This document shows, in pieces, positions 1 to 64,000 of a stretch of DNA of 64,000 nucleotides. How positions within the stretch are numbered: the first letter of the stretch is position 1; every line of letters begins with the position of its first letter. The notes beneath the pieces were generated by a model, which worked only from the letters and a program-made list of their open reading frames with translations, was not told where the DNA came from and made no database searches. The stretch is from Macrobrachium rosenbergii. Its lineage: Eukaryota > Arthropoda > Malacostraca > Decapoda > Palaemonidae. The stretch spans positions 17,686,401 to 17,750,400 of the forward strand of contig NC_089766.1 in the NCBI RefSeq assembly GCF_040412425.1, in the 5' to 3' direction. The position numbers and the translations under genes are program-made.

Positions 1-324
1 TTATGGCCTGATGAACTGTAAAACTTAGTTTGTAAACTGAATATATGACCTCTGTTAACCTCCATAAAATGCAGTATAAAACATGGTTTAAGTTAATCGA
101 GAATTTCAAGAAAGACACAAGGAAAATTCTCTCTCCATTTAAATTTTACTGTTATAAACTATTCATTTACAGTATTTATATCAAATACAATAAAACTACT
201 TGAGCTTAGACAATTACATTCCTAGCAAAAATGAGCAACTGCTCCTTTTGTTTAAAAACAGGCAAAATGCCTCTTGAGCAATGTACTGAATGTTCCATCA
301 GTTGGCTTCCCATCACTCTATGCT

Positions 325-479
325 AGATTGCTTTCTCTGCATCAGTAACAAGTTCAGATTCACTCACCTCACTCGTTAGAGTTTCTTTAAAAGTCGAATT
401 GTCAAAATCCCACTCAGTGCAACTTTCCTCATTAAGCGTTCCATTCTGTGATTTAGAGAAGAAACTGCAAGCCTCATCA
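325..479 (-). CDS. Possible terminal coding exon of an unidentified host gene
   Basis: On the minus strand a strong 3' splice site (a pyrimidine-rich stretch ending TTTCTTTCAG, positions 480-489) is followed by an open frame of about 51 codons that stops with TAG at 323-325. The encoded C-terminus is rich in Ser, Glu and Thr and acidic (it contains EESCTEWDFDNSTF and ends VTDAEKAI), which looks more protein-like than neighbouring frames. The frame enters with a split Ser codon. No domain is recognisable, and no AATAAA is visible between the stop and the window start, so the 3' UTR may run off the window. It could still be a chance open frame. Confidence 0.3.
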
Positions 480-485
480 CTGAAA

Positions 486-1582
486 GAAAAATGATAATAC
501 AGAATCAGCAAGTAAAACTGTACAAAAAGTATCTACAGTAGGCTATATATAATCTTTGAGAGACTTTAGTCATTTACAGGAAAACAGTAAGAAACATATG
601 TGGTACTTGTATTAGTAAATGACAAGATAAAAAAAAAAGAGACAATAGTCACTGGTGATTACAATGTGTAAGTGACTACCATAAAGCATCAATCAAATTC
701 CTGGATTTATGTTTCTGCAATAACAAAAATAGGGTGAAGCTAAGCCTCTGGGAAGTCCAGCAATCTGTTTTGGACATTTTCACTGTTTCCCTCAATTATT
801 CCCAATTTTTTTTCTCTTTGTTACTAATTTTTTCTATCTCTATCTTCCCTCATTCCTTTAGGTATGTAATGATTTTGAAATGAGAGTTATCAGGATTCTA
901 TATGTGGGTATGTGCTCAACTTACTGTTCAAATGTTTAGTCTGAATTGCCAAAACCAAATTTTCAAACTAGATATTCTGACAGAATTAACTGTAAGATTT
1001 ATGCCCAGCCACTTGAGGCATCAGCTTGGAATGGGTTGAGGGCCTATCATCAACACAGTACAGTATGCAATTTCTTGATGACATTTAGGTCAAGGCTTGC
1101 CATGGGAGCCTTTTCCTGACATTTACTTGAAAAGGTATGATCTTGCTTGTGACTTTCTCTCACTTCACCGTAATAGCTGAAGCCATAATCTTAGGCTACA
1201 ATGATTGGGCCATGTGGAGACATATCCCAAAACAAACCCCAATTAGAAGTCTGGGATATAGCCTATGACAATTTCCATTTTAAGTTTTCTTTTATCAAGT
1301 ATCAATGAAACAATACTATGAGTTTAATTAATCATATCTGTTTGCATGCAACTGTAAAATAGTATCTCGTCGAATTTAGCTGGCTTTTAGGAACTTACAG
1401 TCTGTCTTGATGTTGTTGATGGCTAACCAGATAACATTCGTTAGCCTCAAAACTAGTCATAAAATGTCTTGCACATGAACTCTCTCATCTTTTGGTAGTC
1501 TTCCTTGCACAGAATTAAGGTTCATTCACTTGTACAGTATTTCTGTACAGGTATAGTATATCATTCTTTGTATATTAAAAAT
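486..1582. other. AT-rich non-coding stretch, possibly intronic
   Basis: No convincing gene. On the minus strand around 1462-1525 a short open frame reads LCKEDYQKMREFMCKTFYD before a stop, and a GTAAGT-type donor lies at about 1391-1396. Neither forms a coherent exon with the frame at 325-479. The rest is AT-rich with no repeats that I recognise. Confidence 0.4.
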
Positions 1583-1905
1583 GACAAAATGACATTTTTA
1601 TAATAAAATAAAGTTTTATATATACTTACCTAGTAATTACATAGCTATTAGTTTCTTTTAAGCGGCAGCTCAAAATTTTGAAATTGCGGGTCCGCTAGTT
1701 TGTTATGCCGACATGCCCCGCCCATTTTCAGGTGCAAGAGAAGATACAACATAGCAAAGAGCTTCAATTTGTTTATGCCCTTATGTCCAAGTGAGGGGAG
1801 GCAGGTGGGCTCCAATTATGTAATTACTGGGTAAGTATATAAAAAACATCTTTATAAAAATGTCATTTTGATATAAGTAACTTACCAAGTAATTACATAG
1901 CTGAT
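1583..1905. repeat. Fold-back dispersed repeat, possible DIRS 3' terminal region
   Basis: A ~60-bp arm at 1583-1643 is repeated in inverted orientation at about 1814-1873, with ~170 bp between them. Part of it occurs again in direct orientation at 1877-1905 (ACTTACCAAGTAATTACAT). Each copy contains AGGTAAGT or a near variant, a 5' splice-site-like motif, on one strand. A diverged relative lies at 5817-6000. The location, downstream of the recombinase of the minus-strand DIRS-like element, fits a terminal repeat plus internal complementary region. A separate MITE with ~60-bp inverted ends is equally possible. Confidence 0.5.
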
Positions 1906-2414
1906 TCCCGCACTGAATAGAGGTGGGAATGTTGGACATATCTACCCCAAAACATTATTAACAGTAATGAGTTTGAGAACTGAAGCAATGTTATTGAACC
2001 TTTCCTGATAAGAGAGCTGCTACAGTAAGATACTGCCTCTGGTTGGTGCTCATCTTATCCAGTAGAGGCGAGGCGGTAAAGCCTTGAGGGCCTACTACTA
2101 CAGTGGATGCTTTGTAGTGATGGACTAAATTCCGATGGCTAGCAAAGTACAACAAGATGCCCCTGCCCAGGGCGCAGTACCACACAAAATAACCAGTGTA
2201 AATAGTCACCATAACCACCAAAAATCAAATTAAAAACACCAATACCCAACCATAAAACCAAAAGAATGGAGGGTACTCCAAGTACATAGTACTCCCAGAC
2301 TCCCCAAAACTCAACACCCTAGGCAAGGTGAAGAGATTGAAGGAAGGACAATGCTTTCTACGTTTCCTTCCCCAACACCACTCCAGCCGTGTAAATCGGA
2401 CCCAAGATAGTGCA

Positions 2415-3490
2415 TTAATCGAAAGTCGCCTCGATATCCCTTAAATAATGCAATGCAAACACTGACTTGCACTTCCAAAACGTCACTTGTACAATTGACG
2501 TAAGGGATAGATTGCGCTTAAACGCCAAAGACTTAGCGACTGCTCTTATTTCGTGGGTTTTATCTTTAAAGATGAGAGTGAATCTTCAATTACCATGGAA
2601 TGTGTTTCGGAAGTCAGATTCCTCAGAAAAATGCCAGGTCATTCTTAGACAGGGGTCTAGAGGGATATTTCACAGACCACCAAAGGTTTCTTGAAGTACC
2701 ACAAATGTCCTTCGTTCTGTGAAGATAAAACTTAAGGGCCCTTACTGGACAGAGTTTTCTTTCTTCTTCAGACGGACCCACTATCTCGGACAAGTTCTTG
2801 GTCATAAAAGAATGAGGCCATGGATTCGATGGCTATTCGTTCTTAGCCAGAAAGTCTAGGGAAAAGGAGCAAACTGCCCTCCCCTGAGAAAACCCTATGT
2901 TGCTGTCTAAAGCATGGATATCAATGGACCTCTTAGCGGTGGCCAAGGCGACCAGAAAAAGAGTTCCTAGTTATCTCCCTTAAAGAGATAAATTGCATGG
3001 GCTCAAAATGTGACTGGAAAGCCACTTAAGGACCACGTCTAAGTTCCAGGAAAGCAAAGGTTTTTTCTTTAGGCTTTGCGGTGTCAAAGGACTTAATCAG
3101 GTCGGACAAATCCTGGTTCAACAATAAGTCCATTCCTTTATGGCGGAAAACTGAACTAAGCATAGCTCTGTATCCTTTAATGGTAGAGGTAGAAAGTCCT
3201 TTAGTGGAGCGTAGGAACAGGAGAAAGTCTGCTATTTCTGCTACAGAGGTCTTAGAAGAGGACACATTACTTTGTCTGCACCAGGACCTGAAGATGGACC
3301 ATTTTGCCTGGTAGACATTATCTGCAGGCTGTCTTCTACACTTCTCAATTGCGTCTGCAGCTGCTCTTGAAAAGTCCTTCTTTCGGAGCAGTCGCCTAAC
3401 AGTTTGAACCCTGTTAAGGCCAGAGAAGACAGGTTTTTGGTGGAACCAACGGAAATGAGGTTGCCTGAGTTGTTGCTTCTGTGGCAGCAT
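2415..3490 (-). pseudogene. DIRS tyrosine recombinase, broken
   Basis: The N-terminal core-binding (SAM-like) domain is open from 3490 to 3026, with YQAKWSIFRSWC, IADFLLFLRSTKGLSTSTI and GYRAMLSSVF. The middle of the catalytic domain (LCPVRALKFYLHRTKDI) is open in another frame at 2623-2805. The last segment, in a third frame, has HEIRAVAKSLAF (the H-x-x-R box) and FALHYLRD with the candidate nucleophilic Tyr, and stops with TAA at 2415-2417. The catalytic end is well preserved despite at least two frameshifts. Confidence 0.8.
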
Positions 3491-3539
3491 TCTCGCGAAG
3501 TCCTCAAGAAGTTCCAGTAGGTCCAGGAACCATTCTCTT

Positions 3540-3958
3540 GTTGGCTAGAAGGAAGCTATCAAGATCATGGATAGGCTCTGATGAGACCGGAATTTGTTGA
3601 CGACTTGCCTCACTAAACTGAACGGGGAAAAGGCATACAGGTCTTTGTTGGAACAATCCAGGTGTGCGCCCCAGCCCTCCTTCAATGAGTCCAAAAAAGA
3701 AGCAAGTCTGGGGGGCAAGAAGACAGAGGTGTCCCTATGCAAGGGTTCTTGCCGTCCAACCACCAGACAAGATCGTCCCTCACCTCCTGGGGGAGACGAG
3801 AAATGACTGGGGTTCCCGAGATTGATCCCAGAAGTCCCTCAGCTTCCACTGGAGAGACCGAAGGTGGAGTCACCCGTGCGGAAAGAGTTTCTCCAAGGAC
3901 AATAGATGGCTGATTACGACTTGCCACTGTTGAGCGGGCTCGTCCTCTTGTGACAGGA
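3540..3958 (-). pseudogene. DIRS RNase H-like region, broken
   Basis: Downstream of the RT on the minus strand, fragments in several frames read DDLVWWLDGKN (about 3760-3795) and LDSLKEGWGAHLDCS (about 3640-3690). They match the WWL and DAS..GWGAHL landmarks of the RNase H domain in DIRS polyproteins. The connecting segment has stops and frame changes. No methyltransferase-like domain is visible. Confidence 0.6.
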
Positions 3959-3959
3959 A

Positions 3960-4780
3960 CTACCGCTCCACCTTCTTGAACGTGCTGATCCAAGCCTGAG
4001 AAGGGAAGACTCTGCTTGCTCCCGTGTTGATCAGCATGCTCAGGTACTGAGTCCTCTGTTTGCGAGTGAGATCCGACTTCCAAAAGTTGATCACGACACC
4101 CGGTTCATGACACAACCTGAGGAGACGATCCCTGTCCTGTAGCAACTGCAAGCAGGAGCTCGCCAGGATTAGCCAATCGTCGAGATACCTCAGTAGACGT
4201 ATCCCGCGCGAATGAGCTCAAACTGAAATGAGGGTGAACACTCTCGTGAACACCTGCGGAGCGGTCGACAGACCGAAAAAGAGAACCTTGAACTGGTAGA
4301 CTACGCTGTTGAGGACAAAGCAAAGGCACCGATGAGACGACGGATGAACTGGTACCTGAAAGTACGCGTCCATCAAGTCGACCGTCAGCATGAAGTCGTT
4401 CTCCCTGACGGCTGACAGTACCGTCCGTACCGTCTCCACCGTGAACCGTGTCTGGTGAACAAAACGATTCAGGAGAAAGAGGTCGATCACCGGTCTCCAG
4501 CCGCCGGAAGCCTTCTCCACGAGAAAGATCCTGCTGTAGAAGCCCGGGGACCGATCCTCGACGACTTCGATGGCACCCTTGCTCAACAACGTTTCGACCT
4601 CCTGAAGAAGGGCCTGTTTCTTTAGGGGGGTCTTGGAAAGAAGATGGGAACTGGACCAGAGTATCGGTGAGGGGAGGCGGTGACACGAAGGGTCGGAAAT
4701 ATCCCACCCGAAGGACACCCACTACCCATGTCTCCTCTCCGTATCGCTGCCACATTGCCCAATGGCTGGATAGGCATTGC
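3960..4780 (-). pseudogene. DIRS reverse transcriptase, broken
   Basis: Key RT blocks appear in order: SKGAIEVVEDRSPGFYSRIF (fingers), GGWRPVIDL, LTVDLMDAYFQVPVHP (motif A with the catalytic Asp), FFGLSTAPQVFTRV (motif B) and RYLDDWLI at 4170-4190 (motif C, two catalytic Asp). From 4718 down to 3960 this is one frame with a single TGA at 4216-4218 between motifs B and C. The upstream part of the domain (WVVGVLRVGYFRPF, near 4690) lies in another frame. The switch falls close to a G6 run at 4625-4630. The catalytic residues are present but the frame is not intact. Confidence 0.85.
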
Positions 4781-4853
4781 CCCCGCCCCACCGACGGCAG
4801 CATCTGAGGGGGCTCGCCGTCCCTTGTGAGCTCCTCCCCACTTCTTCTTGGCC

Positions 4854-5519
4854 TTACCTTTCCTCCTGGGGGGGGACAGGTTGCCAAAAGGGACCCTGTG
4901 GTTCTTTCCACGGAGGCGAAGAAGTTTTGGGCTGGACTTTACCCTGAGCGCCCGCCGAAGTACCAGACTTCTTCAGGGCTGGGGTGCTACCCTGTTTCAG
5001 GGACCGGGCCGCAGGACAAGAGGGCTGTGCAACACCTTTCGTCGCTGCCTGGTGGACAAGACGGTCGCGTCCATCAGCCTTTCTCTTGTCCACCGCAGCG
5101 TCCACCTCCCCCTTGGGGAAGAGGGAGGTGGAGTCCAGAATGGTCCATTACGCAGAGACACTGCAGCTTCTGTACCTAGTGACCTGACGAGCCAGGATAG
5201 CACCGCATCCCTTCTCTTCAGCACCAGGTTGGCCCAGAGGTTTGCCACCTGGTGGGTTATAAAGGAAATAGCCTTACCCCCAGACTGGCAAAGACTCCTG
5301 AAGGTCGGACTCGCTCTGGGCAGACGAGGCTGCAATTCTCGACAACGCGAAGGTCCAGTTGTTGAGCCAAGCGATTACCTGGAGGGCACATAGAGCCGTA
5401 CCCTCCAAAGCGCTCATCTCAGCTTGCGAGAAAAGTGCCTGTTCTCCCAGCAGCTGAGCCGAAGTGGCACCAGGTGCTAAACGAGTCAGCCCTGGTTCCA
5501 TGACCTTCTGCTGCAGCAC
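4854..5519 (-). pseudogene. DIRS gag-like ORF, two in-frame stops
   Basis: One reading frame runs from a Met at 5519 to a stop at 4854, interrupted by two TAA codons (5274-5276 and near 5140). The N-terminal part contains EGTALCALQVIAWLNNWTFA, similar in style to DIRS gag proteins. The C-terminal half is Lys/Pro/Ser-rich and basic, as expected of a nucleic-acid-binding tail. No zinc knuckle is visible. Assignment rests on position upstream of the RT and on a remembered resemblance, so it is less certain than the RT and recombinase. Confidence 0.55.
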
Positions 5520-5816
5520 ACCAATGGGTTAAGAATTTCTCTGAAAAGGTAAGTGATAATCTCTTTAAGGGTTCCTTTTAACAAACATGCACCAGAACAT
5601 GATTGAATGATTTTAAAATTCTTTTATAAAATTGACAATTACTGTGCAGTATAGCATTCTGTAGAAGGATTTTGACTGTTGAAACTGGTAGGCCTATTTA
5701 GACACTTGCACCTCGCTGCATAGGTTTATATCTCAGTGATAAAAAAACAAATATACATGCCTTCATTTTTAGTTGTACTGCTTAATATTTCTATAAGCTT
5801 GTTGATGGGTATTCCA

Positions 5817-6000
5817 AAATAAAAATATTTTCATAATAAAATAAATTTTTGAACATACTTACCTGGTAGTTATATATATAGCTTAAGTCCCTGACGCGCG
5901 GCAGAATTTCAAAACTCGCTGCAATCGCCGATGGGTAGTCAGGTGTACCACCTGTGCGCCCTCTACCCAAGTACTTGGAACTATTCCAACTATTCCTCAG
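5817..6000. repeat. Second copy of the splice-site-bearing dispersed repeat
   Basis: The sequence resembles 1583-1740 in the same orientation: an AT-rich start (ATAATAAAATAAA), then ACATACTTACCTGGTAGTT, then a GC-richer part with CGGCAG and TTCAAAACTCG. On the minus strand it reads CTACCAGGTAAGTATG, an excellent U1-type donor. It runs directly into the assembly gap at 6001, so its far end is not seen. It may be the end of a second DIRS-like copy hidden in the gap. Confidence 0.55.
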
Positions 6001-6500
6001 NNNNNNNNNNNNNNNNNNNNNNNNNNNNNNNNNNNNNNNNNNNNNNNNNNNNNNNNNNNNNNNNNNNNNNNNNNNNNNNNNNNNNNNNNNNNNNNNNNNN
6101 NNNNNNNNNNNNNNNNNNNNNNNNNNNNNNNNNNNNNNNNNNNNNNNNNNNNNNNNNNNNNNNNNNNNNNNNNNNNNNNNNNNNNNNNNNNNNNNNNNNN
6201 NNNNNNNNNNNNNNNNNNNNNNNNNNNNNNNNNNNNNNNNNNNNNNNNNNNNNNNNNNNNNNNNNNNNNNNNNNNNNNNNNNNNNNNNNNNNNNNNNNNN
6301 NNNNNNNNNNNNNNNNNNNNNNNNNNNNNNNNNNNNNNNNNNNNNNNNNNNNNNNNNNNNNNNNNNNNNNNNNNNNNNNNNNNNNNNNNNNNNNNNNNNN
6401 NNNNNNNNNNNNNNNNNNNNNNNNNNNNNNNNNNNNNNNNNNNNNNNNNNNNNNNNNNNNNNNNNNNNNNNNNNNNNNNNNNNNNNNNNNNNNNNNNNNN
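6001..6500. other. Assembly gap (500 N)
   Basis: Exactly 500 unresolved bases. The round number suggests a scaffold gap of unknown true length. Any reading frame across it is meaningless. Confidence 1.
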
Positions 6501-8640
6501 TGGTCAAATAAGCAAGGAGGCACCAGAAAATAAGTAGCAAAAAAACAAGGCAATAGCAGAAACAAGAGATAGGTCAGATAGGATTCTGCCAGAAAGTGCA
6601 CCAAATAGAGGGAGGAACAGCCCCACCCAAGTCTGGGAAAAGCTGACATAAAAAAATTGTGATGATGATGACATCTTTCTAATCTAGAAGAAGATTACCA
6701 ACCTTTGTAGAGTTGATAAACCATAATACTCTGACTCCCTTCTTTCAGTTCATTTTAAAACACAGTAATTGCTTTGAGGAGCCTGTCTTAGAAGTACAGG
6801 AACACCTTATTCAATAATAATTAAAATAAAGTGAAAATGTTTCTCTAAGGCTTGACTTAAGTTTGTTCTGGTTTGCTCTAAGAAAACTAGTTTACTGATG
6901 TGCTTTATTAATTGAATTCCTTAGTAAACTACGCTAATCCGGATTTTTTTTTAACGTTTATAAAACTCTCATTTTCCTCTACATATTTCAGAACGGTCAA
7001 AACACAGAACAAGTTGAAACCTTTCCAAATTAACTTACTTTTGCTCGAAAGGAAAGAGCAGACTATATATAAACCAAACATAGGAAATGAGTTAGTGTGA
7101 AAGATATTTTCTGACAAGTGATAACTCTGATACAGAAGAAAAGAAGAAGAAGCACCACTTGAACACTTTACTCTCTTGCAAAACCCACTAAGGGACACTG
7201 ACTGTCAAAGGGCATCCAACCCATTACTTCATGTCCTTCATTATTCAAAAGTCTTTCTTTCACGTTCAGATTCACACATCCTGCGATTACCTATTATGAA
7301 TTAAAACTCAGTTCTTTACCTACATTCTGCTTCATTATCTTCTTTATTCCTAGAACTGTCTTTCTTTCTTGCTTTCTTTAAATCTTCAGCTGAAAACCCC
7401 TTATGGACAGTCAACAGACTTCAATAAACCCAAGAGGGCTCCAAAGATTAGAAAATAAAACCAATACACCTGAATTCAGGAGACGTCGGCAGAAAGCAGT
7501 AACGAGCCAGTAATTTGTCATTAGATTTTTTTCCTATTTCAGTTGCCCATTTTTGGATAACTGCTTTTGGTAAAATATGAAAATAATTTCCTGTGTCTCT
7601 TCCAAGGCTAATGTCATCATGGATGCACTAAATCCAGTTCTTAAGACCTTGACTTTGCACCAACCTTCTTCCCTGATTTGAATTGGCTTCCAACAGTTTC
7701 TTGCATCAGATCAATGAGCATTTGACAGCGTTTATGAATCCTTCTTGGCTTTCACTGTAACCAAGGCTTGATAGGAGACAAATGATTTATATTATGGTTT
7801 TGGTCTAAAATTTTCAAACTTATAACTCTCTTGGTAAGGTGAATTTAAACGTCAGTGGAAATCTAAGTCACAATGCTTCTGTCACAGAGAGTTCTTACTT
7901 AAAATCTGCATAACTGTGATTCAATAGCAGAACTTTGATCCTAAAATAATAAGCTTGTAAAATGTCTAAAATTGTGCTCAAATGAAGAGATGTCCTTTCC
8001 AGTGTTTTTGAAAACAAAACTACGAAAATACCCACTACCTAAAGTCAGTCAATACCTAAAAAAAACACGAATTCTGTTGCTTTAAACTTTGATGTTTCAG
8101 GCAAATTTTACTGCTCTAAGGCAAAATGTTAGGCAATAAGAGTTTCTTTAAATATAAATTAGTCATATTATTAAAACATTTTACCTGCATAAACCATCAC
8201 CATCCACTTTGCGACAACTACAGAGGTTAAAAGGTGAAAGGAAAGACTCAGAGAAAGAGCAATAATTCAACTATTCTATTATAAACACGATAGTGTCTAC
8301 AATAAGGATAAATCATATGCAGATATTACGACCACTTACTTGGATTAGATTATTTTGTTGGGCACCAACATTCATCCAAGGACGGGGAACTGATATACCA
8401 GTTATTATTGTATATAATTATCTTCCACAAAAAGTGGAGGGATTTTAAGTCTGTCCGTTGAGGATCGTTAACCTGAAAATTGAAAGAACTTTAACATTCT
8501 TATGAGTACAGTTTGGGCAAATTTATTTGAGGAAGAGAGGACTCTGGTTAAACCTATTACGATATAAAGGCTTAATTCTCTGTCTAGGTTCGTGCTTTTG
8601 TAAGAAGGTGGTAGTTCCACAAGCAATAAATGTGTGTCAC
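6501..8640. other. AT-rich non-coding stretch
   Basis: No recognisable gene, RNA or repeat family. Short open frames occur on both strands without coding character. Around 7550-7740 the minus strand has short protein-like runs in two frames, but the only plausible acceptor leads straight into a stop, so I do not call an exon. Confidence 0.5.
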
Positions 8641-9135
8641 ATTCTAATGACTCTACAAGCATTTTGAAATAAATGATCATTTACCTTATAAAACCTAGTT
8701 TTAAACAAGAAAATTTTACTTGTGTAAGTAATTCCTTGCAATTGTGTTAATGCCACTTTTATCAGAAAATGCTGGAACAGGTACTCAGAAAATGAATGCC
8801 TAGGTATCTTGTTGACTCTACAAGCATTTTGAAATAAAAGATCAGTGTACTTTCTGGAAACCAAACTAGTTTTAAATAATTATTTTAACAGGTGCAGAAA
8901 GTAATTCCTTGTAAACAGATGCCTCAAGATAAGTGGCCACTTTTATCAGAAAAATACTGGAACAGGTACCAGAAAATGAATTCAACTAAATGCTGGAACA
9001 GGTACCAGAAAATGAATGCAACTAAATGCTGAAACGGGTACCAGAAAATAATACAACTAAATGCTGGAAACAGGTACCAGAAAATGAATACAACTAAATG
9101 CTAGGAACAGGTACCAGAAAATTAATACAACTATC
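8640..9135. repeat. Local duplication followed by a ~37-bp tandem array
   Basis: A block beginning GACTCTACAAGCATTTTGAA occurs at about 8648 and again at about 8813, with similar sequence following each copy for more than 100 bp. Immediately after the second copy, AACTAAATGCTGGAACAGG-type units of about 37 bp repeat five to six times from about 8945 to 9135. The tandem unit derives from the end of the duplicated block (GCTGGAACAGGTACCAGAAAATG). Confidence 0.8.
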
Positions 9136-10972
9136 TTGCACACAACTTACCATGCTGGAGTATAACTTCTTCCTCAAGCTTCTTTCTGCATCCTTCACGC
9201 CACTCTAGAGTTCCTGTTTGTTAGCAAATACCCAAAGGCACTTTGCTACGATGACAATATCTCTTGAGTCATCACCAAATCCCAGGTTCTCAGGAAGGCC
9301 TTAACTGAAAGAGAAAGAAAATATCATACACTTGCTTTAAACTCGATTCATGGAAAGACCAATGTTCTACAAACTATTTTTTTCCGAATTTTGGATATCA
9401 GGAGATGCTAAGAAACATATCTTCTGTGTAGTACAGCAAATTCAATTTGAATATTCTAAAAGGACACCATCTTTTGATATGTGAAATCATGTTATTTACT
9501 TGTGTCATTATATACAGACTGAATTAACAGGGACCTTTGTCTTAAATCCTGTTTAAAAGTAATAATATAAGCCAGAGGACCCGTTCCATGCAAATTAAGG
9601 TATCAGGTTTTCTTAAACAGTGCTTTTGCATGAGCAATATAATGATAGATATTAATATTAAAACTAATGAACCAGTGAAGGAAGATCTACTCATTTCATG
9701 GGTTTTTGACAAAATATAACTGCATAGACAGTTCTTACAGTTGAATATATAATTATGGATTCCCTCCACCAAAAAAAGGCAAGATTCTATGGTAGCCTTT
9801 CTCATCTTGAAAAATAATTCCACTGACCTAAATGAGTCTTTTCTGAAAGAATATTCAAGATATCTTTACGTGTTTCAAGCAAGAAGACTGCATTAAGAGC
9901 CCAGAGTTACATATGATAAGGCGGCCCTTACTGTCCCTCTGAGGAAAAACACTGGATATGATAAATTCATTCCCTGTAAAAAAAAAAAATCTGCATTCTT
10001 GAAAACCCTGAAATATAACAGTTAGGTTAAAACCCTTCAACTTTTAACTTCCTCAAAGGAGGTCACTGAAGAAACCTCTATAAAACATCTTCCTTCCTGT
10101 TTCCCATTTGGCCTCAGTATCTCAACTTCACTTTGTATCCTCATCACCACCAGAGGGTCCTGTTTCCAACCTCTTTCGCAGGAGGATGGCTCCTCTCCTT
10201 TCTCCACTGGCGTCCCCCTTGTCTCGTCTCGTTAGGTTTAAGGTTCGTTGGGTTAGAAGTTAGTTACGTTAGATTATTACCTCTGGAGTAACTTGGGTGA
10301 GAAACATAATGTGGGTGTAGGAAACATAGGATTGTTTTCAAGAAAATTCTATGGTTAGTTTTTAAGACATGGCGTCCTCTTTTTCAGGGAAGGTCCCAGT
10401 ACTCATTTGCATCTCCGTCGTGAGGGGTTTCTCAATCCACAGTCAGTTGGCTGGACACATTGCCCAGTCACGAGAGATTACCAACCGCAAGATCTTGCAT
10501 AGGTGGTCATCAAAATCAGAATCCGACCTGAAACATCTTTTTCTTCCGAGAGCAGTACATGAGAACAATGTAAGCAGGACTTTGGATGCTCATCGTTCAA
10601 ATGCACTTGTGAATTGAGTGAATCTAGGCAATTGTTCTTAACATCGGGTGCCTGTAACCCCATGGGTCGAAACCTTAAACTGGGCACTGAAGAAGGTGAA
10701 GAGCCAGTGATCTAGAGAGTAAGCTAAAAAGAAAAATAAACTACTGTTGTCATGGATTTTATAATATAGGTGATATTAACGATGTACCTGAGAGCTGTCA
10801 TTTGTAATTTATTTTGTTATTTTCTCTATGCTTCCCCGTTTTACAGTGATGTGTATGATATATGATATTTTGATACTGATGGGACCCCAAAATAATGATC
10901 TTTTGTGAGATATGGAAATACTGTCATTCTGAATCTTTGTTATTATGAAAGTCGTAATTTTGTGGTCAGTAA

Positions 10973-10973
<1 letters not shown>
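9136..10973. other. AT-rich non-coding stretch
   Basis: Nothing I can identify. Open frames are short and lack family signatures. Confidence 0.5.

Positions 10974-11022
<49 letters not shown>
10974..11022. repeat. (TATC)n microsatellite
   Basis: About twelve near-perfect tetranucleotide units. Confidence 0.98.
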
Positions 11023-12142
11023 TATCATACGGATCACGGCTTTGACAAATAATCTTCTATGCAATTTAATACAAAGCAAATTTAAAAAGAACTAAAGACT
11101 TTCCTATTCTGCAGGAGCTACGATACTGACGAGAAAACACTGAAAGACAGAAAATATATATAAGAAGCACCTTATTTTGAAAAAGTACAAGGGCCCGCCA
11201 GAGAGAATTATCCCTGTGGTGGGCTGTACAGAAAACCAAACAAAGTGAAACAACGTGAAACCACGAAACAAGATCAAACAGTAGCTTTCTTGCACACTTG
11301 GACAGACTCTCCAGGTACGAGCAACTGTTACTATGCTCCACCATCCTCTTACTAAGAACTTGAGAATGTTCTCTTGACAACAGTCCTCCTAAGTCATTCG
11401 GTAGTAAGCGGACCATCAGCTAGTAAAAGCACCTGAACTGAAAGACTGTCTCGAGTTGAATTCAGGTGATATGAGGGGACCACTATCAAGGCAAAAACAT
11501 TACGTAACTTGTTCACAGCGTGTATTCAAATCAGTTAAGAGGCCACAAGGACGAGTACCGTAAGGAATGATTTATTATTCAACATAAGCAAATGAATATA
11601 TACAGTGCGTCACCTCGCCAACTCTAATACATAAAATATAATCCCAAAAAAGACTGTTGAAGTAATCAACAACATGCGAAAGACTGTATCAGGCCTGATC
11701 ACTCTAGATAGAGAAGTCTCTGAAAAACTATTGAACTAAACTGTCCAACTTCTTGTCATTTCCAAAACAAAACCCAGAGATGGTAATGAAGCTCTGTCCA
11801 AAACATTTCTCGTTATAAAATCACACACATGGTCCAGTGGGAAATTATCAATCCCACACAAGGGAGGATGAAATGTTATACACAATATCCTTTCAACGCG
11901 TTTGTACGTCTCTGTTGGTTAAGCAGAGGTCCTCAACAAGACTACTACAGCAGCTTGTTAACCTCCAGTGCATTATGGCCTTTTCTTCAATTCCAGGGTT
12001 TAAGGTCATCCAATCTTAAACGCTGAATACTTCGTGGCTTACTTCCACGCCCCAGACAATTCGTTCCTGCTAATCGATTGTATGGACATATGCCGATATA
12101 AAATTGGTCCTGTGGTAACACAGAAACTTCAACCCAAATCTC
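11023..12142. other. Non-coding stretch
   Basis: No gene recognised. The last ~100 bp before the (ATT)n tract may belong to the dispersed repeat described next to it. Confidence 0.45.
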
Positions 12143-12144
12143 AA

Positions 12145-12232
<88 letters not shown>

Positions 12233-12405
12233 AAGGTGAACCCTATTCCTGTGGAACAAGCCACCACAGGAGCCAATGACTTGAAATTCCAGCTTCCATC
12301 AAATACGGTGTTCATTTGAAAGAAGTAACGGAAGGTAAAGGGAAATATAGAAAGAGATCAGTCATGGGAAAATAGATAAATGAAAATTCAAGTAAAATAC
12401 CAAGA
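12143..12405 (+). repeat. (ATT)n tract plus adjoining dispersed repeat
   Basis: A perfect (ATT)n run at 12143-12229 is followed by TCAGAAGGTGAACCCTATTC and about 170 bp that I recall from memory as a dispersed decapod repeat, commonly attached to such trinucleotide runs. It looks like a retroposed tail with the microsatellite at its end. Family identity is from memory only. Confidence 0.5.
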
Positions 12406-12597
12406 GTATCATAAAGAGAAAGGATGCTCTGTTCGTCTAATCCTCCTCGTTTTCCAATCAGAAACGTAGCAGATTTGGCAGGATGAGGATGAAGACCAGA
12501 TGGAACGGCCGGGAAATACTGGAAATATTACATAGTAAAAGTAATGGAACACTGAATAAATAAAATACAGAACTGGGTGGCAACTCTGGAAGGTGCA

Positions 12598-12599
<2 letters not shown>

Positions 12600-12646
<47 letters not shown>

Positions 12647-12721
12647 AGAGGAGAGAGAGAGAGTATAAATAAATAAAGATACAGACCAGATGGTCGCTCT
12701 GGAAGAAAGTGCACTCAGGAC

Positions 12722-12797
<76 letters not shown>

Positions 12798-12828
12798 AGG
12801 TGGCAACTCTAGAAGAAGATGCATTCAG

Positions 12829-12867
<39 letters not shown>

Positions 12868-13013
12868 GCCAGAGGAGAGTGAGGAGAGAGGAGAGTTAAG
12901 TATGAAGGCTTCCGGCAGGTGTAATTGGTCGCTCCTGAAAATTTTAACAAGGAATGCAATCCAGACATTAACAGGTGCATTATAACTGAGAAACATATAG
13001 GCGTACAATGTTT

Positions 13014-13074
<61 letters not shown>

Positions 13075-13075
13075 A
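12600..13075. repeat. Cluster of four (GA)n tracts
   Basis: (GA)n runs lie at about 12602-12660, 12724-12796, 12832-12862 and 13018-13074. The intervening pieces partly repeat each other (CAGGTGGCAACTCTAGAAG, GGTGGCAACTCTGGAAGG, GATGGTCGCTCTGGAAG), so the cluster grew by duplication of a unit that includes the tract and its flank. Confidence 0.9.
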
Positions 13076-13660
13076 CTTCCTTCGGTAAACCAATTTTGGA
13101 ACTAGGTAGGGGCTAGTTGACAGGTTTAGTTTGTGCATAATGCTTGATTCTTATTTGGCAGATATCTCTTCTCTGTCAGAGCTTCCATCACTAAAAAGTA
13201 ACATATAATTCCATTTGGGTATTTCATTCAGTTCTGAAATAAAACGGAGGCTCGATTCATTCATAAAATACTATACAGTAAAATTCTGTATTCTGCCAGC
13301 AAGACACGCAGTTAACTACTTTTCTCTCCCTTCCTATTAAAAGTCTCCAGCAGCTACAATTTTGAAAATCCAGGCAGAGTAAAAATGGAAAAACTAAACG
13401 TACACACCATGTAACTGGGATACAACTAGCTATCTTAATAGACTGTCCTGTTGACATCCACTGCTATGGACAGTAAATAAGTGGAAATAAATACAGAGGG
13501 AATAAATAAAGGAAAAATAACAAGTAAAAAGATTTGCTAAAACGAGAGGCTGGAGTATGGATGGACGATCACGACAGTGAGAATGAGAGGAATTAAGATG
13601 TACACGAAAAGTCTAAACAGCGTCATGAAGAAACATTAATTGTGGGAACAGCCACCTTGA

Positions 13661-13662
<2 letters not shown>

Positions 13663-13741
<79 letters not shown>

Positions 13742-13920
13742 TTAGTCATTCAATAAGTTCGTCTCGTCTTCTGTCTTACCCAAGCTTTTTAAATCCATCC
13801 AACTTCCTTCCGTGCAAGTGAAGGAAGGTGTGTACTTAGGGAGGGGAGGAGGAGGAGGAGGAGGAGGAGGAGGAGGAGGAGGAGGAGGAGGAGGAGGAGG
13901 AGGAGGAGGAGGAGGAGGGG
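13663..13920. repeat. (GA)n and (GGA)n microsatellites
   Basis: (GA)n at about 13663-13738 and a long (GGA)n at about 13846-13919. The minus-strand frames over them encode only poly-Leu or poly-Pro and are not genes. Confidence 0.97.
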
Positions 13921-14339
13921 AGGATGGAAGGGAGAAGGGAAGGTGAGGGGGAGGAAGATGGCAGGAGGAGAGAGGAATGGGTGGTATTTTTGAATGACAA
14001 TATACAACGTTCGTGCGCGCAAAAAAAAAAATGCGAATAGAATCCATTTTGATCTTAACACTTGACAATGTCCAATTCAGACACGCTCGTTCTGCAAGCA
14101 ACGAACAGAACGCTAACTGTGACGCCGATATGATTTACCTTATGGTAGCTAGTTACTAAAATAAATATAAGCAAAAACATTGAAGAAGGAACGTTTATAC
14201 AATATACTTAATACAAATGTTTGCCATTACCTTCTTCAGAATAAATCTGGCTTTGAAATAATACGGTGTTCAACCCGTAACTAAACTATCCTTAAGACTT
14301 TAAACTTCATATTTCTCGGCATTACAACAAGCAAGTAAA

Positions 14340-14750
14340 AAAATGCGCCGAAGTTTCTTCGGACCAGTCGAGTTTTCTGTACAACTTATAATCAAGGCCA
14401 CCGAAAATTTATCTATCTTTCGGTGGTCTCAGTATAATCTACTATGAGCCTCGGCCTATGAAACTCTCGGCCGGCCGTGGTTGCCTGCGTTGTTGCGTTG
14501 CCAGAAGCACGATCATGGCTAACTTGCCTTAAATAAAATAAAAACTACTGAGGCTAGAGGGCTGCAATGTGGTATGTTTGGCAACTGGAGGGTGGTTAGT
14601 CAACTTACCAATTTGCAGCCCTCTAGCCTCAGTAGTTTTTAAGATTTGAGGGCGAACAGAAAAAGTGTAGACAAAAAATGAGTGAGAACAGAATAAGCTG
14701 CGGACGGACAGACAAAGCCAGCACAATAGTTTTCTTGTCGGAAAACAAAA
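14340..14750 (+). repeat. Highly structured dispersed repeat with two hairpins
   Basis: A first hairpin has arms GGCCACCGAAA (14396-14406) and TTTCGGTGGTC (14418-14428). A second has perfect 27-bp arms at 14541-14567 and 14613-14639, with a 45-bp loop whose ends can extend the stem. Downstream is GCGGACGGACAGACAAAGCC. I recall near-identical sequence scattered through decapod genomes. No ORF is present, so this is a non-autonomous element or an RNA-derived repeat. Confidence 0.75.
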
Positions 14751-14999
14751 AAGTTTTATTGCATCAAAGATACAGTAAAGAGGCTTGGCCAGAATTTCAG
14801 TCGGGGGTTGAAGGGAGGAAGTTATAATTAAACAGCACGCAAATATTAATGTAATTTTTATTTCAATGAATCACTTGATATCTTTTTTTGGCATTGGCTT
14901 TTAATGACAGAATATGGACTATTTTATTTGGCTATTTCATGGATTGTGGAATGTACTATAAATTTCCAGTTCCACTTACTGATTTTATAGAAGAACAGA

Positions 15000-15310
15000 A
15001 GAAGAAGAATATAGAATTTAGGCCAAAGTCCAGGCACTTGGACCTATGAGGTCATTCTGCGCTGAAACGGATATTGACAGTAAAAAGGTTTGAAAGGTGT
15101 AGCATGACAGAAACCCTTGCAGTTGTTTATGAATCAATTATCAGGAGAGGGTGGAAAGTAAGATGGAAGAGAATATGATCAGAGGTACAGTAAAATGAAT
15201 GACAGGGACTGCAGCTAGGGGCTAAAGGACGCTTCTAAGTACCTTAAGTAATGCCTACACTGCACCGCATGAGGTGCACTGGACGACCCTACCCCTATGT
15301 GTTATTGAAT
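15000..15310 (+). repeat. Dispersed decapod repeat (SINE-like)
   Basis: The stretch from AATATAGAATTTAGGCC to the GCACCGCATGAGGTGCACTG hairpin near its end matches, from memory, a very common repeat in decapod transcripts and genomes. It ends in a short palindrome (GCACC...GGTGC) followed by a C-rich tail. It has no coding capacity. Class and exact ends are uncertain. Confidence 0.6.
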
Positions 15311-15599
15311 TTCATGACATAATTCAAGGATCAGAAAGGAGAAATGCTTTTAGTCGCCCCTCTCGAAATCTACAATACTCCTACCTGGGACATCATCGCG
15401 TTCATCACTATACGCACCATCGCTGTGCAAGAGTTTGGATAATGCCCGTTTCCGGTCTGAACATTCCTACTCGATTTTTATTACGTCTTTCGAATCTTCG
15501 TAAATAAAAAAATATTCTATATACATAATTCTTGCAAACTAATATTTATCACAATAATAAACAAAATATATGTAAATAACTGAGGATTTTCTGGGTTTC

Positions 15600-16370
15600 A
15601 ATTTTGTGCAATGCACCAGGACATTTATGGACATTTGATCCCCAAGGGGCTAGTACTAAACACGGCAAAATACATTTGATCAGGGGCCCCAAAACATTTG
15701 GGGCTAAACACGTTGAACATGGCAAAACATTTTGACCCAAAATACATTTGATTTACAGGGGCTAGTACTAAACATGGCGAAATACATTTGACCCCCAGGC
15801 AAATATGTTGCTAAGTACTAAACATGGCGAAATACATTTGATCCCAAAGGGCTAGCTACTACTAATTTGCACGGGCCAAAATACATTTGTCCCCAGATTT
15901 GATGGGCTAATACTAAACATGGCGAAATATATTTGATCCCCCCCATTTTGACCCCAGGGACTACTAAACACAGCAAAATACATTTTAAACACGTTGGAAA
16001 AATACATTTGATCCCCCAGGCTAGTACTAAACATTTGATCCCCAGGGCATAGTTCATTTTTCTCCAGGAGCTGAACAGGAGGCCTCAGGGGCTAGAAATA
16101 CATTTTGATCCCCAGGGGCTAGTACTAAACATGGCAAAATACATTTGATCCTCCAGGAGTTAACAAGGCAAAATACATTTTCACCCCTGGGGCTAGTACT
16201 AAACATGGCAAAAATACATTTGATCCCCCAGGAGTTAACACGGCAAAATAAATTTAACCCCCCCAGGGTTAGTACTAAACACTGCAAATACATTTGATCC
16301 CAAGGGTCTAGTACTAAACATGGCAAAATACATTTGATTTCAGAGGCTAGTAATAAACACCTCAAAACTG
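15600..16370. repeat. Degenerate ~40-bp tandem array
   Basis: The motif GCTAGTACTAAACATGGC followed by AAAATACATTTGATCCCC repeats about 18-20 times with many substitutions and small indels. Repeated near-identical peptides in the minus-strand frames are a by-product. Confidence 0.9.
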
Positions 16371-16634
16371 TGTAGATGAATCACTGTTTCACAGTGGTTA
16401 TACTAGCCCTCATGTGGAATTGAGTTCGGACCGGAAACGAACTTTCATTGTAACTGTCCAAAAGGTTTACTAAGGAAACCTGTTACAACCGAGATCTTCG
16501 TTGTACCTTTCTGTCAAAAACTATGACAAAAACATTCAAAAATTTCAGACAAGGTACATTAACAACACCCATAATGGAATTACCATATATCCCGCCGTCC
16601 GTATATAATGAACATTTTAGTATCTTCAACGAAG

Positions 16635-16905
16635 TCAGGAAAACAATATCGGTTTTCCTCACTCCAAGACCCAACTGTCGAGAATACAAAGGCTAATTTC
16701 CTTCATTCCAGAACATGTACAGTCAGGGAAAACAATATCAGTTCTCTTCACCCAAGACCCGACTGCCAGGAATACAAGGGTAATTTCCTTCATTCCAGAA
16801 CGTACAGTCTGGGAAAAAATACATCAGGTTCTTCACCCAAGACCCGACTGCCAGGAATACAAGGCTAATTTCCAATTCATTCCAGAACACAGCCTGGGAG
16901 CCAGT
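16635..16905. repeat. Three-copy ~88-bp tandem repeat
   Basis: Units share CAAGACCCGACTGCCAGGAA, TTCATTCCAGAAC and a CAGTCNGGGAAAA-type start. Copies two and three are closer to each other than to the first. Confidence 0.85.
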
Positions 16906-17329
16906 AATTATGTATTTTTCATAGCCATACCATCAATTGATATCGCATAATAGTCACTTCTTGTTAGGATAAATGAGGACCTATGAAAGTCCATATAGAT
17001 ATAAATAAAAAACCGGGGTTTTCATCCTAAAGGAAAAAACTGCCTAGTCACTCTGATCGGCCTCTTTCAGGAAATGTTACTCCATAAATCAATAATCATT
17101 TTCCTATATACGCAATATCACTGGAACTCAAGTCCAGTTTCTTTACTGGAAACTGGTCATTATATAATCTTTCCTCTAGATAGCTTTCAGCTGCGAACTT
17201 TATCAATCTAGATTGAAACTGCGACCTCGCTCAGTACACAACAAAACGTACCTTTTTTCAGGGAAAAAAACTTGGAAAAATCCACAGATACAAATTGAGA
17301 AATCCAGAACGGACGAAAACAAAGTCACA

Positions 17330-17540
17330 AGTCAACACTGCACTGGTTTTCCAGTCCACTGCTGAAGTTCCTTTCAGCTGCCTTTAACAGCATTTTTGAC
17401 CAATCAGAACTGTCCGTGATACTCCTTGTCAAAATAAGAGGAGGAACCGACACTCTGATTGGCTGAATTACAGAGGCTTATTTCCAACTAGTTACGTCAC
17501 TGTACTAACAACATATCATGGAAAACGTGTAAAAATTCAA
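17330..17540. promoter_or_regulatory. Inverted CCAAT-box pair, possible promoter-like segment
   Basis: CCAATCAGA at about 17400 and its exact reverse complement TCTGATTGG at about 17455 lie ~55 bp apart, close to the NF-Y consensus in opposite orientations. No gene start is recognisable on either side, so function is only a possibility. Confidence 0.2.
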
Positions 17541-18322
17541 TACACTGGAGCTTTAATATACAAAGCTGTTAAAAGACACGTTTAATTTCATACCTGATGC
17601 TTGACTGAATCAGTACCTCAATTAAGATGGTCAGTTTTACCCGAAGAGTGGGCAAGTGCACTTCAAGCACTTAATTACATTTCAATACTCAAGACCACGA
17701 CACAGAGGCAATGGATTAGCTCAATGTTGTATTCCTATGCACACAAAATTTTTTACATCCTATCTGTCGAGTTCACATATACGGCGAAATAAGGCAAGAT
17801 TAAAAAATTCAATTTCAAGTCCCTTTACCTGGGTTACCTGCTCAATCTGAACGGTACCAGAACCACTACCATTATTTTTGGCAATCAAACAGAGATGGCC
17901 AATCGTTATATTCTTGAGGGGAAGTTAGTTTGACACATACTCCTTCAAGAGTCTGATTATATCTAATACAGTCGCAACGAATCATAGGCGAGGCACTGAA
18001 TAGCCATAGGTAATGAATGGAAATATATATGTCAAACCCTGACGGTTTTTTCTTCGGTAAATATCTGAACAAATCTTGAGAATATGATCAGATGACAGGT
18101 ACTGTGCCAAGCCATGCTGTCACTGAAAACCCTGCAGTCTAATGTTTAGCGGCACAATATCTAGGTCATCATCCCCAAGAAGACAGAGGATATGTCACTA
18201 TAAGACCAATTAGACGATGTAATGGGCCTTTGTAGAAATACAGGCAATAGTGAGGTCTTCTACTCTCCACGGAGGAGATCCTCCAGGATTAGCTAAGATG
18301 GGAGATCGCCTATACAGAATAG

Positions 18323-18325
<3 letters not shown>

Positions 18326-18385
<60 letters not shown>

Positions 18386-18460
18386 TGTTCATGTGTCATG
18401 GGATTTCTTGTCTGTCGACCAAAAGACAAGACATCTTTGGGCATTCAAACAACAGAGACA

Positions 18461-18521
<61 letters not shown>

Positions 18522-18565
18522 AGTCCTCTGTTGACCCAAAGACGAGAAATCCCATGAGCATAAAC

Positions 18566-18620
<55 letters not shown>

Positions 18621-18770
18621 TAGTCACTCAGTCGACCCAAAGGCGAGATATCCCATGAGAAAAAAACAAGAGCATATAAACAGAGAGAGAGAGGAGAGAG
18701 AGAGAGAGATATCCCATAAGAGAGAGAGAGAGATAGAGAGAGAGCAAGAGAGAGAGAGAAAGAATTCCAA
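18326..18770. repeat. GA/TC tracts interleaved with an inverted and repeated ~50-bp unit
   Basis: (TC)n at 18326-18377, then (AG)n at about 18464-18518, 18570-18616 and a broken run to 18760. The spacers are copies of one unit: GTTGACCCAAAGACGAGAAA at 18532 and its relative at 18630 are in the same orientation, while 18396-18425 is in inverted orientation. The sign of the dinucleotide tract follows the unit, so unit and tract move together. Confidence 0.85.
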
Positions 18771-19936
18771 GATTCCAAAGAACAGGGTGCTCATTTAAAG
18801 ACTGGTATTGGGCAACACAAAGGAAAGAGATCTGTAAATAAAAAAGAAGAAAATAAACTAAAAATTATGACATAAATAGACAAAAATATGAGTAAATCTT
18901 GAAAACTGTTCTCGTAACTGTAAAATTTCAACCTGAATAAAAATGCACACAGGAAGATATAATAATAAGTTTTCTGTAAACACTGTATTTAAATACATTG
19001 CTATTTCTATGTATTGAGTAATTTGCAGTCCCCATACCAGCTGAATTAACGTTCGTTTACGAAAATAACAGGGTTCACCAAACTATTGATGCCATGTGGA
19101 TGGGACAAGGAAGCAATTGCAAGCAACTAGGCTCCTCAAGGGGCAACAGGCTGTCGTCTTGATGAGTGATAGTTGGAACCAAGACCCTGGTTCAAGACAG
19201 TTCGGGTGACTCGGTCTCAAGCTTCCTGCAGAGTACTACTCGTAAAACTGGAAGAAAGCTCCATGTTCTTCTTCCAGAAATGAGAGATTTTTAATGTTGA
19301 TGCAACTATCCCAAACTAATTTAGGAACAAGTAAACAGAAATGGCAGCAGACTCTTTTGTTCTAAACAAGTATCCAATAAGGCGATTACTGTAACAAACC
19401 TTCTTCATGTTTAATTTTGCAGAGTCCTTTAAAGACAAACCTTTAATTTTCTTTGGTGTTCTTCCGTTGCCTATTTTTGAAGAGGCCAGTTTTTGTATAA
19501 CAGTATTGTTTCCCTGGTACCTGAGTTTTCCTCAGTGTCAATTTATTTATGAAGTATTTTCTAACAAACTACAGACTGCTTATTTTAGAAAGAGTAAAAA
19601 AATTCAGGTCTTTAAAACATTTTTCCCTCGCGAAAAATCAAATGCCTGGATAAAAGAATAAAGGCTTTACGCAAGAATGAAAAAGGCAATTTTGATTTTA
19701 TATATCATTCCTAGACGCTTTACGATAATTGGAACTGGCTAGTTTGTGATTTTTCATTTTGAAAGGACACCTAAGAAAGTCAGTTTAATTTTCTGGACCT
19801 GTTTCCGTTATAAACTTTGTTTTTCTGCTTGTTTTTAAACTATTTATGGAATTTCTTTATCTGGTCCTGCTTTCAAAATCATAGAGAGTTGAGACGAACC
19901 TTTGGGTATTCTCTGCGGCATTTTCTGCGTTTAAGA
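18771..19936. other. Non-coding stretch
   Basis: AT-rich, with no gene or repeat family recognised. An 84-codon open frame at 19407-19661 has no family signature. Confidence 0.45.
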
Positions 19937-19938
19937 AG

Positions 19939-19981
<43 letters not shown>

Positions 19982-20032
19982 TATTTATTATTATTGCTTC
20001 AGCTGCATTTATTATTATTATTATTAATGCGG
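19937..20032. repeat. (TTA)n microsatellite, interrupted
   Basis: TTA/ATT runs at 19937-19980 with further short runs to about 20032. Confidence 0.95.
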
Positions 20033-23000
20033 ACTTCTCTTCAGTGGAGGTGCGTGCTAACAACTCCATTATGGTAAGAACAATATCAATAATAAGAAAA
20101 CAATGGGATTTGCTGAATGGGGTACTAGGTTTTTGCTCCGATAAAAGAATTAATTTCAAGGCTCCTGCTCCTGGCATATCACCAACTGTTATATTTTGCC
20201 ACAAATGTTGGGTGTTTAATCAAAACGATTGCCTGGTTATGGAAGGTTTCAAACCTGCCCCCAAGATGACCTTCTCCAACATTTCTTTCTAATTAAATTA
20301 AAAATCGTCAAAAGTATATAACAAGATATCTTATATTTATTTGCCACTATTTTCATAGCCCCTCTGAGTTCCAGAAGAACGTAATTATGTTTCTTAATGA
20401 GGGATATTGCCACATATCAATCTCCTGAATATGAATGAACCAGTGGAAATATATTTTGCTCTCTGCAGGGCTTAATCAGGATCATTCCCATTTTGCTCCT
20501 TTACTAATGGTATCTTCTATTTGTTTATATTTAAACCTTACACCTCGCCTGCTGAAATGAACGAAAGTCCAGAGAAGCGCATTTTTTTAACTACTAGAGA
20601 TCTTTCACAATAGCAGCCAAACTCAGTTGAATCCTGAGGCCAATCTGGAATTTTTCCTGCCCAGAGCAAGCTTCGCCAGATTTGCTGAGCAGCTGCAACC
20701 AATATTCAGTAAATGACCCTCTCTGGAGCCCGTTATAAATTCCAGAAGGACCTTTATTCCAGACCTCTACACTGTTGGATGACAGAACAGTCTCGGACGG
20801 GAATACTGTATGATTTACTCAATCAGACGACCAAATACAATGTTAAATCTTTAAGGAAAACTGAAAAAGTCTTCCTGCCCAGAACGGTATCAAAGATGGA
20901 ACTGATACTGACTACCGATACTTATTATGAAAATTATGATCATGGAAATAAGACAGAGAAACAATCATACTGGAAATGTATATCAAATAAAAATTAAACG
21001 GAAAATGAAACTTTGACAGCCAGGGGTTTTAAGCTGGATATCAAATATTTCTTTCCAATTAATTACATTCAAGGTTAATAACAAGCAGGAAATGAACCTT
21101 ATGAGGCATCAACGGGAACCAATATCTACTCATATCAATGGAAATATATTTTATATGATCATTCCGATTTTCTTATTGACATCCAATTTACCTATAAAGT
21201 TAGCCCTCTAAATGCAGCATTTCTTTTTGACTAATCACACATTTCTATTTTAATTATTTCATATAAAAGCATCAGTTCAGAACGCCACACTGTTGGAGGG
21301 AGGTAAGAACGACATGGGGCAACAGTGTTAAACCTTTACTGATACCCATAGATCAAGATGGAAGAAACTGCACAACTTTTATAGTGAATAGAGTAAGGAA
21401 TGAAAGCAAAAGAAGGTTTTACGTCCCTCTGACTGAGTAGCGCTTACTGATGATCAAAAGAACTCCTGAACTACGGATTAAACTGCCATTACATCGGAAG
21501 AACAAACATAAATAGGAAAAAAGAATGAAAAGTGAAAAACTGACAGACCACTTGCAGACAAAATGGACATTTTAAAAGGAACGACAAAGATACCAACATG
21601 GAAGATGGATGCTATGGTTACTGAAGGTTGCTCTGAAAAAAGGCTAACAAAATTATTTCAACAAAAGAACAGGCAGCCAAGGTAAGGCCTTTGCAGCTTG
21701 CTTTAAGTTAAACTCATTGTTAACAATTTTACTCTGGTTGTGTCCTCATGTTTTTGTTAGCCATTTCCAAAGCAGCCCTTCAATGCATCCATCTCCATTC
21801 AGGTTTGATCTTGCCTTCGATGCAATGTTCCATTAGGTGCAAGTGGTCAGATCAACATCAATTTGTCTGTTCATTCGTTTTTTAACTTGTTTGTTCTCAC
21901 ATGATGCAATGGTAAAGTTTGTGTCCTCAGTATTCAGTAGTTCTTTTTTCATCAGTGCGCACTATGATATTAGTTCAGATGGTCGTTTAATCTTTTGTCC
22001 TTCATTCCTTTAGACTTAAATTCGATGCAAGTTTGGAATTAAACTTGTCTTGTATCTGTCTCGTAAAATTGACCTGTCAAATTTTTCCTATAATTTTTGG
22101 TAGTATTTCAAATAAGTTTGTTTACCAGCACATGGTTACAGAACTAAAGGTAAATATTTTAGGACGGCTCTGACATCTCAGGTAGGGGTAGAAGGTAATT
22201 TTACTTTGTGCTTCGGTGGTGTAAGGGTTTATGATATAATAGACACATTGTTGGTACAATTTTCACAGTGTTCTGGTCTGAAGGATAACAGACTTGTAAT
22301 ATCCCTGTATTATAGCATGTGACGTCCATCTAGGAAGAATATCAAAGCGATTCCCGAGGCCACAAAATCTTCATGTGATTGGATTACAAAGAGCAGTGTT
22401 GCAGACTATTCTTTAAAAAATCTTAATTTCATTTTTAAAACCTACAGACACGGAATAGTCTTAAGATAAATCTGCAGGGTCCCTTTAAGTCATAAACATT
22501 TTTTTCGTGCATTTACACATAATAAGAATATTCTGAACAAACTGAAGAACCTGCATTCAGTACTGCTGCTTTTTGTTCTGAGCACAACCAAAGTATTTCT
22601 CAAAGTCACTACAAAAAAAAAAAATGGGTAATATACGACTTGTTTTAATCTACAAAGCATATTAAAAACAAAGCAGGTTACCGGTAATTCCTTTGGACTA
22701 CAAAATAGGAGAATGAAAGAAGTTACTTTGCTCACATTAACATGTCCAACTGAAATCTGTGTTTCCCACAAGACAACAAAATCATAATGCCCACGTTTCT
22801 TGGCTGTCATACTTCCTGCTCCCAGACTTCCTTGCGCTTTATATAAAATAAATCACTTGTCATAGTAAACTCAATGCATGGTTATCTGTATGGGACAAAC
22901 CTGTAAGTGTTTCAGTAAATAACCTTTTTCTTTATTTAGTTTTCATCCTATATATAGAAGAAAAAATTCTTTCAACTGTAAATTTTTAGTGGTGTAAACG

Positions 23001-24846
23001 TAATAAAGTTTGATAAACCTGTAAATTTTAATGTATAATCCATTTGCCTAGTTGATGCTACTTTACTCCAGAATAGTTACAGTGTCACATCAGGGTTAAC
23101 ATCAAGTCTTTCAAGGAAATTACTGAGGAACTCGACAATCAGGTTTTACTTTATAACCAAACTAAAACACCATTCTGGCCACAACCATAAGCAACACCAA
23201 AAGATTGAAGCATAAATAGTAAAGTGGCTTGCTGCTTCTCCTGAAATATCAACTGCCCTCTAAGAAATGTATGTTTAGGCGTCTGGAATTATGTAAACAT
23301 AAGACCAAATGCTTTGAGAGTAAAATAATTTTCAATTATCTAAAAAAATATTTACAATTTCTCAGGTAAATTTTGGAATTTGAGTGCGTGAATGCTAAAA
23401 ATCTGTAGATTTCTGCCTATTTAAGCATGGGAAAATCTGAAACTTACTAAAAATCCTTAGATTTCAGATTAATCTGACAAAGGCTAAAAATATGTAGATT
23501 TCAGGTCAATACTCACAAGAGGAAAAGACAAGTTCTGTATTATTGGAGACTGCACCATTAATTTATTTATGTATTATTTAAAACATTACCAAGAGACGTA
23601 TAGACAGACAAATGCAATTTTATGCCTTCTGAGGCCAAGATCAGGGACATGTGCATTATTGCTTTTAGTGTCTGTCTTTTTCTGACTTACCCAGGCTGAA
23701 TGTTTTGCGAATATGTTAATGAGGAAGACCACTGATTACTTATTTTCCTTGCTAATCCCTCTTGTATATCTGGCCTAAGCTTTGCCTAATCTTAATATGA
23801 AATGATTTGGTTGAAATATTTGCTCTCTTAAATATCATTTTAGTTACGAATCTGATTTTTTTTCTTTGGTGCAAATGTTAACTTTGGTAATATGAACTTA
23901 CTTACTATAGGTAGCCTACAACACTTCACAAAAATAATCATTTTGAAACCTAACTCAGGTGCTGCAGTTGAAAAAAAAGCATAAATAAAATGAAAATTAA
24001 AACAAGAAAAAGGATATGAACTGAGCACTTACAGGTTTGCTTCATACAAAAATGATGAGAAATAAATCATATTTTGCTATAACAAGCGACTTCCCTAAGA
24101 GTCTTGAAGTTGTAGGTATATCAGCCGAGATATGTAGGAATTCTAACGTTGTCATCCTGTAGGAAACATTGATCTAAGTTGGAGATGCTTATGTGACAAC
24201 CTCTTTTATTTTTCTAATTTTTAGTCCACAGGAATAACTGCGACAGTTCTGTTTTGCATAAACTTAGGAAAGGAAAATATGTTATATGCTCCTTAGTTTT
24301 CTTTCCTTGTGACAACTTAGGAAATAGGATACCTGTATTATTGCGATTGCTTTCAAAATATTGATTGAATGTTCTATAAGTTGTACATATTATGTGCAGA
24401 TATACGCACCATAGTGCTCATGAATAAACTGGAGATCCTGAGGTTTTTAAAGATTTCACTTTATATCTACAGATTTTTAAAATAAAATTTTTCAGATTAT
24501 CGGAAAAAAGATCTGGCAACACTGCCATAGATGTTCTTTATACAAGAAGAAGGTCTTCCAGTAACACGGCAATCTTGTTTAGTAAGAAGAAGGAAAGAAT
24601 CTACATATGATGAATGAAAGGAAAGGCAAACAGTCTTAGGAACTACACAAAGATAAAAAGAGCAATATAAATAGCCATTTTGAACCCGTTGTGACTTCTC
24701 AGTCCGTTATAAGACTTGTGGAATAAGCGCCAAACCTCTTAATCTGCTTTGGATGGAGTCAGCGCTTGAACCCGTTTTGCAATGTCTCCGTCTTGCAGCC
24801 GTTGATTGCTTTTGGGGAATGTGTCGAAGTTTGTTGCAAGCACAAT
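20033..24846. other. Long AT-rich gene-free stretch
   Basis: About 4.8 kb without recognised genes, RNAs or strong repeats. Phrases such as AATCTGTAGATTTC recur around 23400-23510 in a loose pattern. The longest open frames (about 95-105 codons) show no family motif. Confidence 0.45.
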
Positions 24847-24854
24847 GAGAGAGA

Positions 24855-24905
<51 letters not shown>

Positions 24906-26660
24906 TTAAACACAGTGCTTGGGGTCACACTGAACAACTTACTATTGTTATTGTTGCGCCGTATTCTTTGTTGTTGCATTTCTTTGCTGCTTCTAAATGA
25001 ATGAAAAATAGCTCGTTAGATGATTTTTGTACATGCAAATTCCCAGTTCCTAAACTTTTAACAAAAAAAAAAACCTTGAGGGACCATTTAATTTTGAAAT
25101 GAGCTAATTTGCCTTTCTTAGACTCTAATGAGTTCATGATGGAAGGAAAGCGCCATTTTAGGCCCTCCAGGAACTAGGTAATGCTCTCTTAACTTTGAGT
25201 TCCAATCCCCATTGCTTTAAGTTCTCTAATCTTGGTTCAGCTTTGTGGTTCACCAAGAAGTCGAATTAATTTTATTCTTTAACCTGACAAAGCAGTTTTG
25301 CCACAATGATTTCAACTCATCCCTTCTTCTTTCACCATTAGCACAGAACCGAAGTCCCTGGGAGGAGAGAGGGAGAGGGAGAAAGAGGATCAGAAAATGT
25401 TCTCTGGACTCTCACTGAAGAGAGACGGAGGAAGTATGAGGAGAGGAAGGAGGCATGTTAGAGAGCATGAGCTGTGTGCACACCATGGGAAGTAACACTC
25501 GACGGAGCCACAGTAAAATAGAAGAGGTTTTACCCTAATCTCAAATGAACAGCAAAAGGAAGCGTTAAATACTTCAAGTGTTAGAATTTCTTATATGATT
25601 TTTTCCTGTTCTGTTTTCGTATCTCCAAAGGAATCCCGAACGTGGCAACGAAGGTCTAGAAATTCCTGGGCAATGCGCTCTCGTTGGAGGCAACTTGACT
25701 TCTCAAAAGATTTAAAGTGCCAATCTCATTGCCTGATTAAGTCCTCGTGCAACAAACTAATGATGCTCTGGGCTTTCATTGGCCCATTACTCTGAAGGAA
25801 AGCCAGCCAAAGTCCAGTGAGCATTAACTGAGGAATGTCCTCCTGGAACAAAGCAGGCCACAAACATTCTCAAAATTCCTGGTAAATCAACGAGGCATGC
25901 GACCAGCACAAGGCTTCCCACAGGTGATGGGAGGCACGTGCGTTTTTTGTGGGATTTTATTTTACCCTGAAAGCTATTGTGTAGTAAAATCTAATTACCA
26001 TGTCACTTGACATAAAAAAATTAACTCTTAATTTTATGGAAGATTACCAAAGGCACGAGATGCTTTGGAAAACTGATTTAAAAGGCTATTCTAACAAGTT
26101 CCTGTGAGTGGATGCCCCTCAAAAACTTGGTGAAAAATATTATGCAATAGATGTCACACTGCAAATCTTGCAAGATGGTGTTTTTGTTCTCTTTAAAATA
26201 TTCTTTCGTCCATAATCTTTTTTTGCTATTTCTTTCGTCTCTGCTTAAAAACATTGTTAATAATTTAGTAAGCGGCACAAACTCCCGCACAAGCAAGTGG
26301 TTCCTGACCTCACTGTAACTTAAAATAGCAACATGTGGACAGGAAGAGGCTGCAGGCATTACGTTCCTCATTCGTCTTTCAACTTTCGCGTTCGATTTTA
26401 ATCCAAAAGGCTGCGCTTAGCGCATGGAAAATCGCATCGTCTGGACTTCCCTTAATGTGTCGAGAAGTTACGGCTTTTCTGTCCTTCTTCACTGTACAGC
26501 GAATAATCATTCTCCAGCCTCTCCTTTTGTCACCAGTTCGTCTTACCTTCCTGAAGGTGGACATAATACTATGAAATCATTGCAGGCAATTGAAGAAGTG
26601 ATAGAAATTACTTATTAGGAACGCTCCATAAAAATGTTACAGTTTATTCTTTCGCTTACA

Positions 26661-26721
<61 letters not shown>

Positions 26722-27711
26722 AGAACCTAATATGCATATGAGTCCTAAACACAGAAGAGGCATCTTTGAGCTTAATTGAACTGTTTCTAAATGGAATATG
26801 TCTTCCCCTTGTGACTGCATTGAGAACGGGAGATGGTTTCTTTTCTCGTACACGGACACGCAGGTAAATTCTGGAAAATTATGATCAGAGTCACTTGCCT
26901 CACTAAAGAGAGAGAGAGAGAAAGAAAATTCCTAGACATTCCAGGGGATGCAGTTCAGAGCTGATGTCCTGTGCAAAATTTCTCAGTACAAGAAATGTTT
27001 CATTCAGGAACTTTTGAGAAACGTTGTTCGTAGAACTTACGCAAGTCCTGAAGGAGCAAACATTCTGATCATCCAAACTGCTCTTGGCCTCTATTCTAGG
27101 ATCTCGGGCAACACTTCCTAGAGATTTATTCAGACAGCAACCAGTTCTTTGCACAGATGGTAGCCTATCTTAAAAATTGTGGGCAACATAAAATATTTTG
27201 AAAAACTATTTAGTTAAACAAAGACCTAAGTCATTTGACGCCATAGTCCCGTCTAGATGACAGTAACACATCTCATGTTTTCGTAAATGTCAAATTTTCT
27301 CCCTCACGATTTTGGAACAAAAGAGCATCGAGGAACACAGCATATTCATGTCTCTTGATAAAACATTTTCCCAATGACTTGAAGTGACTTTAAGTATATA
27401 GCTGTATTAATGAAAGCAGCTCTTCATAAAACCTATGAGCAGTAATCTCTTACTAACGGCTTGGGAAAGATTGTTGAACTGCGCACTGTTCTCGTATTTA
27501 TTTGTACAAAGAAGAAAGGGGGAGTAGTTAGTTGTTGTAATGATGTTAACAGCTGCAATAACGGTAAATTAACGCTGATTATTTAGAAACGAAAGTGAAA
27601 ATACAAACTGCTCTATTTTCAGATGAATAGATTGGCTCTGAATATGGACACGTTTGTTATTAAGGTAAGCTTCACAGCACTGAGAAGGCTAGTGGGAAGG
27701 AGTTAAAGTCT

Positions 27712-27777
<66 letters not shown>

Positions 27778-28446
27778 CTCGTACTGCCTACAAAAGCTGA
27801 AGACCTTTGATGAAACTGGAGGAGCGACCAAACGAAACAGCACCGACTCAAGCAGCCTTGTGGAGGGAAACTTCTCAGATTAGACAAACGACTCCTGCGT
27901 GAACTTTGTCTCAAGTTCAGTAAATGGATCAGGAAGTTCAGACGATTTTACTAAAATTTTTGCTTTAATAATTAACAAATTTGTATAAAAGGCGGAATTT
28001 AAATAAATATCATCAATATTGAGTATATTAAACAATAATGATATTTCCTTGAACCAATATATGTATTGCCTCCTGCTGAAAGTGTTGATAAGATTAATAT
28101 GGTCCATTTTCTTCTGCTTCTCTTCTTTCCGTTTTTTTTGGTGTTGTTCGCTCAGAAGCTGGCGTGATATTTCCTTCTCTTCTTTTCTAGAGATCAACAA
28201 AGTGCGGGCTTTCTCTCAGTGCCTTTCTCTCTGAAAGGGATAAAGGAAAGCGGAAAGAGGAAAAGGATAAAGGCAAATATGAACAATAGCACCGAAAAGG
28301 AAGAATATTAAAAGATTCAGTAAAGAGGAAGATCCAAAGAAAATGGCAAAATAAATAAACGCCGAGTGGGACGGGGAGGCGAAGGAAGATGAAAGGAAGC
28401 CAAGAGAAAGGCAATCGGTGCTAAATTAACCTGACAGTCACACGGT

Positions 28447-28486
<40 letters not shown>

Positions 28487-28596
28487 AGAGAGAAAATGTG
28501 ATCCATAATTCCATGAAATTAAAAGAAACTTCTTCACGGTAATAATTCAGGACAAGAATACTGGTTATTTTAATCCCCAGCAGGTCTTCCGTAGTT

Positions 28597-28646
<50 letters not shown>

Positions 28647-28650
28647 CTCA
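24847..28650. repeat. Scattered GA/TC microsatellites in otherwise featureless DNA
   Basis: (AG)n at about 24848-24903, (TC)n at about 26667-26720, (TC)n at about 27713-27774, (AG)n at about 28450-28496 and (TC)n at about 28599-28650. Between them I see no coding sequence that I can support. Confidence 0.9.
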
Positions 28651-30375
28651 AAGGATTTGAAGTAGCTCTTTATAGGAAACTCACAGGAAATTGCGTCTTT
28701 TATATTTTTGTTTTTGTTTTTGTACGACTGACTTGACTTTAGAGACTGAAAGTGTTTATGGTCTGTTTTCATTGCTTCGATCTATTTTGTGCATGAATCG
28801 GATACCCATAATAATCTAACTCATGAAATTCATACGAAATATATGCAGAATGGAAATTTAGTGTCTGCTTTTGAAATTAATACTTTTCTTCACGACCAGT
28901 CACGTACCTAACCAATACTGATAAAGTTCCAAGGTATAAAATGGCTCCCTCCAATCAATACATAATTTCGCATATATAGAACTCAGCCACATCTGATGAC
29001 ATGCGAAAATTATTACTTTGTGTTGACTGTACGTAGTTAAAAATGTTCCGTTTTGATTTGTTTATCTTGTTAGAATATGATGACCATCACAATACTTGTG
29101 TTTTACATGACCTGCATATGTTTAATATGAAAGTAGAGAAACAGTTGAAATAAAAACAGTTATAAAATATCTGCGGTATATACATCGCTTAGTAAAGGAG
29201 AATAATTACCCAGTTTTCATTCAGCCTGTCAGTGGACAGTCAGGCAACTGACTGGGGCTCTGTCTTCCAAGAGTTGTTGGATTATAGAACCAAACGACAT
29301 CTAATGGAAGGCTTTCAAGGTTAGAAGTAAAGAAAATATGATCCCAACTGATCGATATATTTTGGAAAAGTGTCCTATCTCTTAAAGTATATTTATATTG
29401 AAAATTTATAAACATTCACCTGAGACCTGAATTTTTGCAGTTTTGAGGTTTCGAAGGAGAAGTACAGTTACAGAATGAATATGAAATGTTTTATCCTTCA
29501 TCCGGATGGAGATTCCTTCAAGCCATTTGGTGCCTCTGCTAGAAAAAAGCATTGGACCTTTTAGAAGGCTTTTTTCTTCAAGCAAAATTTCTAATGAGAT
29601 TCTTTTATACAACGACGAGAGGCAACGAATAGTAAATGTACCTGAGATGTCTGTAGACATAAAGTCAAAAAAGACTGCAAAGGGAAAAAACAGAATGAAG
29701 AAGAAGGTGTGGTAAATGAGGTCTTTTGGAAAAACCTTCATTAAGAGATATGAAGGACTAAGGTCCTGAGATCCCACAGAAAAGGAGGAAACATTTGTTT
29801 TAAAGGGAAACTGGTTCCTCCCCGATGTCATTGTTATTATCATTACTGTGGTGTGATCATCTTCTTGTGGAACAAACGGAGGCTAGAACTTTTTATTGAG
29901 TTTCATCAAATAAAATGCGCTTTTGTGAAGAAAAGGAAATAATGAGGAAAGAAGAACACAAAAAGGTTCAAATAAATTTTTTAAAAATGCAAATTAAGAT
30001 TACCAAACAAACGAAGGGAAAGTGGGCTCAATGAAGCACAGCCTCTGGTGAAGGGAAGTCCAACGCAAGAAGACGTCGGAGGGTCAAAAATACATTCTGC
30101 AGAGGCTGTCCTGTGACAGTGCTGGGAGTTGGGTGGGCAAGGGTTTGGTGTGGGGTTCTGGTGAGGTTGAATTAAGAAGGTACAAGGACAGGTATGATGC
30201 ACTGAGGGGTCTCTTGTGTGGATGTGTTTTCATCCCTGGTTGATAATCCAGGGTTGGCTGTACCCAATAATGCTAAAAGCTTCCCTTTCAGCCGCAGTAC
30301 CTCAGTTTTGAGGAAGAAATTTTCTAGTGTTAAGATTACCGCAGATAAATAAATCAGAGCCTGGTTGCATCAAGT

Positions 30376-30427
<52 letters not shown>

Positions 30428-30660
30428 TATGCCCTAACATATATAAAAGTAATTTGAATGGCCTCATGAAACTGAATTAGTGCTTCAGGAAGGTTATAAA
30501 TAAATATACCCACCTTCATTTAAAAATCTTTTTGTCCTCTATTTCCGGAATCTAAAATATTTCGTCACATTCAAATACATAGTGACCTCATTATCATTAT
30601 TATCATTATTGCATGTTGAAAATTAGACAGCTTTAGGCGTTTTTCAAGAAGTGGGCTGAA
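28651..30660. other. Non-coding stretch with one GA tract
   Basis: An (AG)n tract lies at about 30380-30423. The 145-codon open frame on the minus strand (29406-29843) is hydrophobic and low-complexity in character, and I do not regard it as a gene. Confidence 0.45.
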
Positions 30661-30670
30661 GTGGAGGGGA

Positions 30671-30964
30671 GACCTTACCTTACCTTACCTTACAGTTCGT
30701 TCGGGTTGCCCCAGGTCCCTCAGTGTGAGGCACCTTTGATGTCTACCAGAGAATTGCTAACGCATCTTCCGGTATATTTTGCATCTTCCAATCTTGGATG
30801 GTCTGGGATGCATCTTAGATATTTGTCGAGCTTATTCTTAAACACATCTACGCTCACTCCTGTTATGTTCCTCAGATGAGCTGGTAGCGCATTGAATAGA
30901 CGCTGCATTATCGATGATGGTGCGTGGTGGATTAATGTCCTGTGTGCTTTCCTTAGTTTTCCTG

Positions 30965-30966
<2 letters not shown>
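30671..30966 (-). mobile_element. 3' end of a non-LTR (LINE) retrotransposon
   Basis: On the minus strand an open frame ending at 30720 reads MQRLFNALPAHLRNITGVSV, then DVFKNKLDKYLRCIPDHP. This is the conserved C-terminal tail (LFN.LP..LRN..G.SVD.FK..LD.yL...PD.P) that follows the RT domain in many arthropod LINEs. The stop is followed by ~25 bp and then four or five TAAGG units at 30671-30695, a typical LINE 3' microsatellite tail. The 5' side runs directly into a (GA)n tract at 30967-31012. This is a 5'-truncated, non-autonomous fragment. Confidence 0.7.
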
Positions 30967-31016
<50 letters not shown>

Positions 31017-31508
31017 GCTCTCGAGGTTTGAGTGAGGGAGTCGGTTTCAAGGAGGGAGGGGAAAAAGAAGGAAAGTTCTCTCATTATATTTCTATCTTTA
31101 TGTTCATTTGTACAAGCTTCCTTGCTTCTGTTAATAATTACTTGTATAATCATCATTTTCTAGAATGCACAGGAAAATAAGAAAAGTTGTCAAAATCCTT
31201 AGGAAACGGAAATGTAATTTAAAAAACGATAAAGTATGGAAAGTCATATGTGGTCATAATTTATCAATTGAAACGGGATTTGTTTATGTTCGGTTTGTAT
31301 TAAGAAAAAACCAAAAATCCTTCAGACTATGCCGGTTAGGAGATTAATACATTGCAATAAAAACTCCAATAAAATAAGAAGTGTAAAAAGGCTCCTGACG
31401 TGAAGTACAAGTTATGAGGAAAACCATTTTTGCCCTAGTCAAGTATAATAATATTAGACTTTACATGTGAGTGTGCACCACACACACACACACAACACAC
31501 ACACACAT

Positions 31509-31557
<49 letters not shown>
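30967..31557. repeat. (GA)n at 30967-31012 and (CA)n/(GA)n at about 31480-31557
   Basis: Two microsatellites separated by ~470 bp of unremarkable AT-rich DNA. The second is a compound of ACAC runs followed by AGAG runs. Confidence 0.95.
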
Positions 31558-31560
<3 letters not shown>

Positions 31561-32049
31561 TATCATCCAGCAAAATGCAGAAGCAAAGAAGTGTAAACAC
31601 AAAGAACTCTTCCAAAATTTCCCAGACACATTCTAAAATCCCAAACACGAAGCGAAGTATCCATTGTCAGTGACACTTAGAAAACAGGGGCAGATGTGCG
31701 AATGGATTCAAATTAGTCGAGGATATTAAAGATAAATTTTGACCTTTATATCAGAAGTCTTCACCTGCTCTCTCAATCACTTCCCAGTGCCCCAAGCTGC
31801 TCTGTGAGGCTCTGATGATATTAATGATCAAAACACAGGCAATTCATTGGATGTATGTCTAAGAAACAGAAAATGTACTTTGGGATCTATTACGCTAAAT
31901 GGAACAAACAGTCATTCAGAAGGAAAAATAAGGAAAACGAAGAAAAAAATATCTTCCTTTCTTAAATTCTGATTTGCCTCTTCCTTATAACTAGATTCTC
32001 TACGCCCATGTCGTTGTTCCTGCGCCCTGCTGAAGTTTCGATGAATTTA

Positions 32050-32272
32050 TGTCTTTCTTTTATTCAGGAAAAAAAAATTGTTAGATTTCTAACCATTATA
32101 ATGTTGTATGAACCGAGTGTGTAAGGAACACGTTCCCACTGAACACTGGAACATTGTTGGGTGACTGACTGCTTGTCCTGAACATTCTGGGACATTTTTC
32201 TGACTGACCGGACGCCTGGACAAGGCCTCAAATCCGGACGAGTCCCGGCCCACCGGGACGTATGGTAACCCT
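32050..32272 (-). mobile_element. Possible terminal fragment of a DNA transposon
   Basis: The minus strand begins CAGGGTTACCATACGTCCC at 32272 and continues with GGCCGGGACTCGTCCGGA. The CAGGG start followed by this kind of sequence resembles ends of hAT-type and related elements and is much more GC-rich than its surroundings. No matching opposite end or transposase is present within the next few kb. Weak evidence. Confidence 0.25.
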
Positions 32273-32445
32273 GATTCATATGTAATGTCCTAGTACAAAA
32301 ATAGCAGTGCACTGTAATAAATTTGCTACTTGCATTAAAAAGATATTATTACTCTATGACTATTTCTGTTAAATAAGTTAAATTCTAGACTGTTTTGACC
32401 TGATGATCAGGTATTGCTTCGTGTAACGGCGGTGAAGTTGGAAAA

Positions 32446-32793
32446 AGCTAAACCATACCCTCGCTCAAGAACGATCTGGCGATCCTGCAGGGTCGCGACC
32501 CCCAAATTGAAAACCTCCGTCGTAAAGGAATCATTGTCTACTTCAAAATTACCAAGTTAACAGGTCAACATTACCGAGCTTCTGTTGTCGGTGAAGAATC
32601 TTTGAGTTTTTCAAAAGAAAAGAGGACTGCCTATAGAGAAAAGATGCTTAAATTATTATTATTTTTATTATCTCTGAAATACTGCTTTCAACATATCTTC
32701 CGTCCTCTCTGCATTCCCTATGTAACCGAAAAAGGCATATTTGTCTTGTCGAATTCAGTTCCCTCGGAAACTTTCTGCAACATTTCTCTCTAA
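32446..32793 (+). CDS. Unidentified open frame with protein-like start
   Basis: The frame is open from just after a TAA at 32443 to a stop at 32793 and begins with coding-looking residues (LAILQGRDPQIENLRRKGII, then VYFKITKLTGQHYRASVVG). There is no convincing Met start. The second half degenerates into Leu/Phe-rich sequence over a TTA run. I cannot name a family. It may be a fragment of a retroelement ORF or a stray exon. Confidence 0.25.
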
Positions 32794-33083
32794 AGTGGAA
32801 AAGTTTCCCGGAAACTTTGGAAATGAATGCATCAGGGCGAACCAGATGGGGCGGGAAACGTCAACAACCAGTTCATTCAGGCAGTTTGTGAAGCTTCTTA
32901 GTCGGATTCAGGATGAGTAAAATGATTGTTTTCCATCCTGTCTCTCCTTTTTCTCATATCAGTTATTGCCGCAGATGGATTTCAACAAAACGGTGTTTCT
33001 CAAAAACACAAGTAGGAGGCTTTCCTTAAAAATGTGTTGACTGATACATAAACTATTCCGACTTTCATGAAGGATACGATTAA

Positions 33084-33164
<81 letters not shown>

Positions 33165-35142
33165 AAATATAAAGTAGAACTGGGTGGGAGTGAACATGGC
33201 ACTTTACTGATATGAAGGACCGTCGCTTTGCATTAGAGAGAAAGAGAGAGAGAGAGAACACCACGAGATTCCAATAACTGAATTACATCTCCGTCTCAAA
33301 GAGGAAGATGAAATAAACCGAGAGAGGATCTCCTCTCATGTCAACACGGCTGAAGAAAGAGGAAGCGTTTGTGGACGGAATGGCTGTTGACAGACTGGAT
33401 GACACTTCAAAGAGACTTTTTCCACTCAGGAAATAGTTCTGGAAGCCTCAGTGCTAAAATTAATTCTTATGATCCCATGAGAAGGCCTAAGGAAAAGTAA
33501 TGACATTTGATTCATAATAAATCAACAACTGGAAGATATAAGGTACTTGTTTGTAATTCAGCATTTGACTTTGAGTCGAAGTATACGACATTTATCCACA
33601 AAACATTACATGTGAGATGATATGATAACGTCTTTTTCTCTTCATTGGCATTCCTTTGATTGTGTTTGAAATAATCTTGATTAACTCATGAATTTAAATA
33701 CACAAAATATGTGAAGTGTTCAAATTTTCCCTTTCTGTTACTACTCCATCGTTACCTTGGATTGAAGTATTCCGTTCTTTTCAGACAGTCATACCAGGCT
33801 TTCTAGAAAAAGAAAAGAAAAGAAGAAACTAGATTTCTGAAAAGAAATGTTTTGCTAAAGGAATAAAAAAATTCCATGTCGTCTTGCAATGCTATGGAGC
33901 AAACTACAAAAACGCTCTTTTTTTCTATTTTCCAGTAAGGTATTGGATACCGACAAGGGTCCTTAAAATCAACAATGGAAATAACGTCTCTGAGCCTGAG
34001 GTTTTTCTTCTCTTTTTGTTACAGACGCCTGTCTTTTCTCCAAGAAATAAAACGGAGCATTTCCAGAATCTTGATCCAGGAAAGGAAAACACATGAAAAG
34101 GAAGCGGTGTGTTTATCTTTCTCTTTCAACTTCCTCAGAGGAGATTTCTTCTTCCCATGTTAAGAAGAATTTTGAGAGGTGTGCAGCTGTAAGGAAAAGG
34201 AGGGAAGGGGGATATTGTCAGTATGGGGAGACAGGTGACTCCTGTTAAAAAGACTGACAGTCTCACAGACAGAAAGAAAGAGTCACATGGAAAGCGATAG
34301 AGTGGGAAATTGCAGCTGACATCTCACGAAATCGCAGTGATAATCTGTGACCTAGACTAAATGGATAACAGCTAGAGCGACTCCTGAAGTTGTCCATCCT
34401 TAATGAACAGTGTACAGGGTTCGGTTCCCTACGCCTGGACTTTGAAGCTCCGTTTATGGAAATCAAGAGAACTTTAAGGTTATTTTCTTCCGTAATATCT
34501 TAAACACTTATGTGTGTTTCACATGGGAGCTGGGATAGGTCCACAGGGTTGGAGAGAAAACACGTCCTTGCGTGTTTGGAAAGGGTCTGAGAAACAAGGT
34601 AGAGGCGATTGATCGTTTTAAGGATTCCAAGAAATAGATTTTTCCAAAAGCTACAGGGTCATGCCATTGAAAAATAACTTTGGTATTCTTAGCTTAATAG
34701 AATGAGTGCTCATTTGTTGCAGAGAATGTCTTGAACAAGGTTTGACAGAACAGGTACAATTCCATAATCGTTTAAATGATAAATAAGAGCAGCGAAAACA
34801 ATGTCTGATCATAAAAGAACGGGAAATAAACTTTTCAGCAGATTTCAGAATCATCCGGACGACCTATGCTGAATAAAAGGGGGGAAGGGGTGGGGTTGTG
34901 ATGAATCAACGATCGGACCCTTAACTACCCTTACTGAAGCCAGCAACAAACTTACCTGTGGTTTGAGCAGCAGTGAGTAGCTATTGAATGGAATAGACAG
35001 AGTGATGGAGAGCGAGGAGAATCTTAATGAGCTGTTGGTCAGTCAATATTTACCTGAGGTTATTGCAGTCTGAGCTAATGCTACCTATAATACAGGGCAC
35101 CTCGCTTTATTTCTTATTAGTGAAATATTAGCATTCAAGTGA

Positions 35143-35173
<31 letters not shown>

Positions 35174-36950
35174 TTAATTAGTCCCTAACATAATTTTATA
35201 CTCACTAAGCTCCGTTAGTTATCACAAAAGAGAGAACCTGCCACCAACCCATCCAAAACAGCACCTGAATTATTAATGAGGAGAACCAATAAAAAATGAC
35301 AAATGCAATCAAACATATGTTCCTCTGAGACGCTGGATAATTAAACCTAATTAAGTCAAGTTGTATTTCTATTGTATGTAATTAAAAGTGACTTTTATAC
35401 GAGGGATCGCCTTCGTTCAAATATCTACGGAGGAGGAGAAGCTGGTCCTTAGGTTTCGTCAGAAGTCCAGTGAAGTGGAAAATTGACGCTGAACCGCCAT
35501 CCTTCATATTCTAATGGATGAACTACAGGAATGATACAAACTGAATCTCTGCATCTCAGAATTGGGAATTTGAATACACATAATCTTAAGGAAGACAAAG
35601 TTGAAATAATACAGAACGATTTTGATATAATTATAGCCTAAAGCTTTCTTAATAAGGATAATGACGTGGCTAATCACACTTAATGACACCCTTGGCCAGA
35701 GAAAGAGAAAAGATATTGCCAGTGACACTCTAAGACTGGACAAATATTGAAGATGCAATTTGGGAAGCAACATAATCCAGTATCGGAGTTGCCTGGGCTG
35801 TCGGTCACTCAAGTCCTTAAGAATTGTGACTCCTTTCCACCAACACATAATATATCACTTGTGAGAGGACTGAAGGAGATGAGAATTATTGCTGGATATT
35901 GGTACATTCGCGCTTTTCTCTAATTAAAAGGACAATGTTTCATTTGTTGGCTAAATGTCATGAATAAATTATCTTAATTAAAGCGACACGAAAGTTGATT
36001 AAGAGGTCATCAAAGAGAAATATTGCGCCTCATCATACAGTTTTTTTTAATTATATTTTCATTTTTACTTGGATTTTTCAGAATATGTAAGTCTCCTTTC
36101 TCAAAGAATAGATTCCATCTTTAAGCGGCGGCACTGAGGCCATCTATGGGTGATCATAAGAAGCAATGGCGGGGAGGGGTGATCTCGAGACACCGAAGAA
36201 AGTTTCAACGATAATTATCATCAATTTTCACGTTACTTACCGATCTAATACAACTGAAATAAATACTATAAGCTTTATTTAAAAAATGCATTTCAGTCTA
36301 TGGAAAAACGTATCCCAAAGCTAACATACGTAGTCTGTAGGTTTAGCTAACTACCAACTCCGCACAAGTCGATGGCCATCGCCCAACAGCCATCGAGATG
36401 ATCCAGGACTGGCAAAAGAACAAGGAGTTGCATTTCTGTATAGACCGGCAAGAAACTTTACTGGAAGTATATTTTAAGTACTCTCAGACTTTAAAAAGAA
36501 TTTAAGATTTAAACTTCACTAAATGGAATTGAAGCATCATCATGTTTACCGTAAGTCGTCTTTCTCTGAAGTCTGAAGTTTGGTCATGCCAACTGGCCCG
36601 CTTTCACTTATAACAGTGGCCGTTTTAGTAATAGAAACAATAATAATTAAGAACAGCAGTAATAGTAACAGTAATAATAGAGAGTAAAACATGAGGACCT
36701 TTTACTCGACAAATTCATTGGCAGAGCTAATCTCTTAAACAGACAGTCATATCAGCTAAAGCTTAGTTGGTTCATATTACTTGGAAATGCGGAGAGTTTA
36801 GTTAATAATTATGAAAAATGGCACTTGTAATAAGCAGGCAAGCATCTGAACTATCAGTATGGCGAAAGTTTTGTGTCCTGTTCTTGTCTCTGCATCGTGG
36901 TCACGTCCGCAATGTTTGCGAATCTAGACCCTATTGCTATATATACGAAT
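32794..36950. repeat. TC tracts in featureless DNA
   Basis: (TC)n at about 33087-33160 and a short one at about 35142-35170. Around 35525-35650 the plus strand reads LRIGNLNTHNLKEDKVEIIQ, faintly reminiscent of a LINE endonuclease start but with early stops. No gene is supported. Confidence 0.5.
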
Positions 36951-36968
36951 ACACACACACACACACAC

Positions 36969-37005
<37 letters not shown>

Positions 37006-37382
37006 AAGGTGCTCCTTAGGATGTTCCAATAGTGCTTTGTTAATATCCGGTTTGTATCCTACGGTTGTTACCTAAGGATTACTGATAACTGACTGATTGA
37101 TGCTTCAACCATAAAGATTGTAAACTCGAAAATATTTCGCTTTAAATAATGTGAAGTTATTTGATGTGAAGAGCAAGGCATTAATATGTCCTTGGAATCT
37201 TACTGGAAACAGAACCTATTCTAATGACCTGCAAATGGAAGCTGTGTCATTAAGAGACTTCCGAGGAGAAGGTGGTTACTCATTAGAGGCTGTAATTTCC
37301 TTTCTGTCCTTTTGTGCGGCGCAACTGATTTCTCGATACACTTGTCAGAATTTCGCCATTAACTCTCTCTCTCCCTCTCTCC

Positions 37383-37442
<60 letters not shown>

Positions 37443-37933
37443 GTATGTCATGATTATCTATCTACTCCATTCCCCTGTAGCAATGCTTTCTAGTTCCTTG
37501 AATTCAACCGGAATTTCCTTTTTTTCCTTTCCACTGTGCTTTCTTCTTTCTCGTTGCTTGCCTGTCTTTTTGTGCGTTACAGCTCCCAAAGCACATCCTC
37601 TGCTTCCTTAGAATACTTCCAAGCAAATGCTTGTGTTTTACAAAGTTGTTTATTTCAGGTCTGGAGTGAGCAGCGGAGCAAGTTGAGAGAAGGCTGGAGA
37701 AGAGCAGGTGAGGGAGATCTGATACCTTAATTAGTCAGGAAAATCTCTCAAGCTGAGATGAGGAAAGCTGATGGACTTTTGATTTCGGGGAAGAAGAAGA
37801 AGCGCTCGGCATCTTCCTTCAAGGTTTGAGTCTTTATCGATTTGCAAACATTTTTTCTTATGGTCTTTTTGAACAGACTTTTTGTTTTCCAAGCTTTCTG
37901 TCCTTCAGTATTCCGTTAGATGATAAATTCACT

Positions 37934-37996
<63 letters not shown>

Positions 37997-40499
37997 GAAA
38001 TTGAAGACCACTTTCCATACCACAGCGTGTCTGATTCCTGTGATGTCACTTATATCTAAAATCAGGAACGAATAAACAAGTGAATTTTTGTCCAGAAAAT
38101 TTTGTGTTCCTTTAATATTGAATTTTTTTCCGGAAATTGACAATAAATATCTGTATCGTAACTCTTACAATATCTGTTAATCCATGGTTCCACACTCACG
38201 CGCATAGACGAACACTTTTATACTGAAAACATTTCAAGTTATAATGCTTTATGAAAAAAACTTTTGAAGTGTACCTGCATATGCTAATAAAGTACTGAAA
38301 ATTATTCGGGCATCATGTTTTGCAAATACAATATTAATTCGACCCTTTAATCCTCAGAATTAGTAGGACTTTCATAACGTGAATGTACAGGAAAAAGATG
38401 GCGGCTCCCTAAGGTTCTCTGCCAAGTAAATGATATTTCAAACCAAAATAGACAATATGATGCAATTAGTGTTAGCAATGAGGATGATGGTGAGCTCGAT
38501 TAGTATGACGAAATAATGCTCTCATGATGCTTTGCCCTTCTCCCCCAAACTGTCTGTCTGTCTGTCTGCCTGTCTCTGTGTCTGTCTGTCCCTCTTACCT
38601 AGCCTTTGTTTTTCTTCAGTGATTCTCACCCGTTTACTCTTTCTCTCTCCTCGCGTCGTATGGTTACCACTTCTTGTTAACAGTCATAAATAAAACTTCT
38701 AATAGTTCGATTACACAAATCAGTTCTCTTATGAACAGACGTCCAAAAAATAACAGAAAAAATGGAATAGAGTTGAGATAGACAGACAGGAGTAGGCAGA
38801 TCAATTTCTTGATAAAGAACACCTGGAATATATTTTCAAGAGAAGCCAATCAAAATGATTACCACGTCTAAAGACTCTTACGGGATCTAGATTGACTTAC
38901 TGGAGGGACGATAACAAGAAAGAGAGGGTAACAAAGAGGGTTCCTAATGCCTGGGTCTACCTTAAGAACCTCCTCCTGCCTTCTTCAAGAACTTCCCCTT
39001 GTTCGGCCTCTTCAAACCAAGCATCATCTGAAGAATTCTTTACTTACACTTCAGAGTTCCTTAAGAAACGTCTCTTCCTCGTTAGCCTGGCGTCTTGAGA
39101 CATGCTTGAGGGCGTCTCAAGAAACGTTTCTCCTTTGTCAGACTCGAATCAAAGACAAAGACTAACTTCTTCAACAGGATCCAGCAGCAGTGAGACATGC
39201 GCAGACACAATTTGGACATGAAACGACGCTCATCATTTCCTTTCCTTGTCACTGAAACGCTCAGTGTAACTTGAAGCTCCTCAAATATTCGCACATTTTC
39301 CATAATGCTGAAGATGAGATTCACTACTAACAGGAATGGAGATGTAAACGGGTCAGCACTTTCCGTAATGGAATTACCATTATTCACCATTCACTTAGAT
39401 TGCTTATAACTTTAGTTTTATGTTTAGCCATTTCTTCGAATAAGGCTTCCCTGCGATGGAAGGGATCTCGTTGAATAAGGAATTTGTCCGAAGATCTCCT
39501 GAGATAAGAAGCCTCTTGTGGTCCTTCTCGCTGTTCAGAGTTTATGGTTCAGTAAGAAGAAAAATCTCAAAGACTTTCCTGAGAACTACAGAATTTCGAT
39601 GTTAGATATTATGATACAAACTCGGGTACTTTGTTTTTGGGTAATCTTTTTATTTCTGCCTTAGAATATAGTTCTAATATTACGGAAAATATTTTTGGCA
39701 GCAACATATTCACACACTTTTTGACGTTTAGATGTCGAGCTTTGATATAAGAGCATAATTTGTGCATTTGACCCCTCTCGTGGGAATGAAAGACAATCGG
39801 GCACTGTTAGAGTGCCAATATCTGAAATGTGTTCTTTGACTGATCTCGTCTACTTTTGACATAACGGAAAGGATAACTACTGTGAGGGAAAGTGAAAAGC
39901 ATACTGCACTTTCATCAAGCCAACAAAAAGTGTCGACAAGGAATTTTTATGTATTTCAAAAAGACTTTTTGTTACACTTCTTTTTCTCAATCAATTGTAC
40001 TGAAACAGATGCGCTTGAGTGATCAAAGGTTGGACGAAATTGTGCCGAAAATATTTTTGCGTTTAATTTTGAACTGACTTTGGAAATCCTAAAAACTCTG
40101 TGACTACAGAGATTGATGTGGCTTTGTTTTTACAGGAAAAATGGGGACTAAACAAAGGTCCTTGATGTCTAAAAATTTCCCATGCCTTTGGTTAGCTTTC
40201 GAATCTTTTGTTTTATTGTCTCATTTTTTTTCTGTAGTCCTTCAGATATAGAATTCAATATTTTTTCAAATATATGAAAACAATATAATCTGTTTTATGT
40301 GGACACAATATAATAATTTTGATACGTAAGAAAAGTATTCCAATGAAGGGGGAGAGCTGAAAGGTCTTATACCTGAATAATGAAAACTCCAGAACTCTCC
40401 ACCTGCTCATCTCAGCCTCTCTCTGCTTCTTCAGTCGTACTCTCGAGGTCTAAAATCACAAAGGTGTAAACACAAGCAATTAGTCTGGAGTATGTGCTG

Positions 40500-40568
<69 letters not shown>

Positions 40569-43465
40569 TCCTACCAGAGTCTAGAGAAGTAGGTTGTGTT
40601 GTACAGAAAAGTGCAAGATAATTAAGAGCTCGAAAGTCTTGTAATGGCGTATTGCTTAAATCATTGATCATGAAGGACAAAGATTCCCAAAGGCAACAGA
40701 TCTTATTCACTGGAAATTATCCTGGAACTTACGGACGTCTGCCTGTCCAAAGAGTTCCATTTTACCTTGACATTATTCGAAATAGCCGTGATTTTTTCTG
40801 ACCTTTCGCCTAAAGTACAAATAAAATTTCGAAGAGGATTCTTAACGAGAGGTGAAAAAATTTTTTGCAGGTTAAACTTTTCCCACATTTGAAACCTTGA
40901 ATTTTAGAACAACTCAGATATCATTGATAGGTGTAATAAATTTTGAGTGATTAAGGAAAGATCAGATGCTGAAGGCAACGCCCTAACAGAGCATCCACGC
41001 AGAGCGCATACAGTGAAGATCGCTATAATTCCCGTACGAGATGAACAATTATATCTCGGACACTCACTTCCTGGGTGGCCCTTTCAGGTGTCCTTCTGCA
41101 TTTCATTGTCGCCGAGAAGGATGATGATGTATTCAGATGGCCTTAAGATCTACTGACTGCACAGACAGATCTCATTATGTATTACGGTTCTTATAACATA
41201 AGGCCTGACGCTTCACTCAAATATTTAATGAGATTTGGGTCTAGAAATTGGTTCTGTTGTGTACCCCCTGTGCCAAAATTTTGGGTCATTCTCTCTCCGC
41301 CGTCTTTCTTTGAATAAATTCATTCATAAGTACACGCGTATATGACTTCCTAATTCATTATTCTCTCAGCCTTTAGAGATCTCATCTCTGTCTAGTGTGT
41401 GTCTGCTCTGAGAGTGACAAATGGGCAATGCAATTCTTGAATTCATTCCACTAAGACAGAAATTCAAAATGTGTCTTCCTTAGTGTGGAACTTTGTGCTA
41501 CAGTTACTGAAATAAGCTTTGTTGAAGTGACAGATTCCATTTTTAAACTGGCAATGTGTGCTTAGATCTCTTGAACGCTAACGGCTAATAGGAAGAAAGC
41601 GAAAGTAGAAGCAAGTTGTCACATTTGAAACATAAAACGTTCGTAGAAACAAAGACTATGACTTCTGATTCATAATAGTTCTTTATTCTTCAAGGGTACA
41701 GTTAAGGAGAAATTAGGAAAAACTGTCTCATTCATCATGTCTTTTGGCGAAATTTCCTTTGTATTATTAGAAATATTTAATATTAAATATCACGAGGCAT
41801 AGTGTGGACAGCCTGCTTATCTGAGCAAGATCCTGTGTGGGCGCTGAGGTATTGTTAGCGTAAGTCTGAATCAAACATTTGTGGTAATTTTTTTTTTTTT
41901 TTTTTTGTCCAAAAGCGCTGGTTTTGCAACGGAAAATAAGCAAACAGATTGTTGCGCAGTCTGCTCCATATGAGGTTGATAAAAAAGAAGCCAGGTTTTG
42001 GGGATCCATTTAACAATAGACACCTAAGTGTTCCTTGGAAAAAGAGATGTCTGTTACTTTAAAAAGGAAATTATCTTCATAACTGAGTTTTCTTATGTAC
42101 TCTAATGGTGATTGTGTCAAAATGTATGCAATAAGGAGTAGGTTTCCACACTCAAAGACTGGAGGCTGATACATTACTATGTTTTATGAAATTTCTATCC
42201 ACTTTAATTTCAAATAAAGACTGTACTTCTAATTTTTCAAGTGCATTGACTTTTGAGGCTGCCTCTGGCAATTGAGTAAATAAAACACCACTTTTACAGT
42301 TATCTTAGAACTGAAAAATTTTCGTTTTCTTTCGTCAGGCACCAATGGCTGACACAGACTAACTTCTAAGTGACCAAGGCATCTGGCAAGAACTGTGATC
42401 CAAATAAAACCAATAAGAACATTAGCAAAAGCAAAATATATTTAAGAAAGAACGTTGCTCTTACTTTGCTCTCTTGCTGGAAGTCAGTACGATGAAATTA
42501 CTCGTTTGTGCCTTTGTTTTTTAATCTATAACCAACATTTCCTTTTTTTTATTTTGAGCACAAACACCATAAAATGCATTTTCAAAGGTTATTTTTAGGT
42601 GCGTACTTCCGTCTGCTTCCTGAACCCTCTTCCTTCCGAGAAGCCACACAAAAGGACCCCAAGAGCCTTGGCAGCTGCATAACGATGCAGGATTCTGAGG
42701 TGACGTGTGCCTATGGTGCCTTTTGTGCTTCCGTTTCGTCGGAAGAGACGAAAATAGTTGTGTCACTTCTCGTGGGACCAAAAGTACTGACTCTAAAAGA
42801 GCTGAGAGGGAGAGATATCAAATGACAACGGGTGGATGAAGGTTCCCATATTAACCATACTTTCCCTTTCCTTTGTCCTGAACGATTAAGAAGGCAAGAA
42901 GGAGAGATAGACGACTCTCTCTCCTGTTTCGAACTTTCGAATTTTTTATATAAAAAAAGAAAAGACTTAGGTTTGAGGACAAGAACTGAAAAGCGATGCT
43001 TGTTCATCGTCTTTACGCCAGAGAAAGCGTTCACATTGAGCGAAGTTTCAAAAGCCAAGTTAAGAAATGAAAATAACACAGGTAGGCATTGTTCATGGTC
43101 TTTACGTCACAGAGAGCATTAACATTTAGCGAGTTACAAGTGGTTGAAAATTCGTTTTATCTAAAAATAAGAGAGAAAGAAGTGAAGAAATTGCATAGCA
43201 ATAACACAGCAAGACTTATTGATTGGAAAACAACAATCAAAATGTGAAATTATTTTATTTTCTTTTGTAACAACAAACAGAAAAGATGACCAGGACTATA
43301 AAGCAAAGGACAAAGAAACTCTTTCAAATCTTCCAGTCTTAGAAACAAAGGATCCCAAGTACCCGGGGGCATTGCCCCTTGGTCATACCCTTTCGTCTGC
43401 AGGGAGACTCATTCTCATTTTACTTCTGCTTTTCATAACGCAGCTTCCAGCGAGAAGTGACAAGT

Positions 43466-43471
<6 letters not shown>
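36951..43471. repeat. Microsatellites in a long gene-poor stretch
   Basis: (CA)n/(GA)n at about 36951-37001, (TC)n at about 37366-37438, (TC)n at about 37940-37994, (TGTC)n at about 38540-38590 and (GA)n at about 40502-40566. The remaining DNA, including 40567-43471, has only short open frames without recognisable families, and a T18 run near 41889. Confidence 0.85.
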
Positions 43472-43613
<142 letters not shown>

Positions 43614-43617
43614 CTAG

Positions 43618-44076
43618 CAGCCATTTTATCACACCGTGATTTATATACAATCATGAAGCTACAAATGTCGCTTAATATCAAATTCACGCTGCTTGGAATA
43701 TCCCCGATGGGGAATTATCACCGAATGGGAATTTATAAGTGATAAATGGACGGGCGTGGATTTGATATGAAGTGACGTTTGTAGGTTCATGATTGTATAT
43801 AAACCACGTTGTGATAAAAAATGTTAAAAAGAGCTGCGTGTTCCAAACGTACCAAAGAACTATCGTGGTGGAGGTGGGTTAATGCCGAAGCTAAGTACAA
43901 TTTCCCCGCTCTCGACGGGTAAACCAGACTCGGCAATAACTTTTACCTCTCCTGATAGCTCAGTGGTAACGTCGACTGGAGTTGCTGGATACGTATCTGT
44001 GTCGCGGGGATCGAGACTCGGCAGTGCCCGTCCATTTATCACTTATAAATTCCCCTTCAGTGATAATTCCCCATCG

Positions 44077-44085
<9 letters not shown>
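43618..44085. repeat. Nested SINE-tail cluster with inverted copies and a tRNA-like head
   Basis: Arms of ~65 bp at 43627-43692 and 43753-43818 are inverted copies of one tail (TTCATGATTGTATATAAA, GTGATAAA). A second inverted pair, ATTATCACCGAATGGG-type at about 43710-43760 and its complement at about 44028-44078, belongs to the same family. At 43953-44030 on the plus strand lies a tRNA-like head with an A box (TAGCTCAGTGGTAACG) and a B box (GGGATCGAGAC). The last copy runs straight into (TA)n at 44081. Confidence 0.65.

Positions 44086-44162
<77 letters not shown>
44081..44162. repeat. (TA)n microsatellite joined to a SINE tail
   Basis: A perfect (TA)n of ~80 bp begins directly after CCATCGGGGATA, inside the SINE tail. 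The intact tail has GGGGATATTCC at that point, so the array grew out of this site. Confidence 0.9.
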
Positions 44163-44166
<4 letters not shown>

Positions 44167-44194
44167 TATGTTTTTTATTACTAATATATACATG

Positions 44195-44310
44195 ACTTTT
44201 ATATTTACAAATATGAAGCCAGAAATATCGTTTCATATCTAATTCAATATACGTTAGGAATAACGTACACCCGGCAGGATTCGAACCTTTGCCTGGTTTA
44301 GAAATAACGA
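44195..44310 (-). repeat. tRNA-derived SINE fragment
   Basis: On the minus strand a B-box-like GGCAAAGGTTCGAATCCTGC (about 44268-44292) is followed by a tail resembling the neighbouring cluster (ATATGAAGCC.GAAATATCG in plus orientation). The A-box half is unclear. Confidence 0.5.
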
Positions 44311-44384
44311 TAGACTAAGTATATTTTGTTTAACTTTAAGTTTTTAAATTGTTTATCAAGTGCATTTGGTCCCCTCTTCCTTCA

Positions 44385-44940
<556 letters not shown>

Positions 44941-45117
44941 ACAAAACCGTAACCCATGGCAGACATACAAACACAGAAAAAAGAAAAATTTCGTTTTTGG
45001 TAGTTCCATCAGGTTTTTCTTCAGGTGCTTTAAGGGTCAATGGCCATTTTCACCTGACCACCCCAGGTTTTCTTCCAGGCGTTACCAGCGTATGACTAAC
45101 CTGCAACACTGAACAAT

Positions 45118-46820
45118 AAGAAAGGGACAGTCACCACAGTAATCCCTGGATAAAAGGGACAGTCACCACAGTAATACCAGGATAAAAGGGACAGTCACCA
45201 CAGTAATACCTGGATAAAAGGGACAGTCACCACAGTAATACCTGGATAAAAGGGACAGTCACCACAGTAATCCCTGGATAAAAGGGACAGTCACCACAGT
45301 AATCCCTGGATAAGAGGGACAGTCACCACAGTAATACCTGGATAAAAGGGACAGTCACCACAGTAATACCTGGATAAAAGGGACAGTCACCACAGTAATA
45401 CCTGGATAAAAGGGACAGTCACCACAGTAATACCTGGATAAAAGGGACATTCACCACAGTAATATCTGGATAAAAGGGACAGACACCACAGTAATACCTG
45501 AATAAAAGGGACATTCACCACAGTAATACCTGGATAAAAGGGACAGTCACCACAGTAATACCTGGATAAAAGGGACAGTCACCACAGTAATACCTGGATA
45601 AAAGGGACATTCACCACAGTAATACCTGGATAAAAGGGACAGTCACCACAGTAATACCTGGATAAAAGGGACATTCACCACAATAATACCTGGATAAAAG
45701 GGACAGTCACCACAGTAATACCTGGATAAAAGGGACAGTCACCATAGTAATACCTGGATAAAAGGGACAGTCACCACAGTAATACCTGGATAAAAGGGAC
45801 ATTCACCACAGTAATCCCTGAATAAAAGGGACATTCACCACAGTAATACCTGGATAAAAGGGACAGTCACCACAGTAATACCTGGATAAAAGGGACAGTC
45901 ACCACAGTAATACCTGGCTAAAAGGGACATTCACCACAGTAATCCCTGGATAAAAGGGACAGTCACCACAGTAATACCTGGATAAAAGGGACAGTCACCA
46001 CAGTAATACCTGGATAAAGAGACATTCACCACAGTAATACCTGGATAAAAGGGACAGTCACCACAGTAATATCTGGATAAAAGGACATTCACCACAGTAA
46101 CACCTGGATAAAAAGGGACAGTTACCACAGTAATACCTGGATAAAGGGACAGTCACCACAGTAATACCTGGATAAAGGGACATTCACCACAGTAATCCCT
46201 GGACAAAAGGGACAGTCACCACAGTAATACCTGGATAAAAGGGACAGTCACCACAGTAATACCTGGATAAAGGGACAGACACCACAGTAATACCTGGATA
46301 AAAGGGACAGTTACCACAGTAATACCTGGATAAAAGGGACAGTTACCACAGTAATACCTGGATAAAAGGGACAGTCACCACAGTAATACCTGGATAAAAG
46401 CGACAGTAACCACAGTAATCCCTGGATAAAAGGGACAGTCACCACAGTAATACCTGGATAAAAGGGACAGTCACCACAGTAATACCTGGATAAAAGGGAC
46501 AGACACGTACAGTAATACCTGGATAAAGGGACATTCACCACAGTAATCCCTGGATAAAAGGGACAATCATGGATAAAAGTGACAGTCACCACAGTAATAC
46601 CTGAATAAAAAGGACATTCACCACAGTAATCCCTGGATAAAAGGGACAGTCACCACAGTAATCCCTGGATAAAAGGGACAGTCACCACAGTAATACCTGG
46701 ATAAAAGGGACAGTCACCACAGTAATACCTGAATAAAAGGGATATTCACCACAGTAATACCTGAATAAAAGGGATATTCACCACAGTAATGCCTGGATAA
46801 AAGGGACAGACAGCACAGTT
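45118..46820. repeat. 32-bp minisatellite, about 53 units
   Basis: The unit TAATACCTGGATAAAAGGGA plus CAGTCACCACAG repeats with a 32-bp period. Common variants are ACCTGG/CCCTGG, CAGTCACC/CATTCACC and one-base-shorter A runs. Because 32 is not a multiple of three, the open frames over it cycle through all three frames of the same peptide. They are not genes. Flanks are unremarkable. Confidence 0.98.
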
Positions 46821-47262
46821 ACCTATCAGTTCACCCACGACTGTTCAAAGGATGAAAGTCCACATGAAAAAAATGTAGAACTGTCAGTCGGACCATATAA
46901 ATGACGTTAAAGAAGGTCTCCTTTTCCCTCCTCCCCCTTCATCCCTCCCTTCCCTCTTCCCTCCCCTACCTCTAGACTGTCATTCAAAAGTTTCCCAGAT
47001 TCCCTTTGGGTGTCAATTATCCCAGAGGAATAGTGAATTACTATTCTTGCATCTCATGAGCAGCTCAGCCTCTCATTCCTTGTCCCAGAATTTGTGTAAA
47101 TAGCCCAAGTTTCAATTTCTGTTTTCATTTTCTGTTGAGTAGAAAATGTTGTTGGTTAGGAAACATTCCTCCTGACAAACTGCTCTGAAATAGAATTGTA
47201 TTCTTCTGAATGATTGGACCTCTAAGAGAAATGTACCCTAAGGATAACAAGGTTTTAGGCCA
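46821..47262. other. Non-coding stretch
   Basis: Short pyrimidine-rich stretch near 46920-46975, otherwise nothing recognised. Confidence 0.45.
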
Positions 47263-47503
<241 letters not shown>

Positions 47504-48483
47504 AACTATTCCTAACATTCAGCATTCAAATGCATCAAATTCGAAAAAATGCTTCACTTAAATTGAGTGAGTTCCATAAAATTTCGATTGTTATTAACAA
47601 AATATCCAGGTCTGCAAATCTTATAAAGTAAGAAATAGAAAAGAAATATATAAAGAAAGTTCCCTTCGCCAATATCGAATAACTTTGACGCTTTCAAAAC
47701 TTTTCTCTGAGAACAAAGAAGTGAAACCTTTTGTCCTTCTTTTTTCTCTTCTGTAACAATATCGCGCGCAAAAAGGAAAAGAAAACTTTTTCAAAACATA
47801 TCTCTCAGCAGGACCGGAACCTATCTGCTTTTTTCAAGAGTCCGTTTTTATAAAACAGAAATACTTGCATGCAGACAAACGATGACGAAAGCATGCAGAC
47901 AAACGATGACGAAAGCAAAAAAAAAAAAAAAAAAACAGAACTGAGGAGACATCAACGTAAATGACGAAAGAGAAGAACGTCCTAATGTAAAACAACACCA
48001 GTGACATTGTGTGCTAGATCTGTACTTTGGTCACCCTGGGTGTCTTCATAATCACAGCGGATCTTAGTCAACAAAAGAAGTAATTCTTTGGCTTCCTGTT
48101 AAGGCTAATCAACTTTCAACTTTACGGAGGAAGAAAGAGAAAGGTGACGAGGAAACTCAACGATATTTTCCTCTGAGAGTTTTGCCCTGAGACGAGAGCT
48201 GTGTTGTAGAACGATGACTTCAGGCAACTATGCGTCCAGAATTCCGTTCTGGCCCCTACAGTGTTTACCTGGTCAGATTCTGAAAGAAACTTGAGTGAAA
48301 GTACGTCAGTATTGGTCGTGGCAGTGTGTTCTCTCCTCATAACCACTGTCGGTAAAGAGGGATCATGAGGGAAGTCAGGGGCAAAGAACTCTTTCATGGC
48401 TTGTGGGATAATGTTATTTATGCGTTATGTTTGTTATGTTTGTTAATCTGTGATGGTTATACACTAAAATCAATAGAAGCGCA

Positions 48484-48486
<3 letters not shown>
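47504..48486. other. Non-coding stretch
   Basis: Contains a small direct duplication (GCATGCAGACAAACGATGAC at about 47869 and 47891) followed by a poly-A run. No gene recognised. Confidence 0.45.
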
Positions 48487-48576
<90 letters not shown>

Positions 48577-48765
48577 CACATTAAACTACAAACGTCCTTT
48601 AATATCCAATTCGCTCTACCTAAGTAATATAATTTCATATATGTTACCGAAGAAATAATTTTTAGTTGATAATAAATACGCCGTCCCGTGGGCTCGAACC
48701 AGCGATGAACAGGAACTCATGACTACAGGGACGCATTAACCCGCGCGGCCACAAGAGAGGTATAA
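48487..48765 (-). repeat. (TA)n fused to a tRNA-derived SINE, copy 1
   Basis: Minus-strand SINE: the head near 48760 reads TGGCCGCGCGGGTTAATGCG (A box), with GGTTCGAGCCC (B box) near 48695, then a tail with CCTTTAATATCCAATTCGC in plus orientation. The tail is interrupted by (TA)n at 48487-48573, exactly where copy 2 has the intact TTCATATACAAGC-type sequence. Confidence 0.75.
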
Positions 48766-48854
48766 GTGGATATTGCCTCTCATATACAAATCACCCGTGT
48801 TTGTATTTAGAGACGATATACACCCACCTCTGCCATGTTGGCCGTGAAATGCGT

Positions 48855-49095
48855 TTGTCGCACGCAGCCATATTATGAAGTTTTTATCACATCACCATGA
48901 TTCATATACAAGCATTAAGCTACAAACGTCCTTTAATATCAATTTCGCTCTACCTCGGAAGTAATATATTTTCTTATATGTTACCGAAGGTTTTTTTTAG
49001 TTGATAATAAGTACGCCGTCCCGTGGGCTCGAACCAGCGATGGACAGGAACTCAGGACTACAGGGACACATTAACCCGCGCGGCCAGCATGATAG
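48855..49095 (-). repeat. tRNA-derived SINE, copy 2
   Basis: Same family and orientation as copy 1 (A box near 49085, B box GGTTCGAGCCC near 49030, tail to TTTTTATCACATCACCATGA near 48880). It retains the full tail without a TA expansion. About 100 bp of unrelated sequence separates the copies. Confidence 0.8.
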
Positions 49096-49141
49096 ATCAT
49101 TGAACCGATGCTGCTGGAAGTGCCCAGGTTCTGGTGGGGTA

Positions 49142-49172
49142 TGTGCGTGTGTGTGTGTGTGTGTGTGTGCAA
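49142..49172. repeat. (GT)n microsatellite
   Basis: Short GT run with one interruption. Confidence 0.95.
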
Positions 49173-49860
49173 TCTTCCACGGGACATTTATGAGAGGAAC
49201 AGTGACTCTCACAGGGAGACTGCCCGATCTTGGATGGTGGATATGTGCTTTTAGCCTGGTGTAGTGTTTAAAGAAACCGCCACTATGAAGATACATTATC
49301 TGAGCCATAGAAAAAGTAAGTAGAATCACCCAGTGAAATTGATATCTTTTCCAGACTTTAGAGGGAAAACCCCAGTTGGGAAGCAGTGAAAGTGATCGAT
49401 GTCTACATGATGAATTTTACCATTTATTTCTCCATTGGACATTTTTCTGTGTTGAATACAAGGGTTAATGAACACCATTTCAGGTTTTAATATGTGATGT
49501 GTTCCTTTCAACTGGAATTCAAGTTTCGTCCTGAGAAGGACGAATATTTGGGAAGTGGTGTTTTACTTTACATACTATATGACATATATTGTGGTCAAGA
49601 TCAATTATGACCTTTTTAGTTTGTTTGATGACAAGGGTGTTATTCACTAGTAATAACTGGTATAGAATTAGTAATATGCTGGATTGTGAAACAGTATTTC
49701 CTCGTGTTATAAACTCCATTGATAGGGGCTGTGAGTCACTCCATTTCATGACCGTGGCTTTGCTGGATTACTGTCGTTAAATTTGCAAATAAAGTCTGGC
49801 TTTGCACCTCAGTGTTTAGTTTCAGTAGGCCTTTATTTTAAGATAGATACAGTGAGAGGA
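49173..49860. other. Non-coding stretch with a possible retroelement remnant
   Basis: Minus-strand frames such as that at 49519-49749 (KKVIIDLDHNICHIVCKVKH) have some protein-like character, but I recognise no family. Confidence 0.3.
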
Positions 49861-50003
<143 letters not shown>

Positions 50004-50783
50004 GTTTTGTGCGTGTGTGTATAATAGAGAGAAAGAGAAGATACTGTTGTGATGTGTTCGTAGATATACTGTACAAATATCGCTAACATCATCTGTTTTC
50101 ATTTAGGATAAAAAAATAAAAAATTAATTCATCTGCAGGAGAAAAGAGATACTAGAAATTACCGAAGACCAAAGGAGGTTCTTGTCTTGTGCCTGAGTTC
50201 AGACGAGCATAAGGCCGGCTTTTTCTGAGCCTTTACCGATGGGTGCATTAGATCATTCAGACATGAAAGCAAAATAAACGATGTTTTCAGGAGTCAGAAG
50301 TTATCAAATTCAGTCCAAAACCGTGGAGTGAAATAAGAAGAATAAAAACAAGAAGAAAAAGAAGAGCAATGCCATTTAATCTCAAAATTCTGATGAAGCT
50401 TTTGCGTATCACCCTTGCAGAATAAAACACAAGTCGACTTTGCTTGCAGGAATCTTTCCTGAAAATATCACGAGATCAAAATAAGGCCTGTAGTGGAACT
50501 GGATCTAGAATGGTATGGATCCGTACTATTGCAGCTACAGCATTTGAAGGAGATCGCTTTCAGAGAGAAGCGCTCCACCTCTCTCGATATCTCACGCGAA
50601 TACTTGCCAGGCAATAATTGCACTATTATCTTCATTAGCTAATTACGTTTCATGATTACGATTGCTCTGTTTAATGGCTGGATAAAAGGCTGAAGGAAAT
50701 CATTATGGCTCCCAAGGAGTAATCGAATGCTTTGAGAAAAGGAATGTATATTTAAAGCTAACGGTAATATTGACTATGACTAG

Positions 50784-50940
50784 TAGTGCAGCAGATTGCT
50801 GTAAAAATCGTTCAGATAGTGAAACAAGCATGAAATTTGTCATAAGAAATTTTTCCTAAGACTACGCTCTCTTAGAAAAAGGGCGCTGGCCACCTGAAAA
50901 TCCAAGATGGCGGCTATTTTTCAAAATGGCTGCCATCTAT
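50784..50940 (+). repeat. Left terminal inverted repeat
   Basis: Imperfect ~150-bp arm, alignable to the complement of 55071-55223 with small gaps. It contains AAGATGGCGGC at 50904-50914, identical to the core of the metazoan YY1/Pho site, followed by AAAATGGCTGCCAT. A related subterminal copy (AAGATGGCG then AAAATGGTTGCCAT) lies at about 51080-51106. Confidence 0.75.
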
Positions 50941-51042
50941 GTTGAGATTCACTGGTTTGGGAGCATCTATTAGATGGAATATGCCAGTTTTTTTTTTTTT
51001 TAAACCTCGACTTTTAGGTCATAAAATGTTCCATACCACATT

Positions 51043-51157
51043 TTTATTGATAAAACCCTTACTAAAATGAATTATAACCAAGATGGCGTACAAAATGGTT
51101 GCCATAAAAGTTTTTTCTATCCACAGCGCTAGAACATAGAGACCAACTGTTTTTATT
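51043..51157 (-). promoter_or_regulatory. Candidate poly(A) signals of the element gene
   Basis: On the minus strand, AATAAA occurs at 51152-51157 and 51043-51048, about 260 and 370 bp beyond the gene's last stop. Position is reasonable, but AATAAA is common in AT-rich DNA. Confidence 0.35.
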
Positions 51158-51418
51158 TAATGGTATATTCATGTGATCAGACAGTTTAACTAACATGCTA
51201 TTTTCAACTGAAATAGTAATGGTATGGTCACATACAACATTGTGTCTAAGACTGTAACCATAAAAAGAAAAGAAGAGAAATACGGACTAAACATGGCAAT
51301 CTATGTATAGGTCTCTCAACCTACACCTTTGAAAATTCGAGGATAAGAAGGTAGGCATAGCATGACACTTTGGATGCCTCAAGCTTAGATTATCTACTGA
51401 AGAGAGGGCAATATTTAT

Positions 51419-54400
51419 CTAGACTTCACATTTGCAAGTGCACAGAGCTGTGCAGGGAAGACCCAGCATAGCACTTGCACCTTGAGTTGACAGCCTGCTT
51501 TGCATCCACATTTGGTAAGCTGTTGGCAACTCTTGGCTAAGGGCGAGTTGGTTGTCCAGAGGACTTGCCATGCTTCACCAGACTTTGCCATCCCCACTCA
51601 GTTGGGTTCTCTGGCTGATTGGCTGACACTGGGTGGCCTGCCCCCACACACAACCAGCCTGGCAGTCAGCACCCTTGGTGTGTTGGAGGAGAGCTCCCCT
51701 GGTTGGTGGAATGGCCTCATATGCCCTTTGTTTTCTGGCAAACATATCAAGTCTAGCCTCATCCACAGTGCCAGCAGTGCTGGATCTTTCATACATAAGA
51801 ATGACAAACCTCTCCAGGACCTTCAGGTCACTCTTTCTCTTCCCACTCTGAGAGGGTAGTGACTCAGTTTGGAGAACACAGTGGAGGCCTCTGGAAAGAT
51901 GTTCCATGTCTGCCAGGCGGTCTTCTTGCCCTTTTCGGAAGGCTGACACTGTATCACAGCCTGTGAACGCATGGAAGAAGAGCATGCCATTCACCTTCTC
52001 CTGGCCCAGAGAGTTGCACATGTCATGCACAGCAATCCAGCGCAGGCTCTGGCCTTGGCCAAATGCCACCCTGTTAGCTTCTCTAGCCCTAGATTGTGGA
52101 GAGTGGAGAAAGCACTGACTGCAACGACAAGAACATCTGTGTCATTTGCTTTAACCGTGATGGTCTTGGCTCCATGTTCTGTGGCATATTTGGCATGGAG
52201 AAAGATGCGGGTGTCAGCTTCCTCATGAGAGCACTTTTCCAGTCCCTGAAGACTAGCCTCATGAGTGCTGAGGACAGCAGACCCTTTCGTGGCAATGACA
52301 ACATTTGTGGCAGACATCTGGGCAACTTTGTCTGCCAGGAACTGGAACAATTCTGTCTTGTTGGCATCGTGTCTTGAAATTGCGCCAGTTGGATGGAATT
52401 GTGTTCTTGTCTGTCACCTTGCGCCTTCCTCCTTGACCACGTTGGAGCCTGGTCTCAGCTTTGAGGCTGGATGTATTGTATACATCAAATACAAGATGTG
52501 AGGTCTTTCCTTTCTTTGGTGGCAAGGCATGGACCAAAGCTGATCCATCTACAATGAGGACATCAGTCTTTGGTTCTTTGTCTTCTAGTGTAACATGACT
52601 CTCCAGGACCGAGGTCAGCTGAGACTTCTGACATGTGTACAGCCTACCACCCTCACTAAGGGAAGCTGGGAATGTTTGATTCTCGTGCTGGAAGAATTCC
52701 TGCAGATCACATTCACGGCTCTGACAGGATATAAATAGCTTTGAGAAAAGCTGGCAATCCTCCTTCAAGTTTCTGCTTTGACTGTTCTACAGGAGCAGCT
52801 TCTTGCCTGAAGAAGTCAGTTCTGTTCTTCTTTATCGGCTCATAGAAGGAGACTGCATTGTTTGCCAAAGAGTCTGAAAACTTCTGAAATTTAGTGCGGC
52901 CTCTGTCAAGGTGTGTCTGTAGAAGTTCTGCTGAGCTGGGGTGGGCAATGTCTTTGTTGTCAATGGAATACAGATCCTGGCTCTCTTCCTGAAAAGGACT
53001 TCCCAAGTGTTGCAAAGCCAATGACAGCTTGCTGACTCTCTCCAAGAATGTCTTCTGCGCATGAGGTGTTTGTTCATGGTGTGTTGTCTGCTCATTTAGA
53101 CTCCTTACTTTGAACCTCTGTTTCGTATGCAGACACCAAGCGGATGATCTCTGGGCCAGCCACCATCCATCTTCTGAGTGCTGACGGATCTTCAGTCAGC
53201 CCAATGGCTCCGCCATCAGCCTTTATAAAGGCATTGGTCTGCTCATGAGCTTGGTCAAGAGCCATTGCTGAGAACTGGCGACTGGTCTTGTGCACAACAA
53301 AAGTTGCCAGCCTTGAACTCCTTGTGCAACTCTGGGTGTGAACTCTCTAGGGTAAGCATGTCCCTGAGGTGAATAGGCAGCCAACGAGCATAGTTTGTAT
53401 TATTGTTGGAAAAGAAGTAGGGTATCAGCTCATGCAATGCCTGGCAGTAGAGGACAAAATTGGCCTCACGGAAGGACCTGATCAGTAGGAATATCACAAG
53501 TTCCATAGACAACACCATGTGCCAGAAGTGGAACTGTGGACTCTGCTGTCTTCGAAGGTCACACCACTCCTCAAACTCTAATGCCTGCTCATTGTTGTTT
53601 GCTTTCTCAGCACAGTAGTCAGTGTATGCTGTCCTCAGGAGTTTGTACAAACTAGAGGCTGTAACCTGGTGCATCTGCCGTGTCCTGGTTACACTTGCAG
53701 CTGACAGGAAGGATTCTGCAGTTCCAGATGAAGCAACTCCTGCCTCCACCAGAGCTCCCTGTCCAACCACTGCCATGAAGAAGAGTACCAAGAGATGTCA
53801 TTGCTGCCATCTCAATGTGCAGACCACCAAACATTACCAGATACTTGTCTTCGCCATACTGATCAGGCCACTGCCACTGCACCTGCTTTGCTACGGCATA
53901 GATTGGCTGATCAGCTGTGATTATGGGTATCTGGCCAGGGTTCAGAAAATCAGTGACATCCTGCACTTTCTGCATCACGTGTTTGATCGTAGCAACAGAA
54001 TGAGCCTGATCACGCAGGAGAGGAAGCAATGAAGTTATGGTTACTTCAAATTCTGGGCTTCTCTTCATTGAAGCGTGATGAGCTGACCACGTCAGATTCA
54101 CTGCATCATCTATTTCCTGGGTGACTATGACCTTGTCTAGCCACTGATACTCCAGTGCAAGCTGTGGCCCCAAGATATCTGTGGGTGGCTTTGGTATTGC
54201 AGTGTTTGGTGGCACAGGGTTCTTTGTTTGAAAGGAAGCTGGTGAGATGTTTGTGAATGTGTCCGGCAATTCAGGCACCGACCTCACTTTCTCAGGTGCA
54301 AACTTTAGTTGCTGTCTTTCCTGTCCAGTGTTCTCCTTGGTGGGGTGCTGAAATATGGAGATGCTAGTTCCATGGAAGGAGGTAGTGGCAGTAGTTGCAG

Positions 54401-54620
54401 ATGGGTTGTGGTCGATGTTGTCCATCACTGCAGTGGTGAACAACCCTTTTCGCAGTACTGGGGGACAGACCACACCCTCCTCCACATATTTGCTAACTGT
54501 GGCATCTCCTAACTGTGCAGAGACCTCCAGTACTCTGTCATAAGAGATACTGAGGCCATACTGATGTAGCATTTCAACCAGGTTTCTCTGGTCTGGGGCT
54601 GTTAGAAAACATTTGGGACA
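51419..54620 (-). pseudogene. Multidomain gene: conserved N-module, FEN1/XPG-like nuclease, CXC-like tail (broken)
   Basis: I recognise the family from memory as a multicopy, uncharacterised protein in crustaceans, molluscs and cnidarians. Order on the minus strand: DNIDHNPSATTATTSFHGT (about 54375-54430); ITADQPIYAVAKQVQW and VMFGGLHIEMAAM (53800-53930); ALDQAHEQTNAFIKADGGA (about 53205-53260); LEEF/FFQHEN-type segment (near 52690); nuclease core VDGSALVHAL (52530-52560), LVFDVY with SLKAETR (about 52450-52495), SHEEADTRIFLHA (52200-52230), ANDTDVLVVAV (about 52120-52145), AFTGCDTVSAF (51935-51970); and a tail with CGCKAGC and CTALCTCKC ending at 51419. The frame begins just after a stop at 54621-54623, so the true N-terminus is missing or on another exon. 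At least seven frame changes occur, three of them single extra bases near GGG (~53770), TTTT (~53300) and AAA (~53090). About 25 residues seem to be missing between the first two acidic motifs compared with the family as I remember it. Confidence 0.8.
51935..52560 (-). other. FEN1/XPG-like (PIN-fold) nuclease core of the element gene
   Basis: Acidic residues appear in the FEN1 order. VDG matches D34 of human FEN1, VFD matches D86, E-A-D of HEEADTR matches E158-A-E160, D-T-D of NDTDVL matches D179-x-D181, and D of TGCD matches D233. Distances in the gene are about 22, 87, 26 and 60 residues, against 52, 72, 21 and 52 in FEN1. Only the first is clearly short, where this copy seems deleted. Basic SLKAETRLQRGQGGRR follows the second Asp, where FEN1 has LKSGELAKRSERR. 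The Gly-rich helix-hairpin part after the last Asp is degenerate here. Nuclease assignment is inference from motifs. Confidence 0.65.
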
Positions 54621-55070
54621 CTAAACTAAACTATACTACAACTACTAGTCTAAGACTACAGGATTAGTAAAGCTGGATTAGCTGGCACTGAACCCCATGC
54701 TGAGTTACACAGCAGTGATGTCACCAGTGTGCCCTGGTTGTGTGCAGACATACACTCTTTTACATTTATTAATTTTTCCTTCAAAATTGATGAGTTATTC
54801 GAAAGAGATGGCCTCATTAGGATCTAAAACCACTGAAACCAAGATCCATGCTTAAAACGATAATTGTTGAACGGGCATTATTTCTCATTATAATTATTGT
54901 TTCAAACCTTTTCTTGCAGCAAATATAGCCCCCATATTTAAAGGTAAACTGTACTGGAAGCTACAGAAACATAATATTCAGCAAGAAATAGTATGGAAGA
55001 GCTTTACCATATTGCCAGAAGCAAATACATGCCATTCTAGTGAAAAATTAGCCAAAATCTGTCGATTTGG

Positions 55071-55223
55071 CGCCATCTTGGAATTTGGCCGCCATATTAA
55101 ATTTTTTTGTGTTGGCCAGTGCCATTTTCTGATAGAGGGAACTTTAAAGAGCACTTGTGCAAAATTTCACTTGTTTCACTATCTGAACGATTCTTATGAA
55201 ATATGCAATTATCTGCTGCACTA
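55071..55223 (-). repeat. Right terminal inverted repeat
   Basis: Counterpart of 50784-50940. It has CGCCATCTTGG at 55071-55081 and GGCCGCCATATT at 55087-55098, the complements of AAGATGGCG and of an ATATGGCGGCC variant. Confidence 0.75.
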
Positions 55224-55426
55224 TAGTAAGATATTTGTATGTTACAGGGCAACACGCACACACAAAAAGAGGAAATTCTTTCTTCAGCAAGTACGTTAAT
55301 TATATAGCAGAGAACAGGATTTCTGTGACAGACATAGTAAACGAAATTTCACCATTCAATCTGAGTATTTGACAGAAAGAAAGCACTGAGACACTTTTTT
55401 ATGCGTATGGAACAATCAAGAGGAGA

Positions 55427-55645
55427 ATCGAGAATCACAAAATATACAATCAGAGAGAGAGAGAGGGGGCTGATTTTTTTAAGATATCTCAGATTTCGTT
55501 TCCTGGTTGGTGCAGTTACTAAAAATAAATCTGAGCCATCGAGAATCACAAAATATACAATCAGAGAGAGAGAGAGGGGGCTGATTGTTTTAAGATATCT
55601 CAGATTTCGTTTCCTGGGTGCAGTTACTAAAATAAATCTGAGCCA
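55427..55645. repeat. Two-copy ~107-bp direct repeat
   Basis: Two adjacent copies start with GAGAATCACAAAATATACAA, contain AGAGAGAGAGAGGGGGCTGA and end with AAATCTGAGCCAT. The second copy is slightly shorter (GGTTGGTGCAG versus GGGTGCAG). It forms the outer part of the left arm of the fold-back element. Confidence 0.9.
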
Positions 55646-55689
55646 TTTCCAAGATCTCTGGATATTTCGTCAACCTGTTTGTTCGTCTG

Positions 55690-56945
55690 TGCTTTTATGA
55701 ACAGGTGACATTTGGGAACAGGGGAAGAAGAACATCTCCAGCCCCTTTATATTTCTGTTCTTTTATGAACAGGTGACATTTAGGAACAGGGAAGATCTCC
55801 AGCCCCTTTATATTTCTGTTCTTTTATGAACAGGTGACATTTGGGAACAGGGAAGAAGAACATCTCCAGCCCCTTTATGTTTGTTCTTTTATGAGCAGGT
55901 GACATTTGGGAACAGGGAAGAAGAACAGCTCCAGCCCCTTTATATTTCTGTTCTTTTATGAACAGGTGACATTTGAGAACTGGGAAGAAGAACATCTCCA
56001 GCCCCTTTATGTTTGTTCTTTTATGGGCAGGTGACATTTGGGAACAGGGAAGAAGAACAGCTCCAGCCCCTTTATATTTCTATTCTTTTATGAACAGGTG
56101 ACATTTGGGAACAGGGAAGAAGAACAGCTCCAGCCCCTTTATATTTCTGTTCTTTTATGAACAGGTGACATTTGAGAACTGGGAAGAAGAACATCTCCAG
56201 CCCCTTTATGTTTGCTCTTTTATGAGCAGGTGACATTTGGGAACAGGGAAGAAGAACAGCTCCAGCCCCTTTATATTTCTATTCTTTTATGAACAGGTGA
56301 CATTTGGGAACAGGGAAGAAGAACATCTCCAGCCCCTTTATATTTCTGTTCTTTTATGAACAGGTGACATTTGGGAACAGGGAAGAAGAACATCCCAGTC
56401 CCTTTATATTTCTATTCTTTTATGAACAGGTGACATTTGGGAACAGGGAAGAAGAACATCTCCAGCCCCTTTATATTTCTATTCTTTTATGAACAGGTGA
56501 CATTTGGGAACAGGGAAGAAGAACAGCTCCAGCCCCTTTATATTTCTGTGCTTTTATGAACAGGTGACATTTGGGAACAGGGAAGAAGAACAGCTCCAGC
56601 CCCTTTATATTTCTGTGCTTTTATGAACAGGTGACATTTGGGAACAAGGAAGAAGAACATCCCAGCCCCTCTATATTTCTATTCTTTTTTGAACAGGTAA
56701 CATTTGAGAACAGGGAAGAAGAACATCCCAGCCCCTTTATATTTTTATTCTTTTATGAACAGGTGACATTTGGGAATAGGGAAGAACATCTCCAGCCCCT
56801 TTATATTTCTATTCTTTTATGAACAGGTGACATTTGGGAACAGGGAAGAAGAACGTCTCCAGCCCCTTTATATTTCTATTCTTTTATGAACAGGTGACAT
56901 TTGGGAACAGGGACGAAGCACATCTCCAGCCCTTTATATTTCTGG
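55690..56945 (+). repeat. 67-bp minisatellite, about 18 units
   Basis: The unit runs TTTTATGAACAGGTGACATT, TGGGAACAGGGAAGAAGAAC, ATCTCCAGCCCCTTTATATT, TCTATTC. Variants include 61- to 68-bp lengths, ATCTCCAG/AGCTCCAG/ATCCCAG and GAGAACTGG. In-frame peptides over it (EQVTFGNREEEH) are a repeat by-product. Period 67 is one more than a multiple of three. Confidence 0.97.
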
Positions 56946-57005
56946 TCGGCTTTCCTTGAAGTCATATGCTCTGCATATATATTTTATTTTCAGGACTTTA
57001 TATTT

Positions 57006-57660
57006 CACCCATGTAACCTGTACGGCATTTGAGGTCCTACAAATGCAAGGCTTGTCCACATATGGAGGGGACATTGTCATTTCCATATTTTAGCCGATTA
57101 TTTTTCATGAATAAGTAATATGAAGGTAGGAATATCCATTGTATCTAAGGTCTGTGGTCAATCTTTTTCATTTTATAGATACATCCGTAAATCTATTAAA
57201 ATGTCTCACTGGGGCCCCTTATGTGTATAGATATATATCTATAAAATATGTTTCCAGAATTTTTGGAAAGATGTAGTTAATCTTATTGTTACGTCAAATA
57301 TACAATGGGACTTATGCTGACTAAAGTTTTTGTCCTTTTGTATCACATTTGAAAGATCTATATTGGCCAGTGTCCTGTATATCATCTCTTTCCTTGTTAC
57401 TGCAATGGCTCATCGACGCATGTCTCCCTACAAATTATCAGGAAATCCCTATCTGACGTTCCTATGGGGGGGAAAAAAGCCATTCCTCGCCATTCTTTGC
57501 TTTGAGAATCGACTACTTTGAACCTTCATGTTTTCCCTGTCAAAATTAGGCAGTAATGGCGGGAAAAGAGTAGCGTATGTGTTGAAGCATTTATCACTGT
57601 TGAGGCTACATCTGTGTCTGCTCGGTTATTTCCCGCAACCCTGACTGTGATAAGACCGAG
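57006..57660. other. Centre of the fold-back element
   Basis: No gene recognised. The minus strand near 57590-57660 reads RVAGNNRADTDVAS, which faintly recalls the GNERAD signature of RNase H tails in LINEs, but only over a few residues. Confidence 0.35.
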
Positions 57661-57907
57661 GACCCCGTATGAAATATAGACTTGAAAATAAAATATATAT
57701 TCAGAGGACATGACGTCAAGGAAAGCCGGCCAAAAAATATAAAGGAGCTGGAGATGTTCTTCTTCCCTGTTCCCAAATGTCACCTGTTCATAAAAGGACA
57801 GACGACAGGGAAACAGGTTGTGAAAATACCCATTGATCTTGCATTTTTGCTTTGATTTATTTTAGTAACTGTATCTAAGAACGAGATCTGAGAATTTCAA
57901 AAACAAT

Positions 57908-57967
<60 letters not shown>

Positions 57968-57970
<3 letters not shown>

Positions 57971-58718
57971 GGTCTGAGTAAAGAACTGAAGTACTTTCCA
58001 TAAACGTTTTAATTTTAATAATGCTAATCTACATGTAGTAAATACTCGAGAAAAAGAGACACGTGGACGATGCTGAATGGTAAACTGATTCAGTATCTGG
58101 AATTTATTGGGATTTCATTCTCTGTCCTTGGGTAAACGATTATTTATACAGAACTCTCTCTTTGTCGCTGTATGATTTTACAGTTAAGTTTCAGAGTCAT
58201 TAATATGACAAAGCAATGGCTATTACACGAAAGGTAAGATATATATCGTCATAAGATTTCGCCTAAATGAACACTGTGATTCAAACTGATATTTTGAAAA
58301 GGCCTCCTCTGAGAGTCTGTTTTAGAATCGTCCCAAGCGAGGAGGAGGAAGAGCTGCTGAATGAGGCCCAGAAAGAAAATGGAAAGCGATAATATCCGTT
58401 TGTAAATTTCCTTTCATGACTTGGGAAAAAGCCAGGAAAATTTTCTGACTTCTTCCTTGAAGGGAAGTTATGATTGCTTTCTTCTCTGTCACTTACAGAA
58501 TCTTTAAATTGCAAATAAAATACTTCCTGTTATATTTGTCCAGAAATTTATATTTACAAAGTTTTGTCTCAACATCTTAGCTGCGACACTTTTGTCTCTC
58601 GTTCCTGTTATAAAAATGACGCATTGTACCGTCAGTAAATACCGTTACTAAATAGTCAAAGTGATATAATTGAGCACTGACAAAAGCACACATGTAGTAT
58701 ATGGATGTATTTTTATAA
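57968..58718. other. Non-coding stretch
   Basis: AT-rich, nothing recognised. Confidence 0.45.
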
Positions 58719-58823
<105 letters not shown>

Positions 58824-59162
58824 TAACTTTGCTCAGAAAAAGTGACCTTTGAAAGATAGGGTCAGCTGTTCTGAGGATCAGTTATTTATACACAATTTTG
58901 AAGTGTCATTTCGCATACCACAAGAAGTCAATGTTCTGGACAAATAGAAGCCCCTTGGTGACAAGACACGAGGATTTGGAAATGGGATTTCAGCAAAAGA
59001 ACCTTGAGAAGAAAGGTTGATCCGGTTAAAAATCCGGAAGAGAACAATCATAATGGAATGCGTGAGTATGTGTGTGACCAGGTACCTCGTGAATATCAGT
59101 TTGAACCCATTGCAAGAGGCGTGTCTTACCGTACTTTGACCTTGAATGATGTCAAAAAGCAA

Positions 59163-59440
59163 GTATAGCTTAGTTTTACCAGACCACTGAGCTGATTGAG
59201 GGGCTGGCCGAAGGATTAGACTTATTTTACGTGGCTAAGAACCAATTGGTCACTTAGCAACGGGACCTACAGCTTATTGTGAATCCGAAGACACATTATA
59301 GCGAGAAATGAATTTCATCACCAGAAATAGAAATTCCCTCTAACTCTTCATCAGCCATAATGGAATGGAATCGAACTCCGGCCCATCGAATGACGGTCTG
59401 AAGCTCAACCAACTCGGCCAACAAAGGGCTCGAGAGAGTG
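59163..59440 (-). repeat. tRNA-derived SINE, antisense copy
   Basis: Inverted relative of 44385-44660. In plus orientation it starts TTAGTTTTACCAGACCACTG at about 59170, contains TTATTTTACGTGGCTAAGAA, and ends with the complement of the B box (GGAATCGAACTCC, 59367-59379) and of the A-box region near 59415. No (TA)n is attached at this copy. Confidence 0.75.
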
Positions 59441-60148
59441 TTCATATGTGCGTTGGCAAAACCCATATAATACGTGTTCTTCATAGAATGAGTGGGACAA
59501 TGAAAACTGTATTTTGAGTGTGTGCTCGGGGTGACAGAGAAAAACACCCAGACTGAAACTGTCTCCAGAGGACAATGGTGAAGTGAGTACCGCTCACAAA
59601 CATTTTAATTTTTTCTTTCAGACGATTGAAAAGACGTTACCCTTGTGGCTGTGAAATCTTGTGTTTCTGCATTTTTTTTTTACATTTTCTGGTTTTTACT
59701 ATAACGCTTGTTCTTTTACAGGTATTCCTTCCTCCCTCCTTCACGTTCCTCTTCAAGGAAGGGAGTGGTGTGACATTTAATGATGAATTGACCTGAAAGT
59801 ATTCATTGACATTTTTATGATTTGAATGACAGATGAATTATTTTCTGCATTTCCTTAAATATTTGGGTGACTATGTTTTGGATCTTATTTCTGTAGAAGA
59901 ATTTCATAGTTAAGTTGAATCATTCGATTTCATTCTTCGTCATTCTTTGAAGTTATTTTCGTTATCTTTTTTTGTCAAAAATGTTTAGTTTTGTACCTAG
60001 CATCTCATTCCAGTAGTCCTTTGAATTTAGTTAGGGAGAGGAATAATTTATGATGTCGGCTCACGCTATCACACAATATCTCAGGAAAAGCGAGATACCA
60101 ACCTCTGTTCTTAAAACGGAGACTAAAATAAAGTATAAGCCTCAAAAA
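59441..60148. other. Non-coding stretch
   Basis: AT-rich, no gene recognised. Confidence 0.45.
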
Positions 60149-60288
<140 letters not shown>

Positions 60289-60349
60289 TTCAAGAGCTCA
60301 AAGACAAATAAATCCTATAATGCAGACCTGCCAGTCTCAGAATACAAAG

Positions 60350-60445
60350 GGAAAAGCGTTGTGGCATGAGGCTCGTTCTGGCAACACCCTTGCCTCTTTT
60401 TTTACTCGGCGGTTCTGGGTTCGATCCCGAAGTGAGGTATAAGTT
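60350..60445 (+). repeat. tRNA-like SINE head
   Basis: GTGGCATGAGGCTCG (A-box-like, about 60361) and GGGTTCGATCCCGAAG (a perfect B box, about 60418-60432) are spaced as in tRNA-derived promoters, but the rest does not fold into a clean cloverleaf. It is likely a SINE fragment downstream of the (TA)n. Confidence 0.5.
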
Positions 60446-61107
60446 TTAGTAGTCGTAATACTACAGTAATGATGTAATTCATACTCCAGCCATATGCAAC
60501 GATCATGATTTTGGTCCAGCATAAATAAGTCATTTACTCCAATGTGACTTTTTTTGGCATTCCGTTTAACTCCGTCTTTCTTTTCTCGTCTCCATAAAGA
60601 AACAACTATACAGTCCAACAGGGCTCGTTGATGTCACTACTTCAATATTGTCCGATGTCATTTCCGGCTCAATGAAGAGGTTTCGTCTCTGCCACGTCAG
60701 GCATGTCCCATTGCCTCATTTCAAGAGCAGTTTATTTCTGCGCCCCCCGCCCTCTCTCTTTATTGCATGATGACCACTACAAAGGAAAGCAAATTTATGT
60801 TTTCAGTGACTGAGGACATTCAGTAAATACAAAAATGGGGAAGTGGTTCTGTTTCAGATATTCCCTTCTCAAAGCACTGTTAATCCTATAGATTTTGTAG
60901 TTAAATAATTTTCTCTTATTTTGTAATCGTTAATCACTTAAATTACTTATACTGTGAATCGCGTGCCTAGAATGACTAGGGTGTTAGTGAGTACAGGAGG
61001 CACATGAAGTGAAAGTGTATCTGGATATTCTGGGTCCTTTCGTCAGGTCATGGGTGAGAAGTCCCGCACGATATAGGAAACAGTTTACATTTCTTGGGGT
61101 CTTATTT

Positions 61108-61247
<140 letters not shown>

Positions 61248-61368
61248 TCTATTTCAAGCGTACTTCATATATATATAGATTATCGATTTCTAGTTTTTTT
61301 TTTTATTTTTTTAGCAGAAAAAGGTTATGCAAACAACTAATGTTTACACGAAACATAAATATAGACAA

Positions 61369-61371
<3 letters not shown>

Positions 61372-61424
<53 letters not shown>
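61372..61424. repeat. (TC)n microsatellite
   Basis: About 26 dinucleotide units. Confidence 0.98.
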
Positions 61425-61428
<4 letters not shown>

Positions 61429-63917
61429 AATAGGGTCAAGGTAAGATGTTGCTTTAGCAACACTGAGTAGCCACATCACAATGGGTTCAAGCGATGTCAG
61501 TTTGAAATGTTGCTTCCACATACCTAAGTGTACGTTTGCTGTTACCGAATTAGTCTGTTGCTGGTTCCACGGATAAAAAGCTCATCAGCTGGCGAAATGA
61601 ATTTTGTTTTATGTCCTTTTTCGGTTCTTGATGGGAGGAGTCAAGTTATCAGGTAACTCTTGATTCAAAGGTTGTGAATTTTCTATTAGTCTGAAACATT
61701 AGCTTTATATAAGTAAAATCGGGTAAAATAAAGATGTCTTTAAAATGAAAGCAAAATATTTTGTAAATCAATATAAAGGAGTAAAATTAAAGTGGCCAAT
61801 TTTATAGAATATGCAACAAAGTTTAATAGAGTGATATATATTTATATTGGAGTCTAAAATAGTTCAGAAAAAACGATGCCATATCCTTTTGGAAAATATA
61901 TAGAATTCAGTTTCTTTAAAACCGGAAAGAATTTGTTGATCTGAAGGCAACGTTCATATCATTTCCACATCAGAAATTATTCTCCAACATTACTTAAAAA
62001 AAAAGATAGTTATGAAAATTTCTATGCGGGTCATCATCCATTGAGATCAGAAAGAGAATGCAATGTACAACCGATATTTTTCCGGACGGGAACGAAGTTT
62101 TATCAACGCCTGGAAATGAGAAGAAAGGAAGAGTTATATTTAGCTGTCTACTGGGGCTTTCAAGTGCTTAGGCAGTCATTTGTTTGCTTGTGCCTTGGCA
62201 AATTTAATTATATTCATTAATAGAGAGATATTTGGTTGCCCAGTGACCTGTATCAATTAAAATCTGTTATCTTCAACATAAAGTGTGAGACTTAGAATTG
62301 CCATTCCGAGTGAGTAACTGACTGACTAATGAAATGGCATCACTATTCGAGGTCATCTCCAACAGCGAGACTTTTTAATCCCACCGTGGAAATGATCTTG
62401 AAATGGAAATGGATTTCATCATGGTTTTTTCCTTTTTATTTTAATTCTTTCCTTTACGACCGAAATGACTTTGATTAATGCAGGACGTGTCATTCCAAAG
62501 ATCTTCATATAAAAGACTTTTCTCTGTTTGAAAGATTGATGCAGATTCATTTTTACACAGTATTTATTGTTCCTCTTCTCTTGGCTTTGCTCTCTCCATT
62601 TTCTTACTTGTTTCTGTATTATGGAGATTTATTTTTTTAACTCAGTCACTTACATTTATTAGTCAAAAAGACTAATAAGATATTCCACAAAATCCATAAT
62701 CAGTGTATGGGAGCTTTGTGTTATTCCAAGCAAAGAAATTGCTCACATAAAGGCCGAGGGTGAATTTAGAATCGTTCATAGATTTCAAAGGAAGATGATC
62801 AGCATTATGTAAGTAATTAATGTAGTCTTGCCCCCACCTCAATTTGCTTTACAGAATAACACAGGTTATTTGAAGAGAGAAGGAGAATGCTTAGAGGGAA
62901 CCGATAATAACATAAAAAAATTAATTAATTAATATCTATCAACTCCCTTCTGTTTAACCTTTTTCTGAAGTGACTGCTTGACTTTGAAAATTAGCTGAAG
63001 CATTATAGTACTGATCATACATATACATCTAAAGAGCGACTATGAAAGGGGTAATTTGAGGGTCTGCAATATCTCCTTTGTAATACTAAGGATACTGGAT
63101 GAGTGGCCTGGACAACCATCATCACCCGGCACCAATCTGCTAACAAACATTGCGGGATTTGTACAAAACTGTAAGGAAAATCATTCTTTTAATAAAGAAA
63201 GTATACTTCAGCTATTTATGCACGCTTGCTCTGCGGTGGTTAAAGACCTCGAAGGGTCTTTTCTCTCCACACAAGGTTTTGTTTCCTTGAAGGTGATAAA
63301 CAGCATTTCCTGGAGTAACGACTGACTCGATTATTTGTCCATCTATCTTGAAGTACATTGAGTAATATATTCCTAAGTCCATTTCACTTTGTTTTTCTGT
63401 GAATTATAAACACAAATATATTATAATAGATTAAAAAGAAGAATATATTTCTAACAAGGGTTACGAACCTTTCTCAGTTGAGTTCAAAGAAAGCTTCCTT
63501 GTAAATTAAATATGACCTACACTTTTCAGCTGAGGAGTCTGCAAAAACTCGAGAGGGAATTCAGAAAAACTGGATGCAAAATATCTCTTATGCAATAATT
63601 GTTTGGCCTTCATCACTACGTGAAGCCTCCAGAGATATTTGGTGGGAAACAAAAAAAGGAGACAGAAACCTTTTCCATCTCTCTTCTGCTTGTTCCAAGA
63701 GCTTCCTCCTTCCCCTTCTCTGTTCCTGTGCAGGAAACTTTTCCACTTTAATCCTCTTGTCTGTAGAGGATTTTCATCAACAGATTAACTGCAAAGGAGA
63801 ACACTGCTTCAACGAAAAGTTATTTTGTTCTTTGTTAACAAGTTGTAACCAAAGTTTTTTTCATTACCTAGTATAACAGGAATATATATTCTTGTCAAGG
63901 GCCATACCAACATATCA

Positions 63918-63922
<5 letters not shown>
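61425..63922. other. Non-coding stretch
   Basis: About 2.5 kb without recognised genes or repeats. Open frames of 89 and 100 codons at 63056-63325 and 63574-63876 carry no family motifs. Confidence 0.45.

Positions 63923-64000
<78 letters not shown>
63923..64000. repeat. (TA)n microsatellite running off the window
   Basis: TA repeat from about 63923 to the last base. Its full length is not visible. Confidence 0.98.

Follow-up and report, generated by a model that had tools for sequence, protein, structure and literature searches.

Within the window (the whole stretch of DNA analysed, 64,000 nucleotides), a single element bounded by imperfect terminal inverted repeats, with the trinucleotide TAG on both sides, encloses the remains of one gene (Table 1). 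Its outermost ends are TAGTGCAGCAGAT (50784-50796) and ATCTGCTGCACTA (55211-55223), and further inside a 27-nt block at 50802-50828 is 96% complementary to its counterpart at 55170-55196. Local alignment of the two 160-bp ends gave a score of 124, whereas none of 1000 shuffles exceeded 35. The original prediction had placed the element, its inverted ends and the flanking TAG exactly to the base, and had rightly seen one enclosed gene, which lies on the minus strand.

Table 1. Features of the element copy in the window (window positions).
Feature	Position	Strand	Detail or basis
Whole element copy	50784..55223	gene on (-)	4440 bp; ends and duplications common to 17 other copies
Left target-site duplication, TAG	50781..50783		read directly beside the element
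Right target-site duplication, TAG	55224..55226		read directly beside the element
Left terminal inverted repeat	50784..50930		~150 bp, imperfect; inner limit approximate
Right terminal inverted repeat	55075..55223		~150 bp, imperfect; inner limit approximate
Transposase gene remains	51422..54590	(-)	P0002 residues 389-1465, in several frames (tblastn of P0002)
DDE (RNase H-like) transposase part	53098..54590	(-)	predicted fold and conserved acids
DDE codons	first D 54420-54422, second D 53910-53912, E 53242-53244	(-)	window copy
FEN1/XPG-like nuclease part	51600..52783	(-)	predicted fold; lower limit approximate
Nuclease codons, first group	D 52547-52549, D 52484-52486, E 52219-52221, D 52213-52215	(-)	
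Nuclease codons, second group	D 52141-52143, D 52135-52137, D 51953-51955	(-)	
C-terminal cysteine-rich tail	51422..51520	(-)	frameshifted in the window copy
Internal deletion in nuclease part	near 52501		66 bp
Deletion joint of window copy	near 54588		comparison with L025

A search with the left end (first 317 bp) gives 829 candidate places across the 3.18-Gb genome to which the window belongs. Forty of these were scored and all 40 matched, with 94-100% identity; as only 40 of the 829 were scored, all of them matching, this count is a lower bound. A set of 21 copies was compared, made of the window copy and of ~7.2 kb fetched at 20 of the 40 scored places. All were chosen by similarity to the left end of the window copy, so that independent evidence comes from their right ends, duplications and gene pieces, and not from the left end they share. 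Both ends were present in 18 of the 21 copies, with a target duplication of 3 bp in 17 of them and of 4 bp in one (L013). As a control, mismatched left and right flanks agreed in 12 of 306 pairs. In the other three copies, the sequence either turned to N before any right end (L011, whose long open frames are an artefact of N), matched up to 39 bp short of the right end (L017, where a weak match resembling an end follows ~1.1 kb beyond), or carried a mutated right end (L018). At two further places, L029 and L030, the fetched stretch ends before the right end. The ends and 3-bp duplications recur in many copies, which supports the original view of a DNA transposon. At position 6034 of L023, ~1 kb past the first copy, a second terminus, TAGTGCAGCAGATAAT, corresponds to the right-end form read inward, so another copy in opposite orientation seems to adjoin it.

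The full element measures ~6.0 kb. Copy L025, which contains an open frame of 1200 codons, reaches 6327 bp because of a 310-bp insert and an 8-bp duplication, and is 6009 bp long without both. Copy L018 is near full length, at ~6.0 kb, and devoid of that insert, and L029 is near full length too over its fetched part. The insert, at element positions 5003-5312 of L025, has the ends CAGTGGTTCTCAAC / GTTAAGAACCACTG and the 8-bp duplication GTCTAGGA; it resembles a small nested non-autonomous element of hAT type. The remaining 17 two-ended copies, the window copy included, have lost internal sequence by deletion and measure 3.3-4.7 kb. An overlap of 1-14 bp is seen at the deletion joints of the tabulated copies, and may be read as microhomology. 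Joints are common to L009 and L015, and to L019 and L021, which suggests that copies already deleted have multiplied.

When compared to L025 over the coding region, 17 copies show 97 substitutions in 30,237 aligned bases, distributed as 36, 23 and 38 over the three codon positions, without enrichment of third positions. From these counts, we infer that the family is a young burst, probably followed by neutral drift after insertion. Indel columns (177) outnumber substitutions in the same comparison, and part of the frameshifts may be assembly errors instead of real decay. The window copy itself is a decayed, internally deleted derivative of the ~6.0-kb transposon. Relative to L025, it shows up to about 3% substitutions per 200 bp in segments 50784-52501 and 54588-55223, and 4 substitutions in ~2090 bp of the coding segment 52501-54588. 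The other 39 scored copies have just 94-95% identity to its left end. The window copy is possibly a mosaic derived from two subfamilies.

Protein relatives were searched with part of the L025 protein as query: 414 relatives were obtained among 7992 candidates scored, and 120 were listed. Among the matches listed, the best was P0002, an uninterrupted protein of 1465 residues and 99% identity; others bear the names Branchiostoma, Nematostella, Oculina, several fish, Petrolisthes and Portunus. The full element has just one gene, whose protein of ~1465-1500 residues contains, in this order, an N-terminal cysteine-containing region, a DDE domain, a FEN1/EXO1/XPG-like nuclease and a cysteine-rich tail. 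P0002 maps to the window from residue 389 onward, so the N-terminal 388 residues are missing there. Pfam matched the tail, possibly zinc-binding, in none of the scanned relatives. Pfam and NCBIfam scans of the window pieces, P0001 and P0002 gave no confident domain, matches such as BTB, KNOX1, DUF3136, Pox_A11 and similar being weak and under their cut-offs. Of the 12 relatives scanned with Pfam, 4 gave a DUF6589 match over the DDE part, these 4 having been picked because DUF6589 was listed for 8 of the 120 listed relatives. Searches for DUF6589 by name gave no match in the literature searched. PDB sequence searches yielded no hits.

The two enzymatic parts were resolved with VIA-align 2, which re-aligns Foldseek's list only. 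The predicted fold of the DDE part is nearest to that of P element transposase (PDB 6p5a, 6pe2), with Hermes, RAG1 and ISCth4 next; with Foldseek alone, the DDE model had no match at E ≤ 0.001 (Transib, 0.86; RAG, from about 1.3). A helical insertion precedes the final E of the domain. The triad is D445, D615 and E837 in P0002 numbering, and of 78 relatives, 78, 77 and 78 retain its D, D and E, respectively. All three acids are present in the window copy, in the same gene as the nuclease. The original prediction had reported no DDE/D transposase, and had considered that a classical transposase in an intact copy would refute its reading; the protein that carries the nuclease does have such a domain, with its conserved D, D and E and its P-element-like predicted fold. 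P element transposase, on the other hand, is not known to have a FEN1-like domain, and P element target duplications are 8 bp long.

The nuclease was correctly recognised from the start: a FEN1-like fold is strongly predicted for the second part of the gene's protein, and the nuclease acids are conserved across relatives. Foldseek alone gave E values of about 0.002 or weaker for this part. Human EXO1, FEN1 and XPG have 12-13% identity to it, and differ in being host repair enzymes unfused to a transposase.

AcademX transposons encode a nuclease of the XPG type that carries a Cys8 motif. Within the Academ superfamily, duplications are of 9 or 10 bp for AcademH elements and of 3 or 4 bp for AcademX elements, a difference that seems tied to the encoded helicase and nuclease, according to Kojima 2023 (PMC10045372); Academ is counted among the DDD/E superfamilies (PMC9587614). 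With its DDE transposase, its nuclease and its duplications of 3 bp (once 4 bp), to which inverted ends are added, the present element fits AcademX on each tested feature, the comparison being one of descriptions. We conclude, with a probability of about 0.9, that the window contains a broken copy, with internal deletions, of a cut-and-paste DNA transposon of Academ type (AcademX). We class it as a new family within this known kind, where its membership, based on described features, is well supported, not proven. AcademH differs on two points: its duplications of 9-10 bp contrast with 3-4 bp in 18 of 18 two-ended copies here, and it encodes a helicase (PMC10045372), whereas Pfam scans of P0001 and the 12 relatives yielded no helicase family. 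Given that Pfam also misses both domains found by structure, this absence is a weaker criterion than duplication length. The DDE transposases of AcademH and of our element are presumed to be related. Literature searches on Academ/XPG or XPG/transposase/Repbase returned no description of the Academ nuclease; in their passages on Academ, a nuclease is mentioned in PMC10045372, and not in PMC9587614, PMC10294476, PMC10799480, PMC5753468 or PMC9783078.

Could the element belong instead to a separate superfamily, sharing merely an Academ-like make-up (DDE domain, nuclease and 3-4-bp duplications)? The likeness to Academ does come from description and not from direct sequence comparison with the Academ entries of Repbase, and neither Pfam, NCBIfam nor PDB sequence searches provide a confident family name. 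We nevertheless consider this improbable: both features given for AcademX in Kojima 2023 (PMC10045372) are found here, and the length of ~6 kb is near the 5565-bp mean of curated bivalve Academ elements (PMC10294476). The original proposal of an undescribed transposon class is not supported, since the combination of a DDE transposase and a nuclease with 3- or 4-bp duplications is already in print as AcademX (PMC10045372).

The form this proposal had taken, a class in which the FEN1-like nuclease is the sole catalytic core, is hardly tenable. The strong fold prediction and the conserved nuclease acids are what it would call for, but within one and the same protein the nuclease follows a DDE domain, which has a nearly invariant triad and a predicted P-element-like fold. 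Furthermore, a pair of inverted ends flanked by short target duplications of fixed length is the trace that DDE enzymes leave. FEN1/XPG nucleases being standard host proteins, a recent capture of a host gene in this single lineage was also envisaged, and can practically be set aside: the fusion of DDE domain and nuclease is found in relatives named Branchiostoma, Oculina, fish and Petrolisthes (78 aligned rows, 42-87% identical to the first row) and, in a separate alignment, Nematostella, so that it must be old. The element is thus real, correctly located and a transposon with a FEN1-like nuclease, but neither a nuclease-only element nor a new class. This removes the claim of a FEN1-only transposon class, and gives an ordinary reason for the multicopy nuclease genes of invertebrates, namely that they encode transposon proteins.

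For the AcademX-type element, the most likely scheme would be the following. The DDE domain would cut the inverted ends and insert them in targets staggered by 3-4 bp, while the flap nuclease would act on a 5′ end or flap left unjoined by the DDE step, at excision or during later trimming or repair. The cysteine-rich protein ends may bind DNA or protein. Deleted copies such as that of the window would arise through interrupted, microhomology-using repair, and would be moved in trans by intact copies. More tentatively, and less likely than not, the nuclease could be an obligatory second catalytic centre: the DDE site would cut the 3′ ends and join them, and the 5′ ends would be freed or trimmed by the nuclease, which would in this way set the 3- or 4-bp stagger. 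If true, this would amount to a cut-and-paste mechanism with two active sites, of a sort not known to have been shown for any eukaryotic transposon. Thanks to a young family and to the nearly identical, uninterrupted P0002, what the additional nuclease does could be addressed by direct experiment.

Repeats were also seen around the element. Directly outside it, a minisatellite of ~67-bp units occupies window positions 55686-56944, with about 17 copies in its main part. A 63-bp stretch is directly repeated at 111-bp spacing, with 98% identity, at 55427-55600, and a (TA)n repeat with about 69 units spans 49862-49999.
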